Origin: Candidatus Nitronereus thalassa
Lineage (GTDB): Bacteria > Nitrospirota > Nitrospiria > Nitrospirales > UBA8639
Reading direction: 5' to 3'
DNA: 64,000 nucleotides
Assembly: GCF_032191465.1 (NCBI RefSeq)
Contig: NZ_JAQOUE010000001.1
Coordinates: 2,945,501 to 3,009,500, forward strand
Shown one piece after another: positions 1-64,000 of the stretch (its first letter is position 1; every line of letters begins with the position of its first letter). The position numbers were made by a program, and so were the translations under genes. The notes under the pieces are model-generated. The model was not told where the DNA came from. It was given only the letters and a program-made list of their open reading frames with translations, and did no database searches.

Positions 1-1
1 G

Positions 2-2293
2 TTGGGCATGGACTATGACTGGTCCCGGGAGATCGACACTACCGATCCGAAGTACATTCGTTGGACACAATGGATCTTTTCCAAGCTGTATGAAAAGAAC
101 CTGGCCTACTTGGCGGAGGTGCCCGTGAATTGGTGCCCGGCATTAGGAACGGTGCTCGCGAACGAAGAAATCATCGACGGCAAGAGCGAACGCGGCGGTC
201 ATCCGGTGGTACGTGTGCCCATGCGACAATGGGTGTTGCGCATTACGGCCTATGCCGATCGATTAATTGAAGATTTGGATTCCGTGGACTGGCCTGAATC
301 CATCAAACGCATGCAGCGGGATTGGGTAGGCCGGTCGGAGGGCGCACGAATTAACTTTGAACTCGTGGGGCATCCTGGTCAGACGCTTGAAGTGTTTACG
401 ACTCGCCCGGATACCTTGTTCGGCGCCACATATATGGTCCTCGCTCCAGAACATGTGTTAGTGCCAACCATTACCACTGTGGAGCAACGTCCCACAGTGG
501 AAGTCTATGTCGAGGAAGTCTCGCGCCGCAGTGACCGGGCGCGAATGGCGGATGCCGGAGAAAAAACTGGCGTCTTCACAGGAGCCTATGCCATTCACCC
601 GGTGACAGGCAGCCGGGTGCCGATCTGGATTGCCGACTATGTGTTGGCAACCTATGGCACAGGGGCGATCATGGCGGTTCCGGCGCATGATACTCGAGAT
701 TATGCCTTTGCCAAACAATTCAACTTGCCCATTTTGGAAGTGATTGCCGGTGGCGATATTTCTACTGAAGCGTTCACTGGAGATGGGAAGAATGTGAATT
801 CTGATTTTCTCAATGGATTAACCACGCCACAGGCCAAACAGCGGATGAATGACTGGCTGGTCGAACATGGAAAAGGCGAGAAGACCGTCAATTATAAATT
901 GCGAGATTGGCTGTTCAGTCGTCAGCGCTATTGGGGAGAACCCTTCCCGGTCATTCATTTGGAAGACGGGACCACCAAGCTGGTGCCGGCGTCCGACCTG
1001 CCGGTCTTGTTGCCGGAGCTGGATGACTTTCGCCCAAGCGGAGAATTCGAACCGCCGTTGGCCCGAGTGCGCGATTGGGTCGAAGTCACTGATCCGGAGA
1101 CCAAAGCCAAAGCCTTGCGGGATACCAACACCATGCCGCAATGGGCGGGAAGTTGTTGGTACTATCTGCGGTTTTGTGATCCGTCCAATGACCGTGAGGC
1201 TTGGTCGAAGGCGGCAGAGCAATATTGGATGCCGGTGGATCTCTATGTGGGTGGCGCCGAGCATGCCGTGCTTCATCTTCTTTATTCTCGTTTTTGGCAT
1301 AAAGTCTTGTTTGATCTTGGTCTGGTCCATACCAAGGAACCGTTTCAAAAATTGCTCAACCCTGGAATGATTCTTGGGTATAGCTATCGTTACTTCGATA
1401 ATAATTTGTCCGATGATCCCCGCGTGACGGCAAAAGCCTATCCTGCCTTTGAAGTACGGTTTGATAATGAAACACCGCTCCATAAACAGTCAGGAGAAGA
1501 GTTAAAAACGCGATGGGTGGCCGCCAAAGATGTGCGATGGTCTGAAGAAGAACAGCCACTGCATCCTACGATCGAAGGTTTGCAGTTGGAAGAAGTCACC
1601 GAGAAAATGTCCAAGAGCCGTGGCAATGTCGTGAACCCCGATGACATTATTACAGAATACGGCACCGATGCCTTGCGGCTGTACGAGATGTTCATGGGGC
1701 CATTGGATAAAGGCGCGCCTTGGTCCACGGATTCCATTCCTGGCGTCTCACGATTTCTGCAACGCGCCTATCGATTGTTTATGGGGGATCGGGAGGATGA
1801 AACAATCTCACTCGTGGAAGGGACAGGAACGCCAGAGCAAGCGCGACTGACGGCTGAAACCATTCAGGGGGTTTCGCTAGATCTAGAAAGCATGGGATTC
1901 AATACGGCTATTTCGAAATTAATGGTCTTTGTACGAGATATTTGTAAAGATGCGCCCCTGCCACGTGCCTCAGGCGAGACCTTCTTAATGCTTCTCTCGC
2001 CGTTTGCTCCCCATATTGCCGAAGAATTGTGGGCGCGCATAGGGCATTCGTCGAGCATCGCACTGCAACCTTGGCCGACATATGATTCGTCGCTCATTGT
2101 CAAGGAGGAGATGACCATTCCTTTGCAAGTCAATGGCAAGTTGCGCAGTAAGATCGTGGTGCCCGCCGATTCGAGTCAAGAGGACATTGTGGCTAGGGCC
2201 CAGGAAGATGACAAAGTTCTGGAATGGCTCAAAGGAGCCCCGCCCCGCAAGGTGATTTATGTGGAAAAAAAGTTAGTCAATTTTGTGGTCTGA
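2..2293 (+). CDS. leuS: Leucyl-tRNA synthetase, 5' end outside window
   Basis: Class I aminoacyl-tRNA synthetase charging tRNA-Leu in the cytoplasm. The frame is open at the window edge and the HIGH-containing N-terminus (roughly the first 70-100 residues) is missing, so this is a partial gene. Visible are the CP1 editing domain with TRPDTLFGA near residue 133, the second catalytic signature KMSKSRGN near residue 536, and the anticodon-binding and C-terminal domains, ending in a leucine-rich tail typical of bacterial LeuS. The 763 residues fit a full length of about 830-860. The stop lies 10 bases before the lptE start, so the two are probably cotranscribed. Confidence 0.97.
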
Positions 2294-2303
2294 TGCGTGT
2301 AAG

Positions 2304-2981
2304 ATGATGAAGCGCCCCGAGACATTTTCAAAATCACTGGTATTCCTTCTGACGGCCCTCATGTTTGTGACTTCAGGATGTGGGTATCGTTTTTCCGTGG
2401 AGGGGATGGGGCCGCAAATCGGTGGAGGGGAAATCGCAGATAGTGGGCCACTCGTCAAATTGGTTATTCGAGATTTCAAAAACCGAACTATTCGCAGCAA
2501 TCTGGAATCTAAATACACCAGATATGTGCGCCAAGAATTTGCCGCGAGCAGCGGAGCTAAGGTGCTCTATAATGACGGACAAGCCGATTTTGTGCTGAAG
2601 GGTGAAATCGTTTCGGTGAATGTGCCGACGCTGACATTTTCTACGACTGTCCAGCGAGAAAGTCGGGTCAATGTGGTGGTCAACGTCACGGTCGAAGACC
2701 AGAAAACGGGCCGGATCGTGTGGAGTCAATCAGCCACGGGGTCAGGAGAGTTTTTCGTGAACCAATCCTCCGGTTCGGTGACTGGACAAGACCAACTGCA
2801 GTTTAACCAGGTCCTTCAAGATCGAGCCTTAGAACAAGCTGGGCAAGACGTGGCGGAAATTTTAGCAGCGGATTTTTGGGATGCTCGCGATCAAGGGACC
2901 TTTTCATCCGATAGAAAGAACTCGATCAAGTCATCACATGAGACTGGCTCTCCATCCCTAGCTGTTGAACCCAATAAGTAA
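2304..2981 (+). CDS. lptE: LPS-assembly lipoprotein LptE-like
   Basis: Predicted outer-membrane lipoprotein that would plug the LptD barrel during LPS insertion. From the ATG at 2304 the protein has 225 residues with a short basic start, a hydrophobic stretch (about residues 12-22) and the lipobox VTSGC with Cys26, followed by GYRF, the usual opening of LptE/DUF4136-like proteins. A TTG at 2283 would overlap leuS and add eight charged or polar residues before the signal; I prefer the ATG. The position leuS-lptE-holA is the same as in many Gram-negatives (E. coli leuS-lptE-holA), which strongly supports the call despite low sequence conservation of the family. Confidence 0.85.
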   Translation: MMKRPETFSKSLVFLLTALMFVTSGCGYRFSVEGMGPQIGGGEIADSGPLVKLVIRDFKNRTIRSNLESKYTRYVRQEFAASSGAKVLYNDGQADFVLKGEIVSVNVPTLTFSTTVQRESRVNVVVNVTVEDQKTGRIVWSQSATGSGEFFVNQSSGSVTGQDQLQFNQVLQDRALEQAGQDVAEILAADFWDARDQGTFSSDRKNSIKSSHETGSPSLAVEPNK

Positions 2982-3028
2982 TGCACCGACGCATGTCGAT
3001 TTTCTTATAAGGCAAATCGAACTCAACT

Positions 3029-4078
3029 ATGAAACCGGCAGAATTACCCTCGGCGTTAAAACGACATGGTCTGGTTGCGCTATATCTCGTGATTGGAGAA
3101 GAGGATTATTTTCGAGATCAAACCATTGCCACACTCCGAGCTTGGAAGAAAGTCGATGATCCTGCCACCAAGGCAGACGAAAGTAAGAATGCAGGGGACG
3201 ATCCAGATGATGTCTTCGCCTGCGATATCCTGTATGGCGACGAAACTGAATGTCAGGAAATTCTTTCTTTGGTGGAAGAGGTCCCATTTTTCTCCACTCA
3301 CCGCTTGGTCATTCTGAAATGGGCCGATAAGCTATCAGCCAAACATGGGGAAGCCCTAATCCCGTATTTTCATGCACCGAATGACTCCAGCACGCTTGTG
3401 CTTTCAGCGCCGAAACTCGACGGCCGAACCAAATGGGTGCAGACGCTCAAGTCAAAAGCGACGGTCATTGATTGCGCCCCATTGTTTGATACTCATTGCT
3501 TGGGTTGGGTGAAACAGGAAGCGGCTCGGCTGGGATTAAAGGTGGATCAAGAAGCAGCGTTGTTATTAAAAGATATTGCCGCGGAAGGACTGTATCGTGC
3601 TCGACGGGAGTTGGATAAGCTAGCGTTGTTTGTGCCCACCGGACAAACAGTAACTGGAAATGATGTGGTGGCAGTTCAAGGAGCCGATACGGGGGCGTCG
3701 GTGTTTGATCTGGCTGGAGCAATTGCCGCGAAAAATCCCAGCCATGCGTTGACCATTGTGGAAAAGAATTTGGAGGCAGGAGAAGCGCCCCTCCGCATCT
3801 TAGGGGCCTTGCTATGGCAGTATCGACGATTATGGAAAGCCAAAGACGAATTGGCACGCGGGGGAAATGAATCCAAAGTCGCTCGTTCGCTTGGATTGCC
3901 TCCGTTCCGTCAAAGAGAATTTTTTACCGTCGTCCAACGTTTTTCGTTGTCACATTTTTCGAAAGCATGGAAGGTATTTGCCGAAACCGATTCTTTTCTG
4001 AAAGGAGGCGCAGCCGGTTCCCCACACCGTGTGTTCCATTCTCTTGTGTTTGCGCTGTGTCTTGGTGCCCGAGACTGA
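3029..4078 (+). CDS. holA: DNA polymerase III subunit delta
   Basis: Clamp-loader delta subunit that opens the beta sliding clamp. At 349 residues the length is normal. The N-terminal AAA+-like region begins with LVIGEEDYFRDQTI, and the C-terminal collar region carries the family-typical pattern around LWQYRRLWKAKDEL and the closing HRVFHSLVFALC. Two upstream ATGs belong to another frame. It follows lptE by 47 bases and is convergent with rpsT, matching the conserved leuS-lptE-holA-rpsT neighbourhood. Confidence 0.93.
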   Translation: MKPAELPSALKRHGLVALYLVIGEEDYFRDQTIATLRAWKKVDDPATKADESKNAGDDPDDVFACDILYGDETECQEILSLVEEVPFFSTHRLVILKWADKLSAKHGEALIPYFHAPNDSSTLVLSAPKLDGRTKWVQTLKSKATVIDCAPLFDTHCLGWVKQEAARLGLKVDQEAALLLKDIAAEGLYRARRELDKLALFVPTGQTVTGNDVVAVQGADTGASVFDLAGAIAAKNPSHALTIVEKNLEAGEAPLRILGALLWQYRRLWKAKDELARGGNESKVARSLGLPPFRQREFFTVVQRFSLSHFSKAWKVFAETDSFLKGGAAGSPHRVFHSLVFALCLGARD

Positions 4079-4103
4079 GTGGTTCTTTGTTGGGGAAAGT
4101 CTT

Positions 4104-4125
4104 CCCCCCTGTCATCCCAGGGGGA
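4104..4125. terminator. GC-rich hairpin between convergent holA and rpsT
   Basis: CCCCCTG at 4105-4111 pairs with CAGGGGG at 4118-4124 around a six-base loop. No U-tract follows on either strand, so it may be a bidirectional barrier or RNA-end stabiliser rather than a classical intrinsic terminator. Its place midway between two converging stop codons fits that role. Confidence 0.5.
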
Positions 4126-4154
4126 GTATCTTGGAAAGAGAGGAACTGGATAAG

Positions 4155-4430
4155 TTACGACTTAGGAGCGGCGGAGTTCACGCTTTTGGCGAGTCGGGAA
4201 ATTTTTCGAGAAGCGGTTTTGCGATGCAGCGATCCTTTGGTGACGGCCTTTGCGATCGTTGACGTTGCTTCTCGGAGCAGGGTTTGAGCTAATTCTGGAT
4301 TATTTTCCGCTACCGCGACTTTAACTTTTTTCGCGACCGTTTTGGCGCCGTGTAAAATGGCTTTGTTTCGTTGATGCCGTTTAATTGATTGCCGGGCCCG
4401 TTTAATCGCCGATGTATGAACAACTGGCAT
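4155..4430 (-). CDS. rpsT: 30S ribosomal protein S20
   Basis: Small basic ribosomal protein (91 residues) binding 16S rRNA. The lysine/arginine-rich helical sequence (SAIKRARQSIKRHQRNKA near the start; GSLHRKTASRKISRLAK near the end) is diagnostic of S20. The ATG is preceded by a GGAGGA ribosome-binding site nine bases upstream. It is a monocistronic gene diverging from pyrF and converging on holA. Confidence 0.97.
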   Translation of the reverse strand: MPVVHTSAIKRARQSIKRHQRNKAILHGAKTVAKKVKVAVAENNPELAQTLLREATSTIAKAVTKGSLHRKTASRKISRLAKSVNSAAPKS

Positions 4431-4471
4431 GTACGTCCTCCATTAAAGATTCAAATCATGAAGCTGCAATT

Positions 4472-4499
4472 TCTACCATACACGGTGATACACGGTCAA
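4472..4499 (-). promoter_or_regulatory. Possible rpsT promoter with tandem ATACACGGT repeat
   Basis: On the minus strand TTGACC (plus-strand 4494-4499) is followed after about 18 bases by TAGAAA, a weak sigma70-like match placed before rpsT. A nine-base element ATACACGGT occurs twice (plus-strand 4478-4486 and 4488-4496), separated by one base, overlapping this spacer. It could be an operator serving rpsT or the divergent pyrF, or chance. Confidence 0.3.
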
Positions 4500-4527
4500 T
4501 TGTATTCGTCAGAAGGGGGAATTCTTC

Positions 4528-5247
4528 TTGTCTACCATTAATGCTCATGATCGGTTAATGGTGGCATTGGATGTCCCAGATCTTGGCGGAGCGGAGATGC
4601 TGCTCGACCAGCTTCAAGATTCCGTACGAGTAGTCAAAATTGGGTTGGAATTGTTTACCGGTGTCGGGCCTGCGATCGTCAGGCTAGCCCAGGATCGAGG
4701 CTACCGAGTATTTTTGGATCTCAAATTTTTCGATATCGGGGAGACGGTCAAACGAGCCACGGCCCTGGTGGCAGACCTCGGTGTGCAATTTCTTACCGTG
4801 CATGCCCACCGAAAAACCATGCAAGCGGCCATGGCTGGGAGAGGAGAAACTCCAGAGTTAAAAATTTTGGCTGTCACCGTGCTCACGAATTTTGATATCG
4901 AAGATGTGCAAGAAAGTGGATCGCCTTGGACCATTTCAGAATTAGTCGTCGCCCGCGCCAAGGCCGCGGCTGAGGTGGGTTGTTATGGGGTTGTGGCTTC
5001 GGGGCAAGAGCCCAAGGCTATCCGGCAAGCAGTGGGGGAATCGTTAGCCATCGTGACACCCGGCGTTCGACCTGTGGGGACGGCTACTCATGATCAGGCC
5101 AGGGTCACGACACCCAGTCAGGCTATTGAGCAAGGGGCCAATTATTTAGTAGTAGGCCGGCCCATTCGGGATGCAGCGGATCCTCAATTGGCGGCACGGG
5201 AGATTATCTCTGAAATGCAAGCGGCCTTTAATCGCCGTATTTCCTAG
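4528..5247 (+). CDS. pyrF: Orotidine 5'-phosphate decarboxylase
   Basis: Last step of de novo UMP synthesis, decarboxylating OMP. The catalytic charged network DLKFFDIGETV (D64, K66, D69) sits in the expected place of a 239-residue TIM barrel, with the phosphate-binding GVRPVGTATHDQ loop near the C-terminus. The start is a TTG: an AGGGGGA site lies eight bases upstream, and the next in-frame ATG would remove the first beta strand (RLMVALDVP), so the TTG is well supported. It stands alone upstream of tRNA-His. Confidence 0.96.
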   Translation: MSTINAHDRLMVALDVPDLGGAEMLLDQLQDSVRVVKIGLELFTGVGPAIVRLAQDRGYRVFLDLKFFDIGETVKRATALVADLGVQFLTVHAHRKTMQAAMAGRGETPELKILAVTVLTNFDIEDVQESGSPWTISELVVARAKAAAEVGCYGVVASGQEPKAIRQAVGESLAIVTPGVRPVGTATHDQARVTTPSQAIEQGANYLVVGRPIRDAADPQLAAREIISEMQAAFNRRIS

Positions 5248-5313
5248 GAAGTCCAGGAAACTTTTTATGCCATGATGCTACGCTAAGATGTTCTGAATCG
5301 CTGGTCACTTATC

Positions 5314-5342
5314 TTGCGGGCTGCCAGGGCTTTTGCTACTAT
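5314..5342 (+). promoter_or_regulatory. Probable promoter of tRNA-His
   Basis: TTGCGG, a 17-base spacer, then TACTAT, ending 48 bases before the mature tRNA. The match to sigma70 is moderate, and the position would give a short 5' leader for RNase P. Confidence 0.4.
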
Positions 5343-5390
5343 TCCTTTCCCCTGTCGAACAGTAGAAAATCTTCCTCATCAGCTCTGGAT

Positions 5391-5468
5391 GGTGGGTGTA
5401 GCTCAGTTGGTTAGAGCGCCGGATTGTGGATCCGGAGGTCGCGGGTTCAATTCCCGTCACTCACCCCA
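5391..5468 (+). tRNA. tRNA-His (anticodon GTG)
   Basis: A complete cloverleaf can be drawn: acceptor arm GTGGGTG with CACTCAC, D-arm GCTC..GAGC, anticodon stem CCGGA/TCCGG with loop TTGTGGA giving anticodon GTG, T-arm CGGGTTCAATTCCCG, and an encoded CCA at 5466-5468. The extra G at 5391 facing C73 is the histidine-specific G-1 identity element, here encoded in the DNA as in most bacteria. Confidence 0.97.
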
Positions 5469-5609
5469 AATTTTTCTGTATCTTTCCATTCTTATTGAAC
5501 TTCTTCAAAGTCAAAAAGAGGTTGGATAGCCATATTCTCTTGTGGCAATGGAGATCGGTTTGCGGGCTAGGATGAGAGGAGAAATTTCCGGGAGTAGAAT
5601 GTAGAACTC

Positions 5610-5638
5610 GAAGACTCCTTTAACTTAAAGGAGTCTTC
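5610..5638. terminator. Perfect 14-bp inverted repeat downstream of the zinc-ribbon gene
   Basis: GAAGACTCCTTTAA (5610-5623) is exactly complementary to 5625-5638 around one base, in practice a 12-bp stem with a small loop. There is no U-tract on either strand. It lies 10 bases past the stop of the minus-strand zinc-ribbon gene, so a termination or RNA 3'-end role is plausible. Confidence 0.5.
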
Positions 5639-5647
5639 CCAAGATTA

Positions 5648-5830
5648 TTAATTGCGATACAGCGGGGCAGGGTGTTTCATCAATGGGGTTCGACAACCGC
5701 AGTTGACGCACAACAAAACGGGAAGTGCCAGGCCGGTGACGAGATCGTGTTCGCGATCCATGACCAAGGAACCTTGGCAGCGGGTGCACTGAGGCAATGC
5801 TTTGACTTTGACCTTTGTCTCTGACTCCAT
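5648..5830 (-). CDS. Small zinc-ribbon protein
   Basis: A 60-residue protein with two cysteine knuckles, CTRC (Cys15/Cys18) and CVNC (Cys41/Cys44, with a further Cys46), separated by 22 residues: the spacing of a zinc ribbon. The minus-strand ATG has an AGGAG site about 13 bases upstream and AGGGAAT closer in. I do not recognise a named family; such proteins are often regulators or assembly factors, but nothing here shows a partner. Confidence 0.65.
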   Translation of the reverse strand: MESETKVKVKALPQCTRCQGSLVMDREHDLVTGLALPVLLCVNCGCRTPLMKHPAPLYRN

Positions 5831-5966
5831 ATTCCCTTAATCTCCTTTCTCGACGATGATTCGAAGAATTGCATGAAAAGGGAGGCTGCGCCATCCGGCA
5901 ATCGACGTATCGACCTCGGAGGGGGTTCCATGGGACAGTGACTTTAGTGTTGCATTACCTCCTTGA

Positions 5967-6005
5967 GAAGGCTCACCAAGACTGCTGGTGGGCCTTCTTT
6001 TTTTT
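5967..6005 (+). terminator. Intrinsic terminator with no plus-strand gene upstream
   Basis: GAAGGCTCACCA (5967-5978) pairs with TGGTGGGCCTTC (5986-5997), 12 pairs with one G-U, followed by eight T residues. The orientation is plus, since the minus-strand reading has no U-tract. The nearest plus-strand gene upstream is tRNA-His, 500 bases away, so this may end a small RNA transcribed from about 5840-5966. Confidence 0.75.
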
Positions 6006-6131
6006 GAGAGGAGGAACTCAAAAAGGGCTAACGGACGAAATGCTCTTGGACGGTTGACCAAAAGAAGAGCCGGGGAAGATCTAGTAAAAGGATGCGAACT
6101 TAGTGAGGTTGGTATTTAGCCGGGGGAGAAT

Positions 6132-6959
6132 TCACCGTTCAAACATAAATGGTTCATTTGGGTCGTCAGTGACGGTGACTGTGATGGGATTGGCTCGACC
6201 TCCTGGTTCTACCTCCACCCGCAAAATATTTTTTTCGTCGAAGGGGAAGTCTTTGATCCACTTATGTCCGTCGCCGTGCAGGTAAAGGATAGGTTTTCCA
6301 AACGATTGGGCCACGGTATTCAAAATGGTGAAAAAGGTACGATGGTTGCGATCGGGCACGGCATGGCCGAAGAGCACCAAGTGAGAAATTACTGCGTCGG
6401 CATTGGCCAATTGGGTTTCAATCCATTCGATGTTATCTCGATCTTGCACTGACCATTTGATGGGGTCGAGTACTTTTCCACCAACAAGATTGATGCCAAT
6501 AAACATCACGCCGTCTGACGTAAAGGCAAAGTTTTCCGGATGCTGTGCGTCTCGAACTACCTGAAGGGAGCCCGACCATTGTATATCGAAATGCAAGAAG
6601 TATTTTGTCCATAAGGTCCAGCCCTCTTGGGGATCGAAACAATCGTTCCATTCGTTGTCACCTGGGATAATAAAGAGACGTTTAGGGGATTGAGCCAGGA
6701 TGTCGGCGACTTGTTGGTACCAACTCTCTGAGCAGGCGGTGATGCCGGTCTTGATATCACCGAGATGAATGACGAACTCGCTATTGGGATTGAGCGTGGT
6801 CAGTTGATGTTGTAACTTCCTTGCGTCCATCACGGAATATGGGGTGTCGCCCATTGCGGAAAATGTGATGAGGGGTTGTTCGGCATAGGCCACAGCAGTG
6901 AGTTCTAGGAATACTATGAACAGGCATGGCGCCCAAAAGGACTTGTGGTTTTTGTTCAT
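6132..6959 (-). CDS. Secreted calcineurin-like metallophosphoesterase
   Basis: A 275-residue protein with a signal peptide (cleavage likely after AYA26), so periplasmic or exported. Metallophosphoesterase motifs appear in order: GDTPY (G37-D38), HLGD (H64-D67), GDNEW (G99-N101), then FGHA and a final HGDGH. These would bind a two-metal centre that hydrolyses phosphoesters; the substrate cannot be told. The frame is open further upstream to 7067, but the signal peptide begins at the ATG ending at 6959. No strong ribosome-binding site is visible there. It diverges from the DsbA-like gene. Confidence 0.8.
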   Translation of the reverse strand: MNKNHKSFWAPCLFIVFLELTAVAYAEQPLITFSAMGDTPYSVMDARKLQHQLTTLNPNSEFVIHLGDIKTGITACSESWYQQVADILAQSPKRLFIIPGDNEWNDCFDPQEGWTLWTKYFLHFDIQWSGSLQVVRDAQHPENFAFTSDGVMFIGINLVGGKVLDPIKWSVQDRDNIEWIETQLANADAVISHLVLFGHAVPDRNHRTFFTILNTVAQSFGKPILYLHGDGHKWIKDFPFDEKNILRVEVEPGGRANPITVTVTDDPNEPFMFER

Positions 6960-7155
6960 GAGAAAAAGCGAAAATCTGTATTCGGTTTTGATGGGAATAT
7001 TAGAAATACACGATACCCGATTGGGTTGGGGAAACCCAAGTCCTCGGTCTTTGCATTGCGTTTCCAAGGTGGTTGTGCTCTGATATTAGTCTTGGTTTCC
7101 AAAATGAAAATTCGATTTCTATTTCTTTGCCGAGTTAATCAAAGATGATATTCCC

Positions 7156-7977
7156 ATGATCGATTTTTCTGGATGCCTGGCTGTTTGGCGAATTCGGCCT
7201 CTTCGAGTAATGTGGTTGGCGTTCTTTCTTGTGGGGGTGGCGCTTTGCCCGGGCGAGACCTTTGCTGGTGTCGAAGAGGAAATTCGGTCGCTTCGCCATG
7301 ATATACAGGAAATGAAAAAAGATGTTGAAGATATCAAGGAACTGTTAGAAGGTGCGCTGAAGAAGGCTCCCCCAGCCAAGAGCGTTTCGACTGTTGGGTT
7401 TCGGGGCCGGCCTATGCTTGGTCGGGCGGATGCGCCGGTAACTATTGTCGAATTTTCTGATTACCAATGCCCATATTGTCAACGTTTTGCGACCAAAGTA
7501 TTTCCTGAGCTGAAGCGTGATTACATCGATACCGGGAAGGTTCGATATGTTTTTCGGGACTTTCCTTTGACGCAAATCCATCCTCAAGCCGCCAAGGCTC
7601 ATGAAGGTGCACATTGTGCTGGAGAGCAAGGTCGGTATTGGGAGATGCACGATGTATTATTTCTTAATCAAAAGGATTTGTCCGTCTCGTCCCTTTCCGC
7701 CTATGCCGACCAAATAGGACTTGAGATGGGTGCCTTTGACGCTTGTCTGGAAGGCGGCCGCCATGCAGCTGCGGTTCAAGCCGACATGCAAGCTGGAGCC
7801 CAGGCCGATGTGCGTGGCACTCCGTCGTTTATTATTGGGAGGAGTGGTTCTGGCGAAACGATTACTGGGACGATCGTTCGTGGGGCACAACCCTTTTCGA
7901 CGTTCCAACAAGTGATTCAGGACATGGAAAAGCCCATGCCTACGAAAAATGGCCAAGTCCCGCCTGTGGACGATTAG
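7156..7977 (+). CDS. DsbA-family thiol oxidoreductase with N-terminal coiled coil
   Basis: Predicted exported thioredoxin-fold protein of 273 residues. A signal peptide (basic RIRPLR, hydrophobic 19-30, cleavage near TFAG38) is followed by a charged coiled coil (about 38-70) and a DsbA-like domain with the redox motif CPYC (Cys105/Cys108) and cis-proline loop GTPSF (about residue 222). This is the Thioredoxin_4/BdbD-like group, which introduces or isomerises disulfides in exported proteins. The coiled coil suggests oligomerisation or anchoring. No DsbB partner lies nearby. Confidence 0.85.
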   Translation: MIDFSGCLAVWRIRPLRVMWLAFFLVGVALCPGETFAGVEEEIRSLRHDIQEMKKDVEDIKELLEGALKKAPPAKSVSTVGFRGRPMLGRADAPVTIVEFSDYQCPYCQRFATKVFPELKRDYIDTGKVRYVFRDFPLTQIHPQAAKAHEGAHCAGEQGRYWEMHDVLFLNQKDLSVSSLSAYADQIGLEMGAFDACLEGGRHAAAVQADMQAGAQADVRGTPSFIIGRSGSGETITGTIVRGAQPFSTFQQVIQDMEKPMPTKNGQVPPVDD

Positions 7978-8166
7978 GCGTAACCTCCCTTATATTTTCT
8001 GTTTTCTTCCTACCCACACCCATAGGTATCTCAGATATTTCTCCCTTGGAGTCTTTCCAAGTTTGGCCTGGAACGTTGAGTTTTAGGGAGTAGCCGCCGA
8101 GAAAATGCAAGAGGATTATTTCTGTCTTCATCCGATTCTGTGGCAACATCCAAGGAGGGAAGTCTC

Positions 8167-9411
8167 ATGTCGGTCGCCGACGCTACTGCCGAGTCCAGCC
8201 AAACTGCCAACCAGGTTATGGTGGGTCGCCAACCTATTTTCGATCAGAACCTACAGGTCATTGGGTACGAACTCTTGTATCGAGACAGCCATATGAATGC
8301 GGCCACATTTTCCGACGGGGATGCCGTGACGGCTCGGGTCATGCTCAATACCTTCTTGGAAATTGGTCTGGAGCAGATGGTTGGTTCTCATTTAGCCTTC
8401 ATCAATCTGACGACACGATTTTTGCGTGATAATCTTTGTGATGATTTACCCAAAGACCGTGTGGTATTGGAAGTCCTGGAAAATATTCCCATGGATGATA
8501 ATATCGTTGAGGCCATGAAACGGTTGTCTGCGGAAGGATTTTCCCTGGCGCTAGATGATTTCGAGTATCGTGAAGAACTCCGTCCCATGGTCGAACATGC
8601 ACATATGGTCAAGTTGGATGTCATGGCGCTTGGCCCGAAACGTCTCCAGCAGGATGTGGCTATTTTGCGACAGTTTCCAGTGAAACTGTTGGCTGAAAAG
8701 ATTGAATCACAGGAGATTTTTGATTGGTGCAAGAAGTTAGGGTTTGATTATTACCAAGGCTACTTTTTCTGTAAACCGAAGATCATTGAAGGAAAGCGAA
8801 TTCCCCCCAATCAAATTGCGATTCTATCCCTCTTATCCAAACTTCAAAACCCTGAAACTGAAATGGCCGAGGTCGAGGAAATTATCAAACAGGACGTTTC
8901 GCTAAGTTATAAAGTGTTGCGGTATGTGAACTCGGCATTTTTCGCTCTCCCCAAAAAAATCGATTCTATTGGTCAGGCGGCTTGTCTGGTGGGTCTGGCT
9001 CGTCTCAAAACCTGGGCTACCTTGTTGGTGATGGCCGGGTTGGATCAGAAACCTATGGAGTTAATACTTATTGCGCTGATACGCGGAAAGATGTGTGAAG
9101 AGGTGGCCAAGGCGCTCAATGAACGTGAGGTGGATGAATTTTTTACCGTCGGTCTGTTTTCCGTGCTTGATGCTTTGTTTGATAAACCCATGACTGAAGT
9201 GTTGAGTATGGTTGAACTTTCACAACCCATTCATGCTGCTTTAGTGGAGAAAGAGGGGCAGTTGGGAAAAGTCCTTCAATGTGTGTTGGCCTATGAGCAG
9301 TGTGAGTGGAGGGGGGTGCAAGGATTAGGGTTGGAGATTCCCACATTGCAAAAATCGTATTTTCAATCCATGGCCTGGTTAGGTAGCATCGCTCCACTGA
9401 TAAAAGAGTAA
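8167..9411 (+). CDS. EAL-HDOD (YuxH-like) signalling protein
   Basis: A 414-residue protein with an N-terminal EAL-type domain and a C-terminal HDOD domain. The EAL part opens with GRQPIF and YELLYRD (ELL in place of EAL) and keeps an N (FINLT), E (VLEVLEN), DD (ALDDFEYR), K (VKLDV), E (LLAEKIE) and Q (YYQGYFF) at the expected order, but the canonical FGTG after DD is absent, so c-di-GMP hydrolysis is uncertain. The HDOD part (about 200-390) shows KQDVSLSYKVLRYVNSAFF. The start at 8167 has an AAGGAGG site; the longer frame from 8140 would lie across it. Confidence 0.88.
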   Translation: MSVADATAESSQTANQVMVGRQPIFDQNLQVIGYELLYRDSHMNAATFSDGDAVTARVMLNTFLEIGLEQMVGSHLAFINLTTRFLRDNLCDDLPKDRVVLEVLENIPMDDNIVEAMKRLSAEGFSLALDDFEYREELRPMVEHAHMVKLDVMALGPKRLQQDVAILRQFPVKLLAEKIESQEIFDWCKKLGFDYYQGYFFCKPKIIEGKRIPPNQIAILSLLSKLQNPETEMAEVEEIIKQDVSLSYKVLRYVNSAFFALPKKIDSIGQAACLVGLARLKTWATLLVMAGLDQKPMELILIALIRGKMCEEVAKALNEREVDEFFTVGLFSVLDALFDKPMTEVLSMVELSQPIHAALVEKEGQLGKVLQCVLAYEQCEWRGVQGLGLEIPTLQKSYFQSMAWLGSIAPLIKE

Positions 9412-9575
9412 TTAGGTGCCCTAGTCTGGAGCCAGTCGTTCCCTACCCTTTAGCTTCTTGATTTCTTGCCGATAAACCCTCCAGGGAGAGAACTCCAGTG
9501 GCCTAAATCGCCGGCAAATCTGGTCTCCGCAATAAATTCTTACGGGTATTTTTTTTGATTGCGTAGGGGAGTCAA

Positions 9576-10049
9576 ATGGCCAATCAGGATCATCTCGCTA
9601 TTTTGGGACAAGGCGTGACCGCGTGGAATGCATGGCGAGAAGAAAACCCGAGCATTCGTCCGGATTTGGCCCATGCCGATCTGACGGGTTTCTGTTTGTC
9701 CCAAGCGAATTTTACAGGGGCCAATTTGCAAGAGGCTAACTTCACTGGGGCGGAAGCCACGGAAATCCATTTATTTAGTGCGAGTGCGCAAAAGGCAAAT
9801 TTCCAAGACGCACATATGCCCGAGGCTGATTGTGTGGCCGTGAACCTCCAAGGGGCGAATCTGACAGGCGTCAATATGGAAAAAGCATTGTTGATTATGG
9901 CCAATTTGCAGAATGCCAACTTTTCGAAGGCGAACCTTCACTCCTCGGATCTTCGCGACGCCAATTTTACCGGTGCGAATTTTGAAGATGCGATTCTGGA
10001 TGGCGCGGAACTTCAAGGAACGACACTTCAAGTTCCTTGCCGAAATTAG
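9576..10049 (+). CDS. Pentapeptide repeat protein
   Basis: 157 residues dominated by tandem A(D/N)Lxx repeats (ANFTG, ANLQE, ANFQD, ANLTG, ANLQN, ANFSK, ANLHS, ANFTG and so on) that would fold into a right-handed quadrilateral beta helix. The first 25 residues are not repeats and hold a short helix. A GGGGAG site precedes the ATG by 4-5 bases. Function unknown: members range from gyrase protectors to scaffolds. It sits between two c-di-GMP-type signalling genes. Confidence 0.85.
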   Translation: MANQDHLAILGQGVTAWNAWREENPSIRPDLAHADLTGFCLSQANFTGANLQEANFTGAEATEIHLFSASAQKANFQDAHMPEADCVAVNLQGANLTGVNMEKALLIMANLQNANFSKANLHSSDLRDANFTGANFEDAILDGAELQGTTLQVPCRN

Positions 10050-10379
10050 GGGTTGCCCGGCCTTCCTATTCCTCTCCCCAATTAGGACATCAATCGACTA
10101 ATCAGTTAGGTCTGACTTGGGATGTCGGCAAGAGTCTCCGCACAGGGTCGAGGAATGGTTGTCCCATTCTGATTCCATGGAAGTTTCACGTCACGACAAG
10201 CGGTTACACCTGGCCTGGCTTTGTGCTTCAATTTCGTTATCTTTCATAGGAATAGCTTAAGTTGCCTTTCCCAAGAAACGATAACGTAAATAAGGGTTTC
10301 TTGAGAGACCTCGGGCACTGGCTTGGGTAAATGGCGAGGTTCATTTTACTGTATATCATCGAAGGCATGACGTTTACGT
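10050..10379. other. Intergenic stretch with an 8-bp inverted repeat
   Basis: No supported gene. CAAGAAAC (10272-10279) and GTTTCTTG (10296-10303) form a perfect 8-bp inverted repeat with a 16-base loop, 75 bases before the HD-GYP gene. It could be a protein-binding palindrome or a weak terminator for the pentapeptide gene; no U-tract follows. Confidence 0.4.
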
Positions 10380-11735
10380 ATGGCGTTCCTTCCCATTAAA
10401 AATTTTGAACTACGGAGAGGCCTGTATGTCAGGCTCAATGGTTCGTGGTTTAGCCATCCGTTTCCTACCAATACCTTTAAGATTCGGACCAAGAAAGAAT
10501 TACAAATTCTTCAAAAATTGAATAAGGTTGAAATCCTTTTTGATCCTGAAAGGTCCGATCCCGAAGGTGTCGATGAGGAACTTGCAGAAGAAACTGCCGA
10601 ACCCACTGCCGAACCCACTGCCCAGAATATTGTCGAGGGAACTCCTGAAGCTGTAAAGGCCGATATTCCGAAAGAAGCCGAAGCGAAGCCCTCTGTTGTA
10701 GAAGCGAGCCCGGTCAAACCGACAGCCACCGAATCCTTTAACCAATATTGTGAAGGATTTAAAAAAGTCGATCGTGCCTACCAAGAAGCCTTTCGACAAA
10801 GTAAAGCGGTCATGCAAGATTTGAGTGTTGGAAATATCGAAGGCATTCAAAAAGCTCATGACATGGTTTGTGCCCTGGGGGATTTACTTGATGGTCCTGA
10901 TGCCACGACTTCTATGCTCAATGTGATGGTGTCTAATGAGATGGGTCAGGGCATGTTCATGCATTCGCTGAATGTGTGTGCCTTGTGCCTGATGATTGGG
11001 AAAGAATTTGATTTGAAAGAGGACGAGATGCGCGAGTTGGCATTAGGGGCGATCTTTCATGATATTGGTGAACTCAATGTTCCCGGGAAGATTTTATTAA
11101 AGCGTCCCAATCTTAGTCCCAGTGAACGTGATACCTATCGTCAGCATCCACGGTTTGGCAAAGATACGGTGCGCAAATTTTCCAGCTTTCCCAAATCGAG
11201 TTTAAATGTGATTTACCAGCATCATGAGCGGCTGGATGGGTCGGGGTTTCCTATGGGGCTGAAAGGCGTAGAGGCGATTAGCTTATTCGCACGAATTGTG
11301 ATGGTCGTCGATCGCTATGATGATTTATGCAACGATCCGGACATCGAAAAGCGGCTGACACCATCCGAGGCTCTTTCCCATTTGTTTGTAAAACAAAAAT
11401 CGGTATTTTGGTCAGAAGCGGTGGTGGCCCTGGTTCGTGTGTTGGGTGTCTATCCTCCGGGATCCTTAGTGCTCCTGAGTAATGAGGCTCTTGGGATGGT
11501 CGTAAATATCAATATCACCAATCGTCTTCGACCGCTGATTCTTCTCTATTCGGAGGAGGCATCACCCTATCGAGCCCAGGTGCTTGATCTTGAAGACCAT
11601 GAGGAGATCACCATTTGCCAAAACCTTCGACCCCGTGATGTCTCGCGAGAGGCTGCCGAATTTTTAAATCCACGCCATATGGTAAATTATCTGGTGGAAA
11701 ATACCCCAGCCGAGTTAGCTCCAGCACCGCACTGA
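10380..11735 (+). CDS. HD-GYP domain c-di-GMP phosphodiesterase-like protein
   Basis: A 451-residue protein: an N-terminal DUF3391-like segment (LRRGLYVRLNGSWFSHPF), an acidic Ala/Glu/Pro linker with duplicated AEPT units (about 60-75), then an HD-GYP domain. Motifs seen are the HD pair (FHDIGELNVP) and the HHERLDGSGFP signature, corresponding to HHExxDGxGYP with F for Y. The family hydrolyses c-di-GMP to pGpG or GMP. No membrane segment or receiver domain is visible, so it is probably cytosolic. Confidence 0.92.
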   Translation: MAFLPIKNFELRRGLYVRLNGSWFSHPFPTNTFKIRTKKELQILQKLNKVEILFDPERSDPEGVDEELAEETAEPTAEPTAQNIVEGTPEAVKADIPKEAEAKPSVVEASPVKPTATESFNQYCEGFKKVDRAYQEAFRQSKAVMQDLSVGNIEGIQKAHDMVCALGDLLDGPDATTSMLNVMVSNEMGQGMFMHSLNVCALCLMIGKEFDLKEDEMRELALGAIFHDIGELNVPGKILLKRPNLSPSERDTYRQHPRFGKDTVRKFSSFPKSSLNVIYQHHERLDGSGFPMGLKGVEAISLFARIVMVVDRYDDLCNDPDIEKRLTPSEALSHLFVKQKSVFWSEAVVALVRVLGVYPPGSLVLLSNEALGMVVNINITNRLRPLILLYSEEASPYRAQVLDLEDHEEITICQNLRPRDVSREAAEFLNPRHMVNYLVENTPAELAPAPH

Positions 11736-12197
11736 TTTTTCCGTTTTCCAGTACGCACTTTTCTTACCTGACAGCCAGATTTTGGATATGTTGTCTTCCT
11801 AGAGCCGAAGAATTGAGATTCTGTGTCGAGCTGTCTCCGGAGTCCCTGAGTCATGCAATGGTTTTTGAGGGGACTTGGGCGTGTTTTGTGCTGCCAATAG
11901 CGATGTCCTGAAAATAAGAAATCTCAATAAACCTCCACATTTATCCGATAATAAATGGAGTTGAATAGTAATCCCTAAAAACGGATTAGACTTCTTGAGC
12001 CCAAAATATCCTTTGCTCCAATTCCCAAATATGATCTAGGGGAGTCAAGACCTACCTGTGATTCCTTACATTGATTTTGGCCAACGAATGGGTCTTGGTC
12101 TTGTGCATTCGCTTTCAGCCATGTTGAATAGTAGTGTCCAATAAAATTTTTCAAAGGGCATGATGGGGTCCATAGGTTCATTAAGAAACAAGGTGCA
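11736..12197. other. Intergenic region, nothing recognised
   Basis: 462 bases between the HD-GYP gene and the transglycosylase. I see no ORF with a ribosome-binding site, no tRNA and no strong hairpin with a U-tract. It presumably holds the promoter of the downstream slt-zapA group. Confidence 0.4.
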
Positions 12198-14468
12198 ATG
12201 TTTGAGGAACATCTCAAGGAAATGACCCACATCCTATCCTCAATTCGTCTGCCCATATTTGCTGCCGCGATTGGTGGCATACTGCTCATAGTTCTGTTGT
12301 CTGGTGCGCAACCCTTGCCTGAGCCACCAGTTCCAGAGATGGGTTGTCCTTCCGCGGAGGAATGCTTCAATAATGCGATTCTGTTGGTAGATCGTACGCC
12401 ACAAGATTTTGCGGTCCATCGCACAAATTTCCAGCAAGTTCAGCGTCAATATCCACAATCTGTATGGGGAAAACGGGCTGGTCTTCGATTGGGATACCTT
12501 CTACTTGAGGTCAACCCGCAGGAAGCCATTCCATACCTTCGAGAGGCAGAAAGGAACTTTCCGCTACTGCAGGACTATATTCGGGTATGGATGGCTCAAG
12601 CCTTACGCGAGACGGATTCCAGCCAAGAAGCTGCTGCCACATTCGAGTCGGTCCTGGAAAAAGACCCTGAATCACTCTTAAAAACATCGGTATTCTATGG
12701 AGGAGGATTGGCGTGGCAGAAAGCCGGTCATTGTCACCATGCAGTCCCCCATCTTCAGCGGGCGCTTTCCCTTGGTCCCGACTCGGATGATGCGCCCCAA
12801 GCCCTACAGGCGATAGCGGATTGTGGCAGGAAGTTGGAAAACTCCACCTTGGTGATCGACTCCCTTCGTGAGCTTTGGGTTCGTTATCCCCTTTCCCCGG
12901 AAGCCAAAACGATTCAGGAGCTTCTTGAAAAAAACGATGGGCTTGAGGGTTCCTGGGAACCGTCGTTAGGAGACTATTTTCAACGGGCTGAAACCTATTA
13001 TGGCCAAGCTCAATTTGAACTAGCCATTGGTGATCTGAAACGATTTCTTAAGGGTCGTCCCGCTAGGCCAGGTCGAGAGAAGGGGCAATGGAAATTAGCC
13101 ATGGCCCATGTTCGTCTCAAGCAATATCCCAAAGCCAGTCAACTCTTTGCCAAGTTGTCGGAGGGCCAATCATCCTATCGTGGGCAGGCGACCGAATGGT
13201 TGGCACGCGTGTATCTTCGTCAAGGAAAGGGCGGGGAGCTCATTGCCTTAAGTCAATTGCCCTTGTCTGGTCTCAAGTCAAATGAACGGTCTCAAATCCA
13301 ATGGATGTGCGGGATTTGGTACGAAGACCAAGGGGACATTGAGCGCGCTGTGCAGGCTTATCAACGTGCGGCCGACCTGGCTGGATCCTCTCGAACCCGT
13401 TTTGAGGCCTGGTGGAGGCAAGGATGGTTGCTGTATCAGCATGGTCAATTTCAACCGGCGCTTCAGGTGTTTGAAAGAATTCTTCAAAATAGCAATGACC
13501 AGCGGTGGGCCGCGAAGGCGCAATATTGGGCTGGTCGGACCTTGGCTAACCTTGGGCTGAATGATCAGGCGCAGGAGTATTATCGCCGAGTCTCTCAAGA
13601 GTGGCCTATGACTTATTATGGGCAATTAGCTCAAAGCCGGTTGGCGTCGTTGCCGATTACCTCGGTAGTGGGAGAGTCCAGCCTTGATCCTGGACCTGAA
13701 GTGTCTGAAAACACTCGCCAACTTTTGGAAAAAGATCGGCACTTTCAAAAAGCGCAAGAGTTGGCCCTCCTTGGGTTGATGTCGGAGGCTGCCAGTGAGT
13801 TGTTACATGTTGGGAAATCTTATCAGTCGAGAGAGGACGCCTTGTATGAAATTGCCATCCAGTTGGAAAAAGTCCGAGCCTATGATCAGTCGCTTCTCAT
13901 TGCCCGTCGGCATTTCAATGTTTCCGTTGAGCAGAGGCGTTTTTCTCGATCCTCGGGAATATGGTCTGTGGCGTATCCCGGGGGATACCTTCCCACGATT
14001 CAGCGCTTTGCCGATTCCCGGGTCGATCCATATTTGATTGCAGGAATTATCCGAGAAGAAAGTTTGTATAACACCCAAGCCCTTTCCCCGGTTGGGGCCA
14101 TTGGTCTTATGCAACTCATGCCGACGACTGCCGAGCGCGTGGCTCGGAAGGTGGGGTTTTCCTCTTTCAAACGAGAGGATTTATTTTCCGGGGAGATCAA
14201 TATTCAGTTGGGTGTTCAGTATGTCAGCCAATTACTTGGGGAATATGAAGGAAAAAATATTCCTGTCATTGCTGCCTATAATGCCGGTCCAAATGCGGTG
14301 AAACGCTGGCTGGATAAAAATGGCCATCGGGAGGCAGACGAATTTGTGGAACTCATTTCTTATAAGGAAACTCGCAGATATGTGAAACGTGTTTTGACCA
14401 GCTATCATGTATATCGTGACCTCTATTCTACTAGATGTAGTGGCTCTTCTCTTGACAAGGTGTGTTGA
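12198..14468 (+). CDS. TPR-containing soluble lytic murein transglycosylase (Slt70-like)
   Basis: A 756-residue envelope protein that would cleave peptidoglycan to 1,6-anhydromuropeptides. The N-terminus has a membrane segment (about 20-38), then a long alpha-superhelical region with TPR-like repeats (about 70-560), and a C-terminal SLT domain (about 600-740). The SLT part shows IIREESLYNTQALSPVGA with the catalytic Glu, GLMQLMPTTA, and the AAYNAGPNAVKRW signature. The arrangement matches Slt70. The ATG at 12198 is preceded by AAGGTG. It lies 46 bases upstream of the ZapB-like gene and probably belongs to the same transcript. Confidence 0.93.
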   Translation: MFEEHLKEMTHILSSIRLPIFAAAIGGILLIVLLSGAQPLPEPPVPEMGCPSAEECFNNAILLVDRTPQDFAVHRTNFQQVQRQYPQSVWGKRAGLRLGYLLLEVNPQEAIPYLREAERNFPLLQDYIRVWMAQALRETDSSQEAAATFESVLEKDPESLLKTSVFYGGGLAWQKAGHCHHAVPHLQRALSLGPDSDDAPQALQAIADCGRKLENSTLVIDSLRELWVRYPLSPEAKTIQELLEKNDGLEGSWEPSLGDYFQRAETYYGQAQFELAIGDLKRFLKGRPARPGREKGQWKLAMAHVRLKQYPKASQLFAKLSEGQSSYRGQATEWLARVYLRQGKGGELIALSQLPLSGLKSNERSQIQWMCGIWYEDQGDIERAVQAYQRAADLAGSSRTRFEAWWRQGWLLYQHGQFQPALQVFERILQNSNDQRWAAKAQYWAGRTLANLGLNDQAQEYYRRVSQEWPMTYYGQLAQSRLASLPITSVVGESSLDPGPEVSENTRQLLEKDRHFQKAQELALLGLMSEAASELLHVGKSYQSREDALYEIAIQLEKVRAYDQSLLIARRHFNVSVEQRRFSRSSGIWSVAYPGGYLPTIQRFADSRVDPYLIAGIIREESLYNTQALSPVGAIGLMQLMPTTAERVARKVGFSSFKREDLFSGEINIQLGVQYVSQLLGEYEGKNIPVIAAYNAGPNAVKRWLDKNGHREADEFVELISYKETRRYVKRVLTSYHVYRDLYSTRCSGSSLDKVC

Positions 14469-14514
14469 AGATTCTATAGTTTTTCGACCGCAGAATATCT
14501 AGGTGGAGGTACTT

Positions 14515-14781
14515 ATGAGTCTGGAAAAATTGGAAGCCTTAGAGGTTAGAGTTCAGCGATTAGTGGATATGGTTCAACACCTAAAACAGGCCAATGGCCT
14601 TCTTCAGGAAGAACTGGGGCGGGCTCAAGAGCGTCTTGTTCAGCAGGAGGCCCATTCTCAGGATTGGGAAGAAGAGCGGACCCATATTCGAGCCAAAATT
14701 GAGAAGGTATTGGATAATCTGCAGTTCCTTGAGACACCTGATCATGAATTGCAAGGGGTAACCCATGATGAACGCTATTGA
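14515..14781 (+). CDS. ZapB-like coiled-coil cell division protein
   Basis: An 88-residue, almost wholly coiled-coil protein (heptads from about 3 to 70, LEKLEALEVRVQRLVDMVQ) with a short non-helical tail. The ATG at 14515 has a GGAGGT site four bases upstream. It overlaps zapA by 14 bases. The size, coiled coil and coupling to zapA suggest a ZapB-type divisome factor, but coiled coils are not diagnostic by themselves, so no symbol is given. Confidence 0.7.
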   Translation: MSLEKLEALEVRVQRLVDMVQHLKQANGLLQEELGRAQERLVQQEAHSQDWEEERTHIRAKIEKVLDNLQFLETPDHELQGVTHDERY

Positions 14782-15061
14782 AGTGGACATTTTTGGGCAA
14801 AGATTGGCTCTCCAGGGGGACGCGGATCAGCAGTACGTGCACGAATTGGCACAGTATGTCGAAGGTCAAATGAACTCCATTGCCAGGAATTTGACCACAT
14901 CCACCCCTACCAAAGTGGCCATTTTGGCAGCGATAAACATTGCGGATCAACTCTTTAAGCAGGAAAGTCGTCGTCAAGCCGGGGAGGCAGAAGTTGAGCG
15001 GCGAGCAGATGGTCTGTTGCAGTCTATTGATGCCCAAATCGGCGGTGAAGCCATTCTCTAG
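14768..15061 (+). CDS. zapA: Cell division protein ZapA
   Basis: 97 residues (98 if the adjacent ATG at 14765 is used) with the ZapA pattern: N-terminal VDIFGQRLALQGDADQQYV, central TPTKVAILAAINIADQLF, and a C-terminal helix. ZapA crosslinks FtsZ protofilaments at the Z-ring. It is translationally coupled to the upstream coiled-coil gene and lies upstream of the RNase Y gene, a common ordering. Confidence 0.93.
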   Translation: MNAIEVDIFGQRLALQGDADQQYVHELAQYVEGQMNSIARNLTTSTPTKVAILAAINIADQLFKQESRRQAGEAEVERRADGLLQSIDAQIGGEAIL

Positions 15062-15629
15062 GGTGCTTTACTTGCAACAGGTAGGTTGGTCTGATAACGT
15101 TGATTTACTGAGAAGTGCATTATTTGAATTATGTAGGAGTATGGCATTTTTTAGTGGATGTGAAAAAAACGAAAGAATTTCTTGAGAAGTGAATTTGGGT
15201 TTTTTTGAGACAATTGAGGCGTGAGCGAGCAGTAGGATGATGACATTTTTTGATCGGTTAGAGAGTGGGGGAGTTCTAAAGGTCCCGGATCGGGATAAAC
15301 AGTTCATTTTTTCGAATACATTGTTTCCCCGCTTTAATGTTCAAACAAGATAGGCTCATCACGGCTGAATTTGAGAAAAATGGATAGGTTGCTGAATTAC
15401 AAGGATTTCACCATAAATTATCCAGGTTTTCCCAACTTTAGACCTCAACCTCAGTGATGCTTTTGGTCTAGACCCCTCTTCATCTCTCTGTATTCTGCAG
15501 AGTGTTCGTTTTTTCACCATCCCCTAAAAAAACACCAAGAAAGTTCAAAAAGGCCTGTAACCCTTGTTGTGACTTGAGGCATGGGCAATCGGGTTGCCAC
15601 AGGACGTGGCGATGAAGGGGGTGACCGTA
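15062..15629. other. AT-rich gap between zapA and rny, no gene found
   Basis: 568 bases with lower GC than the flanks. A 6S RNA gene often follows zapA in bacteria, and I looked for one but cannot draw its long closing stem and central bubble. Just before rny are two small stem-loops: GGCAA/TTGCC around TCGGG (15585-15599), then CCAC/GTGG. No other supported feature. Confidence 0.4.
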
Positions 15630-17198
15630 ATGACAACGTCATTCGTATTATCAATTGCTGCGGGGATCCTCGGTTTGTTGCTGGGGTTTGTCCTGAATGG
15701 AGTGGTCCAGCGAAATCGATTGGAAGCCCAACGGCGGGAAGTCGAGGAGCAGGTCCGGCAGCTCACTGTTTCTGCCGAACGTGAGGCTGAGAACATTACC
15801 AAAGAAGCCAAAATCGAAGCGAAAGATCTTTTATTTCAAGCCAAGGCTGAACTGGAAAAAAAGGAGAAGGACAAACGGGGAGAATTGAGTTCCCTGGAAA
15901 AGCGGTTGATTCAGCGCGAGGAAACTCTCGAGCGAAAAATTGCCAATACTGATCGAAAAGACGAGGAATTTCGCAAGCGCGATCGTGCCTTGGATCAACG
16001 TGAAGAATCCTTAAAGAAAAAAGAGCAGGTCTGTGAGCAGACAGTGCGTGAGCATCGTGAGGCTCTGGAGCGGGTCGCTGGGTTGACGATGGAAGACGCG
16101 AAGCGTCAATTGTTGGCGGAGATTGAAAGCGAGGCCAGACTTGAAGCCACCGGGCTCACGAAACGCATTCTGGATGAAGCGCGTGAAACGGCGGATCGGG
16201 AAGCTCGGGAAATAGTGACCAATTCGATTCAGCGGATTACTCGAGATTATGTTAATGAGGCCACGATTTCTGTCGTCCCGCTGGCTAGTGAAGGGATGAA
16301 AGGGCGAATTATTGGACGGGAAGGCCGCAATATCCGAGCATTGGAGGCGGCCACGGGCGTTGATCTCATTGTCGATGAAACTCCGGAAGCCGTAATTGTG
16401 TCGGGTTTTGATCCGCTCCGTCGTGAAGTGGCGAAGGTATCCTTAGAACGGTTAATGGCGGATGGACGAATTCATCCGACTCGTATTGAAGAGGTCGTGG
16501 AAAAAGTTAAAAGCGAACTTGATAAACTGATGCGTGAGGAAGCGGAGAAGGTGATATTTGAAGTGGGGCTTTCCGACTTTCATCCAGAGATCGTGAAGTT
16601 ATTAGGTCGATTGCGGTATAGAACCAGTTATGGGCAAAACAATCTTTATCATGCACGAGAAGCCTCCTACATCTGTGGGATAATGGCCGCAGAGCTTGGC
16701 TTGGATATTAAACTTGCCAAACGAGGGGCCTTGCTCCATGACATTGGTAAGGTGGTGAGTCATGAGGAAGAGGGTACACATGCCATGTTAGGGGCCGAGA
16801 TGGCCAAAAAATATGGCGAGTCTGAAAAGATTGTGAATGCGATAGCGGCTCACCATGAACAAGTTGAGCCGATTTGTCCGGAATCCGTGCTGGTGGCGGC
16901 GGCCGAGGCCTTGTCGGCCGCACGTCCCGGGGCACGACGGGAAACGCTAGAAGCCTACGTCAAGCGGCTAGAAAAATTGGAATCTCTCGCCACAGATTTT
17001 GGAGGCGTGGATAAGGCGTATGCGATTCAAGCTGGGCGAGAAGTCAGGGTGATCGTTCGTCAGGGTGAGCTTTCTGATAATGAGGCGTTTCGTTTATCTC
17101 GTGATCTCTCGAAAAAAATAGAACAAGAGATGACCTATCCCGGACAAATCAAGGTTACAGTAATCCGGGAAAGCCGGTATGTCGAGTTTGCAAAATAA
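15630..17198 (+). CDS. rny: Ribonuclease Y
   Basis: Membrane-anchored endoribonuclease initiating mRNA decay. The 522 residues show an N-terminal membrane helix, a long highly charged coiled coil (about 25-200), a KH domain with GREGRN (about 225), and an HD domain with LLHDIGKVV. The length matches the family. The frame is open to 15594, but the ATG at 15630 follows an AAGGGGGTGA site and starts right before the membrane helix. The ymdB gene follows by 33 bases, as in many genomes. Confidence 0.97.
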   Translation: MTTSFVLSIAAGILGLLLGFVLNGVVQRNRLEAQRREVEEQVRQLTVSAEREAENITKEAKIEAKDLLFQAKAELEKKEKDKRGELSSLEKRLIQREETLERKIANTDRKDEEFRKRDRALDQREESLKKKEQVCEQTVREHREALERVAGLTMEDAKRQLLAEIESEARLEATGLTKRILDEARETADREAREIVTNSIQRITRDYVNEATISVVPLASEGMKGRIIGREGRNIRALEAATGVDLIVDETPEAVIVSGFDPLRREVAKVSLERLMADGRIHPTRIEEVVEKVKSELDKLMREEAEKVIFEVGLSDFHPEIVKLLGRLRYRTSYGQNNLYHAREASYICGIMAAELGLDIKLAKRGALLHDIGKVVSHEEEGTHAMLGAEMAKKYGESEKIVNAIAAHHEQVEPICPESVLVAAAEALSAARPGARRETLEAYVKRLEKLESLATDFGGVDKAYAIQAGREVRVIVRQGELSDNEAFRLSRDLSKKIEQEMTYPGQIKVTVIRESRYVEFAK

Positions 17199-17231
17199 GG
17201 CAGACCATGCATCGAAACAGAAGGGAGCCTC

Positions 17232-18011
17232 GTGGTTATTCTTTTTATTGGTGATATTGTTGGTGAACCTGGTCGTCGTGTCATCGCCAATAAATTGCAA
17301 AAAGTCGTTAGTGCGCATCATGTTGATCTGATATTTGGCAACGGCGAAAATGCGGCAGGGGGATTTGGAATTACTGCTGAATTAGCCGATGATCTCTTCG
17401 ATTTAGGCTTGTCCGTGATTACCACAGGGAACCATGCTTGGGATAAAAAGGAAACCCTCGATTATATTAAAAAAGAGCCCCGTCTATTACGTCCTGCAAA
17501 TTATCCGGAGGGAGCACCTGGAAAGGGCACGTTAGTACTTGATCTACCGAGTGGGGGAACGGTAGGTATTCTTCAAGTCATGGGCCGTGCGTTTATGCCG
17601 ATCCTGGATTGTCCGTTCCAAGTCGCTAGGCGTGAGGTGGCGAAATTACGAGAACAAACGAAGACTATAATCGTGGATATGCATGCCGAAACCACCTCAG
17701 AAAAAATGGCTATGGGACATTTTTTAGATGGTCAAGTCACGGCGGTCGTAGGCACTCATACTCATGTTCAAACCGCTGATGAGCAAGTCCTGCCTAAAGG
17801 GACGGCCTATCTCACGGATATTGGAATGACCGGGCCGGTTCATTCCGTGATTGGATTTAAGAAAGATCTAGTGATCGAAAAATTTCTCACACAAATGCCT
17901 CGTCGATTTGAAGTGGCCACTGGGCCAGGCATGCTCCAGGCGGCGCTCATTGAGTTTGACCCCAATACGGGGAAGGCGGTGGATATTCGTCGTGTGAGAG
18001 AGTTTGACTAA
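17232..18011 (+). CDS. ymdB: YmdB-family metallophosphoesterase
   Basis: 259 residues of the TIGR00282 group, which includes the Bacillus subtilis YmdB 2',3'-cyclic phosphodiesterase. Motifs GDIVGEPGR, GNGENAAGGFG, TTGNHAWD, and the late GTHTHVQTAD are all present and would form the dimetal site. The start is a GTG with AAGGGAG seven bases upstream. It sits directly after rny, the classical partner, suggesting a shared part in RNA turnover or a cyclic-nucleotide link. Confidence 0.95.
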   Translation: MVILFIGDIVGEPGRRVIANKLQKVVSAHHVDLIFGNGENAAGGFGITAELADDLFDLGLSVITTGNHAWDKKETLDYIKKEPRLLRPANYPEGAPGKGTLVLDLPSGGTVGILQVMGRAFMPILDCPFQVARREVAKLREQTKTIIVDMHAETTSEKMAMGHFLDGQVTAVVGTHTHVQTADEQVLPKGTAYLTDIGMTGPVHSVIGFKKDLVIEKFLTQMPRRFEVATGPGMLQAALIEFDPNTGKAVDIRRVREFD

Positions 18012-18022
18012 TTCTCTTTGTC

Positions 18023-19372
18023 TTGCCTGTGACCATACCTTCCACACTCACGGTCACTGAACTTACTACCAACATTCGTACGTCTCTTGAGCGCACCTTT
18101 TCCGATATTTGGGTTCAGGGAGAGGTCTCTAATCTTCGAGTTCCTTCTTCTGGGCATATGTATTTCACGTTAAAGGACACTAAGAGTCAGATTCGAGCCG
18201 TGCTGTTTCGTCGTCCGGCCATGTTGCTCAGATTTGCTTTGGACAATGGTCTCGATGTAATCGTGCGAGGTAGAGTGACAGTCTATGAACCTCGTGGCGA
18301 TTATCAAATCCTGGTCGATGCGATCGAGCCCTTTGGTGTGGGTGCGTTGCAATTGGCCTATGAACAGCTCAAGGAAAAACTCGGGAAAGAAGGATTATTT
18401 GATCCTTCTCGAAAGCAACCACTCCCATTTTTACCGGAACGAGTTGGTATTATCACTTCGCAGACAGGTGCCGCTCTCCGCGATATTCTCACGGTTCTTC
18501 ACCGTCGCTGCCCAATTATCAGTGTGGTGTTGTATCCAGTGGCTGTGCAAGGTGAGGGAGCGGCAAGCCAAATTGCGGAGGCCATTCGGCGTTGTGATCG
18601 ACAGGGAGAGGTTGATGTGATGATCGTCGGGCGAGGTGGTGGGTCTTTGGAAGATTTATGGAGTTTTAATGAAGAGTCGGTGGTGCGGGCTATCGCAGAG
18701 GCGCGTGTCCCCGTCGTTTCGGCTGTTGGTCATGAAATTGATATCACCTTATCTGATTTTGCCGCTGACTATCGTGCCCCGACGCCCTCGGCGGCTGCCG
18801 AGGCGGTTGCGCCGGTTTTGGAAGATTTGCGGGAGGGCATTCAGATCCATAAGGAGCGAATATGGCAAAATATGCAGAATCAACTGCGAGCAATTCGGCA
18901 TCGAATCCATGCTACCTATCGGGCCCTTCCAGATCCACGCTATATTCTTCAAATGCGTGTACAGAGAGTTGATGATTTGGATCGGCGACTCACTCTGGCC
19001 ATGAATAATTTGCAACTCACTCGCCGTCCGAAAGTCATGGCTTTGTCTTCGGCCCTAATGCAATCTAGTCCGTTGCAATCAATCCAGCGAACTTCCTTGA
19101 TCGTTCAGCAATTTAGGGCGCAAATAAACCGGGCGATGCCGGCAATGGTGGCTTCGAAGCGACAACAGTTTCGGGTAGTGGCTGCGTCTTTGCAGACTCT
19201 CAATCCTCTGGCCATTCTCTCTCGGGGTTATAGTGTTCTTGAACGACAACCAGGCGGGGAGATTGTCAGGAGTTGTACCCAAGTTCAACCTGGGAATCGA
19301 GTTCGAGCGCGTCTGGCCGACGGCGCATTGGATTGTCTTATTGAACAGATTGATCCACCTGCCCATCCTTGA
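18023..19372 (+). CDS. xseA: Exodeoxyribonuclease VII large subunit
   Basis: 449 residues: an N-terminal OB-fold (WVQGEVSNLRVPSSGHMYFTL), the catalytic domain with GVGALQLAYEQLK and the GRGGGSLEDLWSFNE motif, then a long helical region and an RGYSVLER segment near the end. With XseB it forms a bidirectional ssDNA exonuclease. The start codon is uncertain: a TTG at 18023 or GTG at 18029, neither with a clear ribosome-binding site. It lies 11 bases after ymdB. Confidence 0.95.
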   Translation: MPVTIPSTLTVTELTTNIRTSLERTFSDIWVQGEVSNLRVPSSGHMYFTLKDTKSQIRAVLFRRPAMLLRFALDNGLDVIVRGRVTVYEPRGDYQILVDAIEPFGVGALQLAYEQLKEKLGKEGLFDPSRKQPLPFLPERVGIITSQTGAALRDILTVLHRRCPIISVVLYPVAVQGEGAASQIAEAIRRCDRQGEVDVMIVGRGGGSLEDLWSFNEESVVRAIAEARVPVVSAVGHEIDITLSDFAADYRAPTPSAAAEAVAPVLEDLREGIQIHKERIWQNMQNQLRAIRHRIHATYRALPDPRYILQMRVQRVDDLDRRLTLAMNNLQLTRRPKVMALSSALMQSSPLQSIQRTSLIVQQFRAQINRAMPAMVASKRQQFRVVAASLQTLNPLAILSRGYSVLERQPGGEIVRSCTQVQPGNRVRARLADGALDCLIEQIDPPAHP

Positions 19373-19532
19373 CCTCCGGTAGGGGCAGCGTATAATGGAG
19401 CCGCCTCTTGAATTCCGTATTGCGGAAAGGGTTGAGTGCCTTGTACAAAGGGAAGGACCTCAGGGTTCGACTGTCAGCGTCAAATAGTTCAAATTTCTAG
19501 AATCTCACAGGTTTAATGAATAGAGAGATGAG

Positions 19533-19772
19533 ATGGCCGCAATAAAATTTGAAGATGCCTTAGCGAGGTTAGAGACGATCGTCAATGAGCTGGAGAAGGG
19601 AGACCTCCCGTTGAATGACTCGCTAAAAATTTTTGAAGAAGGAATAAAACTGTCTAAAACCTGCCTAAAAGTTTTAAGCGATGCGGAACGAAAAGTTGAA
19701 ATCATGGTTCAGGAAACCGGCGGGAAAAAGCGCCTCCAAGCCTTTAGCGTTGATGAAGAAGACGCAACATGA
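19533..19772 (+). CDS. xseB: Exodeoxyribonuclease VII small subunit
   Basis: 79 residues with the family pattern KFEDALARLETIVNELEKGD near the start and LSLDQS-like LPLNDSLKIFEEG after it. It forms the helical partner of XseA. A 160-base gap separates it from xseA, longer than the usual overlap; I see no gene there. Confidence 0.95.
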   Translation: MAAIKFEDALARLETIVNELEKGDLPLNDSLKIFEEGIKLSKTCLKVLSDAERKVEIMVQETGGKKRLQAFSVDEEDAT

Positions 19773-19836
19773 TTTCAATCGGGCGTTAGCATCCTCCACG
19801 TGATTCCAAGCCATTTTTCGCCATTCCCTTGGTAAT

Positions 19837-20607
19837 ATGACTCGTGACCCCCATGTTTCCAAGAAGCGCCTTGACAGTATCCTTGTTGATCGTGCGTTTG
19901 TGTCCAGTCGGGAGCAGGCCGGGAGGGTGATTCTTGCAGGGTTAGTTACCGTCAATGGGATGATTGTTGACAAGAGAGCCAAACTTGTTGATGAAGGTGC
20001 CGCGATCGAAGTGGCCGATCGGTCCTCTTCTTTTGTCAGCAGAGCGGGAGATAAACTGGCTGCGGCAATAGAAGCATTTCATTTACCCTGCCAGGGGCTC
20101 ATCTCAATGGATATTGGTGCCTCGACTGGTGGGTTTACCGATTGCCTCCTCCGTCATGGCGTCAAACGTGTATATGCCATTGACGTAGGGTATGGACAGT
20201 TGGATTGGGGGATTCGAAATGACCCTCGGGTGGTGGTATTGGAACGTTGTAATATCCGGTATCTCCCTGTTGAAAACGTTCCTGAGCCTATTGAGCTGGC
20301 AGTCATAGATGTTTCGTTTATTTCGTTAAAATTAGTTTTGCCCTGTGTCCTGAAATTTTTATCCGCCCAGGCCATCGTGATTGCGTTGGTAAAACCTCAG
20401 TTTGAAGCTGGGCGAAAACAGGTTGGTCGTGGCGGCATCGTTCGCGATGATACGGTCCGTCATGAAGTTATGGGTAAGGTGCGGTCTACTGCAGAAGCTC
20501 TTGGGTTCTTTTACCTTGGACATATTGATTCTCCGGTAGAGGGAAAATCTGGGAACCGGGAAATGTTGCTTGGCTTACGGTGGGGACCTGAGTCCGATCT
20601 GGGTTAA
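19837..20607 (+). CDS. tlyA: TlyA-family rRNA 2'-O-methyltransferase
   Basis: 256 residues: an N-terminal S4 RNA-binding domain (KKRLDSILVDRAFVSSREQA) and an FtsJ-like methyltransferase domain with the SAM motif DIGASTGGFTDCLL and the AIDVGYGQLDW segment. TlyA methylates 16S and/or 23S rRNA cytidines; older annotations call it hemolysin A. Placement after xseB is common (xseA-xseB-...-tlyA). Confidence 0.94.
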   Translation: MTRDPHVSKKRLDSILVDRAFVSSREQAGRVILAGLVTVNGMIVDKRAKLVDEGAAIEVADRSSSFVSRAGDKLAAAIEAFHLPCQGLISMDIGASTGGFTDCLLRHGVKRVYAIDVGYGQLDWGIRNDPRVVVLERCNIRYLPVENVPEPIELAVIDVSFISLKLVLPCVLKFLSAQAIVIALVKPQFEAGRKQVGRGGIVRDDTVRHEVMGKVRSTAEALGFFYLGHIDSPVEGKSGNREMLLGLRWGPESDLG

Positions 20608-20714
20608 AATTTCTTTCTGAATAATAGGGAATAAGTCATACTTTCCTTGGGAGACCTTTCCTCGTATTCTCGATGTCTTTCAAGGAGAGGACAAGATCAA
20701 TCGAAAGGATGTCC

Positions 20715-21635
20715 ATGAATGTACTAGTCACAGGTGGCGCAGGTTTTATTGGTTCGCATGTGGTGGATCGATTTGTTCAAGAAGGACATCAAGTATCGGT
20801 GATCGATAATTTATCGACGGGGAAGCGAAAAAATGTCAATCGGGAAGCCGTGCTCTATAAGGCCGATATTTGCAGTTCCCGTTTAGATAGAATTTTTAAA
20901 CGAGAGCGGCCTGTGGTGATCGTACATTTGGCGGCGCAAATGAACGTTCGGCGATCCACGGAGGATCCGATGTTTGATGCCAATGTCAATATTCTTGGCA
21001 CGATCAACCTGTTACAGCTGGCAATCAAATATGGAGTGAGAAAAATGGTTTTTGCATCTTCGGGCGGGGCGGTGTACGGCGAACAGCATCAATTTCCTGC
21101 ACCTGAATCCCACCCGACTGCCCCTCTTTCACCGTATGGGATTAGCAAATTGTCCTGTGAGCATTACCTTGAATACTTTCGCCATGTGGCAGGCCTTGGA
21201 TATGCCGCCTTGCGGTTTGGGAATGTCTACGGTCCTCGACAGAATCCTGAAGGCGAAGCGGGAGTAATTGCGATATTTACGCAACAATTATTGAAGGGCC
21301 AGCAGTCCCTTATTAATGGAAACGGAATGCAAACTCGTGATTATGTCTATGTTCGAGATGTGGTTGAGGCCGTCATGACGGCCTCGGATCAACATGTGAA
21401 TGGTATTTATAATGTGGGGACCGGAGTAGAAACGACGGTGAATGACATATTTGCCCGCCTTAAGACTCTCACCCAGGTTGATTCAAAGGAACTGCATGGT
21501 CCTGCCAAAAAGGGTGAGCAATTGCGTAGTGTGTTGGACTGCTCGAAACTGACGGAAGACACAGGCTGGGAAGCATCCGTACCCTTAGGCGAAGGACTTA
21601 CCGAAACCGTAGAGTTTTTTCAGAAAAAGAAGTAA
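20715..21635 (+). CDS. NAD-dependent epimerase/dehydratase (GalE-like)
   Basis: 306-residue extended SDR enzyme with the Rossmann signature TGGAGFIGSH at the start, S-GGAVYGE (catalytic Ser/Thr), and the YGISK catalytic Tyr-Lys pair. It resembles UDP-glucose/UDP-GlcNAc 4-epimerases; substrate choice cannot be read from sequence. Two ATGs lie upstream (20673, 20709), but only the one at 20715 has a spaced ribosome-binding site (GAAAGG) and begins right at the nucleotide-binding strand. Likely role: sugar nucleotides for LPS or capsule. Confidence 0.88.
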   Translation: MNVLVTGGAGFIGSHVVDRFVQEGHQVSVIDNLSTGKRKNVNREAVLYKADICSSRLDRIFKRERPVVIVHLAAQMNVRRSTEDPMFDANVNILGTINLLQLAIKYGVRKMVFASSGGAVYGEQHQFPAPESHPTAPLSPYGISKLSCEHYLEYFRHVAGLGYAALRFGNVYGPRQNPEGEAGVIAIFTQQLLKGQQSLINGNGMQTRDYVYVRDVVEAVMTASDQHVNGIYNVGTGVETTVNDIFARLKTLTQVDSKELHGPAKKGEQLRSVLDCSKLTEDTGWEASVPLGEGLTETVEFFQKKK

Positions 21636-21682
21636 GGCACTCCCTGGAATATGGGAAGTGGACTCATACCATGCTCGGGAAG

Positions 21683-22006
21683 CTATCGATACCGAGGTAC
21701 CTCTGGATCAATTTCCAATGACCAGGCGTCAATTCCCCCTACAAGATTCTTTACGTTGCTAAATCCTTGTTGTAAGAGAAATCCCACGGCGTCAGCACTT
21801 CGCATGCCGCGATGACAGAGAGCCACAATTTCATCGGCAGGATTTAATTGATCGAGCGAGGTTGGCAGGGTGCCAAGAGGGATGAGGACGGAGCCCTCAA
21901 TCTTGGCCATAGAATATTCATGGGGTTCCCGTACGTCTAATAGGAATACCTTATCCCCTTTATCTAAACGATCCTTTAATTCACGAACTGATATCGCATA
22001 ACTCAT
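21683..22006 (-). CDS. Rhodanese-like domain protein
   Basis: A single 107-residue rhodanese domain with the active-site loop CHRGMRS (Cys near residue 69) and the DVREPHEY signature. The ATG ending at 22006 has a perfect AAAGGAGG site; the open frame extends upstream to 22048, across that site. A sulfurtransferase or GlpE-like role is likely. It is convergent with the epimerase and divergent from asnS. Confidence 0.9.
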   Translation of the reverse strand: MSYAISVRELKDRLDKGDKVFLLDVREPHEYSMAKIEGSVLIPLGTLPTSLDQLNPADEIVALCHRGMRSADAVGFLLQQGFSNVKNLVGGIDAWSLEIDPEVPRYR

Positions 22007-22239
22007 GGTGAGATCCTCCTTTAGAAAGGCACATGATAGTCGTGCCATTCCTCCCCTGTCAATTCAACTTTCTGGATAGGGGCGTACGAAGAAAACAGTT
22101 TTCGTCAGGGGGTAATCATTGAGGGGACAATTGTTAGGCTCTTGCATTCTCGCCAGAGGTTTCGTAGCGTAGGATGCGAAAGTAAGAATAGCCTGTTAAT
22201 TCCTTTATCATTCCTGCGTTTCACCTGTTGCGATTGGCC

Positions 22240-23535
22240 ATGCCACCTATCATTTCTCTATCGCAAGTTTCCCAGTTTAATGACCAAGAAGTCCAAATTC
22301 GTGGATGGGTTCGGCATCGACGCTCTAGTGGGAAAATCCAATTCATCACCCTTCGTGATGGATCCGGTGAGATTCAAGCCGTGTTAAGCAAATCGACTCT
22401 TGGGCCTGAGCAATTTGAGTCTGCGGCGCAGCTTGTCCAAGAATCTTCATTAAGTGTGACAGGTAGGCTTCGTGCTGATGCTCGTGCTCCTGGTGGTTAT
22501 GAATTGGATGTCTCCCAATTTAATATTTTCCACATCGCTGAAACATATCCTATCCAACCGAAGGAGCATGGTGTTGGGTTTTTAATGGATCATCGCCATC
22601 TGTGGCTTCGGTCTAGCCGACAACATGCTATTCTTAAGATTCGTCATGAAATTGTAAAAGCCTGTCGAGACTTTTTTGATGATCGTGACTTTGTGTTAAT
22701 CGATACTCCTATCTTTACTCCCAATGCTTGTGAGGGGACCACTACATTATTTCAAACTCAGTATTTCGAAGAAACAGCGTATTTGGCTCAGAGTGGGCAA
22801 TTGTACGGGGAGGCGGCAGCAGCGGCCTTTGGAAAAGTGTATTGCTTTGGTCCGACCTTTCGGGCCGAGAAATCCAAAACGCGTCGGCACTTGATGGAGT
22901 TTTGGATGGTCGAACCGGAAGTGGCTTTTGCAGAATTGCCAGATGTCATGGAATTGGCCGAAGCTTTTTTGGTCACGATCGTTCAGCGCGTGTTGGAGAA
23001 GCGGCAGGAAGAGCTCAAGGTATTGGAACGTGATGTGTCAAAATTGGAGGCCATCATTCCCCCGTTCCCAAGGCTTACGTACCAAGAGGCCATCGAATGT
23101 CTTCAAAAATGTGGATCGCCTATCCAACATGGTGGGGATTTTGGGGCTGAGGATGAGACGATGCTATCCAATGAATTTCAGAAACCACTTATCGTGCATC
23201 GGTATCCCTCTAGCATTAAGGCATTTTATATGGAGCCAGATCCGCAACGGCCTGATTTGGCTTTGTGCATGGATGTGCTAGCACCAGAGGGGTATGGTGA
23301 AATTATTGGTGGGGGGCAGCGGATTCATAATTATCAGGTTTTGGTGTCTCGCCTTAAAGAGCATAAACTTTCCGAAGAGGCGTTTCGGTGGTATTTAGAT
23401 TTACGTCGGTACGGTTCAGTGCCCCATGCAGGGTTTGGAATGGGTATTGAACGAGCGGTTGCATGGATCTGTGGTCTTGATCATGTCCGGGAGACGATTC
23501 CTTTCCCGAGGATGCTTTCACGGTTATATCCATAG
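22240..23535 (+). CDS. asnS: Asparaginyl-tRNA synthetase
   Basis: Class IIb synthetase of 431 residues: OB-fold anticodon domain ([23 protein letters not shown] split over residues about 18-40), motif 2 region ([20 protein letters not shown]) and motif 3 ([12 protein letters not shown]). [10 protein letters not shown] and the [10 protein letters not shown] pattern point to AsnS rather than AspS. The length is nearer the short form than the 466 residues of E. coli. The ATG at 22240 is preferred over the upstream TTG at 22228; no strong ribosome-binding site is seen. Confidence 0.9.
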
Positions 23536-23702
23536 ATTTACGTAATCTCATAGTTTTTTTCTTTCCCTCCTAGTTTTCAGATTCTCTTATTAAATTTTGG
23601 TTTCCCTTCTTGTGGAATTCCTAAAATTTAAAACCACAATATGTCGTGGTCAATGCAGATACCCAATCAATATTTATGCCTTAACTAAGTGATTGATTTT
23701 GC

Positions 23703-23730
23703 TTGACAAGAATAGGAATAGCGCTATACT
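23703..23730 (+). promoter_or_regulatory. Near-consensus promoter of the dcw operon
   Basis: TTGACA at 23703-23708, a 16-base spacer and TATACT at 23725-23730. It is the best sigma70-type match in the window and lies 33 bases upstream of rsmH, giving a short leader. No mraZ gene or MraZ-type repeated operator is present between it and rsmH. Confidence 0.8.
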
Positions 23731-23763
23731 GGCCATTATGTGGGTAGAAGTGGGAAGGAATGG

Positions 23764-24720
23764 ATGAGTGGTGGAGGTGATCTGGAAATCCATGGTCATG
23801 TCCCTGTTTTAGGCGATGAGATTGTCTACTGGTTACAGCCAAAGCCTCATGGATGTTACGTAGATTGTACACTTGGTCTGGGAGGGACTGCACGCCGGAT
23901 TCTTCAGGCCTGCGGACCTGAGGCCCATCTAATTGCCATTGATCAGGATCCGCATGCGATTGAATCGGCTCGTGAAGCACTCCGCCCACATTTCTCGAAT
24001 GTTTCATTTTGCCATGGGAACTTTCGAGATCTCAGTTCGATTCTGGATACTCTGGGAATCAGCCAGGTTGACGGGTTCCTTTTTGACCTTGGCATTTCGT
24101 CTGCGCAACTCGCTGAACCCGACAGAGGTTTTAGTTTTCAGCATGAGGGGCCTATAGACATGCGAATGGATCCTTCTCAATCTCTTACAGCTGGAGAACT
24201 TGTGAACACCTTGCCGGAAGAAGAGTTGGCGAATGTGATTTATGAGTTTGGGGAAGAGAGGCTCTCGCGACGAATTGCCAGGGGAATTGTCCGTCAACGG
24301 ACATTGTCTCCACTTCGTACCACATCCGAATTGGCATCCGTAATTCAGAAATCTGTACCGCCTGCGTATCGCCATGGTCGGTTGCATCCGGCGACACGAA
24401 CGTTTCAGGCTCTCCGGATTGCCGTCAACAATGAATTGGCTGCGATTACCCCGGCCTTGCACAATGCTGTGGATCGGCTTGTTCCTGGAGGTCGGGTTTG
24501 TGTGATCTCCTTTCACTCATTGGAAGATCGGCTTGTGAAATATACCTTTCGTGCCCTCTCGCAACCCTCTCAAGCAAAGGTAAAGATTCTCACCAAGAAA
24601 CCTTGTGTGGCATCGTTGGAAGAGCGGAAGAAGAACCCTCGTTCCAGGAGCGCAAAGTTGCGGGTGGTAGAAAAAATTTCAGAGGGGCCAGCGATTCAAG
24701 AAAAGGGGCATCCGCAATGA
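23764..24720 (+). CDS. rsmH: 16S rRNA m4C1402 methyltransferase
   Basis: 318-residue RsmH (MraW), the N4-methyltransferase acting on C1402 of 16S rRNA. It shows HVPVLGDEIVYWL, the SAM motif DCTLGLGGTARRIL, DGFLFDLGISS and the C-terminal ISFHSLEDRLVK. The ATG at 23764 follows GGGAAGGA; a GTG at 23740 is possible but would put the ribosome-binding site inside the gene. First gene of the dcw operon here; its stop overlaps the ftsL start (ATGA). Confidence 0.96.
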   Translation: MSGGGDLEIHGHVPVLGDEIVYWLQPKPHGCYVDCTLGLGGTARRILQACGPEAHLIAIDQDPHAIESAREALRPHFSNVSFCHGNFRDLSSILDTLGISQVDGFLFDLGISSAQLAEPDRGFSFQHEGPIDMRMDPSQSLTAGELVNTLPEEELANVIYEFGEERLSRRIARGIVRQRTLSPLRTTSELASVIQKSVPPAYRHGRLHPATRTFQALRIAVNNELAAITPALHNAVDRLVPGGRVCVISFHSLEDRLVKYTFRALSQPSQAKVKILTKKPCVASLEERKKNPRSRSAKLRVVEKISEGPAIQEKGHPQ

Positions 24721-25055
24721 AAATGATGCAATGGGGTTTCCTGATCATTGCGTTGAGTTCCACCTTTCTTTTTTACGTGTGGGGTAAGGCTGATGTCGTG
24801 CGGGTTGGTTATGAACTCGATCAATTGTCCAAACAGAAGTTGGCCCTAGAGCAAGAACATGATCGCCTGCAAATTGTCTTTTCGCAATTGACAGCGATGG
24901 ATCGCATTGCCCAGGAGGCGTCACGTCAGTTGAACATGAGAGCACCAGCCCCCGGTCAGGTCATTCTTGTGGCTGGGGGATTTCACAAGATGCCCGAGCA
25001 AAAGACAGAGCCACTTCGGGTCGCACGGCAAGATCTTATTGGGGAGGCACATTAA
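24717..25055 (+). CDS. ftsL: Cell division protein FtsL
   Basis: 112-residue bitopic protein: a short cytoplasmic start, a membrane helix (about 4-22) and a periplasmic coiled coil (LDQLSKQKLALEQEHDRLQ). FtsL pairs with FtsQ/DivIC-type FtsB and FtsI-FtsW in the divisome. The call rests on topology and on position between rsmH and ftsI, with overlapping stop/start codons on both sides. The open frame extends upstream inside rsmH and that part is a shadow. Confidence 0.88.
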   Translation: MKMMQWGFLIIALSSTFLFYVWGKADVVRVGYELDQLSKQKLALEQEHDRLQIVFSQLTAMDRIAQEASRQLNMRAPAPGQVILVAGGFHKMPEQKTEPLRVARQDLIGEAH

Positions 25056-26833
25056 TGCTGTTTGAGGATCAAAGACCTGATGAACATTCATTTTCTGGTA
25101 GACGTGCTGTGGTGTGTGTGATGTTTCTCTTTGGGTTTTTGGTCATTTTGCTTCGGCTGTTTGATCTCCATATTTTGCAAGCAGAGACCATGACCAAGAG
25201 AGCCAATAATCAGCATCATAAAATGGTGACCCTGGATTCTAACCGTGGTGCGATTTTTGATCGTCAGGGGCGAGCCTTGGCGCTCAATTTGGATGTACCC
25301 TCGGTCTATGCTTCTCCGGTGTCTGTGAAAAATCCAAGGTTGGCGGCCAATCGGTTATCCAAAATTCTGGAAGTGCCACGTCGAGAATTGGAGGAGCGTT
25401 TGCGGGGCAATCGCGAGTTCGTATGGGTCAAGCGGAAAATTGATTCGGAATATGCGACCCAAGTGGAGGCCCTGTCTATTCCAGGAATCAATATGGTGAA
25501 GGAGAAGCGACGGTTTTACCCCAAAGGTACGCTCTTGGCGCATGTTTTGGGGTTCGCAGGGATAGATAGTCAGGGATTGGAAGGACTAGAGGTTGGATAC
25601 GAACATTATCTTCAAGGCCAAGCTCGAAAAGTGTTGTTGCATCGGGATGCCTTTGGGAGGCTCATTTTTCCCGAGAACCAACAAGAGGGTGATAGTCTTT
25701 CTGGAAATACGATTCATCTGACAATAGATGAAGTCATTCAGTTTATGGCTGAGCAGGCGCTGGAGACCGCGGTCGAAAAAACGAATGCGCGTGGTGGCTC
25801 AATCATTGTGATGGATCCCAAGACGGGAGGGATTTTAGCCTGGACCCTACGCCCCACGTTCGATCCCAATCATGTGGCTGCCGTGTCGCCGGAACAGTGG
25901 AGGAATCGCGCTGTGACGGATCCCTATGAGCCCGGCTCCACCATGAAAATCATGCTGGCGGCGGCAGCGCTAGAAGAAAATTTAATGAAGCCTGACTCCC
26001 TGATTTATGCGGGAGATGGCAAGGTCTCCATTAGCGGGACCGTAATTCATGATCACAAGAAGGCTGGTTGGGTGACGTTTCGAGAGGCGATTCAGGAGTC
26101 CAGTAACGTGGCGGCAGCAAAAATCGCCTTGGAATTGGGAAAAGATCGTCTGTATCGATATCTTCGGGGATTTGGATTCGGAGAAAAGACTGGAATCGAT
26201 TTGCCAGGGGAATCGGTAGGAATTTTGAGTAAGACCGAACAATGGAGTGGGCGGACATTACCCTCGATGGCCATGGGACAGGAAATTGCCGTGACGCCGC
26301 TTCAGTTGGTGACCGCCGTGGCGGCCATTGCCAATGGTGGGGCCCTTATGAAGCCTTATATTGTAGAGCGTATTCGTACCACCCAAGGGGGAAGCGTATG
26401 GACTCGGGAGCCGGAGATTCGTCGGCATCCCATTGGTCCTCAGGCAGCCCAAACCCTCACGACGTTATTGGAAAATGTCGTAGAACAAGGAACCGGAAGC
26501 CAAGCGGCGATTCATGGATATCGTGTCGCAGGGAAAACTGGTACGGCACAGAAAGTTGATCCGGAAACAAGAGCCTATTCTTCGAGTAAATCCGTATCGT
26601 CATTTGTAGGATTCGCCCCAGCCGAGGATCCTCGCTTTGTCATGTTGGTGGTGATTGATGAACCGCAAGGTCGTGGATGGGGTGGGGCTGTGGCTGCTCC
26701 CGTGTTCCGGGAGGTGGGAGCGCAAGTGCTGCGTCATTTGAAAGTTCCTCCTCAACGGACCATTGGAATCCAGGTGGCCGCAGCAGAAAATTTCAGCGCT
26801 CCCATGATTGGGGCGGTGTATAGCGAAGAATGA
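25055..26833 (+). CDS. ftsI: Division-specific transpeptidase FtsI (PBP3)
   Basis: 592-residue class B penicillin-binding protein that crosslinks septal peptidoglycan. A membrane helix (about 22-40) is followed by the dimerisation domain and a transpeptidase domain with STMK (Ser near 295), SSN (near 348) and KTGT (near 493). It ends without PASTA domains, as in most Gram-negatives. It overlaps ftsL (TAATG) and murE (ATGA). Confidence 0.95.
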   Translation: MLFEDQRPDEHSFSGRRAVVCVMFLFGFLVILLRLFDLHILQAETMTKRANNQHHKMVTLDSNRGAIFDRQGRALALNLDVPSVYASPVSVKNPRLAANRLSKILEVPRRELEERLRGNREFVWVKRKIDSEYATQVEALSIPGINMVKEKRRFYPKGTLLAHVLGFAGIDSQGLEGLEVGYEHYLQGQARKVLLHRDAFGRLIFPENQQEGDSLSGNTIHLTIDEVIQFMAEQALETAVEKTNARGGSIIVMDPKTGGILAWTLRPTFDPNHVAAVSPEQWRNRAVTDPYEPGSTMKIMLAAAALEENLMKPDSLIYAGDGKVSISGTVIHDHKKAGWVTFREAIQESSNVAAAKIALELGKDRLYRYLRGFGFGEKTGIDLPGESVGILSKTEQWSGRTLPSMAMGQEIAVTPLQLVTAVAAIANGGALMKPYIVERIRTTQGGSVWTREPEIRRHPIGPQAAQTLTTLLENVVEQGTGSQAAIHGYRVAGKTGTAQKVDPETRAYSSSKSVSSFVGFAPAEDPRFVMLVVIDEPQGRGWGGAVAAPVFREVGAQVLRHLKVPPQRTIGIQVAAAENFSAPMIGAVYSEE

Positions 26834-28362
26834 CGCTCGCTGATTTGATTATGACACTCGACGTTGTGAGCCAAGAGGGCGATCTCAATGTGGAGGTGGT
26901 GAACGTGACGGAAGATTCCCGTCAGGTAAAGCCGGGAACATTTTTTGTGGCAGTCAAAGGAACTCAAGTGGATGGGCATGAGTTCCTCGACCAAGCCTGC
27001 GCTCAAGGTGCGACCGGCCTTTTAGTGGAAGCGCCGTTTTCGAAAGCAAAGTTGGCTGCATTTGAAGGGCGGCTGCCCGCCATTGTTGAAGTGACAGATA
27101 CGCGTACGGCCTTGGGATCGGTGGCGTCGCGGTTTTGGAGTGAACCTTCCTGCGCATTAACCATGATAGGGGTGACTGGGACGAATGGGAAAACCACGGT
27201 CACGCATGTGGCCAAAGGATTATTAGAAGCGTCAGCGCGAAAAGTTGGTCTACTTGGTACGGTGGGCTATTTCATTGGGGCAGAACATTTTTCAGCCAGT
27301 CATACCACGCCTGGGGCTGTGGCGTTGCAGTCTCTCCTGAGTCAGATGGTGAAAGGAGGGGCGGATACGGCTGTCCTGGAAGTGTCCTCCCATGCGCTAG
27401 CGCTGGACCGTGTGGCCGGGTGCGAGTTCGATATCGTGGTCTTTACCAATTTGACGCAAGACCATTTGGATTTTCACCGCGATATGCATGATTACTTCCA
27501 GGCTAAGTTGCGTCTCTTTCAGGAATATGTTCTTCCGAAGACAAAATCCTCGCCAAAACGGGCCATTGTGAATATTGATGATGAATGGGGTCAGCGTATT
27601 CTTCAGCAATGTGCCGTTCCCGTATGGAGTTACTCTATCCGTCACTCCGCGGATCTTTCCGCGACAGATCTTTCCTTATCTATTGATGGGACAACGTTTA
27701 CCGCAGTGACTCCCATTGGTTCGTTGCCTATTCACAGTTCATTGGTTGGCGAACATAATGTGTACAATTTATTAGCTGCCATTGGTATCGGTGTGGAATG
27801 TGGAATGTCATTGGAAATGATTCAACAAGGTATTAGGACTTTCCGTGCGGTGCCTGGCCGGTTCGAAGTCGTCAGTGAAGGTTACGACATTGCGGTCGTG
27901 GTGGACTATGCCCATACGGAAGATGCTTTGGCTCGGCTGTTGGCTGCCGCGCAAGTGCTGAAAAAAGGACGAATCATTACGGTTTTTGGCTGTGGAGGAG
28001 ATCGTGATCGTGGCAAGCGTCCAAAGATGGGGGCGGTGGCCGTTCAGGGTAGCGATCTTGTGTTCGTGACCTCCGATAATCCCCGAACTGAAGATCCGTC
28101 AACCATTATCCAAGATATTGAGCAAGGTATTTTGGCACTCCCTGAATCACAGCGAAGTGACTACCGTCTGATCACTGATCGACGCGTAGCCATTCAGGTG
28201 GCCATTCAGGAAGCTGCACCGCACGATATGGTGCTCATCGCAGGAAAGGGGCATGAAGATTATCAAATCATTGGCACCGAGCGTTTCCACTTTGATGATC
28301 GAGAAGTGGCAAGAGATGCCTTGGGCAGTCGCGCAAAAACTGGTGAGTGGGCAGGAAAGTAA
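26830..28362 (+). CDS. murE: UDP-MurNAc-L-Ala-D-Glu:meso-DAP ligase
   Basis: 510-residue Mur ligase adding the third stem-peptide residue. The P-loop GVTGTNGKTT lies near residue 115, and the DNPR motif (TSDNPRTEDP, near residue 417) is the known marker of meso-diaminopimelate specificity, so the wall is of the DAP type. Start overlaps the ftsI stop. Confidence 0.97.
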   Translation: MTLADLIMTLDVVSQEGDLNVEVVNVTEDSRQVKPGTFFVAVKGTQVDGHEFLDQACAQGATGLLVEAPFSKAKLAAFEGRLPAIVEVTDTRTALGSVASRFWSEPSCALTMIGVTGTNGKTTVTHVAKGLLEASARKVGLLGTVGYFIGAEHFSASHTTPGAVALQSLLSQMVKGGADTAVLEVSSHALALDRVAGCEFDIVVFTNLTQDHLDFHRDMHDYFQAKLRLFQEYVLPKTKSSPKRAIVNIDDEWGQRILQQCAVPVWSYSIRHSADLSATDLSLSIDGTTFTAVTPIGSLPIHSSLVGEHNVYNLLAAIGIGVECGMSLEMIQQGIRTFRAVPGRFEVVSEGYDIAVVVDYAHTEDALARLLAAAQVLKKGRIITVFGCGGDRDRGKRPKMGAVAVQGSDLVFVTSDNPRTEDPSTIIQDIEQGILALPESQRSDYRLITDRRVAIQVAIQEAAPHDMVLIAGKGHEDYQIIGTERFHFDDREVARDALGSRAKTGEWAGK

Positions 28363-28364
28363 AC

Positions 28365-29825
28365 GTGGCGTCATTTTCCGCGGAGGAAATCTTGTCGGCG
28401 ACTGGGGGTAGATTGATGGCGGGGTCGCTGCAAGCCCGAGTCCGTCGAATATGTACGGATTCTCGAAAGGTGCGTGAGGGGGATCTGTTCGTAGCACTAC
28501 AAGGTGAAACCTTTGATGGTCATCAATTTGTGAAACACGTCGTTGGTTTGGGAGCAAAAGGCGTGATGGTAAGAGAGGCTCACGGAAAGAGGGCGTTGTC
28601 TGTGGTAAAAAAGGCCTCATCTTCTTCCGACAGAAATCTTCCGTTTGTGGTGGGTGTTCGTGATACCACCAGAGCCTATCAAGATGTTGCCTCATTTCAC
28701 CGGAAGCGATTTCAGATTCCTGTGGTGGCCATAACCGGGAGTAACGGAAAAACCACGACGAAAGAAATGGTGGCCAGTACGCTCCGTGAGCGATGGACAA
28801 TCTTGAAGACGGAAGGAAACTTTAACAATCGATTAGGGGTGCCGCACACGCTGCTTCGACTCACGAAACGTCATCAGGTCGCGGTCGTGGAAATGGGCGT
28901 GGATGCGGAAGGGCAAACCAGTAGACTCTGCGAGATCGCTATGCCAACAATTGGAGTGATTACGAATATCGGTCCGGATCACTTAGAGTTTTTTGGCAGT
29001 GTGGAGGGTTCTGCACGGGCCAAGGCGGAACTCCTAACGTGGTTGCCTCATGATGGCGCGGTGGTGCTGAATGCCGATGATCACTTTTATAAATTTTTAC
29101 AATCGCAAGTGCGAAGTCGGGAAATGTCATTTGGTTTGAGCCGGAGTGCTCATGTGTGGGCAAGCCATGTTCAAGCCAAGGGAGCGTGCACAATGTGTCG
29201 TGTGCATCTACGAGGGAAAAAGCATTCCCATAATTTGGCGTTGAATGTACATGGCCATCACAATGTTGCAAATGCCATGGCCGCGGTTGCGGTCGGTCGG
29301 ATTCTTGGGCTGTCCATGAAACACATTGCCTCTGGCCTGGAGAAATTTCGTCCAGCTGCGATGCGTTCTCAAATCAAATCGGTGCATGGTCTGACAATTA
29401 TCGAAGACTGCTACAATGCCAATCCTGCTTCCATGAAAGCCGCCATTACTTTACTCAAGGAGTTGGGTCGTGGACGCCACACCATGGCCGTGGTGGGTGA
29501 CATGTTAGAGTTAGGAAAGGGTGCACGGGCAATGCATCGAGACGTGGGAGCATTTATTGCCGATCAAGGGATTTCATCTTTGTTCGTGTGTGGGGATCTG
29601 GGAGAGGAAATCGCTCGAGGTGCGAAGCTTCGAGGCATGAAGGCGGCTTCGATATTTCGAGCCGGTACTCCAACCAAGGCGGCTGCTCTTCTGAAAGAGA
29701 CTGCACATCCAGGTGCTGTGATCTTGCTCAAGGCTTCGAGAGGAATGCAGTTGGAAAAGGTGCTTGAAGGGTTTTCCCTAAAAAAGAACGTCATTAATAA
29801 ACGTCGTCGTAGAAAGCACGATTAA
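28365..29825 (+). CDS. murF: UDP-MurNAc-tripeptide:D-Ala-D-Ala ligase
   Basis: About 486 residues; P-loop ITGSNGKTTTKE near residue 125 and ENFNNRLG-like GNFNNRLGVP after it, both diagnostic of MurF, plus DCYNANPASM. The start is uncertain: the GTG at 28365 follows AGGAAAG and the murE stop by two bases, while a GTG at 28347 would overlap murE by 16 bases. The C-terminal tail KRRRRKHD is unusually basic. Confidence 0.95.
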   Translation: MASFSAEEILSATGGRLMAGSLQARVRRICTDSRKVREGDLFVALQGETFDGHQFVKHVVGLGAKGVMVREAHGKRALSVVKKASSSSDRNLPFVVGVRDTTRAYQDVASFHRKRFQIPVVAITGSNGKTTTKEMVASTLRERWTILKTEGNFNNRLGVPHTLLRLTKRHQVAVVEMGVDAEGQTSRLCEIAMPTIGVITNIGPDHLEFFGSVEGSARAKAELLTWLPHDGAVVLNADDHFYKFLQSQVRSREMSFGLSRSAHVWASHVQAKGACTMCRVHLRGKKHSHNLALNVHGHHNVANAMAAVAVGRILGLSMKHIASGLEKFRPAAMRSQIKSVHGLTIIEDCYNANPASMKAAITLLKELGRGRHTMAVVGDMLELGKGARAMHRDVGAFIADQGISSLFVCGDLGEEIARGAKLRGMKAASIFRAGTPTKAAALLKETAHPGAVILLKASRGMQLEKVLEGFSLKKNVINKRRRRKHD

Positions 29826-29830
29826 CACAT

Positions 29831-30907
29831 ATGCTCTATCTTTGGCTCTATCCACTTCATACGGAATTCGCGATTTTTAATGTTTTTCGGTACCTCAGTT
29901 TCCGCATCATTTATGCGGCTGTCACGGCGTTCATCATTGCGTTTGTGTTGGCTCCGCCCATGATTCGAAAACTGCAGGAATTGGGCTTGGGTCAGAAGAT
30001 CCGGGAAGAAGGACCGAGTAGTCACCTCACCAAAACCGGTACACCGACCATGGGAGGAATTCTCATCATTTTTGCGGTGCTGATTTCCACGTTTCTTTGG
30101 GCGGATGTGACCAATCTTTATGTGTGGCTCGTCATGCTTTCTATCGTAGGGTTTGGCCTGGTGGGGTTTGTAGACGACTATGTCAAGATTTTGCGTGGTC
30201 GATCCATGGGGCTGAACGCTTGGCAAAAGCTGCTCGCACAAATTGGGGTTGCGTTGGGCATTGGACTGTTCTTTTATTCTTCCCCGGGCTATTCCACGGA
30301 ATTAAGCGTCCCGTTTTTTAAATCCTTCACCCCGGATTTGGGACCCTTTTACATTCCGTTCGCGATTCTCGTGATTGTGGGATGTTCCAATGCCGTGAAC
30401 CTTACCGATGGTCTGGATGGTCTTGCAGTAGGGCCGGTGATTGTCGCATCGATTGCCTATTTGGTGGTGTCTTATGCCGCTGGAAACCGGGTGGTCTCTG
30501 AATATCTCTTAATCCCTTACATCGAGGGGGCGGGTGAATTGTCGGTGCTCATGGCTGCGGTCTTTGGCTCCAGTTTGGGGTTTCTCTGGTTCAATACGTA
30601 CCCTGCTTCAGTTTTTATGGGGGATGTCGGCTCGCTCCCGTTGGGCGCGGCCTTGGGCACGGTCGCGGTAGTGAGCAAACATGAGTTGCTCTTGATTCTT
30701 GTGGGCGGAGTGTTTGTCATGGAAGCCGTCTCCGTCATTTTTCAAGTGGCCTCATTTAAGTCGCGAGGGAAACGAATTTTTCTCATGGCTCCGCTACATC
30801 ACCATTTTGAGATGAAGGGGTGGGAGGAGCCCAAGGTCGTGGTGCGGTTATGGATTGTGGCAATTTTGTTGAGTCTGCTGAGTCTCAGCACATTAAAGCT
30901 TCGTTAA
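29831..30907 (+). CDS. mraY: Phospho-MurNAc-pentapeptide transferase
   Basis: 358-residue polytopic membrane enzyme making lipid I from UDP-MurNAc-pentapeptide and undecaprenyl phosphate. About ten hydrophobic segments, the metal-binding NLTDGLDGL, GFVDDYVKI and the HHHFEMKGW signature are present, all characteristic of MraY. Six bases after murF. Confidence 0.97.
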   Translation: MLYLWLYPLHTEFAIFNVFRYLSFRIIYAAVTAFIIAFVLAPPMIRKLQELGLGQKIREEGPSSHLTKTGTPTMGGILIIFAVLISTFLWADVTNLYVWLVMLSIVGFGLVGFVDDYVKILRGRSMGLNAWQKLLAQIGVALGIGLFFYSSPGYSTELSVPFFKSFTPDLGPFYIPFAILVIVGCSNAVNLTDGLDGLAVGPVIVASIAYLVVSYAAGNRVVSEYLLIPYIEGAGELSVLMAAVFGSSLGFLWFNTYPASVFMGDVGSLPLGAALGTVAVVSKHELLLILVGGVFVMEAVSVIFQVASFKSRGKRIFLMAPLHHHFEMKGWEEPKVVVRLWIVAILLSLLSLSTLKLR

Positions 30908-30911
30908 TTGT

Positions 30912-32384
30912 ATGCCATTATCAACAATTGCGTTCGATTCAAAGCAGAAGGACTCGTTAGCGATGGTCGCAATGTCGGATCGCCAGCAAGCCATGATTAA
31001 TGACTTGCGCGGAAAAGTCGTGGCGGTCGTGGGTCTTGGAAAAAGCGGCCTGGCGGCGGCGCGACTTCTGGATGCCGTTGGCGCTCAGGTGCGTTTGGTT
31101 GATCAGAAGCCGGAATCAGAACTCGTTGATCTTGCAAGTCCTCTCCAACATCTCAACACTCAAATTTTTGGGGGAAACCGTTTTGCTGAGGGGATTCAGC
31201 CTGCGGAATGTGTCGTGTTGAGTCCTGGTGTTCCTCCTTCACTTGAGGCGATCAATCAAGCCAGGATTAAGGGCGTGCCGGTCATTAGTGAAATAGAGTT
31301 GGCTTCCTGGTTCCTCTCGATTCCTCTTGTGGCGGTCACGGGGACAAATGGAAAAAGTACCACGGTATCCCTTCTTGGGAGAATCTTTGAAGAAAGTGGA
31401 CGTCAGGCCTTTGTTGGCGGCAATTTAGGAACACCGCTGAGTGAAGCGGCCTTGACCATGTTCCGCCATGAAGCCAACCATGCGGGTGGCCCCGCTCCTT
31501 ACGATTTGGCTGTGGTCGAAGTGTCTAGCTTTCAATTGGAAACGATTGACCGCTTTTGTCCCCACGTCGCAGTGATCTTGAATGTGACGCCAGATCATTT
31601 GGATCGCCATGCCTCCTTTGCTGACTATATCGCAGCCAAAGGTAGAATTTTTGAGAATCAAACTGCTGATGACTTTGCAGTATTGAATGTTGACGACAAC
31701 CAGCTCCTGCCGTTGCACGAGTCTATCCAAGCCCTGAGCGTGGGGTTCAGCATGAAGGAACGTTTGCCTAATGGAGTGTTTCTGAATGATCCCTTGATCA
31801 TGGCATCGATGAGTGGCCAAACCTATCCCATCATGCCTATTGAGGAAATCCAACTGCTTGGTGCGCACAATGTCGCAAATGTGTTAGCCGCCGTCGCCGT
31901 GGGGTTGCTGTGTGAATGTCCGATTTCCACCATTCGTCGCGCCGTGGGAACCTATCGGGGCCGGGAACATGCGCTGGAACTCGTCAGGAAGAGACAAGGC
32001 GTGATGTTCGTGAATGATTCCAAAGGAACGAATGTTGATGCCACCATTAAAGCGTTGGAAAGTTTCACTCAACCGGTCGTGATCATCCTAGGAGGGAAAG
32101 ATAAGGGGAGTGACTTTACTCAACTTCGTGAGGCGTTGCAGCAGCATGCAAAATCCATTGTGCTTATTGGCGAAGCCTCAGAGTCGATTGCCAAGGCCAT
32201 AATGGGAATTGGAGATATTCGTCAAGCCCAGTCATTGTCGCAGGCCGTGGAACTAGCGTCACACCTAGCGGTGTCGGGTGATGTCGTGCTGCTTTCACCG
32301 GCCTGTGCAAGTTTTGACATGTTTCGTGATTATCTCGACCGTGGTCAACAATTTCGAGATCTTGTGAATGCTTTGCCTGCATGA
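30912..32384 (+). CDS. murD: UDP-MurNAc-L-Ala:D-Glu ligase
   Basis: 490-residue Mur ligase adding D-glutamate. The N-terminal Rossmann strand VAVVGLGKSGLAAARLL is preceded by about 30 extra residues, so the true start may be one of the internal ATGs (30963 or 30972, before SDRQQ). P-loop VTGTNGKSTTV near residue 140, then DSKGTNVDATIKAL and a closing SPACASFDMF, all MurD-like. Confidence 0.95.
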   Translation: MPLSTIAFDSKQKDSLAMVAMSDRQQAMINDLRGKVVAVVGLGKSGLAAARLLDAVGAQVRLVDQKPESELVDLASPLQHLNTQIFGGNRFAEGIQPAECVVLSPGVPPSLEAINQARIKGVPVISEIELASWFLSIPLVAVTGTNGKSTTVSLLGRIFEESGRQAFVGGNLGTPLSEAALTMFRHEANHAGGPAPYDLAVVEVSSFQLETIDRFCPHVAVILNVTPDHLDRHASFADYIAAKGRIFENQTADDFAVLNVDDNQLLPLHESIQALSVGFSMKERLPNGVFLNDPLIMASMSGQTYPIMPIEEIQLLGAHNVANVLAAVAVGLLCECPISTIRRAVGTYRGREHALELVRKRQGVMFVNDSKGTNVDATIKALESFTQPVVIILGGKDKGSDFTQLREALQQHAKSIVLIGEASESIAKAIMGIGDIRQAQSLSQAVELASHLAVSGDVVLLSPACASFDMFRDYLDRGQQFRDLVNALPA

Positions 32385-32399
32385 CGGAGATATTCGCTT

Positions 32400-33572
32400 A
32401 TGAGATCTGGTCGAGGAAGCGCGTTGCAATTGTCGTTGGGGTGGAAATCGAGTTCCGCTAGACGGGGAATGTTTGCGCCAGTTGACCGGACGGTGCTGTT
32501 AATCACCTATCTGTTGTTGCTAATCGGGCTCATAATGGTATTTAGCGCAAGCGGAGTGATGGCCGAATCCCGGTATGGGGATTCCATGTTTTTTCTCAAA
32601 CGGCAGGCGGCGTGGATTGTGCTTGGTCTGTTGGCGCTGCATTGGGTCTCGCGTCAGGATTACGACATGTGGAAGTCCATGACGCCCATTGTGTTATGCC
32701 TGACGATTGGATGTATGGTGTTGGTCCTCATTCCTTCAGTGGGCGCAGAGGTGAACGGGGCCCGACGTTGGTTTCGGATAGCGGGGTTGTCGTTTCAGCC
32801 TGGCGAACTCGCTAAATTGTCGGTGGTCCTTTATCTCGCGTCATTTCTTGTGAGAAGAGAAGACGAGATCAGCAGTTTTTCTCGTGGGGTGTTGGCTCCG
32901 GTCATTGTTGTGGGAGGCCTAGCCGGTCTGGCCTTGCTGGAGCCGGATATGGGGACGGCCGTGGTGTTGGTTTCGATCCTTTTTGGTCTGCTCTTTCTTG
33001 GTGGTGCTCGCCTCACGCATTTAGGTGGCTTAATCCTGAGCGCCTTGCCTGTGGCCTATCTATTGATCATGGAATCCGATTACCGACGCAGGCGGCTCAT
33101 GAGTTTTCTTGATCCCTGGCAAGATCCGCATGATGCCGGATTTCAGCTTACCCAATCGTTTGTGGCGTTGGGCAATGGGGGTTTGGCGGGTGTCGGTCTT
33201 GGTGATGGCCGACAAAAACTTTTCTTCTTACCCGAAGCTCATTCGGATTTTGTGTTGGCATTGGTGGGAGAAGAGTTGGGTTTCTTGGGGACAGGGTTGC
33301 TCATGGTATTATTTGCGGTTCTGTTGGTTCAAGGTTTTCGCATTGCCGGGCGGGCTCCGGATGCTTTTGGGCGGCATTTGGCCAGTGGAGTGACTCTCTT
33401 GCTGGGGATACAGGTGCTTATTAATGCGGGAGTGGTTTCTGGATTGCTGCCAACCAAAGGCCTCACGTTACCTTTAGTGAGTTATGGTGGATCTTCCTTG
33501 GTCATCACTCTCGTTGCGATTGGAATACTGTTGAGTATTTCACGAGAGGATTCAGGGCATCGTGTCGTATAA
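32400..33572 (+). CDS. ftsW: Peptidoglycan glycosyltransferase FtsW
   Basis: 390-residue SEDS protein polymerising lipid II at the septum with FtsI. About ten membrane segments, FSASGVMAE in the first extracytoplasmic segment and the GLTLPLVSYGGSS motif near the end mark FtsW. The first 25 residues are basic and cytoplasmic. Confidence 0.96.
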   Translation: MRSGRGSALQLSLGWKSSSARRGMFAPVDRTVLLITYLLLLIGLIMVFSASGVMAESRYGDSMFFLKRQAAWIVLGLLALHWVSRQDYDMWKSMTPIVLCLTIGCMVLVLIPSVGAEVNGARRWFRIAGLSFQPGELAKLSVVLYLASFLVRREDEISSFSRGVLAPVIVVGGLAGLALLEPDMGTAVVLVSILFGLLFLGGARLTHLGGLILSALPVAYLLIMESDYRRRRLMSFLDPWQDPHDAGFQLTQSFVALGNGGLAGVGLGDGRQKLFFLPEAHSDFVLALVGEELGFLGTGLLMVLFAVLLVQGFRIAGRAPDAFGRHLASGVTLLLGIQVLINAGVVSGLLPTKGLTLPLVSYGGSSLVITLVAIGILLSISREDSGHRVV

Positions 33573-33602
33573 AATAATGGACTCAATGCGAAAACAGGTG
33601 GA

Positions 33603-34682
33603 ATGAACGTGGTCATTGCAGCAGGGGGAACGGGCGGACATTTTTATCCAGCGATTGCGTTGGCTGAAGAGTTTCGGCGACAGAACCCTCGTACCTCAGT
33701 CACACTCATTGGCACCGGACGCGCGTTGGAGCAAATGATGATGGGGGAAACCAATATCAACATTGAGCCACTTCAGGTACAGGGGATAGTCGGGAAAGGA
33801 CTCGTGGCTTCCTTGCGAGGGTTGCTGCTGGTTCCGAGTGCGATTTGGAAAGCCATGCAGTTCTTGCGGGTGCAGCGCGCTGATCTGGTTATTGGCACTG
33901 GTGGGTATACGAGCCCCCCGGTGGTGATAGCCGCATGGTTGTTAGGAATTAAGCGCGTTCTGTTGGAGCCGAATGCCATTCCCGGGTTGGCCAATCGTGT
34001 ATTAGGACCGTTGGCTCATCGCGTGTTTGTCTCCTTTGAGCATGCGCGATCCTATTTTAATCCTGAAAAGGTCAAGCTGGTAGGGGCTCCGATTCGAAAG
34101 GCCTTTGTAGATCCACCACCGGTGGCTCATTCAGGTGAAATTAAGACGTTGTTGGTGTGTGGGGGCAGTCAGGGCGCCACAGCCATCAATACAGCCACGA
34201 TCGAGGCGGTGAAGCAATCAGATCGTCTTCGCACGGAATTGCAAATCATTCATCAAACCGGCATGGCGGATTTAGGCCGTGTACAAAAAGCTTATGAGCA
34301 CGTTGATGCTCGAGCGGAAGTTGTTCCCTTTATCAAGGATATGCCCAAAACATTACGCGATGCCGATTTGGTGATTTCCCGATGCGGTGCACTCACCTTG
34401 GCTGAAATTTCTGCTTGTGGAAAGCCGGCCGTGTTGATTCCATATCCAGCTGCAACCCATGGGCATCAAGAACACAATGCGCGGGTTGTTGAGCAAGCGG
34501 GGGCTGGAGTGATGTTGCTCCAGTCAGAATTAACAGGCTCACGATTAGCTGAAGTCATAGAATCATTGATCGACAATCAAGAAAAAGTTCGTTCGATGGC
34601 CCAGGAAAGTTTGGCCTTACGGAAGATCGATTCGGCGGAAGCCACGGTTCGGGAATGTGCGGAATTGGTCGCGAGTCCCTAA
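33603..34682 (+). CDS. murG: Lipid II synthase MurG
   Basis: 359-residue GT-B glycosyltransferase adding GlcNAc to lipid I on the inner membrane face. It shows AAGGTGGHFYPAIALAEE at the N-terminus, GTGGYTSPP, the second glycine loop VCGGSQGA and RCGALTLAEI with HGHQEHNA, the UDP-GlcNAc-binding part. Confidence 0.97.
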   Translation: MNVVIAAGGTGGHFYPAIALAEEFRRQNPRTSVTLIGTGRALEQMMMGETNINIEPLQVQGIVGKGLVASLRGLLLVPSAIWKAMQFLRVQRADLVIGTGGYTSPPVVIAAWLLGIKRVLLEPNAIPGLANRVLGPLAHRVFVSFEHARSYFNPEKVKLVGAPIRKAFVDPPPVAHSGEIKTLLVCGGSQGATAINTATIEAVKQSDRLRTELQIIHQTGMADLGRVQKAYEHVDARAEVVPFIKDMPKTLRDADLVISRCGALTLAEISACGKPAVLIPYPAATHGHQEHNARVVEQAGAGVMLLQSELTGSRLAEVIESLIDNQEKVRSMAQESLALRKIDSAEATVRECAELVASP

Positions 34683-34748
34683 AAAACTAACAGTGCATGA
34701 TCGACAAATTACCAGATACGAAATCCTAGATACGAACAACGAAAAAAC
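34683..34748. repeat. Spacer with duplicated AGATACGAA between murG and murC
   Basis: AGATACGAA occurs at 34714-34722 and 34728-34736 in an A-rich, low-complexity 66-base gap with no gene. Most dcw genes here are nearly contiguous, so the gap stands out; see the similar murB-ddl spacer. Confidence 0.5.
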
Positions 34749-36128
34749 ATGTTTAGAAAGACTCAGCATATTCACCTTGTCGGAATTGGTGGCAGTGGCA
34801 TGAGCGGCATAGCCGAGGTGCTGTTGACCTTGGGGTATAAGGTTACTGGCTCTGATCTGGCGCAGTCCGATACCACGCGCAGGCTAGAAAGTTTGGGCGG
34901 AAAAATCTTTATTGGTCATGAGGCCTCTCATGTGGAGGGAGCACAGGTCGTGGTCATTTCTTCCGCGGTTGAACTCACGAATCCAGAAGTCTTGGCTGCG
35001 CGAGCCAATGTCGTACCGGTCATCCCGCGTGCGGAAATGCTGGCTGAGCTCATGAGGTTAAAGTTTGGGGTAGCCATTGCTGGGGCGCATGGCAAGACCA
35101 CTACGACCTCATTAGTGGCCTCCGTCTTAGCTCATGCGGGGCTGGACCCCACGTTTGTGGTGGGGGGGAAAGTGAATGCGATGGGGACCCATGCGCGGTT
35201 GGGGCGAAGCGATTTGCTCATTGCCGAAGCCGACGAGAGCGATGGATCGTTTCTCAGATTATCACCCTCGATTGCGGTCGTGACAAATATTGATCGAGAG
35301 CATCTGAATCACTATGGGACGATGGAGAACTTAGAAACGGCCTTTTTAGAGTTTGCGAACAAAGTGCCGTTTTATGGGGTAGCCATTTTATGCAGCGATG
35401 ATCCGTGCTTGCGTACGTTTTTCCCCAAGATGGTGAAACGGTACCTGACATATGGGCTGAATGAAATGGCTGATCAGATTCAACCTGATGTGTTTGCCAC
35501 GGATGTGGATATTACTGGGCGAATCAGTAATTTTCGAGCCTATTTCCGTGGGAAAAAGTTGGGCCCATTTCGGCTGAACATTCCTGGTCGGCATAATGTG
35601 TCCAATGCGTTGGCGGCTATCGCCGTGGGATTGGAATTGGATGTGCCTGTGGATTTGATCCGTAAGGGCTTGGCTTCTTTTGCTGGCGTGGAGCGAAGGT
35701 TCCATATTCGAGGAGAAAAGACTGGCATTGTGGTGGTCGATGATTATGGGCATCACCCGACAGAGATTCGCTGTACGATTGCTGCCGCAAAAACTGCATG
35801 GCCAGGTCGGGTGATCGTATTGTTTCAGCCGCATCGCTATTCTCGTACCAAAGATCTGGCTCAGGAATTTGCCGAGGCTTTTGAACAAGCCGATGTCGTC
35901 TATGTCACAGACATTTACTCTGCCGGAGAAACTCCCATTCCCGGAGTGACAGGCGAAGGGTTGGTTCAGCGCATTCAATCGACCGGACATCCTTCCGTAA
36001 CCTGGGTCGAAAAGAAAGAGGAGTTGGTCCATCATCTTATGCCGACTTTGTGTGCTGGAGATGTCGTGCTGACCCTTGGAGCCGGAGATATTTGGAAAGT
36101 GGGCAAGGAAATAATGGAGTGCCTGTGA
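34749..36128 (+). CDS. murC: UDP-MurNAc:L-alanine ligase
   Basis: 459-residue Mur ligase for the first stem-peptide residue. HLVGIGGSGMSGIAEVL at the N-terminus, P-loop AGAHGKTTTTSLVA near residue 113, DYGHHPTEI and the FQPHRYSRTK signature are all MurC hallmarks. Its stop overlaps the murB start by GTGA. Confidence 0.97.
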   Translation: MFRKTQHIHLVGIGGSGMSGIAEVLLTLGYKVTGSDLAQSDTTRRLESLGGKIFIGHEASHVEGAQVVVISSAVELTNPEVLAARANVVPVIPRAEMLAELMRLKFGVAIAGAHGKTTTTSLVASVLAHAGLDPTFVVGGKVNAMGTHARLGRSDLLIAEADESDGSFLRLSPSIAVVTNIDREHLNHYGTMENLETAFLEFANKVPFYGVAILCSDDPCLRTFFPKMVKRYLTYGLNEMADQIQPDVFATDVDITGRISNFRAYFRGKKLGPFRLNIPGRHNVSNALAAIAVGLELDVPVDLIRKGLASFAGVERRFHIRGEKTGIVVVDDYGHHPTEIRCTIAAAKTAWPGRVIVLFQPHRYSRTKDLAQEFAEAFEQADVVYVTDIYSAGETPIPGVTGEGLVQRIQSTGHPSVTWVEKKEELVHHLMPTLCAGDVVLTLGAGDIWKVGKEIMECL

Positions 36129-37090
36129 ACACACTTATGACGCGTCTTCCAGACAATGCGAGGTCTCATCTGAAGCCGAGTATGATCAAGCACCATGATT
36201 TAATAACGGCGGTTCGAGAGATTCGTGGGACTGTCACGTTTGATGCTTCACTTCGTGAACTCACGACCCTTCGCATAGGTGGGCAAGCCGATGCGCTCGT
36301 TGTGCCTGAGGATATAGAAGATGTCAGGCGGTTGGTGGCGCAAGCCTATACCGCGCAAGTCCCGCTCTTCGTCTTAGGCGGAACGAATGTGCTTATCCGA
36401 GATGGAGGCATTCGGGGCATTGTCGTGAGTCTGTCCAAGTTGACGACTATAAAAGTGGAAGGAGATGAATCCACCGTGGTGTATGCCGGAGCGGGCGTGC
36501 GTATGCCGACGTTGCTGGGATTTGCCGGAGGACAATCGTTATCTGGATTGGAATGGGCAGCTGGAATACCTGGGACCGTCGGAGGGGCCGTGGTCATGAA
36601 TGCCGGAACCCACCTTGGTGAGATGAAAGATTGCTTGCAAGCCATTCAACTCGTGAATTCGGAAGGCCGTATGGTGGTGTATCCTGCTTCGACATTAGCG
36701 TTCTCGTATCGGAAGGCGAATGTTCCCGAGGGAATTGTCGTCGGCGCGTGGTTGCAACTCACTCGATCTGCCCAAGCGAAAGTCGAGTCGGCCACCAAAT
36801 CCTATTTGCAGTATCGAAAGAACACGCAGCCGTTGACGCAACCCAATGCGGGTTCCGTGTTTAAGAATCCACCAAAAATGTCAGCGGGTCAGTTGATTGA
36901 AGAGGCGGGATTGAAAGGGTTGAGGATCGGGGATGCACAAATATCCTCCAAGCACGGGAATTTCATCGTCAATCTCGGGAATGCCAGGGCCATGGATGCC
37001 ATCTTGCTGATCAAAAAAATTCAACAGGATGTGTTTCATCGAACCGGCATCATGTTGGAATTGGAATGGAAGATCGTGGGAGAAGGATGA
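36125..37090 (+). CDS. murB: UDP-N-acetylenolpyruvoylglucosamine reductase
   Basis: FAD-dependent reductase making UDP-MurNAc. FAD-binding VLGGTNVLIRDGG, GLEWAAGIPGTVGGAV and the SAGQLIEEAGLKG plus GNFIVNLGNA segments are present; it is a type with the Tyr-containing loop around SYRKANVPEG. The GTG at 36125 overlaps the murC stop and follows GGAGTG; this gives 321 residues. A longer open frame starts inside murC. Confidence 0.96.
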   Translation: MNTLMTRLPDNARSHLKPSMIKHHDLITAVREIRGTVTFDASLRELTTLRIGGQADALVVPEDIEDVRRLVAQAYTAQVPLFVLGGTNVLIRDGGIRGIVVSLSKLTTIKVEGDESTVVYAGAGVRMPTLLGFAGGQSLSGLEWAAGIPGTVGGAVVMNAGTHLGEMKDCLQAIQLVNSEGRMVVYPASTLAFSYRKANVPEGIVVGAWLQLTRSAQAKVESATKSYLQYRKNTQPLTQPNAGSVFKNPPKMSAGQLIEEAGLKGLRIGDAQISSKHGNFIVNLGNARAMDAILLIKKIQQDVFHRTGIMLELEWKIVGEG

Positions 37091-37208
37091 ACGGAACGAT
37101 CGCTGGTGGAGAAAAATTCACATCTTGTTCTTTGTTTCTCGGGATTTGTTTTTTACGAGCGAGGAGCGACGAGCAACCAGCAACCCTTTCCGCTTTACGG
37201 AAATACAT
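37091..37208. other. Low-complexity spacer between murB and ddl
   Basis: 118 bases with a T-rich part then an iterated GAGCGA/GACGAGCAACC-like run (37156-37190). The ddl frame stays open through it but the encoded residues are not Ddl-like. Together with the murG-murC gap, it looks like filler derived from degenerate GA/AC repeats. Confidence 0.45.
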
Positions 37209-38168
37209 ATGCCAATAACCAAAACCCACATCGGAGTTCTCATGGGAGGCGCTTCCACGGAACGAGAGATTTCGCTCAAAACGGGAAAGGCAATCCATGC
37301 CGCACTGACGCGTCGCGGGTATCGGGCGACGATGATCGATGTGGATCCCTCATTGCCTTGGGCGCTAAAGAAAAAAAAGATTGCGGTGGCGTTTCTCGCG
37401 CTGCATGGCCCCGGGGGCGAGGATGGAACGGTCCAGGGATTGTTGGATGTGCTGGGTATTCCGTACACCGGATCTGGGGTTCGGGCAAGTGCGGTGGGTA
37501 TGGATAAGGCGATGACCAAGGTCGTAGTAGAGCGAGAAGGTGTTCCTGTGGCTCCTGGAATCACCATTCGAAAGGGCCAAGGGACCGTAGCTCCTAAAAA
37601 TCTACGATGGCCTCTGGTGGTGAAGCCGGTCGATCAAGGGTCAACGGTGGGAGTGTCCATTGTGCATACACCCCAACAGTGGGCGAGTGCGGTTCGCCGT
37701 GCTCGTCGGCAAGGTTCAACTATTGTAGTGGAGTCATTCATTAAAGGGCGAGAACTGGCGGTCTCGGTGTTGGATGGGAAGGCCCTTCCTACTGTAGAAA
37801 TTGTGGCGCCTGGCGGGTTCTATGACTATGCCGCCAAATATGAAAAATCCGAGACCCGGTATTTGTGCCCTGCCCCGATCACCAAGGTCCAAGATCGTCA
37901 GGTGAAGGAGTTTGCGGTTCGATCTTATCAAGCCTTGGGGTGTCAGGGGGCGGCTCGCGTAGATTTTCGTCTTAATTCGGCGGGACGACCGTTTTTCCTT
38001 GAGATCAATACGATTCCCGGTATGACGGAACGAAGCCTGTTGCCTATGGCAGCCGCAAAAGCCGGATTGAGTTATGAATCGTTGGCTGAGCGAATTCTTG
38101 AATCAGCTCTAAAAGGCCACACCGCTAAGAAGGGAAAGTCTTCCCAACCAAAGGGAAAGCCTCGATGA
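37209..38168 (+). CDS. ddl: D-alanine--D-alanine ligase
   Basis: 319-residue ATP-grasp enzyme making the D-Ala-D-Ala dipeptide for MurF. GVLMGGASTEREISL at the start, FLALHGPGGEDGTVQG, the ATP-grasp lysine segment WPLVVKPVDQGSTVGVS and EINTIPGMTERSL at the end define it. The ATG at 37209 begins just before the first strand. The C-terminal tail is Lys/Pro-rich. Overlaps ftsQ by four bases. Confidence 0.97.
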   Translation: MPITKTHIGVLMGGASTEREISLKTGKAIHAALTRRGYRATMIDVDPSLPWALKKKKIAVAFLALHGPGGEDGTVQGLLDVLGIPYTGSGVRASAVGMDKAMTKVVVEREGVPVAPGITIRKGQGTVAPKNLRWPLVVKPVDQGSTVGVSIVHTPQQWASAVRRARRQGSTIVVESFIKGRELAVSVLDGKALPTVEIVAPGGFYDYAAKYEKSETRYLCPAPITKVQDRQVKEFAVRSYQALGCQGAARVDFRLNSAGRPFFLEINTIPGMTERSLLPMAAAKAGLSYESLAERILESALKGHTAKKGKSSQPKGKPR

Positions 38169-38947
38169 GTCGATTTCGATCCCTCACCCCACGAAGGAAG
38201 AAAAATCACACATTGCGTGCGGTCTCCGCTAAAGCGGCGTGGGGTCGTCGCGTTCTCATCCTTAGCGGGTTCGTAATGGCCTGTGTCGTTGGGTATTACC
38301 TGTTGCCCCAAGCGACGGCTGGATGGACCACGATTCAACATGTGTCTATTTCCGGGGCGAAGTTTATGAAGCGCGGAGAAATTCTTTCGCTCTTGGATCT
38401 TCCCCCTGATGCGACGTTATGGACGGTAGAGGCGTCCAAGTTGGAAGAGCGGCTACAAGGCCATCCCTGGGTGGCTTCAGTCTCGGTGGGTCGGGCATTC
38501 CCAAATACCTTGGCGGTAGTGATTACAGAGCGGGAGCCTGTCGCAGCTTTTCAGCATGCCGGGGGAAAACTATTTTTAGATCAGGAGGGGGTGGTGTTGT
38601 CGATTGTCTCCGAAGAGGCGACGGCAGGGTTGCCAGTTGTTTCCGGACTTTCGGCCATCAGCCTGTTACAAGGTGATCCCTCTACGCGGGATCGAGCCCG
38701 GTTGGGAGTAACGGTGGCGAGGGTTCTCCGAGATAAATTCCACGGGCTGTTGCATATTGATTTAGAAAACTCGAACGAAGTGATTGCAGAAACCAAGGAT
38801 GTCACGTTTTTGGTAAATCAACATATTGAGCAAACGTGGCAGCAATATCTCGCGTTGGAACCTACCATTCAGGCAGGGAATCCAACCGCACCGTATGAAA
38901 TTGATTTGCGGTATTCAGACAAAGTGATTGTTCGGCAGAGGGGGTGA
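38165..38947 (+). CDS. ftsQ: Cell division protein FtsQ
   Basis: 260-residue bitopic protein: a basic cytoplasmic N-terminus, a membrane helix (about 32-50), a POTRA domain (ISGAKFMKRGEILSLL to VVITEREPVAAF) and an FtsQ/DivIB beta domain. It recruits FtsB-FtsL in the divisome. Identification combines topology, POTRA sequence and position between ddl and ftsA. Confidence 0.93.
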   Translation: MSRFRSLTPRRKKNHTLRAVSAKAAWGRRVLILSGFVMACVVGYYLLPQATAGWTTIQHVSISGAKFMKRGEILSLLDLPPDATLWTVEASKLEERLQGHPWVASVSVGRAFPNTLAVVITEREPVAAFQHAGGKLFLDQEGVVLSIVSEEATAGLPVVSGLSAISLLQGDPSTRDRARLGVTVARVLRDKFHGLLHIDLENSNEVIAETKDVTFLVNQHIEQTWQQYLALEPTIQAGNPTAPYEIDLRYSDKVIVRQRG

Positions 38948-38956
38948 CCAAGCATT

Positions 38957-40204
38957 ATGGCCAAAAAAGAACACATTGTGGTTGGACTGGATATCGGCAC
39001 CACCAAAATTTGTGCCATCGTCGCGGAAGTGACGCACGATCAGGGCATCAACATTATTGGAGTTGGGTCGAGTCCATCCCGGGGATTGCGTAAGGGGGTA
39101 GTGGTCAACATTGAGAGCACAGTGGAGTCCATCAAGAAGGCAGTGGAAGAGGCGGAATTGATGGCCGCGGTGCAAATCAATTCGGTGTACATCGGGATTG
39201 CCGGAGGGCATATCGCCAGTGAGACCGCCAATGGTGTGGTTGCGCTGAAACGGCATGAGGTGATGCGAACCGATGTGCAGCGGGCTATCGAGACGGCGCG
39301 GGCTGCGGCAGTGGTTTCGTCGGACCGACGTATTCTTCACGTCCTTCCACGAGAGTTTATCGTGGATGATCAAGAGGGTATTCGAGAACCGGTGGGAATT
39401 TCCGGGTCACGCTTGGAAGTTGATGTGCATATTGTGACCGGGGCGGTAACCTCCGCACAGAATTTGGTCAAATGTGTCAATCGAGCAGGATTAGATGTGA
39501 TCGATATTGTGTTGCAGCCTTTAGCGTCGAGTGAGGCCGTGTTGAGCGAAGAGGAAAAAGAACTCGGCATTGCCATGGTTGATTTAGGAGGTGGTACCTC
39601 CGACTTGGCCATCTTTTCAGAAGGCACCATCAGTCATTCCGCTGTTCTCCCCGTGGGTGGACAGCATCTAACCACGGATCTTCAAATCGGATTGCGAACG
39701 TCATTGGCGGATGCAGAAAAAATTAAAATTCGCCATGGTTGCGCCTTGGCCAGCATGGTCAAGGATACGGAGATGGTGGAAGTGCCTAGTGTGGGGGGAC
39801 GCCCCTCGCGCAATTTAGCTAAACGGGAGGTTGCGGAAATTATTGAACCGCGCGTCGAGGAAATCTTCGACCTGGTGCTTCGAGAAATTCGTCGTTCCGG
39901 GTATGAAGGCAAGCTTGCCGCAGGGGTGGTCATTACGGGTGGAACTTCTTTATTGCAGGGCATGCCGGATGCTGCGGAACGAGTGTTGGATCTCCCGGGA
40001 CGCCGTGGGATTCCCTCAGGAGTCGGCGGATTGCGAGACATTGTAGGCAATCCCATGTTTTCCACTGGTGTGGGGCTGATATTACATGCCCACCGAATGG
40101 ATCAAGATTATGAAATGGTCAGAAAACTTGGTGGCAGAAAAGGGGGTACTGGCTTGGGTAGTGTGGTGGATCGCATGAAGGGATGGGTTTTAAACTTTTT
40201 CTGA
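38957..40204 (+). CDS. ftsA: Cell division protein FtsA
   Basis: 415-residue actin-like ATPase tethering FtsZ to the membrane. Phosphate-1 motif VGLDIGTTKICAIVAE, the 1C domain (about 85-165), AMVDLGGGTSDLAIF and GVVITGGTSLLQGM are visible. The C-terminus MKGWVLNFF is the amphipathic membrane-targeting helix. Confidence 0.97.
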   Translation: MAKKEHIVVGLDIGTTKICAIVAEVTHDQGINIIGVGSSPSRGLRKGVVVNIESTVESIKKAVEEAELMAAVQINSVYIGIAGGHIASETANGVVALKRHEVMRTDVQRAIETARAAAVVSSDRRILHVLPREFIVDDQEGIREPVGISGSRLEVDVHIVTGAVTSAQNLVKCVNRAGLDVIDIVLQPLASSEAVLSEEEKELGIAMVDLGGGTSDLAIFSEGTISHSAVLPVGGQHLTTDLQIGLRTSLADAEKIKIRHGCALASMVKDTEMVEVPSVGGRPSRNLAKREVAEIIEPRVEEIFDLVLREIRRSGYEGKLAAGVVITGGTSLLQGMPDAAERVLDLPGRRGIPSGVGGLRDIVGNPMFSTGVGLILHAHRMDQDYEMVRKLGGRKGGTGLGSVVDRMKGWVLNFF

Positions 40205-40282
40205 GGCATTGAAAAACCAATCATGCACAAGATTCTGCAACGGCACAGGATAATTTCAAGGGTTTAGGGAAGGAGGGGTTCG

Positions 40283-41488
40283 ATGATTACATTTCAGGAG
40301 CAAGATTTTTCTCCCATTCGTATTAAAGTCATTGGCGTGGGGGGGGCTGGTTGTAATGCGGTCAATACCATGGTGGCGGCTGGACTATCCAAGGTGGAGT
40401 TCATCATTGCCAACACGGATATGCAGTCATTAAGTAAATCCCCGGCCTCGTACAAAATTCAATTAGGACCGGAGCGAACCAAAGGCCTGGGCGCTGGGGC
40501 CAAGCCAGAAATTGGTAAGGAATCTGCTATCGAAAGTGAGCAGCAAATTCGGGAAGCCCTTGAAGGTGCAGATATGGTGTTTGTCACTGCCGGGATGGGG
40601 GGCGGCACGGGGACCGGAGGTGCGCCGGTTGCGGCGAGTATTGCCCGGGAACTAGGAATCTTAACGGTGGGCGTGGTCACGAAACCTTTTCAATATGAAG
40701 GGCATCGACGAATGGGGTATGCAGAAGAAGGTCTTCGGGAACTCCGACGCCATGTGGACTCACTGCTGGTTATTCCCAACCAAAAATTGTTGAATTTGGT
40801 GGAAAAAAATACCCCGCTTCTTGAGGCATTTAAAGTCGCCGATGATGTGTTACGCCAAGCCATTAAAGGCATCACTGATGTGATTACTACGCCGGGTCTC
40901 GTCAATGTCGACTTTGCGGACGTCCAAACCATTATGAGCTATTCAGGCAGAGCAGTGATGGGTATGGGGATTGCGAAGGGAACGAACCGAGCATTGGAAG
41001 CTGCGAAACAGGCCATTTCCAGTCCGCTCCTTGAAGACGGGAGCGTAGAAGGAGCCAAAGGCCTGCTGTTGAACATTACGGGAGGAATGAATCTGTCCTT
41101 ACATGAAGTGGATGAGGCCTCTCAGGTTGCCAAAGAGGCTGCCGATCCTCAAGCCAATATTATTGTCGGCCAAGTGATTGATCCAGATTTGGAGGATGAG
41201 GTGGTGGTAACAGTCATCGCGACCGGGTTTGAGCAACAAGAGCCGAAGGCCAAACCCCAACCGATCGTTAGTCCTGCCATCAAAGAGAGAGAAAACCCTT
41301 TTGTCCAGGCAGCTCCACAACCGGCCTTCGCGGCGGTGCGTTCGGCACCGGAGTCCGAAGACTCAGACCTGGATCGTCCGACGTTTATGCGACGAATGGA
41401 ATCGGGGCGTCGTGGTCCCAATCAAGGAAACATTCTTGTTGATGAAGATTGGGATGTGCCGACTTTCTTGCGACGACGAGGAAATTAG
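40283..41488 (+). CDS. ftsZ: Cell division protein FtsZ
   Basis: 401-residue tubulin-like GTPase forming the Z-ring. The GTP-binding signature [12 protein letters not shown], the T7 loop region [11 protein letters not shown] and a variable linker (about 317-385) are followed by the conserved C-terminal peptide [11 protein letters not shown] that binds FtsA. A GGAGGGG site precedes the ATG. Confidence 0.98.
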
Positions 41489-41538
41489 TATTCATCGTGA
41501 TTCTGTGCATGTTAAATTAAGGAAGGAGGGAACTACGG

Positions 41539-42300
41539 ATGGTTCTCTTGGCGGAACGGTATGGCCCGGAGTTAAAGATGGCACCTCGGTTAACTTTATC
41601 GCGGTTTCAAGAGGGAACCCGATCGATTACGCATTTTTTTGGGACGCGCCGGGGTCCTCACTATGGTGGAAATCAGGGAGATGTTGGGACGGTCAAAGCC
41701 GCCGATCCGGATTTTCCTGTGGTAGTTTCAGTTCAACAAGTCCATGGCACGGATACTTTGATTTTGGATCGCCGGGTACGAGTCGGAGAGAAGTTTTCCG
41801 ACGGGTGGGATGCCATTCTCACCAACCAACCCAAGGCCCTCGTAACGGTGAGAACCGCGGATTGCGTCCCGGTGTTGTTGGCCGATCCCAAACAGCGCAT
41901 CGTTGGTGCGGTACATGCCGGATGGCGGGGCGCGGTGCATGGGATTGTACCGAAGACGGTGCAGCGAATGGTGGAGCACTTTGGGTGTGAGATAGAATCG
42001 ATTCAAATGGCGATTGGTCCATCGGCTGGGCCTTGTTGTTATGAGGTCGATGGTCCGGTCATTGAACCGCTTCAATCAAATTTTGCAGATTGGGCTTCGG
42101 TGCTGACTTTACATGAAGAGCGTCTGGGAAAGATTGATCTTAAGGCCTTAGTTCGCCGACAGGCTCAGGCCCTAGGAATTCCCGAAGATCAGATTTATAC
42201 CCTCAACATGTGTACGATCTGTCGTTCTGAACAGTTTTTCTCCTATCGGAGGGAGGGCGCAGTGCATGGGACCATGGTGAGTGGGATCATGTTGAGTTAG
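41539..42300 (+). CDS. pgeF: YfiH/LACC1-family purine nucleoside phosphorylase-like protein
   Basis: 253 residues with the metal and substrate motifs VQQVHGTDTL, RTADCVPVLL and HAGWRGAVHG plus a late CTICR. The family was named polyphenol oxidase (YlmD in Bacillus) and includes purine nucleoside phosphorylases and an editor of mis-incorporated residues in peptidoglycan precursors (PgeF), which would suit its place next to the wall genes. GGAAGGAGGG lies just before the ATG. Confidence 0.92.
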   Translation: MVLLAERYGPELKMAPRLTLSRFQEGTRSITHFFGTRRGPHYGGNQGDVGTVKAADPDFPVVVSVQQVHGTDTLILDRRVRVGEKFSDGWDAILTNQPKALVTVRTADCVPVLLADPKQRIVGAVHAGWRGAVHGIVPKTVQRMVEHFGCEIESIQMAIGPSAGPCCYEVDGPVIEPLQSNFADWASVLTLHEERLGKIDLKALVRRQAQALGIPEDQIYTLNMCTICRSEQFFSYRREGAVHGTMVSGIMLS

Positions 42301-42383
42301 CAGAGAGCCAAGGTCGTGAAGTGTGATCCATAAGGAGTGAAGGGGAAAGAACCGATTCTCGTTTTACGCTTCATGATTTGTTC

Positions 42384-43082
42384 ATGACCGATATTGCCGC
42401 TAACCTCCCATTGGTGTTGCAGACCATCCGACGTGCAGCCGAGGAAGTGGGTCGCAAACCCCAATCCGTTCAGCTCATAGGGGTAACCAAATATGTTGAG
42501 GCAGAGCGGGTTCGTCAAGCCCTGGATGCCGGTCTAGCTATTTGCGGGGAAAATCGTCTTCAAGAAGCTCAAGCCAAGATGGAGGCGATTGGCGTGCGAC
42601 CTGGAGTCACGTGGCATTTCATTGGGCGTCTGCAGCGAAGAAAACTCAAGTCAGTCGTTGGTCAGTTTTCTTTAATTCATTCAATGGAGTCGATTGAACA
42701 AGTTGAAGAACTTGATCGTCGGGCCCAAGAACAATCCCTACGACAATCCATTTTATTGCAGGTAAATGTTGGGAACGAATCCACCAAAGGTGGTTTTTCT
42801 GCCCTTGAATTGCTGGAGGCCATGCCGGCGGTTGCCAAGTTCGTGCATATCAAGGTTTGCGGCTTGATGGCCATTCCTCCTTGGACCGAAAACCCAGAAG
42901 CGATGCGTCCTCATTTCCGTAAGCTCCATGCCCTCGCTCAAGAGGTAAAGACCCTTGGCCTTCCAGGAATTGAGATGACGGAGTTGTCCATGGGGATGTC
43001 GAATGATTATCCCATCGCGATCCAAGAAGGGGCGACGATGGTCAGGGTGGGAACGGCGCTATTTGGATCCCGTCCCCAATGA
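42384..43082 (+). CDS. yggS: YggS-family PLP homeostasis protein
   Basis: 232-residue PLP-binding TIM-barrel protein (PLPBP; YlmE in Bacillus). The PLP lysine is in LIGVTKYVEAE, followed by GENRLQEAQAK, WHFIGRLQRRK and LSMGMSNDYPIAI, all family signatures. The ATG at 42384 is preferred to the TTG two codons earlier. Neighbouring pgeF-yggS-yggT order is the Gram-positive ylmDE-ylmG order. Confidence 0.95.
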   Translation: MTDIAANLPLVLQTIRRAAEEVGRKPQSVQLIGVTKYVEAERVRQALDAGLAICGENRLQEAQAKMEAIGVRPGVTWHFIGRLQRRKLKSVVGQFSLIHSMESIEQVEELDRRAQEQSLRQSILLQVNVGNESTKGGFSALELLEAMPAVAKFVHIKVCGLMAIPPWTENPEAMRPHFRKLHALAQEVKTLGLPGIEMTELSMGMSNDYPIAIQEGATMVRVGTALFGSRPQ

Positions 43083-43206
43083 GGGAGTTCAAAAAAAGAC
43101 GAAAGATTGGATGGAAACCTGCCGATAATAACAGAAACGGCACAGGACATTGTCAAATTATCTCGATCGATAGTGCAGATCGATTGAGATTTACCTAGGG
43201 GAATGT

Positions 43207-43503
43207 ATGTTTGCGATTGGAAATATTTTGCAGGGTATTGCGTATGTACTGGACACCGTGCTGTTTCTGTACATGTGGCTCATCATCATTCGGGCCCTTC
43301 TTTCGTGGGTCAATCCTGACCCATTCAATCCGATCGTCCAATTTCTTGGGCGTGCGACAGACCCGGTGCTGTATACGATTCGACGTCGGGTTGGCGTATT
43401 GGGAGGGATTGATGTATCGCCTATTTTGGCTATTCTTTTGATTATGTTTTTGCAATACGCCGTGGTGGAAACGATACGGGATATAGGAATACGATTGAAT
43501 TAG
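43207..43503 (+). CDS. yggT: YggT-family membrane protein
   Basis: 98 residues with two hydrophobic segments flanking the conserved RALLSWVNPDPFNPIVQFL motif, the YGGT/YlmG signature. Family members are linked to division-site or membrane organisation and osmotic response. It is the YlmG counterpart in a ylm-like row; sepF (ylmF) and ylmH are absent here. Confidence 0.93.
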   Translation: MFAIGNILQGIAYVLDTVLFLYMWLIIIRALLSWVNPDPFNPIVQFLGRATDPVLYTIRRRVGVLGGIDVSPILAILLIMFLQYAVVETIRDIGIRLN

Positions 43504-43527
43504 CCTCATTGACGTGATGGAGTTGTG

Positions 43528-44043
43528 ATGCGCATTACCCCACTTGATATCCAGCAAAAAGAATTCCCTAAAAAATTTAGGGGGTACGATCCTGAACAAG
43601 TAAATGCCTTTCTCGAAACTGTTTCACAGACCGTAGAAAGTCTGGTTCGGGAAAATGCCTCCTACCGAGAAAAAATAGTGACTAGGGAACATGAACTTGC
43701 TGAACTTCGAAAGTCTGAGTCTACGCTGACCAACACACTGATCTCGACTCAAAATTTTGCAGATCAACTCAAAGTCAATGCTCAACAGGATGCCGATCGA
43801 ATTATCAGGGAGGCCGAGTTGCAAGCGGAAGAGCGGTTGGCTGCAGCCCGGGAAGAGTTAGCGGATCTCCATCGGTCCATTGCCGATGTGCGGCGACAAC
43901 GCATCGTGGCCGTTGAGCAAATCCGGTCCACCATTCATACCATTGAGCGATTGATCGACGTTGAGGTTCATGAGGCTGGTCCTCCCTTGGAACCTATGAA
44001 TCTCCCTAGGGCTCATGAAGAAACTGCCCCCAGCTCTTACTAA
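43528..44043 (+). CDS. divIVA: DivIVA-domain protein
   Basis: 171 residues. The N-terminal RITPLDIQQKEFPKKFRGY and DPEQVNAFLETV match the DivIVA membrane-curvature-sensing domain, followed by a coiled coil (about 40-140). The ATG at 43528 with GGAG five bases upstream is preferred over a GTG at 43525. DivIVA marks poles and septa in Gram-positives; in this group its role is not settled. Confidence 0.92.
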   Translation: MRITPLDIQQKEFPKKFRGYDPEQVNAFLETVSQTVESLVRENASYREKIVTREHELAELRKSESTLTNTLISTQNFADQLKVNAQQDADRIIREAELQAEERLAAAREELADLHRSIADVRRQRIVAVEQIRSTIHTIERLIDVEVHEAGPPLEPMNLPRAHEETAPSSY

Positions 44044-44070
44044 TCCATCCATTGTTTGAACCGCGCGACT

Positions 44071-45198
44071 ATGGGACGGGTCAATCCCATTACCACATTA
44101 CTTCACCAGGCTATCCGTGAAGGGGTCTTCCCCGGGGCCGTTGTGTTTGTCCGCGTGCATGGGGAGGTGGTGTATCATCAGGCCGTCGGACAAATGGGCC
44201 AAGCGCCTTTTAACCGTCCTGCCCACACCGAGACTATCTATGATCTGGCTTCCCTGACGAAACCGCTGGCGACCTCCACGGCCATTTTATGTCTTGTGAA
44301 AGATGGGACGCTTTCTCTGGATCAACCAGTCAAAGACTGGTTGAGTGAATGGGAATCTACCTCCTATCACGCGACTACCGTTCGCCATCTTCTTCATCAC
44401 AGTTCAGGCCTTCCCGCATGGCGACGGTATTATGAAAAACTATCGACTACGGGCTTGCCGCCCAAAGATGAAGAAGAGCGACGTGCACGGATTGAGAGGT
44501 TGGTCCGCGTCATCTCTCAGGAGCCCATGGAATATGAGCCCGGCAGTCAAAGTGTGTACAGTGATTTGGGATTTATGGCGTTAGGAGTATTGATCGAACG
44601 ATGTGTGGGTTCCTCCTTGGCTCACTATTGCCGACACCGAATCTATGGCGACCTTAATGTCAATCCATTGTTTTTTATCGATGAGGAAGGAAATCCCACT
44701 GGAGGGGATGGCGACCTTACGCAAGTGGCTCCGACGGAACAAGACCCTTGGCGGGGCCGGCTCATCCAGGCAGATGTTCATGATGAAAACGCCTATGCCT
44801 TGGGTGGGATTGCGGGGCATGCGGGATTATTTGGCACGGCGTTGAGCGTAAGTTGTTTGTCGGAGGCCTGGCTGCAGTCGGTATTAGGAGGGTCCTTGGT
44901 GTTTCCTCAGGATCTGGCCGGACAATTTGTGCGACGCCAGGATTCGTCAGGGAAATCGAGTTGGGCGTTGGGATGGGATACTCCATCTCCTCCGTCTTCA
45001 TCCGGTCGGTATTTTTCTCCGGAATCGTTTGGGCACTTAGGGTATGCCGGCACATCTCTATGGATTGATCCTGTCCGGGAACTGGAGGTGGTTTTGTTAT
45101 CAAACCGGGTGCATCCTACGCGCGAAAATAAACAGATCAAAATTTTTCGCCCAGAGTTGCACGACCTAGTGATAAAGGAATGTATTGGAGACCACTAA
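44071..45198 (+). CDS. Serine beta-lactamase-like hydrolase
   Basis: About 375 residues of the class C beta-lactamase/DD-peptidase fold: SLTK (catalytic Ser-Lys), YSDLGF (Tyr of the YxN-like motif with D for N) and HLGYAGTS (the KTG-equivalent HxG). No signal peptide is visible, so it is probably cytosolic, like many esterase or amidohydrolase members. The ATG at 44071 or a TTG at 44056 could start it; neither has a clear ribosome-binding site. It follows divIVA by under 30 bases. Confidence 0.85.
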   Translation: MGRVNPITTLLHQAIREGVFPGAVVFVRVHGEVVYHQAVGQMGQAPFNRPAHTETIYDLASLTKPLATSTAILCLVKDGTLSLDQPVKDWLSEWESTSYHATTVRHLLHHSSGLPAWRRYYEKLSTTGLPPKDEEERRARIERLVRVISQEPMEYEPGSQSVYSDLGFMALGVLIERCVGSSLAHYCRHRIYGDLNVNPLFFIDEEGNPTGGDGDLTQVAPTEQDPWRGRLIQADVHDENAYALGGIAGHAGLFGTALSVSCLSEAWLQSVLGGSLVFPQDLAGQFVRRQDSSGKSSWALGWDTPSPPSSSGRYFSPESFGHLGYAGTSLWIDPVRELEVVLLSNRVHPTRENKQIKIFRPELHDLVIKECIGDH

Positions 45199-45247
45199 AA
45201 TTTAAATAGAGTGGGCGAGGTGAGAGTATGGGAATTCGGCAGGCAGG

Positions 45248-45562
45248 TTAATTCGAGTATTCTACCCAGGTTTCTTTTTCCGCCAGATATTTTTGTCCTT
45301 TAAAATTTAACCGAGTTCGAATTTCGGTGAATCCCAAATCTTGAAATATTTTGACCAGTTCCTTAAGAGCTCCAGAGACTGTGGGATGCACTCCGCTCTC
45401 CCGTTCTAGGTCTTCATACATGACTTTGGCCGTATACCCTCGATCGACTCGTTTGACAGAAATAGACCGATTGAAATATCGATCGCTAGGGTCCATGGCC
45501 TCCATTTGGTGTCTTTCAACCACGGCATTTCTTAGACGAAACGATAAGGGTAATGTGCTCAT
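45248..45562 (-). CDS. Conserved-looking hypothetical protein
   Basis: 104 residues from the ATG ending at 45562, with GAAGGA about 10 bases upstream; the frame is open to 45706. The sequence alternates charged and hydrophobic residues (EDLERESGVHPTVSGALKELVKIFQDLGF) and looks like a small alpha/beta domain. I do not recognise it. It is convergent with the serine hydrolase and divergent from the response regulator. Confidence 0.55.
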   Translation of the reverse strand: MSTLPLSFRLRNAVVERHQMEAMDPSDRYFNRSISVKRVDRGYTAKVMYEDLERESGVHPTVSGALKELVKIFQDLGFTEIRTRLNFKGQKYLAEKETWVEYSN

Positions 45563-45854
45563 GAAAATCAATCCTTCCTCAAAGGTCCTAGAAAACGGAA
45601 TTATAGGGTAGCTTCCATGCCCCTGCAACTCAGGTTGGGAGATGAAGTGCCAAGGGTATTTTACTTCTTTCCCAGTCTTTGTGGCTTTACCGTTAAAAAA
45701 TGTCATTTTTAAGCCATACTTCCAATATTGGGGGTGGCTAGAACAAAAATTAATCCCTCTTCTGGCTTTATTCTGAAGCGGAAAATACCGAATAGTTACA
45801 AATTCAGAGGATTTTCATCGGATTAATTGTCCACCAGAAAAACAAGGAAGCGCA

Positions 45855-46802
45855 ATGGGTTCATCCGGATTCACAGTCCTGGCGGTTGATGACAAGCAAA
45901 CTAATCTGGAAATTTTATCGGTGATTCTTCAGTCGGCTGGCCACCAGGTGGTGACCGCCGCGGGGGGTGCTGAGGCCTGGGAAATTCTTCAAACCCAAGG
46001 GCATCGCTTTCAAGTGGTATTGCTGGATCGGATCATGCCCAATATGAGTGGCCTGGAAGTGTTAGAAAAAATAAAAGGGGATCCAAGTCTGAAGGCCCTT
46101 CCGGTCATTATGCAAACCAGTGCAGACGCGACACATGAAATTTTAGAAGGGATTCAGGCCGGGGCGTATTACTATCTAACCAAGCCCTATGAGAAGAAAA
46201 TTTTATTAGAGATCGTTCATGCCGCGATTCGAGACTACAATAATTACCAATCGTTGCAAAAAGAAGTGCAGGAAAATGCCCGGACGTGGGGTTTTCTGCA
46301 GTCGGGAATTTTTCGATTTCGTACCATGGTTGAGGCACGCGAACTCGCGCCTCTGTTGGCCAATGGTTGTCCCGAACCCGGTCGGGCCGTCTTAGGATTG
46401 GTAGAGTTGCTGGCCAATGCCGTTGAGCATGGAAATTTAGGGATTACATACGAAGAAAAATCCATGCTTGATGAGCAAGGTCAGGTTGATGCGGAAATCG
46501 AGCGTCGATTAGCCTTGCCAGAAAATTCGAATAAATATGTCGAAGTCGCCTTTTCACGCCGTGAAGGTTCTGTAGAAATTATCGTGACGGATCAGGGCGC
46601 TGGCTTTGATTGGGAGTCGTATCTCACGTTGGATGAAACCCGCGCATTCGATAGTCATGGACGTGGGATCGCCATGGCGAAAATCATGAGCTTCGATCGG
46701 CTTGAGTATCGAGGTTCAGGCAATCAAGTCGTGTGTACGATCCTTAATACACCACAACCGATCACTTCTCAGGAACTTGTCACCGCTCCCTGTGACAAAT
46801 AA
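45855..46802 (+). CDS. Receiver domain fused to an RsbW-like ATPase
   Basis: 315 residues. The receiver (1-125) shows VDDKQTN acidic residues, LLDRIMP with the phospho-acceptor Asp, and LTKP with the conserved Lys. After a helical linker comes a histidine-kinase-type ATPase domain: N-box LVELLANAVEHG, G1 DQGAGFDW and G2 HGRGIAMAK, as in anti-sigma serine kinases. No H-box, so it is not a classical histidine kinase. A partner-switching role controlled by phosphorylation is a reasonable inference; no anti-anti-sigma factor lies nearby. Confidence 0.85.
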   Translation: MGSSGFTVLAVDDKQTNLEILSVILQSAGHQVVTAAGGAEAWEILQTQGHRFQVVLLDRIMPNMSGLEVLEKIKGDPSLKALPVIMQTSADATHEILEGIQAGAYYYLTKPYEKKILLEIVHAAIRDYNNYQSLQKEVQENARTWGFLQSGIFRFRTMVEARELAPLLANGCPEPGRAVLGLVELLANAVEHGNLGITYEEKSMLDEQGQVDAEIERRLALPENSNKYVEVAFSRREGSVEIIVTDQGAGFDWESYLTLDETRAFDSHGRGIAMAKIMSFDRLEYRGSGNQVVCTILNTPQPITSQELVTAPCDK

Positions 46803-46826
46803 GTTTTCGTTATTCAATACCTCCTG

Positions 46827-47165
46827 TTAACCTTCCGGTTCGTTCGGATCTAACCATAGGGAGAGCTGCGCTCGTATTTCCGCCTTTCTGCCTATTCCTC
46901 CAATAAACCGTTGAAATTCTCCTTTTACAAAAAGTGCCAAGGCCGGGAGTGAGTGAATTTCCAGGTCTCCAGGGATAAGGTGATTTTCCTCAACATTCAT
47001 TTTGAAAATCGCCAACCGGTTTCGTGTTTCCTCTTGTAGGCCTTCTAACTCTTTCAGCAATGACTGGCAGTGTGAACACCCGGGTTTCCAAAATTCGATA
47101 AGGATCGGAATCCCGAATTGTCCGATTTTATTGTCAAACTCTTTGTCAGAAATCTCGGGTATCAT
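46827..47165 (-). CDS. Thioredoxin-fold protein
   Basis: 112 residues with IPILIEFWKPGCSHCQSLL, a CSHC redox motif in place of CGPC, and the cis-proline in HSLPALALF. A thioredoxin fold without a signal peptide, probably cytosolic. The ATG ending at 47165 is preferred over a TTG at 47240. It is downstream of the minus-strand small-protein run but after its terminator. Confidence 0.75.
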   Translation of the reverse strand: MIPEISDKEFDNKIGQFGIPILIEFWKPGCSHCQSLLKELEGLQEETRNRLAIFKMNVEENHLIPGDLEIHSLPALALFVKGEFQRFIGGIGRKAEIRAQLSLWLDPNEPEG

Positions 47166-47257
47166 GTGCTGAACATTCTGAGGCGCGATTTGCCCTAATC
47201 CTAGGCCGATGATTGATGAGAAGGTACCAGAGTTAGGCAAAGAGATGGAAATTAATT

Positions 47258-47290
47258 AAAAAAAAGGGAGAAGGTTTTTGACCTCCTCCC
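47258..47290 (-). terminator. Intrinsic terminator ending the minus-strand small-protein run
   Basis: Read on the minus strand: GGGAGGAGG (47290-47282), loop TCAAAAA, CCTTCTCCC (47274-47266), then eight T residues. Stem of nine pairs with one G-U. It follows the 95-residue secreted protein by about 60 bases. Confidence 0.85.
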
Positions 47291-47349
47291 CTGAACTCCT
47301 TCCTGTTTCTGGTTTGGTGAATAATGTGAATATTGTAAATGGTGTGTTC

Positions 47350-47637
47350 TTAGCTCCTTGTATGACTGGCTTGACCCTCACCACTTTCACCTCCCGCAAT
47401 TTTTCCTCCTGAGCTAGGCAAGAAGTATTGCTTAGGGTGATTTTTGGGTTGATGAAGGACATAGGAGTCTTTTCCATTCTCAACCACGAGGGCTTCATTA
47501 ATGCCTTTCTTAGATTCCTTTGTGGTCATCGTTGCAGGTTTTGCACCACTGTTGTTTGCGGTGTTATCAGCCAAAGCCAAGGTGTTACCAAAAACCAGAC
47601 TTGCAACTATTGCGATTGCCAAAAGAGTGTTTTTCAT
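47350..47637 (-). CDS. Small secreted protein
   Basis: 95 residues with a clear signal peptide (MKNTLLAIAIVASLVFG, cleavage near ALA) and a polar mature part rich in Gly, Ser, Lys. A GGAGATT site precedes the ATG. Unrecognised; it is periplasmic or surface exposed by its signal. Confidence 0.75.
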   Translation of the reverse strand: MKNTLLAIAIVASLVFGNTLALADNTANNSGAKPATMTTKESKKGINEALVVENGKDSYVLHQPKNHPKQYFLPSSGGKIAGGESGEGQASHTRS

Positions 47638-47734
47638 GATTTGAATCTCCTTTCCGTTTGATGTTCAGAAACAGGAAGAAAAATCATCACATAATTTACC
47701 CTTGCTTAAGGGGCCACCACTCCGCAAGGTCGTA

Positions 47735-47902
47735 TTATGCTGCCATTTTTTCCTTGAGAGCGTGAATGGCATGAGATCGTTCCGGTGAAATCGTTTCATG
47801 GCCTGCGGCCATTGGACCAGGCTGATCCAACAGTATGGCTAAGGCAAAAAACCCGGAAGCTAATCCCATGATCGCCAAGAAGGCTTCCATCAGATTTCCC
47901 AT
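47735..47902 (-). CDS. Small membrane protein (55 residues)
   Basis: From the ATG at 47902: hydrophobic segment MEAFLAIMGLASGFFALAIL (about 5-24) then a polar, His-containing tail. AAAGGAGG lies nine bases upstream; a second ATG two codons earlier is too close to that site. One membrane helix, no recognised family. It lies in a same-strand row of four small envelope genes. Confidence 0.65.
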   Translation of the reverse strand: MGNLMEAFLAIMGLASGFFALAILLDQPGPMAAGHETISPERSHAIHALKEKMAA

Positions 47903-47957
47903 AGTCATTCACCTCCTTTCCTTGCAAAATTTAGAACGTGGCCTTTGCTCTCCTATT

Positions 47958-48134
47958 TTACGAGGCTTTGCGAAGTTGGCTAAAGAAGTTTAGGACCTCT
48001 TTAGGTTTTTCAATCATACGCGGGGGCACTATCTGTTCGATCAGGTAGGTCACAAAGGCAATGCCCATGCAGCCAGCCAACGTCCATGTTAAGAAATCCA
48101 GCCAATTGGTCTTGAAAATATCCATTATGTTCAT
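47958..48134 (-). CDS. Small membrane protein (58 residues)
   Basis: One membrane segment (about WLDFLTWTLAGCMGIAFVTYL within 11-32) followed by a charged tail. A strong AAGGAGG site lies seven bases before the ATG. Not recognised. Belongs with the neighbouring small genes. Confidence 0.65.
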   Translation of the reverse strand: MNIMDIFKTNWLDFLTWTLAGCMGIAFVTYLIEQIVPPRMIEKPKEVLNFFSQLRKAS

Positions 48135-48246
48135 AGTGACACCTCCTTAGATTAAATGGTGATGTACCATGGGTTAAATTTTCTAATATCCAGGATCCTA
48201 AAGCCTGGCCCATCTAAATAGAGGTCCGGCTTGGTTTGTCCACTCG

Positions 48247-48654
48247 TTAGGAATTTCCAACCTTCTTTTCGCCAGTTAAACCATGGCCGAACGTCGATGC
48301 TTGTAGCCGAGCAAGCTCACTGTTGTGCCAGACTATTTTTTCTCGGAGGCCTTTTACTTCTTGCTTCCAGGTTTCAATGAGCCTTGCCCATCCGTCGCGT
48401 CGATACCCTTTGGGGTCTCGATAGGGTTTCTGGTCATAGTCTTTAATCCGATTCTCCAATTTCTTGATTTTTTCCTCCAACATTTCAGCTGTTGATTGGT
48501 GTTGCTGTAGAGCTGCCATGTGAAAGTCGGCAGGGTATTGCGTTTCGGTATTTCCGAAGGTCCCATGAGGAGCAATCCCGCTCGATGTGCATCCTGCCAA
48601 CAATAGGCCCAGCCCAAGAATGCCAACAGCCAAGAATACAGTAACTCTTTTCAT
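48247..48654 (-). CDS. Lipoprotein with coiled coil
   Basis: 135 residues from the ATG at 48654, with GGAAAGGAGG upstream. The signal MKRVTVFLAVGILGLG and lipobox LLAGC (Cys about 22) make it a lipoprotein; the mature part holds a coiled coil (AEMLEEKIKKLENRIKD). Unrecognised. First gene of the minus-strand row and divergent from the Hsp20 group. Confidence 0.75.
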   Translation of the reverse strand: MKRVTVFLAVGILGLGLLLAGCTSSGIAPHGTFGNTETQYPADFHMAALQQHQSTAEMLEEKIKKLENRIKDYDQKPYRDPKGYRRDGWARLIETWKQEVKGLREKIVWHNSELARLQASTFGHGLTGEKKVGNS

Positions 48655-48738
48655 GATTAACCTCCTTTCCAATTTCATACATCCTGAGCATGAATGAGGT
48701 CGCCATTGAATTTGGGTGACCTGCGATTCATGCAAATT

Positions 48739-48766
48739 TTTTTAAGCATTCTTTTTTTTTCGTCAA
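48739..48766 (-). promoter_or_regulatory. Promoter of the minus-strand small-protein run
   Basis: On the minus strand TTGACG, a 16-base A-rich spacer and TAAAAA, about 85 bases before the lipoprotein start. Confidence 0.45.
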
Positions 48767-48841
48767 GACCCATTTTTATTAAAATTTTCTAATGTTGGTG
48801 CCCACAAGAAACCACAAAAAAGATGTGTGGAAAAATGCGGC

Positions 48842-48869
48842 TTGACTTTTACACGATAGGGATTAGCTC
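48842..48869 (+). promoter_or_regulatory. Promoter of the Hsp20/HtrA group, shared-type
   Basis: TTGACT (48842-48847), 16-base spacer, TAGCTC (48864-48869). The pattern repeats at 51508-51535 and 52255-52282 with TATCTC as the second box. The 419-base non-coding stretch 48655-49073 also holds the divergent minus-strand promoter. Confidence 0.5.
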
Positions 48870-48878
48870 AAAAAGAGA

Positions 48879-48922
48879 GGAGGAATTTCGATATGCTCCT
48901 CCATGGCTTCCTAAATTTGTGA
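48879..48922 (+). promoter_or_regulatory. Leader hairpin masking a Shine-Dalgarno, with mini-ORF
   Basis: GGAGGA (48879-48884) pairs with TCCTCC (48897-48902), placing an ATG (48893) in the loop. The ATG opens a nine-codon frame, MLLHGFLNL, ending at 48922. It lies ten bases after the promoter above, so it would be the 5' end of the Hsp20 transcript. A thermometer-like or leader-peptide function is inference. Confidence 0.4.
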
Positions 48923-49073
48923 TCAGAAAATTTACTTAAGTATTAAGTATGTTGCAAAAATCGGGTAATTCAGTTGATGGCAGGTTGTCTATTTTCACAG
49001 GGATATCCCTTAGGCGCGCTACGGGGAGAAAAAATGAATATATAGAAATTTGAATGAGAAGGAGTGAAGGACT

Positions 49074-49163
49074 GTGGGAGAGTTGTTAATCGTGGGAGTG
49101 ATCGTTGGGTTGATTATCCTTATCTCGATCTTCATGGCATGGGTGTTTAGGCTTTTTGAATAA
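49074..49163 (+). CDS. 29-residue membrane peptide
   Basis: GTG start with AAGGAG and GAAGG sites upstream; the peptide is one hydrophobic helix, LIVGVIVGLIILISIFMAW, with a short charged tail RLFE. Too short for family assignment. It sits between the leader and the first Hsp20 gene. Confidence 0.5.
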   Translation: MGELLIVGVIVGLIILISIFMAWVFRLFE

Positions 49164-49249
49164 ACCTCGGCCTTACCCCGTCATGGAAATTGAGGCGAGT
49201 GAAATAGAAACAACGAACACAATGTTGCCTTGGAAGAGGAGGAGCCATT

Positions 49250-49786
49250 ATGGAACTGAAACAAATGTTGACACCGTGGAATTGGTTTAAAAAAGAGGAA
49301 GAAACGAAACCCGTTCCAGTTCATATCACAAAGGAAGGGAGGGATTATCCTATTGATCGGTTACATCATGAGATGAATCAGCTTTTCGATAGTTTTTTTC
49401 GTGGGTTTCCCCTTTCTCCCTTTTCAGGAGGCTTGAAGGAATCCTGGCAGGGTGTGATGCGGCCTAACGTAGACATATCCGAAGGGAGCAAGCACTATAC
49501 GATCACCGTGGAAGTTCCAGGGGTTCAAGAGAAGGATATGGAACTGACGATTGCTGATGGCACGCTCACTGTTCGTGGAGAAAAGCGGCATGAGCAGGAA
49601 ACTCATGAAAGCCAATACCATCGAGTCGAACGTTCGTATGGAGCGTTTCAACGAGTCATTTCCTTACCCGACAATGCCAATGAGCAGGAGGTGAAAGCTC
49701 AGTTCAAACAGGGAGTGTTGACGATTACCGTGGGGAAGACGAGTCAGGCTAAATCCGGAGGAAGGAAGATTGTCATCAATGAATAA
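49250..49786 (+). CDS. Small heat-shock protein Hsp20 (copy 1)
   Basis: 178-residue ATP-independent holdase. The alpha-crystallin domain (about 70-168) has RPNVDISEGSKHYTITVEVPGV and QGVLTITV, and the C-terminal I-x-I motif is IVI in RKIVINE. The long N-terminal arm begins MELKQMLTPWNWFKK. GGAGGAG lies nine bases upstream. First of four Hsp20 genes here. Confidence 0.95.
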   Translation: MELKQMLTPWNWFKKEEETKPVPVHITKEGRDYPIDRLHHEMNQLFDSFFRGFPLSPFSGGLKESWQGVMRPNVDISEGSKHYTITVEVPGVQEKDMELTIADGTLTVRGEKRHEQETHESQYHRVERSYGAFQRVISLPDNANEQEVKAQFKQGVLTITVGKTSQAKSGGRKIVINE

Positions 49787-49917
49787 GGAGCCGAGGTGAG
49801 AAGAGAGTGGAGTGGAACCCTAACCTATGGAGACACATTTTTCAGGAGCAGATGGAAATTCATTCAAGGTGTTGAACTTTGGGAAAAACCACATTCAAGT
49901 TGAGTGAGGAAAGGTCA

Positions 49918-51447
49918 ATGCGAATTCAATCGTCTGTCGCACAAATCATAAAAAAGTTCTCTATTATTGGAATTGTCGGCGCGATTGGTGTCAGTCTAGG
50001 TCTGGGTATGAGTCCGATTTTATTCCCCCCAGCTGAAGCAACGCAGGCATCAGAAGTGCAAGCTGGTCCAGCGCCTTTGGTTAAGCCAGCCAGTTTCTCT
50101 TTTTCCTCTACAAGCGATAGCATTCTCAGTTTCAACAAGCATCTGATTTCGATTTCGAAAAAAGTGAAGCCGGCTGTTGTCAATATCTCTATCATTGGAA
50201 CGAAGCCACAAGGTTTTCAGCAATTTCCCTCACCGTTTTTTGATGATCCCCTCTTTCGTCGGTTTTTTGGGGAAAGGTTTAAACAAGAACAACCCCAGGT
50301 GCCCAAACGACAACAGCAGGGTATGGGATCGGGTGTGATTGTGAGTCCTGATGGTTACATCGTAACGAACAACCACGTGGTCGAATCTGGTGATGAAATT
50401 CAAGTGCTTTTGGGTGATAAACGAAAGTTCGAAGCGAAATTGATTGGCACTGACCCCAAAACCGATCTCGCCATTTTAAAAATTGATGTGGACGATTTGC
50501 CTTTTCTCTCTTGGGGCGATTCCAGCAAACTTGAAGTAGGCGAAATGGTTGTGGCTGTGGGCAACCCGTTTGGTTTGAGCCAGACGGTCACGATGGGAAT
50601 TATTAGTGCGGTGGGACGGGCCAATGTTGGGATCGTAGATTACGAAGATTTTATTCAAACCGATGCCGCCATCAACCCAGGAAATTCAGGGGGAGCTTTG
50701 GTGAATTTGCAGGGCGACCTTGTCGGAATCAATACCGCCATATTTAGTCGAAGTGGTGGGTACATGGGAATTGGGTTTGCCATCCCCAGCAACATGGCCA
50801 AAAGCGTGACACAAAGTTTGAAAGACCATGGGAAAGTCGTGCGTGGATGGCTGGGTGTGTCGATTCAAGACCTCACGCCGGAACTGGTGGAACAGTTTGA
50901 GGCCCCAGATACAAAAGGGGCATTGGTGGCCGATGTTGTTGAAGATGGTCCTGCCAATGAGGCGAAGTTTCAACGCGGAGATATTATTCGAAAATATGAT
51001 GGAAGAATTGTTGAAAACTCAAATAAATTGCGAACGTTTGTCGCTGAGACCGCTCCAAATACAAAGGTGAAAATTGTTGTTTTCCGTGATGGCGAGGAAA
51101 AGACCTTGATCGTGAAAATTGGAGAGTTGCCTAAGGATTTAGCGAATCTTGAATCAGTAGAAACCATGGGCGAAGATCATGCGTTATCTGGATTGTCAGT
51201 GGAATCTGTGGGGACTGGACCATTTTCTCGGGAAGAGGGTGTACGTGTGATTAGGGTGGCTCGAGATAGCCGAGCGGCCTACGCTGGCATCCGAAAGGAC
51301 GATATTATTTTGGAGATCAATCGAAAAATAATTGAAGATGTGGAAGATTTCAATCAAATGGTAAAACAGTTAAAGGGCGACGAGTCGGTCCTGGTGCTTT
51401 TGAAAAGAGGGAATGCGACCATCTTCTTGACCATAGGGAAGAGATAA
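49918..51447 (+). CDS. HtrA/DegP-type periplasmic serine protease
   Basis: 509 residues: an N-terminal signal/membrane segment (about 17-35), a trypsin-like domain with the catalytic triad in VTNNHVV, KTDLAILKI and NPGNSGGALV, and two PDZ domains (WLGVSIQDLTPELVEQF and SVGTGPFSREEGVRVIRV regions). The ATG at 49918 follows GAGGAAAGG; the frame is open from 49879. It degrades or refolds misfolded envelope proteins. Its place among four hsp20 genes links cytosolic and envelope stress. Confidence 0.96.
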   Translation: MRIQSSVAQIIKKFSIIGIVGAIGVSLGLGMSPILFPPAEATQASEVQAGPAPLVKPASFSFSSTSDSILSFNKHLISISKKVKPAVVNISIIGTKPQGFQQFPSPFFDDPLFRRFFGERFKQEQPQVPKRQQQGMGSGVIVSPDGYIVTNNHVVESGDEIQVLLGDKRKFEAKLIGTDPKTDLAILKIDVDDLPFLSWGDSSKLEVGEMVVAVGNPFGLSQTVTMGIISAVGRANVGIVDYEDFIQTDAAINPGNSGGALVNLQGDLVGINTAIFSRSGGYMGIGFAIPSNMAKSVTQSLKDHGKVVRGWLGVSIQDLTPELVEQFEAPDTKGALVADVVEDGPANEAKFQRGDIIRKYDGRIVENSNKLRTFVAETAPNTKVKIVVFRDGEEKTLIVKIGELPKDLANLESVETMGEDHALSGLSVESVGTGPFSREEGVRVIRVARDSRAAYAGIRKDDIILEINRKIIEDVEDFNQMVKQLKGDESVLVLLKRGNATIFLTIGKR

Positions 51448-51507
51448 GTTTGGGGCCTTGATGGGATTGATTTTTTCAATAAAAATAAAATTTTAGGCTT
51501 CCCAATC

Positions 51508-51535
51508 TTGACTTTTTTTCAGTGAAACTTATCTC
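51508..51535 (+). promoter_or_regulatory. Promoter of Hsp20 copy 2
   Basis: TTGACT, 16-base spacer, TATCTC, about 88 bases before the ATG. The context CCAATCTTGAC is identical to that at 52250. Confidence 0.55.
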
Positions 51536-51623
51536 TCATGGTAGGCGGACATGAGGCGCAGGGAAATGGAAAGCCTCATGCAACATTAAAAATCCTTGTA
51601 TAAATCATAAAGGAGGTCAAATT

Positions 51624-52043
51624 ATGACGACACGAATTTTAACCCCCTTTGAAACGCAAGTTGATCGGCTTTTTAGCGATGCGGTGCGGTCATTAGGTGC
51701 CCAGGCAAGAGAATATGCGCCAGCTTGCAATGTCTGGGAAGACATGGATCATTTTGGCGTCGAGCTTGCCCTGCCGGGTTGGAAATCCAATGAAGTCACG
51801 ATTGAAGCTGAAAACGGCTTTGTGACGGTAGAAGGCAAGAAACAAGAACAGGTGGCGGAAGAAAATAAAGAGGAAAAATCTTACCATGTACGGGAGATAC
51901 AGTCTGGGTCATTTTCCCGATCTTTTCGGTTGCCCACCAATTTGGAATGGGATCAGGCGAATGCTTCTTTTGCCGACGGAGTGTTGACGATCGCATTCCC
52001 CAAGAGAGCAGACGCGAAGCCCCGCCGAATCGCCATTCAATAA
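51624..52043 (+). CDS. Small heat-shock protein Hsp20 (copy 2)
   Basis: 139 residues. Short N-terminal arm, alpha-crystallin domain with EDMDHFGVELALPGWKSNEV and DGVLTIAFPK; the C-terminal RRIAIQ is the I-x-I type motif. AAAGGAGG precedes the ATG. A terminator hairpin follows. Confidence 0.95.
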   Translation: MTTRILTPFETQVDRLFSDAVRSLGAQAREYAPACNVWEDMDHFGVELALPGWKSNEVTIEAENGFVTVEGKKQEQVAEENKEEKSYHVREIQSGSFSRSFRLPTNLEWDQANASFADGVLTIAFPKRADAKPRRIAIQ

Positions 52044-52061
52044 TCCTGCACCACAGTGTCA

Positions 52062-52095
52062 GGGAGGCACTTCCAAGTGCCTCCCTCTTCCCTTC
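52062..52095 (+). terminator. Hairpin terminator after Hsp20 copy 2
   Basis: GGGAGGCACTT (52062-52072) is perfectly complementary to AAGTGCCTCCC (52075-52085); nine-plus pairs with a TTCCAA loop, followed by a pyrimidine-rich but not pure T tail. Confidence 0.7.
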
Positions 52096-52254
52096 TGGTA
52101 TCCTTCGTTTCTTATAGGGCTTTAGCCGTCCGGCATATTTTTCTCCAAGCTCGGTGAGTGTTTGTGGGAGCGGTTCCGGATAGATGTTCTAATTTCGCAT
52201 TTAAGTTTCCCCCCTTTTTCAATAACATTTGATTGAAATTTTTTTATACCAATC

Positions 52255-52282
52255 TTGACAATCTCCGATTAAAGATTATCTC
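52255..52282 (+). promoter_or_regulatory. Promoter of Hsp20 copies 3 and 4
   Basis: TTGACA, 16-base spacer, TATCTC, in the same CCAATCTTGAC context as the copy 2 promoter. Confidence 0.6.
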
Positions 52283-52353
52283 ACCGTAATGACATATTTC
52301 TTGTGTGGAAGAATGGCGAAGAACCCAAACCCAAAGATTGTGGCGAAGCAATT

Positions 52354-52815
52354 ATGATAATTCAAAATATTCAAGAATGGCCCTTGAACCAAGAAAGGGG
52401 AATGCCAATGCAAGTGGATCGCCTGTTGCGTGACTTACATCGTGTGCTCGAAAATTCTTCTGCAGGATCGCATGCCAATCAAACGGCAGGAGTCTATCCG
52501 CTCATGAATGTTTCCCAAGATGGAGAGAATTTTTATGTCCGATCTGAAATACCTGGAGTTAAACTAGAAAACTTGGACGTCTCTGTGACGGGACGAAGTT
52601 TGACGGTCGCGGGAGAGCGGAAATTCGAGGCAGAAACTTCCAATGCGCGCTTCCATCGGAGGGAAAGGCCGACAGGAAAATTTCGGCGGCAATTCAATCT
52701 TCCTACTGATTTGGATACTGAGAAAGTGCAAGCTCAATATCGACATGGAATTTTAATGCTCGTGCTTCCCAAAGCCGAGGGTGCGAAACCTAGAAAAGTA
52801 TCTATTAGTGGATGA
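52354..52815 (+). CDS. Small heat-shock protein Hsp20 (copy 3)
   Basis: About 153 residues from the ATG at 52354. The alpha-crystallin domain shows YPLMNVSQDGENFYVRSEIPGV and HGILMLVLPK; the C-terminus RKVSISG carries V-x-I. The frame is open from a GTG at 52303, which would leave only about a 14-base leader after the promoter; an ATG at 52408 with AAGGGGA upstream is another option. Confidence 0.92.
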   Translation: MIIQNIQEWPLNQERGMPMQVDRLLRDLHRVLENSSAGSHANQTAGVYPLMNVSQDGENFYVRSEIPGVKLENLDVSVTGRSLTVAGERKFEAETSNARFHRRERPTGKFRRQFNLPTDLDTEKVQAQYRHGILMLVLPKAEGAKPRKVSISG

Positions 52816-52868
52816 GTGGGTGTTTGAAGAAAACTAATATCTTGGAACCATAAAAGGAGGGAACCGCC

Positions 52869-53276
52869 GTGACTTTAGATACTCAAGAAATCCAGGCCCG
52901 TGAGAAGCAGGCCATCAAGACTCCGTCGGAACCAACCACCACAGGACCCGTTTTTTCCCCTTCCGTGGATATTTTTGAAGACGATCAGGTCCTGACGCTT
53001 GTCGCGGATATGCCTGGAGTCCCAAAAGAAAATTTAACCATTGATTTGCGAGATGATGTTTTGACTGTCACAGGGAGCCCTTCTGTCTCCATGCCAAATG
53101 AGGAAACTCTTATTTTACAAGAATTTGAAATAGGAAAATATTTTCGGCAATTTACCCTGTCCGAGGTGATTAATCAGGAAAAGATTGAAGCGAAGCTTTC
53201 TAATGGGGTGTTGCGGTTGATACTTCCAAAAGTGGGCCCTGCTCAACCCAAGAAAATTCAAGTTAAAGAAGGATAA
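52869..53276 (+). CDS. Small heat-shock protein Hsp20 (copy 4)
   Basis: 135 residues: short N-terminal arm, alpha-crystallin domain with PSVDIFEDDQVLTLVADMPGV and NGVLRLILPK, and a C-terminal KKIQVKEG (I-x-V). GTG start with AAAGGAGGG upstream, 53 bases after copy 3, so they share a transcript. Confidence 0.95.
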   Translation: MTLDTQEIQAREKQAIKTPSEPTTTGPVFSPSVDIFEDDQVLTLVADMPGVPKENLTIDLRDDVLTVTGSPSVSMPNEETLILQEFEIGKYFRQFTLSEVINQEKIEAKLSNGVLRLILPKVGPAQPKKIQVKEG

Positions 53277-53755
53277 GATTCAACCTCAAGTCTTTAAAGT
53301 TTGACGACGGTAAGGCATGGTGGATTCTAAAGTGGTTAATCCATTCAGGTAGGCCGATTTTTCCATCATTGATCTTAAAGTCCTGTTGAGTCAGAAAATG
53401 AAAGCCTGATACGTCTTAAATCAGAGGAACTAATTGAATCCTATCAGGTCCTAGAAATCTTATCCCAATCACCTTCTAGATTTTTCCAGCTGCTGTGTTG
53501 GCAAACTTGGATTGGAACCAGGCTAATTTACGACCTTCCCAACAGGAGGATTGGCCGTATCGTTAAATACTTTGGATCGAGACTACCTTTTGGTGGAGGG
53601 CGAGAAACGGCCAATGTCTTTAGTGCCGGTAGGGGGAGACATCCCAGCGGGCTTTCCCAACGAGTTCCTAATCCACGGTAAATTTCCCACATTCCTAGAT
53701 TTGACCGATTCCCTGAAGGTGGCCTTTTTTTGCCTTCCTTCCCCACTTTTGAGTG
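53277..53755. other. Non-coding stretch upstream of the sulP leader
   Basis: No supported gene. ATGTCT and AGACAT (53612-53640 region) form a perfect six-base inverted repeat in a GC-richer stretch, and seven T residues follow GGTGGCC at 53718-53731. The pattern hints at another structured RNA but I cannot draw a convincing fold. Confidence 0.3.
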
Positions 53756-53931
53756 TAGAATGAAATTGTTGTGGGAAAGGTTCAACATTGATATATAGAG
53801 GGCAGCGATGATCGAGCCCGAACCTTCCATGTCTTTTTTCCCTAAGGCGAAAAAACAGGGGGAAAAGTTCATGTCAGGGTATTCTATGGCGTGGCTGGTT
53901 GGGAAACCTAAGTGACCAGCAACGGTATTAA
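53756..53931 (+). promoter_or_regulatory. sulP leader RNA, attenuator candidate
   Basis: Starts near a TAGAAT -10-like box (53756-53761). It holds AAGGTTC/GAACCTT enclosing GGGC/GCCC (53776-53826), an 11-pair stem (53835-53868 region), and GCTGGT/ACCAGC (53894-53899 with 53915-53920). The segment CTGGTT (53895-53900) can pair instead with AACCAG (53930-53935), the 5' arm of the following terminator. These exclusive pairings are typical of attenuation. The element GGCAG, then GAGCCCGAACCT (53814-53825), recurs in the dabA leader. Confidence 0.45.
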
Positions 53932-53981
53932 CCAGTTGAACATTCAGGAAATAAACTCTGAATGCCGGCTGGCTTTTTTTT
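53932..53981 (+). terminator. Intrinsic terminator just upstream of sulP
   Basis: CCAGTTG with CGGCTGG (two G-U pairs) and CATTCAG with CTGAATG form a two-part stem of 14 pairs, followed by eight T residues (53974-53981), 90 bases before the sulP ATG. No gene upstream on this strand needs it within 650 bases, so a leader terminator is likely. Confidence 0.8.
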
Positions 53982-54070
53982 GGGAAAACCGTGCGTCCTT
54001 AAAATTAAAATGTGAGAATCCTATTTAGGATTCACCAGTAAAATTGGTTCTCAAGTAACTGATATTCAAT

Positions 54071-55702
54071 ATGGAAATTCCTAAAGGAAATTTTGCAGGG
54101 TTTCGAGCCAATCTCAGGTCTGATCTCTTATCAGGCTTTCTCGTGTTTCTCATCGCCCTGCCATTATGTTTAGGGATTTCATTGGCTTGCGGGTATCCGG
54201 CGATTTCCGGAATTTTTACGGCCATCATTGGCGGTCTGTTGGCCACGTTCTTTAGTAATTCTGAACTCACCATTAAAGGTCCTGCGGCAGGACTCATTGT
54301 GATTGCCCTCGGTTGCGTCACGGAATTTGGTTTTACCGGTGGGAAAGATCCTGCTGCGGATTATCAAGCCTATCGGTTGGCGCTTGGTGTTGGGGTGGCT
54401 GCGGGAATTCTTCAAATTTTGCTTGGGGTATTTCGGTCAGGGATCCTCGGTGAGTTTTTCCCGACTACAGCGATTCATGGTTTGTTGGCTGCGATAGGGG
54501 TTATCATCATTGCCAAGCAGTTTCCCATCATGCTCGGACTTCATCCCGACGGAAAACCGCTAGAATTACTTGCCAATATACCTACCTTTGTTTTGAGCAT
54601 GAATCCGAAAATCGGATTGATTGGGATCTTGAGCCTTCTTATCATGTTTGGATATGCGGTCATCCGCAATCCCCGGTTGAAAGTCATTCCGGCCCCCATG
54701 ATTGTGTTGATCGTCGCGGTTCCCCTAGGTCTGTTTTTGGAAATTGGGAAAGAGGGAACGTACACCTTTCTAGACCATACCTATAGCTTGGGCGAAAAAT
54801 TTTTTGTGGATGTTCCCTTGAACATGTTTACGGCCATCACCTTCCCTGATTTTTCCGGGTTAACGACGGTGATCGGGATTAAGTATGTGATGATGTTTGC
54901 GATCATTGGAAGCCTGGAATCGTTATTGAGTGCGAAGGCGATTGATGGGATCGATCCTTGGGGACGGAAGACAGATATGGATCGGGACCTACTCGCCGTG
55001 GGTCTTGGGAATACAGTGGCAGCGTTTATTGGCGGGTTGCCTATGATTTCGGAAATCGTCAGAAGTAAGGCGAATATCGACAATGGGGCACAGACACGAT
55101 TTGCCAATTTTTTTCATGGGCTGTTTTTATTGGTGTTTGTGGCCTTGATTCCTGGGTTGATTAATCAGATACCCTTGGCAGCCTTAGGGGCATTGCTGGT
55201 CTTTACCGGATTCCGGTTGGCTTCTCCCAAAGAGTTTGTTCATATGTATTATTTAGGTAAAGACCAATTCATTATTTTTATGTCGACGGTGATAGGTGTA
55301 CTTGCGACCGATCTTCTGGTAGGCATCGGAATTGGCATTGGCGTAAAAGTGATAATCCATCTTTACAATGGAACACCTATTCATTCCTTTTTCAAATTGA
55401 ATGCGGAGGTCACTCGGGAAGATGAACATTCAGCTACCATCGTCATTCGGGGAGCCGCGGTTTTCAGTACCTGGATTCCTTTACGTAAATATCTCCATCG
55501 CTATCTTCAAGAAGGGAAAAATGTCACCTTAAATTTTTCCGATACCCGATTGGTCGATCACACGGTCATGTCCAAGCTCTATGAATGGATTATGGAATTC
55601 GAGGAAAAAAATTGTGAACTCTTTGTTCGAGGGTTAGCCGAGCATGAAGCCATGGCTGACTCGATTGTAGCTGCTCATGTGAAGCGGAAAACAAGAGAAT
55701 GA
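54071..55702 (+). CDS. SulP-family anion (bicarbonate?) transporter
   Basis: 543-residue membrane transporter with about 12-14 hydrophobic segments and a C-terminal STAS domain (about 440-540). DLLSGFLVFLIALPLCLGIS and NSELTIKGPAAGL are SulP family features. SulP proteins move sulfate, bicarbonate or other anions; closeness to two dabA genes and a PII-like gene favours bicarbonate (BicA-like) but the substrate is inferred. No close ribosome-binding site stronger than AAT ATGG context is seen. Confidence 0.9.
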   Translation: MEIPKGNFAGFRANLRSDLLSGFLVFLIALPLCLGISLACGYPAISGIFTAIIGGLLATFFSNSELTIKGPAAGLIVIALGCVTEFGFTGGKDPAADYQAYRLALGVGVAAGILQILLGVFRSGILGEFFPTTAIHGLLAAIGVIIIAKQFPIMLGLHPDGKPLELLANIPTFVLSMNPKIGLIGILSLLIMFGYAVIRNPRLKVIPAPMIVLIVAVPLGLFLEIGKEGTYTFLDHTYSLGEKFFVDVPLNMFTAITFPDFSGLTTVIGIKYVMMFAIIGSLESLLSAKAIDGIDPWGRKTDMDRDLLAVGLGNTVAAFIGGLPMISEIVRSKANIDNGAQTRFANFFHGLFLLVFVALIPGLINQIPLAALGALLVFTGFRLASPKEFVHMYYLGKDQFIIFMSTVIGVLATDLLVGIGIGIGVKVIIHLYNGTPIHSFFKLNAEVTREDEHSATIVIRGAAVFSTWIPLRKYLHRYLQEGKNVTLNFSDTRLVDHTVMSKLYEWIMEFEEKNCELFVRGLAEHEAMADSIVAAHVKRKTRE

Positions 55703-55990
55703 TATCATAGCCTTTCCATGCCTCCTGATGGGATTCATCCACTTTTATTCTAATTTTTTCTGTCTACGTTGATCTTCTCCAAAAGCGATATCCACATAGA
55801 TTTGAGCGAATACGCTCATCGATATTTGTGCGGTTTTGCTCAATTCTTACTGAATCCATAAGAATTTCTTTCATTAATTTTTCAATTCTTTGTTTTTCTT
55901 GGCCTTTTTGAGGCATAGAAAAATCGTCCAATTTGGCATTTCAATTGCTTTAAATAAATTGTCGGCGAATTTTCACAAGGAGGAATGGAA

Positions 55991-56161
55991 ATGTCAGAAT
56001 TTGATATCTTATACAACAACATGCATCGGAATTTCCCCAAACCCACCAAATCATCAGAGACCGTTACCAAAAAAAGTAGTGTGACCCAAGAGGGTGAGGA
56101 ATCAAAAAAGCCAGAATTTTCAAATAGTCCCTTTAAGACGCTCCTCTCAAAAATTTTCTAA
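55991..56161 (+). CDS. 56-residue small protein between sulP and dabA
   Basis: ATG with AAGGAGG seven to eight bases upstream. The polar, Lys/Ser/Thr-rich product (MSEFDILYNNMHRNFPKP at the start, FKTLLSKIF at the end) has no membrane helix. Unrecognised. It lies alone between two carbon-uptake genes, in a stretch (55703-56536) with no other gene. An in-frame ATG at 55985 is too close to the ribosome-binding site. Confidence 0.5.
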   Translation: MSEFDILYNNMHRNFPKPTKSSETVTKKSSVTQEGEESKKPEFSNSPFKTLLSKIF

Positions 56162-56265
56162 TTTTCTTGTTTCTGCAGCGCTCTTCCTAGGCGTTTGCTT
56201 CGTCTTTTCCGCCTCTTTGCTCTCCACTGAGAAGTTTGCCTCCATTCTGATTCAATAAATATTTC

Positions 56266-56294
56266 TTGAGCCTTCCTAATTTCCTTGCTATAAG
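56266..56294 (+). promoter_or_regulatory. Promoter of the dabA leader
   Basis: TTGAGC, 17-base spacer, TATAAG. It would start transcription near 56301 and produce a leader of about 235 bases before dabA. Confidence 0.5.
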
Positions 56295-56300
56295 TGGTAT

Positions 56301-56450
56301 AACCGATTGATTTTAAAGCGATCCATGATAGGTGGCTGCTCCTTTCGTGGGGTGAGAATCTGCAGTAAGGCAGAAGTCTTGAGCTCGAACCTAATTGAAA
56401 ATAAAGGCTGTGTGGTTGCTGACTTATAAAAAATGGGTCAGTGGCAGTTC
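56301..56450 (+). promoter_or_regulatory. dabA leader RNA, attenuator candidate
   Basis: Contains GGCAG (56369-56373) and GAGCTCGAACCT (56381-56392), matching the sulP leader with 11 of 12 bases and nearly equal spacing (12 versus 13). CTGAC (56419-56423) pairs with GTCAG (56437-56441). The adjoining GGTTG (56414-56418) can pair with CAACC (56455-56459) inside the terminator 5' arm, giving two alternative folds. Ligand or protein effector unknown. Confidence 0.45.
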
Positions 56451-56507
56451 AAGCCAACCGTGTTCCATTTTTTTATGGGTGGAACAGTAGCGGTTGGCTT
56501 TTTTTTT
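56451..56507 (+). terminator. Intrinsic terminator just upstream of dabA
   Basis: AGCCAACCG (56452-56460) pairs perfectly with CGGTTGGCT (56491-56499), and GTTCCA (56462-56467) with TGGAAC (56480-56485), then nine T residues (56499-56507). It lies 30 bases before the dabA ATG, so it would block dabA expression unless relieved. Confidence 0.85.
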
Positions 56508-56536
56508 ATGAATTCTAAGTTGCAGCGACGCAATTC

Positions 56537-59500
56537 ATGATAAGGGAACCAATAAAACCCATGATTTCTCATGATGAACGTGATCACCTTCGGGTGGCCA
56601 TTACCAAAGCGAGCGAATTGATTGCACCCTTTTGGCCCATGAGAACGATGATCGCCCAAAATCCTATACACGGTTTGGAATATCTTCCGTTTGATGAGGC
56701 CGTTCGTCAGGGTCAACAATTTCTAGCCGGAAGGGGATATCTGCCGAACGAGGAGTATCGACAGTTTTTTCACAAGGGACGGATTAGGTTCCAGGATCTT
56801 CAGCAGGCGTTAGCTCGAGTCAGACCGGAATCGGAAGACCAGGGCATTATTAAGGTTGGGAGTCGTCAAGTGACGGTCTCTGATGTTTGGCTCTCCCACT
56901 TGATCTTTGAGTTTGTAGCATTAGAACCTGTGCTCTTACCATGGGAACTCAGTGAGGATGGGTCAACAAAGCGTTTCCGCCAAGACCTTCCAACTGATTC
57001 GAGGAAGCGAATCATTGCTCGAACTATCGAGGAATGTGAACATTGTCGCGACTTTCCTGAAAAGGCCTATCTGATCAACCTTTGGAAAAGTATCCTTGCG
57101 GTGCTTGGTTTTTCTTCTGCCGCTCCTGGGGAATTGTCTTTCTCAAAGTCCAGTGATTTTCCTGAAGAGATTCATATGGCTCTGCCAGCCCAACAAACCC
57201 TCAGTGATTGGGTGGGGAAATTAGCCGGAGTCGGGTTAGTCGAACAGATTAACCAACAAATGATCAAATGGATTGCCGGGTTTCTTGATGAAGGGTTGGC
57301 TGGTTGGGAAATGGGCTTGCGAGAATCTGGATTCTATTCTGCATGGAGAGAATTGGCTTCTCGGGATCACACGGGCCGGTTTTTGGGAATCCAAGGTTTT
57401 ACGAAAAAAGTTCAGGCTCTTCCCCTTGACCCAGAAGAAGCGATCGTGTGGGGTTTACAGCGTTTGGGCATTCACCCAACTCAATGGCAAGCATATATTT
57501 CTCGACTGCTCTCTCAATTGCCGGGGTGGACTCGGTATATTCGTTGGCTAGGTGAACATCCAGAATATCCTGCCCAGAAAAAGTATCCCATAGATCCAAT
57601 ACAGTATTTAGCTATGCGGTTATTTTATGAAGTGGAGTGTACTCAGGTTGTCTGTCAGCAAGAATGGGGCATTGACGGAATCCTTCCCGCCGTGAGTGGG
57701 TACTGGAACGCTCGACGAGATGACTATGCTATTCGAATGGGAAAAGGATTGTATTCGAGTGATCCCACCAAACAGGCAATTTGTCGCGATGCCTGGCGAT
57801 TGTTTCATCTCGCCCAGTGCATGGAATGGTCCCCGATCGACGTGCAAGGTTTATCCTTGTTGGAGGGGCAGAAACTCCTCAATTGGCTCGATGCTTTTCC
57901 GCCAGATCAACATGGCCCCGTGTGGCTGGAGGCGTATGAGGGGGGTTTCCGGAAAGACCTACTCCAAAAACTCTTCGCACACCAGGGCATAGTTTCTCCA
58001 TTAGACATTCGGCCCAAGGCCCAACTCGTGTTTTGTATTGACGTGCGATCGGAATCCTTTCGTCGGCATATCGAAGCCCAAGGACCGTATGAAACGTTTG
58101 GGTTCGCCGGGTTTTTCGGCATTCCGATTAGCCACCAAGGGTTTGATCATGAGGGATGGTCCGACTTGTGTCCGGTGTTATTATCTCCCAACCATGCCGT
58201 GAAAGAACTTCCGAGGTCGGGAGAGGAGCAGTCGCTTCAACAATATCTCACCGGGACTCGATGGCGGCAATTAGGCGATCATGTGTTTCGTGATCTGAAA
58301 CAAAATCCTCTTGGGTCATTGATGGTAATTGATGTATTTGGGTTATTCTTTAGCCTCGGCCTTGTGGGGAAAACTTTACTGCTCAAGCCCTATCGCGCAG
58401 TCAAAGCCAAGATCCATCGATGGTTTACATTTCCCGTATCAACACTGATCGAGGTGGCTTCTTCAAAAGCCAGTAGTGATTGTCAAGAGGAAGAAGTGTC
58501 GCTACAGGAGATCCCTTCAGGGCGCGCACGAGGGTTCTCGACAGACGAACGAGCCACCTTCATCGAAAATGGATTGCGGGCCATGGGGCTTACCAAGAAT
58601 TTTGGCCGATTAGTCGTCCTCTGTGGTCATGGAAGTGAGACCGATAACAACCCGTACTTTGGCGCCTTGGATTGCGGTGCCTGTGGGGGAAATCCAGGGG
58701 ATGCCAATGCGCGAGTATTTGCCTCTATGGCGAATGACCCCGAAGTTCGGCACATTCTCAAAGAGAAGGGATTACCTATTCCCGATGATACGTGGTTCCT
58801 TCCAGGAAAACATAATACGACAACGGATCGAGTGACGTTTTACGACCTAGAGGAACTCCCTCAAAGTCACCAAGCCGATATCGCGGCCTTGCATCAAGAT
58901 CTAGAATCCGCAGGCGCTCATCAGGCTCTTGAACGATGCCAACGTATTCCCAGCGCTCCGACCAAAATTTCTCCAGAAAAGGCCTTTGCGCATGTGGCCG
59001 GGCGAAGTGGCGATTGGGCCAACCCGCGACCGGAATGGGGATTAGCAGGCAATGCGGCTTTTCTCATTGGGAGAAGGAAGCTTACGAAAGGGTTGGACTT
59101 AGGTGGTCGGGTCTTTTTGCATTCTTACGATCCCCTTGCTGATCCTGAAGGGGCAATTCTCGAAAAAATCATGACTGCCCCTTTGATCGTTGGTGAATGG
59201 ATTAATACCGGATATTACTTTTCGGGGGTGGATCCGTGGGCCTATGGTAGTGGAAGTAAGGTCATCCACAATGTCGTGGGTGGAGTGGGAGTCATGTTAG
59301 GTAGCCAAAGTGATTTACAAATGGGATTCCCGTTGCAAACAGTCAACAACGGCGATATTCACTACCATGAGCCAATGCGACTCCTCGCCATCATTGAACA
59401 CCATCCAAGCGTGATCTCGTCGACCATTCAAAAGCATCAGATCCTTCAACAACTGTTCCATAATCAATGGCTCAACCTTATAGCCCTCGATCCTCATACC

Positions 59501-59566
59501 AGTGAATTTCATCGATATAATCCTGATGCCTCATGGGAGTTTCTTAAAGTAGTGGTTTCTAATTGA
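56537..59566 (+). CDS. dabA: DabA-type inorganic carbon uptake subunit (DUF2309), copy 1
   Basis: 1009-residue DUF2309/UPF0753 protein, distantly beta-carbonic-anhydrase-like, which with the membrane subunit DabB drives energy-coupled CO2/bicarbonate accumulation. Zinc-ligand motifs are intact: VFCIDVRSESFRRH (Cys and Asp, near residue 496) and LCGHGSETDNNP plus ALDCGACGG (His and Cys, near 695-710), with 15 residues from His to Cys. C-terminal HYHEPMRLLAI is also family-typical. No DabB (NuoL/MrpD-like) gene is next to it, unlike the usual dabBA pair; SulP is the nearest membrane partner. Confidence 0.93.
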   Translation: MIREPIKPMISHDERDHLRVAITKASELIAPFWPMRTMIAQNPIHGLEYLPFDEAVRQGQQFLAGRGYLPNEEYRQFFHKGRIRFQDLQQALARVRPESEDQGIIKVGSRQVTVSDVWLSHLIFEFVALEPVLLPWELSEDGSTKRFRQDLPTDSRKRIIARTIEECEHCRDFPEKAYLINLWKSILAVLGFSSAAPGELSFSKSSDFPEEIHMALPAQQTLSDWVGKLAGVGLVEQINQQMIKWIAGFLDEGLAGWEMGLRESGFYSAWRELASRDHTGRFLGIQGFTKKVQALPLDPEEAIVWGLQRLGIHPTQWQAYISRLLSQLPGWTRYIRWLGEHPEYPAQKKYPIDPIQYLAMRLFYEVECTQVVCQQEWGIDGILPAVSGYWNARRDDYAIRMGKGLYSSDPTKQAICRDAWRLFHLAQCMEWSPIDVQGLSLLEGQKLLNWLDAFPPDQHGPVWLEAYEGGFRKDLLQKLFAHQGIVSPLDIRPKAQLVFCIDVRSESFRRHIEAQGPYETFGFAGFFGIPISHQGFDHEGWSDLCPVLLSPNHAVKELPRSGEEQSLQQYLTGTRWRQLGDHVFRDLKQNPLGSLMVIDVFGLFFSLGLVGKTLLLKPYRAVKAKIHRWFTFPVSTLIEVASSKASSDCQEEEVSLQEIPSGRARGFSTDERATFIENGLRAMGLTKNFGRLVVLCGHGSETDNNPYFGALDCGACGGNPGDANARVFASMANDPEVRHILKEKGLPIPDDTWFLPGKHNTTTDRVTFYDLEELPQSHQADIAALHQDLESAGAHQALERCQRIPSAPTKISPEKAFAHVAGRSGDWANPRPEWGLAGNAAFLIGRRKLTKGLDLGGRVFLHSYDPLADPEGAILEKIMTAPLIVGEWINTGYYFSGVDPWAYGSGSKVIHNVVGGVGVMLGSQSDLQMGFPLQTVNNGDIHYHEPMRLLAIIEHHPSVISSTIQKHQILQQLFHNQWLNLIALDPHTSEFHRYNPDASWEFLKVVVSN

Positions 59567-59601
59567 TCCTTCATTAACAACCATATCTACTAAAACTTGG
59601 G

Positions 59602-60347
59602 TTAAGAGGCCTTTTTTGTCGTGGATGTATTTGGCTTGGGCCATGCCTGGCGTAAATACATCACCGCTTGGTCCAAAGCCTCATTTAGTCCCACCACCCT
59701 GAGAGTTTCTAATGCCTGATCTTCCTCAAGACGAAATTGTTGCCCATGAGAGATCCTGTAATTCGGGGAAACCGATTTGAATCCATAGGCACATCCAGCT
59801 CCCTCAGAGTGGCAGACGAAGTACCCATGGCTTGTACAAGCCATTTACCAGACTTGGGGGCCAGGATCCCGATCTCCACGGAGGCATGACTGACAGTCTC
59901 TTGTCCAAAAACTCTGCTCACTTCCGAAGTGAGGTCATATTGTGCCGGGGATGTCATTTTATTGGTTGAGGGCAGGACGACAAGAATTACTTCAAGTTGG
60001 GATTTTTCTGCCATTTCATTTAGATGATCCAACTTTCCTGCCGATGGAAAAATCTCCCAGCGAACAATTTTCTGTAGGGACACGGGAAGGAGTCCCATAA
60101 TTTTTGCCTTTATCCTTGTGACAAATTGCTGCCGATTATCTTCTGAGAGAACTGTCGTTCCCTGGGTAGGATCGCCATTAAGCGCTATCACCATACCGGC
60201 GTGCAAACTGGATGGGTGATGAGTGGATAGTTTGGCTTGAATAACTTCAGAGGAATGTATCTCACTATCAAAATGCGCCTGTAAGCGTGGGGGATTAGGG
60301 CTGTTACAACCACACATTCACAAGGTAAGAAATATCAACAGGATCAT
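59602..60347 (-). pseudogene. Decayed lipoprotein gene (in-frame TGA and frameshift)
   Basis: On the minus strand ATG ATC at 60347 begins MILLIFLTL, then an in-frame TGA (60320-60318), then MCGCNSPNPP, i.e. a lipoprotein signal interrupted by a stop at the tail of its hydrophobic core. A 202-residue frame runs on to 59709 with good coding character up to about residue 175. The natural continuation (SHGQQFRLEEDQALETLRVV to the stop at 59602) is in another frame, as if one base were lost around 59770-59830. Function unknown. Confidence 0.65.
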
Positions 60348-61198
60348 CGCATTCAGTGACTTGAAACTAGAGCCGGGAATTAAGACGGTAAGTTCTTCGG
60401 TTTGTGTGTCTTGTCTCAGGGTTTTTCATGGGCACCCTCTTTCGTAAGTGGCAATCATGTCGAAATCCATCTTACTGACGTTTATTAGAATAATTGGCTC
60501 CTTGGATTGTAGTCCATTCCACTATTAAATATGAACTCGCGTGACATAAACAAATACATAAATTTTTTTATGTTGGGCAAATCTGGAAAAACTTTACTTT
60601 CATCGGAATTGGAAAGGATTGAGCAGGTATCTTAATTTCAGCTAAGGCAAAGTACATTCCAGAATGTAGTTGGACCTAGAACGACATCAATGGGTTATAT
60701 AGTGTAGTAGAGTGCCACTAGGTTCCCTTTTTCGAATCCGAATGTTCGACCCTCTGGCACCATTCTCGAATGGTACGCTGGCTGACCTAGTCTTCACGAA
60801 TAAATCATGCAGAGAAATTGTCGTTTATGAAGAGTTCGCGGAACGATTCTGATAAATCTGGTTAATATTAAGCCGTTTTCGGGTATCGACTCCTACAATG
60901 GCAGAGGGGAAACTTTTAGATTGTTTAGAAAAGGTATGTTAGGAAATGGTTAGAGTTTCTCACCTGATGAAAATGGCGGAGTGCAATGAGGGCGGTCATG
61001 CCGCTTTCCGAGGGAGTAGGTCAAGATATGGCCGAAGGAGAGGGTCAAAGTAGGGCAAAGATCCCCTGGCTTTGGTTATTTATTTTTCCGAGGCAAAACG
61101 CATCCAGCGACAACGTTTCCCTCTTTTTGTGTTTGGGAAGAATTTACTGTAGAGCAAAAGAGTGAGGCTTCTGTCATGAGCGCACCGCTACCTTCTCC
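60348..61198. other. Decayed, gene-free stretch
   Basis: No frame of coding quality. A fragment around 60990-61050 (GGCGGTCATGCCGC followed by spaced GGGTCAA-like words) resembles the terminal part of IS21-family elements, but I can see no transposase or clear inverted repeats. A tRNA-3'-end-like GTTCGACCCTCTGGCACCA at 60747-60765 has no matching arms. Confidence 0.35.
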
Positions 61199-61342
61199 AC
61201 CATTCAGATTGCTGAAATCCTTCAACAACTGTCCCATAATTGATGGCTCAATCTCATAGTTTTCGCTCCTTACACCCTCGAATTCCATCAATTTAGTCCC
61301 ACAGTCACCTGGGAATTTCTAAGAGGAGTTCTTTTCACATGA
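61199..61342 (+). pseudogene. Remnant of a third dabA 3' end
   Basis: Forty-seven codons align with the C-terminus of DabA copy 1 in one frame: T-I-Q..ILQQL-HN, then an in-frame TGA where copy 1 has Gln, then WLNLI..P.T.EFH....P...WEFL..V and a stop at 61340-61342. About 23 of 42 residues match in the ILQQL-to-stop part, and the DNA is similar at the word level. It is closer to copy 1 than to copy 2. Everything upstream of it is lost or too decayed to align by eye. Confidence 0.85.
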
Positions 61343-61360
61343 TTCGGTAAAAATCTCTCG

Positions 61361-61696
61361 TCACGGTTTCTCTGGAATGAAACGATCTCGACGGCTCACC
61401 GCCACATCAGACACAAACATTGCCCCCGAATGTCGATCGAAGAGTGGCCCAAGGCCAGAAAGTATTGGTTCAACTTTCTCTGCCGGTACCACCGTGAAGA
61501 CCATGACTTGGCTAGCCGTGTCATTAAACATGAGGTGCCCTTCATGAAATCCATGGTGCCCTTTTCCTGAAATAATGTTGATGACCGTGTACCCGGTGGC
61601 TTTGACTTTGTCTAGCAAGTCACTCACAAATTTCAGATGCTCTCCCTCAATAATGATTTTGATTTCCTTCATGGGATGAAGAATTAGACCACTCAT
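61361..61696 (-). CDS. PII-like (GlnB-fold) regulatory protein
   Basis: 111 residues with a ferredoxin-like PII fold: MKEIKIIIEGEHLKFVSDLL first strand and helix, GYTVINIISGKGHHG before a shortened T-loop region, and VPAEKVEPILSGLGPLF in the last helix. The uridylylated Tyr of classical GlnB is not evident, so it belongs to the divergent PII-like group known beside bicarbonate transporters (for example CPII/SbtB types). AAGGAGTG lies nine bases before the ATG. It is immediately downstream of dabA copy 2 on the same strand, suggesting control of Ci uptake. Confidence 0.75.
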   Translation of the reverse strand: MSGLILHPMKEIKIIIEGEHLKFVSDLLDKVKATGYTVINIISGKGHHGFHEGHLMFNDTASQVMVFTVVPAEKVEPILSGLGPLFDRHSGAMFVSDVAVSRRDRFIPEKP

Positions 61697-61771
61697 GGCG
61701 CATGCACTCCTTTTTTCTAGAGCGAGTAGATTGTTCTTTGTATTTTTCCGCCGAATGTTTGGGGCGGTGAC

Positions 61772-64000
61772 TTATTCTATAGCATTTGGAGAGGTCGGTT
61801 CAGCTATTTTACTCCATCCTTGCCTTGGACGGTATTGGTAAAAAATTCCTTCCTCTGGTTCCAAAGCGATTAAATGAACCCAGCGGCCGTCAAAAAAACG
61901 TTGCAGGATCTCATTCTTTTGGATAAGCATGCTAATGCGATCGCGTGGAGCTTCCACAATATAGAGTGGCCGCATGGCTTCATGATAGGGCCGCTCCCCT
62001 TCCATGACAGTCTGCCACGCCAGCCCAATTCGTAAATCACTTTGTGTGCCAAACATGACACCGATTCGGCCAGTCACGTTATGATACATTTTGCTCCCGC
62101 TCCCATAGATCTCAGGATCCACAGTGGAAAAGTAATGCTCCATACTGATCCATTGGATGACGACTCCGGGTGCGGTTAAGATGATCTGCAGGAACTTGCC
62201 GGTAGGATCTCCTTGATAATCGTACGAATGCAAGAACGTCCGTCCTTCCAGATTCAAGCCCATGGTCAGGTCTCGGCGTCCCACGATAAAGGCCGCATTG
62301 CCAGATAAACCCCATTCGGGTCGAACTTGGGACCAATCCAGGCTGCGATTTTTCACTTCCCGGGCCGCCATTTCAGCAGATAATAATTTCTGCACATCGG
62401 GAAATCGACCGCATCGCTCTAGGCTATTTTGTTGACCGGCCTCTTCAAGGTCGAGAATCAACTGTGACAATTGGTGACGATGGGTCGAAGGCACATCCTC
62501 TAAATCAAAAAACTGGACGGCATCGGTGGTCGTATCAACCTGCCCAGCAAGGAAATAGGTATCCTGTGGAATCGTAATTCCTCGCTTCTGGAGAAGTTTT
62601 CGGATATCAGACTTGTTGGCCATGAATGCAAACGTGCGGGCGTTGGGCATCCCATGATTGCCTCCGCAGGCTCCACAATCGAGGGCAGATTCGAAGGGAT
62701 TGTTATCGGAGGTACTTCCATGGCCGCACAACAGGACTAATCGTGCAAAATTTTTGGTGAGACCCATGAGGCGAAGGTTAGTTTCAACATAATTGACTTG
62801 CTCTGTTAATGTAAAACCTGTTTGGGTAATGCGATGTAATCGATCTGAGGCGCCGCGCGAATCGATACGGTAGTGGTCGCGGAGGATGCCGATGAAGGCA
62901 GTTTCTTGGTCCGGTGTCAACCCAAGGGCCTGGCGATATTTCTCGGGGAGAGGGCCACGGAAATTATTTTCCTCCAATGCATATTGGCGCAAGGTCTCCA
63001 CGATTTCTTGAGTCACTTTTTTGCCAGACAGATTGAGTTGTTCTCGTAACGCACGGCGGATTGTGGGTCGTTGTTCCGCCGCTAACATTCCAAGGGCCTC
63101 CTCCTCGGTCAATTTATTCACGGTAAGGGTCGTGGCAATTGATGGGGCAAAAGACCGCTGAATCCATGATGAAAGTTCCCGATACCACGTGCCGAAAGTA
63201 GTTTTCAAAATAAAAGGAATGCCAAAAAACCATCCCAGCGCTTCGACCATGACATAGGGGGTAATCACATTTTCTTTGAGGTTGTGCAGCAAGTGATGGC
63301 CGGTCTGAAGGAGCTGTATGCCGGCAAGATGTTTTTCGGCTTCCAAGTTTTGATAAGCTCGCGGAACTTCCCGTATCACATGCTTGGGTTTCAGCAGAAC
63401 CGGGCATTGGTCAGTTTCATGATGGGTTCCGAAGGCACGAAAGCGGAAGGGAATTGCAAAAAAACCTGCAAAACCCAACGTTTCATATCCCCCGATTTCT
63501 TCCAAATGCCGACGAAACCCTTCCGAGCGAACATCAATACACAGGATGACTTGGGTTAATGGACGAACTTCGCCATTCTCGACCTGGTCCAGACCAGTAG
63601 TTTTTTGTTTCGCAATAATTTTGGGTCTTAGTTGTTGCAAAAGGGACTTTCGATAGCCCGATTCAAAGGCTTCCAACCAATATGGGGGGTGGAGCTTTTC
63701 TGGAAAATCGTCCATCCAAGACAAAATGGTCTGTAGCTCGCTAGGGGCAGTGTTACTGAGGGTCGCCGGGTCTAAATTCAGAATCTCACACAAACCCAAG
63801 AGGTTTCTGGCCTTCGTTTGTGTTTCTTTGTGGCGATTTTCAAGTAGCATGTCCGCCCTGTATTGTGTGGCAAGTGTTTTCCATGCCTCATTGTTATTTC
63901 CTGAGTACCCGTATCGGAGGCGATCGACTTGATGTATATAATTTCGAGGTAATTCGCCAGTCACGCGGGCTTGGCGCAGGCCGTATACTGATGTTTGGTC
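61772..64000 (-). CDS. dabA: DabA-type inorganic carbon uptake subunit (DUF2309), copy 2, partial
   Basis: 742 residues remain; the frame runs off the window edge, so the N-terminus is missing. It keeps ILCIDVRSEGFRRHL (Cys, Asp) and LLCGHGSTSDNNP with ALDCGACGG (His, Cys), so the zinc site is intact. It differs clearly from copy 1 outside the motifs and is about equal in the shared region. The PII-like gene lies 75 bases downstream. A DabB partner may lie beyond the window upstream of it; only that sequence can tell. Confidence 0.93.
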   Translation of the reverse strand, partial: DQTSVYGLRQARVTGELPRNYIHQVDRLRYGYSGNNNEAWKTLATQYRADMLLENRHKETQTKARNLLGLCEILNLDPATLSNTAPSELQTILSWMDDFPEKLHPPYWLEAFESGYRKSLLQQLRPKIIAKQKTTGLDQVENGEVRPLTQVILCIDVRSEGFRRHLEEIGGYETLGFAGFFAIPFRFRAFGTHHETDQCPVLLKPKHVIREVPRAYQNLEAEKHLAGIQLLQTGHHLLHNLKENVITPYVMVEALGWFFGIPFILKTTFGTWYRELSSWIQRSFAPSIATTLTVNKLTEEEALGMLAAEQRPTIRRALREQLNLSGKKVTQEIVETLRQYALEENNFRGPLPEKYRQALGLTPDQETAFIGILRDHYRIDSRGASDRLHRITQTGFTLTEQVNYVETNLRLMGLTKNFARLVLLCGHGSTSDNNPFESALDCGACGGNHGMPNARTFAFMANKSDIRKLLQKRGITIPQDTYFLAGQVDTTTDAVQFFDLEDVPSTHRHQLSQLILDLEEAGQQNSLERCGRFPDVQKLLSAEMAAREVKNRSLDWSQVRPEWGLSGNAAFIVGRRDLTMGLNLEGRTFLHSYDYQGDPTGKFLQIILTAPGVVIQWISMEHYFSTVDPEIYGSGSKMYHNVTGRIGVMFGTQSDLRIGLAWQTVMEGERPYHEAMRPLYIVEAPRDRISMLIQKNEILQRFFDGRWVHLIALEPEEGIFYQYRPRQGWSKIAEPTSPNAIE

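Follow-up and report, generated by a model that had tools for sequence, protein, structure and literature searches.

DabA (PF10070) is the cytoplasmic subunit of the DAB CO2-hydrating complex, a bacterial CO2-uptake pump, and it is generally known that duplication and deletion leave pseudogene remnants in bacterial genomes. The stretch of DNA analysed here (the window, 64,000 nucleotides from Candidatus Nitronereus thalassa) carries two intact dabA genes, and adjoining them is a segment of 147 bases in which the first-pass annotation had seen the trace of a third. That the locus formerly held another dabA was borne out: the segment is a decayed dabA1 tail adjoining the gene for a PII-like protein, at the place where dabA1 ends in two genomes of other genera (G020 and G023).

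The dabA genes of the locus and the remnant

Copy 1 and copy 2 both qualify as complete DabA family members, each with a profile match at E ~1e-261 and with the zinc ligands aligned. The zinc site of copy 1, comprising C-x-D-x-R, His and Cys, was located by alignment to the solved chain 9rd0_A, which is named DabA2 in the PDB listing; for Halothiobacillus DabA2, PMC13144422 gives the site as Cys351, Asp353, Arg355, His524 and Cys539. Copy 2 is followed by a dabB-like gene, ndhF, purK and purE, and a genome-wide family search listed only two DabA matches. A dead lipoprotein gene next to the remnant had been proposed as well, and the frame is indeed broken twice, by a stop within the signal-peptide region and, close to its end, by a frameshift; homologous frames are 285-336 aa long. 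Its closest homologues are found in other genomes of the family.

Table 1. Positions of the features discussed, given in the window unless a contig is named (G000 is this genome).
Feature	Position	Strand	Remarks
SulP-family transporter gene	54071-55702	+	upstream of copy 1; 88% identity to the gene of same-genus G002
Terminator-like leader hairpin	56429-56508	+	upstream of dabA copy 1; conserved
dabA copy 1	56537-59566	+	intact, 1009 aa; Pfam DabA E 1e-261
Dead lipoprotein-like gene	59641-60347	-	between copy 1 and the remnant; homologues elsewhere in the family
dabA1 remnant	61196-61342	+	48 codons and stop, homologous to the last part of dabA copy 1 (3' end)
In-frame TGA within the remnant	61241-61243	+	faces CAA (Gln) of copy 1
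PII-like gene	61361-61696	-	intact; convergent with the remnant, 18 bp apart; Pfam P-II E 2e-24
dabA copy 2	61772-64000	-	1100 aa in full, extending beyond the window
Second leader element	G000:C1:3017421-3017501		before mrpE

The remnant aligned with the last 48 codons and the stop of dabA copy 1 in a single frame and with no indels, starting at codon 962 of copy 1 and closing with a TGA of its own at 61340-61342. As the first-pass annotation had read from 61199-61342, which on the forward strand translates as TIQIAEILQQLSHN, a stop, WLNLIVFAPYTLEFHQFSPTVTWEFLRGVLFT and a final stop, the match is to the C-terminus of DabA copy 1, with 26 of 47 residues identical. A tblastn search of window positions 59567-61771 with copy 1 aligned residues 955-1007 from 61175 onwards (52.8% over 53 aa, E 1.5e-14), blastn gave 72.4% over 134 bp (E 9e-16), and a repeat finder paired 59420-59567 with 61196-61343 (148 nt, 71%). 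Local alignment within the gap reached a score of 152 at best, compared with a mean of 44.8 and a maximum of 59 in 100 first-order-Markov shuffles, and these shuffles together with the E-values exclude chance similarity as the source.

At E<=0.05, each of 39 full-length DabA1 proteins, copy 1 together with 38 relatives, matched the remnant and had no other match in the 1.8-kb gap, and a DNA profile of dabA1 gave no further dabA1 match there, so that additional dabA pieces in the gap were rejected by both searches. The alignments started at 61196 for 23 of the proteins, earlier (61175-61184) for seven and later for nine, which, with the gap empty elsewhere, limits any upstream extension of the remnant to at most 21 weak bases (to 61175). 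The continuous alignment with copy 1 that had been anticipated was thereby obtained, but not the longer upstream stretch that had been hoped for. As a query of its own, the 47-residue translation had no Pfam match at E<=1, and it did not qualify as a whole protein by the DabA (PF10070) profile; the remnant starts downstream of all zinc-site residues, which are consequently absent, and the catalytic part of DabA is missing. Searched as DNA against 235 genomes of the order (E<=0.001), the remnant had matches in ten other genomes, eight of which are dabA1 genes or the dabA1 remnant of G013, while the other two are 35-bp matches (G212, G218); judged by this search, it appears private to this genome.

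Read from its sequence, the segment is a pseudogene remnant and not a gene, combining homology above chance, disabling changes (the TGA at 61241 and the absence of ~960 codons) and relaxed constraint. When the differences from copy 1 in the first 43 codons were polarised against 24 relatives, 22 of 27 fell on the branch of the remnant and five on that of copy 1, with nine more ambiguous. The changes on the side of the remnant were spread 4/11/7 over the three codon positions, without third-position bias, and third positions made up 15 of the 36 differences between remnant and copy 1 (0.417), a lower share than in all 342 comparable pairs of intact tails (minimum 0.422). Nine of 16 conserved residues are retained in the remnant and 15 in copy 1. 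The internal TGA had been placed at a Gln codon, and it does face one in copy 1, but CAA is two substitutions from TGA, and the Gln codon was accordingly rejected as a simple source of the stop. The absence of indels over 144 bp despite ~28% divergence is slightly unexpected and may be somewhat at odds with long neutral decay.

Gene order and the origin of the remnant

In both G020 and G023, dabA1 faces a convergent series of PII, dabA2, dabB and ndhF, after which come the Mrp genes, preceded in G020 by two extra ORFs. The stop of the intact dabA1 lies 26 bp (G020) or 31 bp (G023) from that of PII, comparable to the spacing of the remnant in Table 1, and this match in position, drawn from two genomes, suggests that the remnant is most likely the original 3' end of dabA1; the live copy 1 would then be a second copy, located upstream. 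New here are the intact dabA1 at PII in two other genera and the position of the PII-dabA2-dabB-ndhF block, which lies between dabA1 and the Mrp genes there as it does in this genome. In the same-genus genome G002, SulP, dabA1 and the genes from MrpE to NuoM are contiguous, with no DabA2 among the matches listed (the Pfam names there are MNHE, MrpF, MnhG, MbhD, MnhB and antiporter-type subunits, the Mrp/Nuo letters having been assigned in this analysis). Between dabA1 and the MrpE leader, contiguous in G002, this genome holds ~12.4 kb (G000:C1:3005067-3017420, from window position 59567 to past its end), with the dead lipoprotein gene, the remnant, PII, dabA2, the dabB-like gene, ndhF, purK, purE, a response regulator and a LysR gene.

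The first-pass suggestion of a recombination junction holds insofar as the dabA2 block lies between dabA1 and Mrp genes that adjoin each other in G002, but the arrangement is common to two other genera, and a scan of neighbouring ORFs, in which the Mrp-type proteins were taken from G002, found no mobile-element gene, integrase or transposase. An old dabA1 tail just before MrpE was considered and rejected, as none was convincing (best tblastn E 0.018); the only match to G002 at that place is a 64-bp leader element. No dabA1 fragment was found beside PII in 24 other PII-flanking stretches, one of them (L014) being bounded by PII and an intact dabA1, and the PII-side arrangement is therefore not general. 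Left out of this comparison were L079, L087 and L090, whose contigs end at or just past PII, and L061 and L062, where dabA1 is intact; the same search also covered the present gap, as well as four complete loci whose DabA is full-length.

The reading to which we assign a probability of about 0.77 is that a dabA1 located directly beside PII was eroded down to the remnant, its 3' end, dabA1 having been duplicated and the PII-side copy having decayed. From the observed homology, decay and matching position in two other genera, we infer duplication as the source and the following order of events. The ancestral arrangement would have been that of G020 and G023, from dabA1 through the convergent PII, dabA2, dabB and ndhF to the Mrp genes. 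In this lineage dabA1 would have been duplicated, the copy nearest SulP (copy 1) remaining intact and the copy nearest PII turning redundant and acquiring a nonsense codon. Deletion of ~960 codons from the PII-side copy would have left the last 48 codons and the stop, near another dead gene.

Placement of the remnant on a fixed dabA1 tree, performed with both protein and DNA, put it best on copy 1's own branch, which led by 6.4 lnL units for protein (RELL support 0.81) and by 9.5 for DNA (RELL support 0.89). Most other branches shown were not rejected by the AU test, the placement being based on 48 codons and the rows of both remnant and copy 1 being long-branched; the two are probably sisters, though not decisively so. 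A Thr at codon 2 and a Phe after Trp-Glu occur in the remnant and, among 39 intact tails, in copy 1 alone, and the length of 48 codons to the stop is common to the remnant, copy 1 and three other intact tails. The best placement and the traits held in common with copy 1 favour duplication, short of proof. Of the earlier view that the copies were "duplicated or imported repeatedly", the first part is therefore favoured, while repeated import is not upheld for the remnant; import is at most possible for copy 1, which groups apart from G002, and for the dabA2 operon, which, as far as the family loci examined show, has its closest relatives in another genus. Duplication by way of the leader elements, which flank dabA1 in G002, was also considered; the exact leader pattern finds none between copy 1 and the remnant, and this route is accordingly without support.

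An incoming dabA (copy 1) could instead have been inserted upstream and have displaced a resident dabA1 beside PII, the remnant being the tail of the resident. Copy 1 is 68% identical to the G002 gene, compared with the 88% of SulP and 81-85% for MrpF, MbhD, MrpB, MrpC and NuoM, and a clade of copy 1 with the G002 dabA1 was rejected (AU p 0.003). Copy 1 also has the longest end branch in the dabA1 tree, and its separation from G002 and long branch can be explained by import or by fast evolution. However, the Mrp genes are likewise uneven when compared with G002 (NuoL 61%, MrpE 71%, MrpD 73%, MrpG 74%), which suggests that copy 1 may simply be fast-evolving. Moreover, such a replacement predicts that the remnant should fall with the G002-like genes, and that branch was worse than copy 1's by 7.9 (protein) and 12.2 (DNA) lnL units, although the AU test still did not reject it (p 0.35 and 0.09). 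We consider replacement unlikely.

Replacement tails brought by elements have been described for some prophages in protein genes, and an element inserted at the 3' end of dabA1 could similarly have supplied a new tail and displaced the original one. Copies of the repeat, which ends at the stop codon, border 1.6 kb at both edges, and positions 60318-61195, within this 1.6 kb, had no homology in 47 other genomes of the family at E<=0.001. An element is nonetheless very improbable, given the lack of integrase and transposase genes in the ORFs scanned, the absence at the edges of any long exact repeat apart from the tail, and the likeness of copy 1's tail to those of its relatives; looked for as an integrase or transposase combined with attachment repeats, a displaced gene tail was not recognised at the remnant. 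That the remnant was retained for a function of its own, as a small protein, a terminator or regulatory DNA of the PII gene, is hardly credible, for although three other genomes also retain isolated tails, of dabA in G012 and G013 and of dabA2, before PII, in G189, there is no sign of coding constraint in the remnant, its terminator-like and promoter-like sites do not exceed those of shuffles, it has no Rfam match at gathering scores, and its matches in the family and order searches are nearly all dabA tails and not a conserved gene in its own right, as had been allowed for at first pass.

Surviving dabA tails and the leader element

In genus g2, dabA1 is broken in at least four genomes, of which G012 holds the tail only, after LysR, G013 the N-terminal half and the tail, and G005 and G008 the N-terminal half only; no dabA1 piece was found in G006 (where ~220 bp beyond LysR were covered), G007, G011 or G014. 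At L063, L064 and L123 (G008, G013 and G005, respectively; two of these loci were read in detail), dabA1 has an in-frame TGA and its second half is largely or wholly missing. In G008, the NuoM-like frame downstream of dabA1 has three stops. These broken genes are the same gene as the remnant, lost by deletion, and two of them keep the 3' tail; they differ in sitting after LysR, whereas the remnant lies beside PII, and in that G005, G008 and G013 keep the N-terminal half. The remnant also fits a wider picture in the family, where dabA1 has been lost in some genomes that retain dabA2 and PII.

Counted in codons of copy 1, the surviving tails start at 962 in this genome, at ~964 (by eye) in G013 and at ~949 (tblastn) or ~958 (ungapped) in G012, hence all within ~codons 949-965, a pattern noticed post hoc in few cases and partly read by eye. 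At L195 (G189:C9, 3087-3302), an isolated C-terminal tail of dabA2 lies between a SulP-like gene and PII, and dabB, ndhF and the rest of dabA2 were not found in 7.1 kb. It is quite doubtful that dab genes are erased in a pattern sparing the last part of dabA (this genome, G012 and G013, with dabA2 in G189); were this so, the 3' end of dabA would be a recurrent recombination seam or would carry something that a neighbouring gene needs. At L093 (G034:C167), both ends of the contig fall inside dabA2, and PII, purE, purK, ndhF and dabB lie between them, an arrangement that looks like either tandem dab operons or a self-closed contig; the contig ends had no exact overlap at the lengths tried.

The leader elements of Table 1 follow a consensus of approximately CAGTACAA-GCCAACC...GGTTGGC-TTTTTT. 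The exact pattern occurred in 17 of 48 family genomes, with 25 matches at 24 places (a palindromic one counting once per strand); the reversed control gave none. After one place at a contig end (L151) had been dropped from the set, all 29 distinct sense copies preceded dabA1 or mrpE (tblastn) and had at least six T in the first eight bases after the stem. With a covariance model built from these 29 copies, matches at E<=0.01 were obtained in 165 of the 235 genomes of the order; most of the genomes listed from outside the family have a single match. Sixteen loci were then read, all outside the family and chosen by hand, several for a known nearby dabA; ndhF was the first downstream match in 14, followed by dabB, dabA2 and PII in 12 of these, while the remaining two (L201, L204) end at contig ends. 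The leader locus of G189 has a SulP-like gene and then the dabA2 tail and PII, and that of G223 had no match to any query gene.

No covariation was seen in the stem of the first leader set, where the stem is invariant by construction, its sequence having been part of the initial search pattern. In an alignment of 20 matches (four antisense), six rows have G-C in place of A-U at one stem pair; the double-change cells exceeded those of all 500 shuffles, whereas the count of pairs showing a double change did not (479 of 500 shuffles reach it). Rfam gave no match to the leader at gathering scores in window positions 55000-64000, nor at E up to 0.5 for three loci. The element may be regarded as a candidate attenuator of the DAB operon and CO2-uptake genes, a lead that is more likely to interest specialists than the remnant. 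A literature search at record level returned no paper on the remnant or on dab leaders.

Comparison with known systems

As a gene remnant the segment is ordinary, and its use is as a marker of gene order: it pins down the history of this CO2-uptake locus, with dabA1 most likely located beside PII before copy 1 became the sole live copy, and it helps to show the rearrangement of the dab cluster. Compared with DabA (PF10070), the remnant is homologous to the C-terminal end of the family but differs in consisting of 48 codons only, interrupted by a stop, with none of the catalytic part. Like the bacterial pseudogene remnants that arise by duplication and deletion, it has an internal stop, relaxed constraint and an intact copy nearby, and has lost ~95% of the gene; it differs from them only by its clear matching position beside PII.
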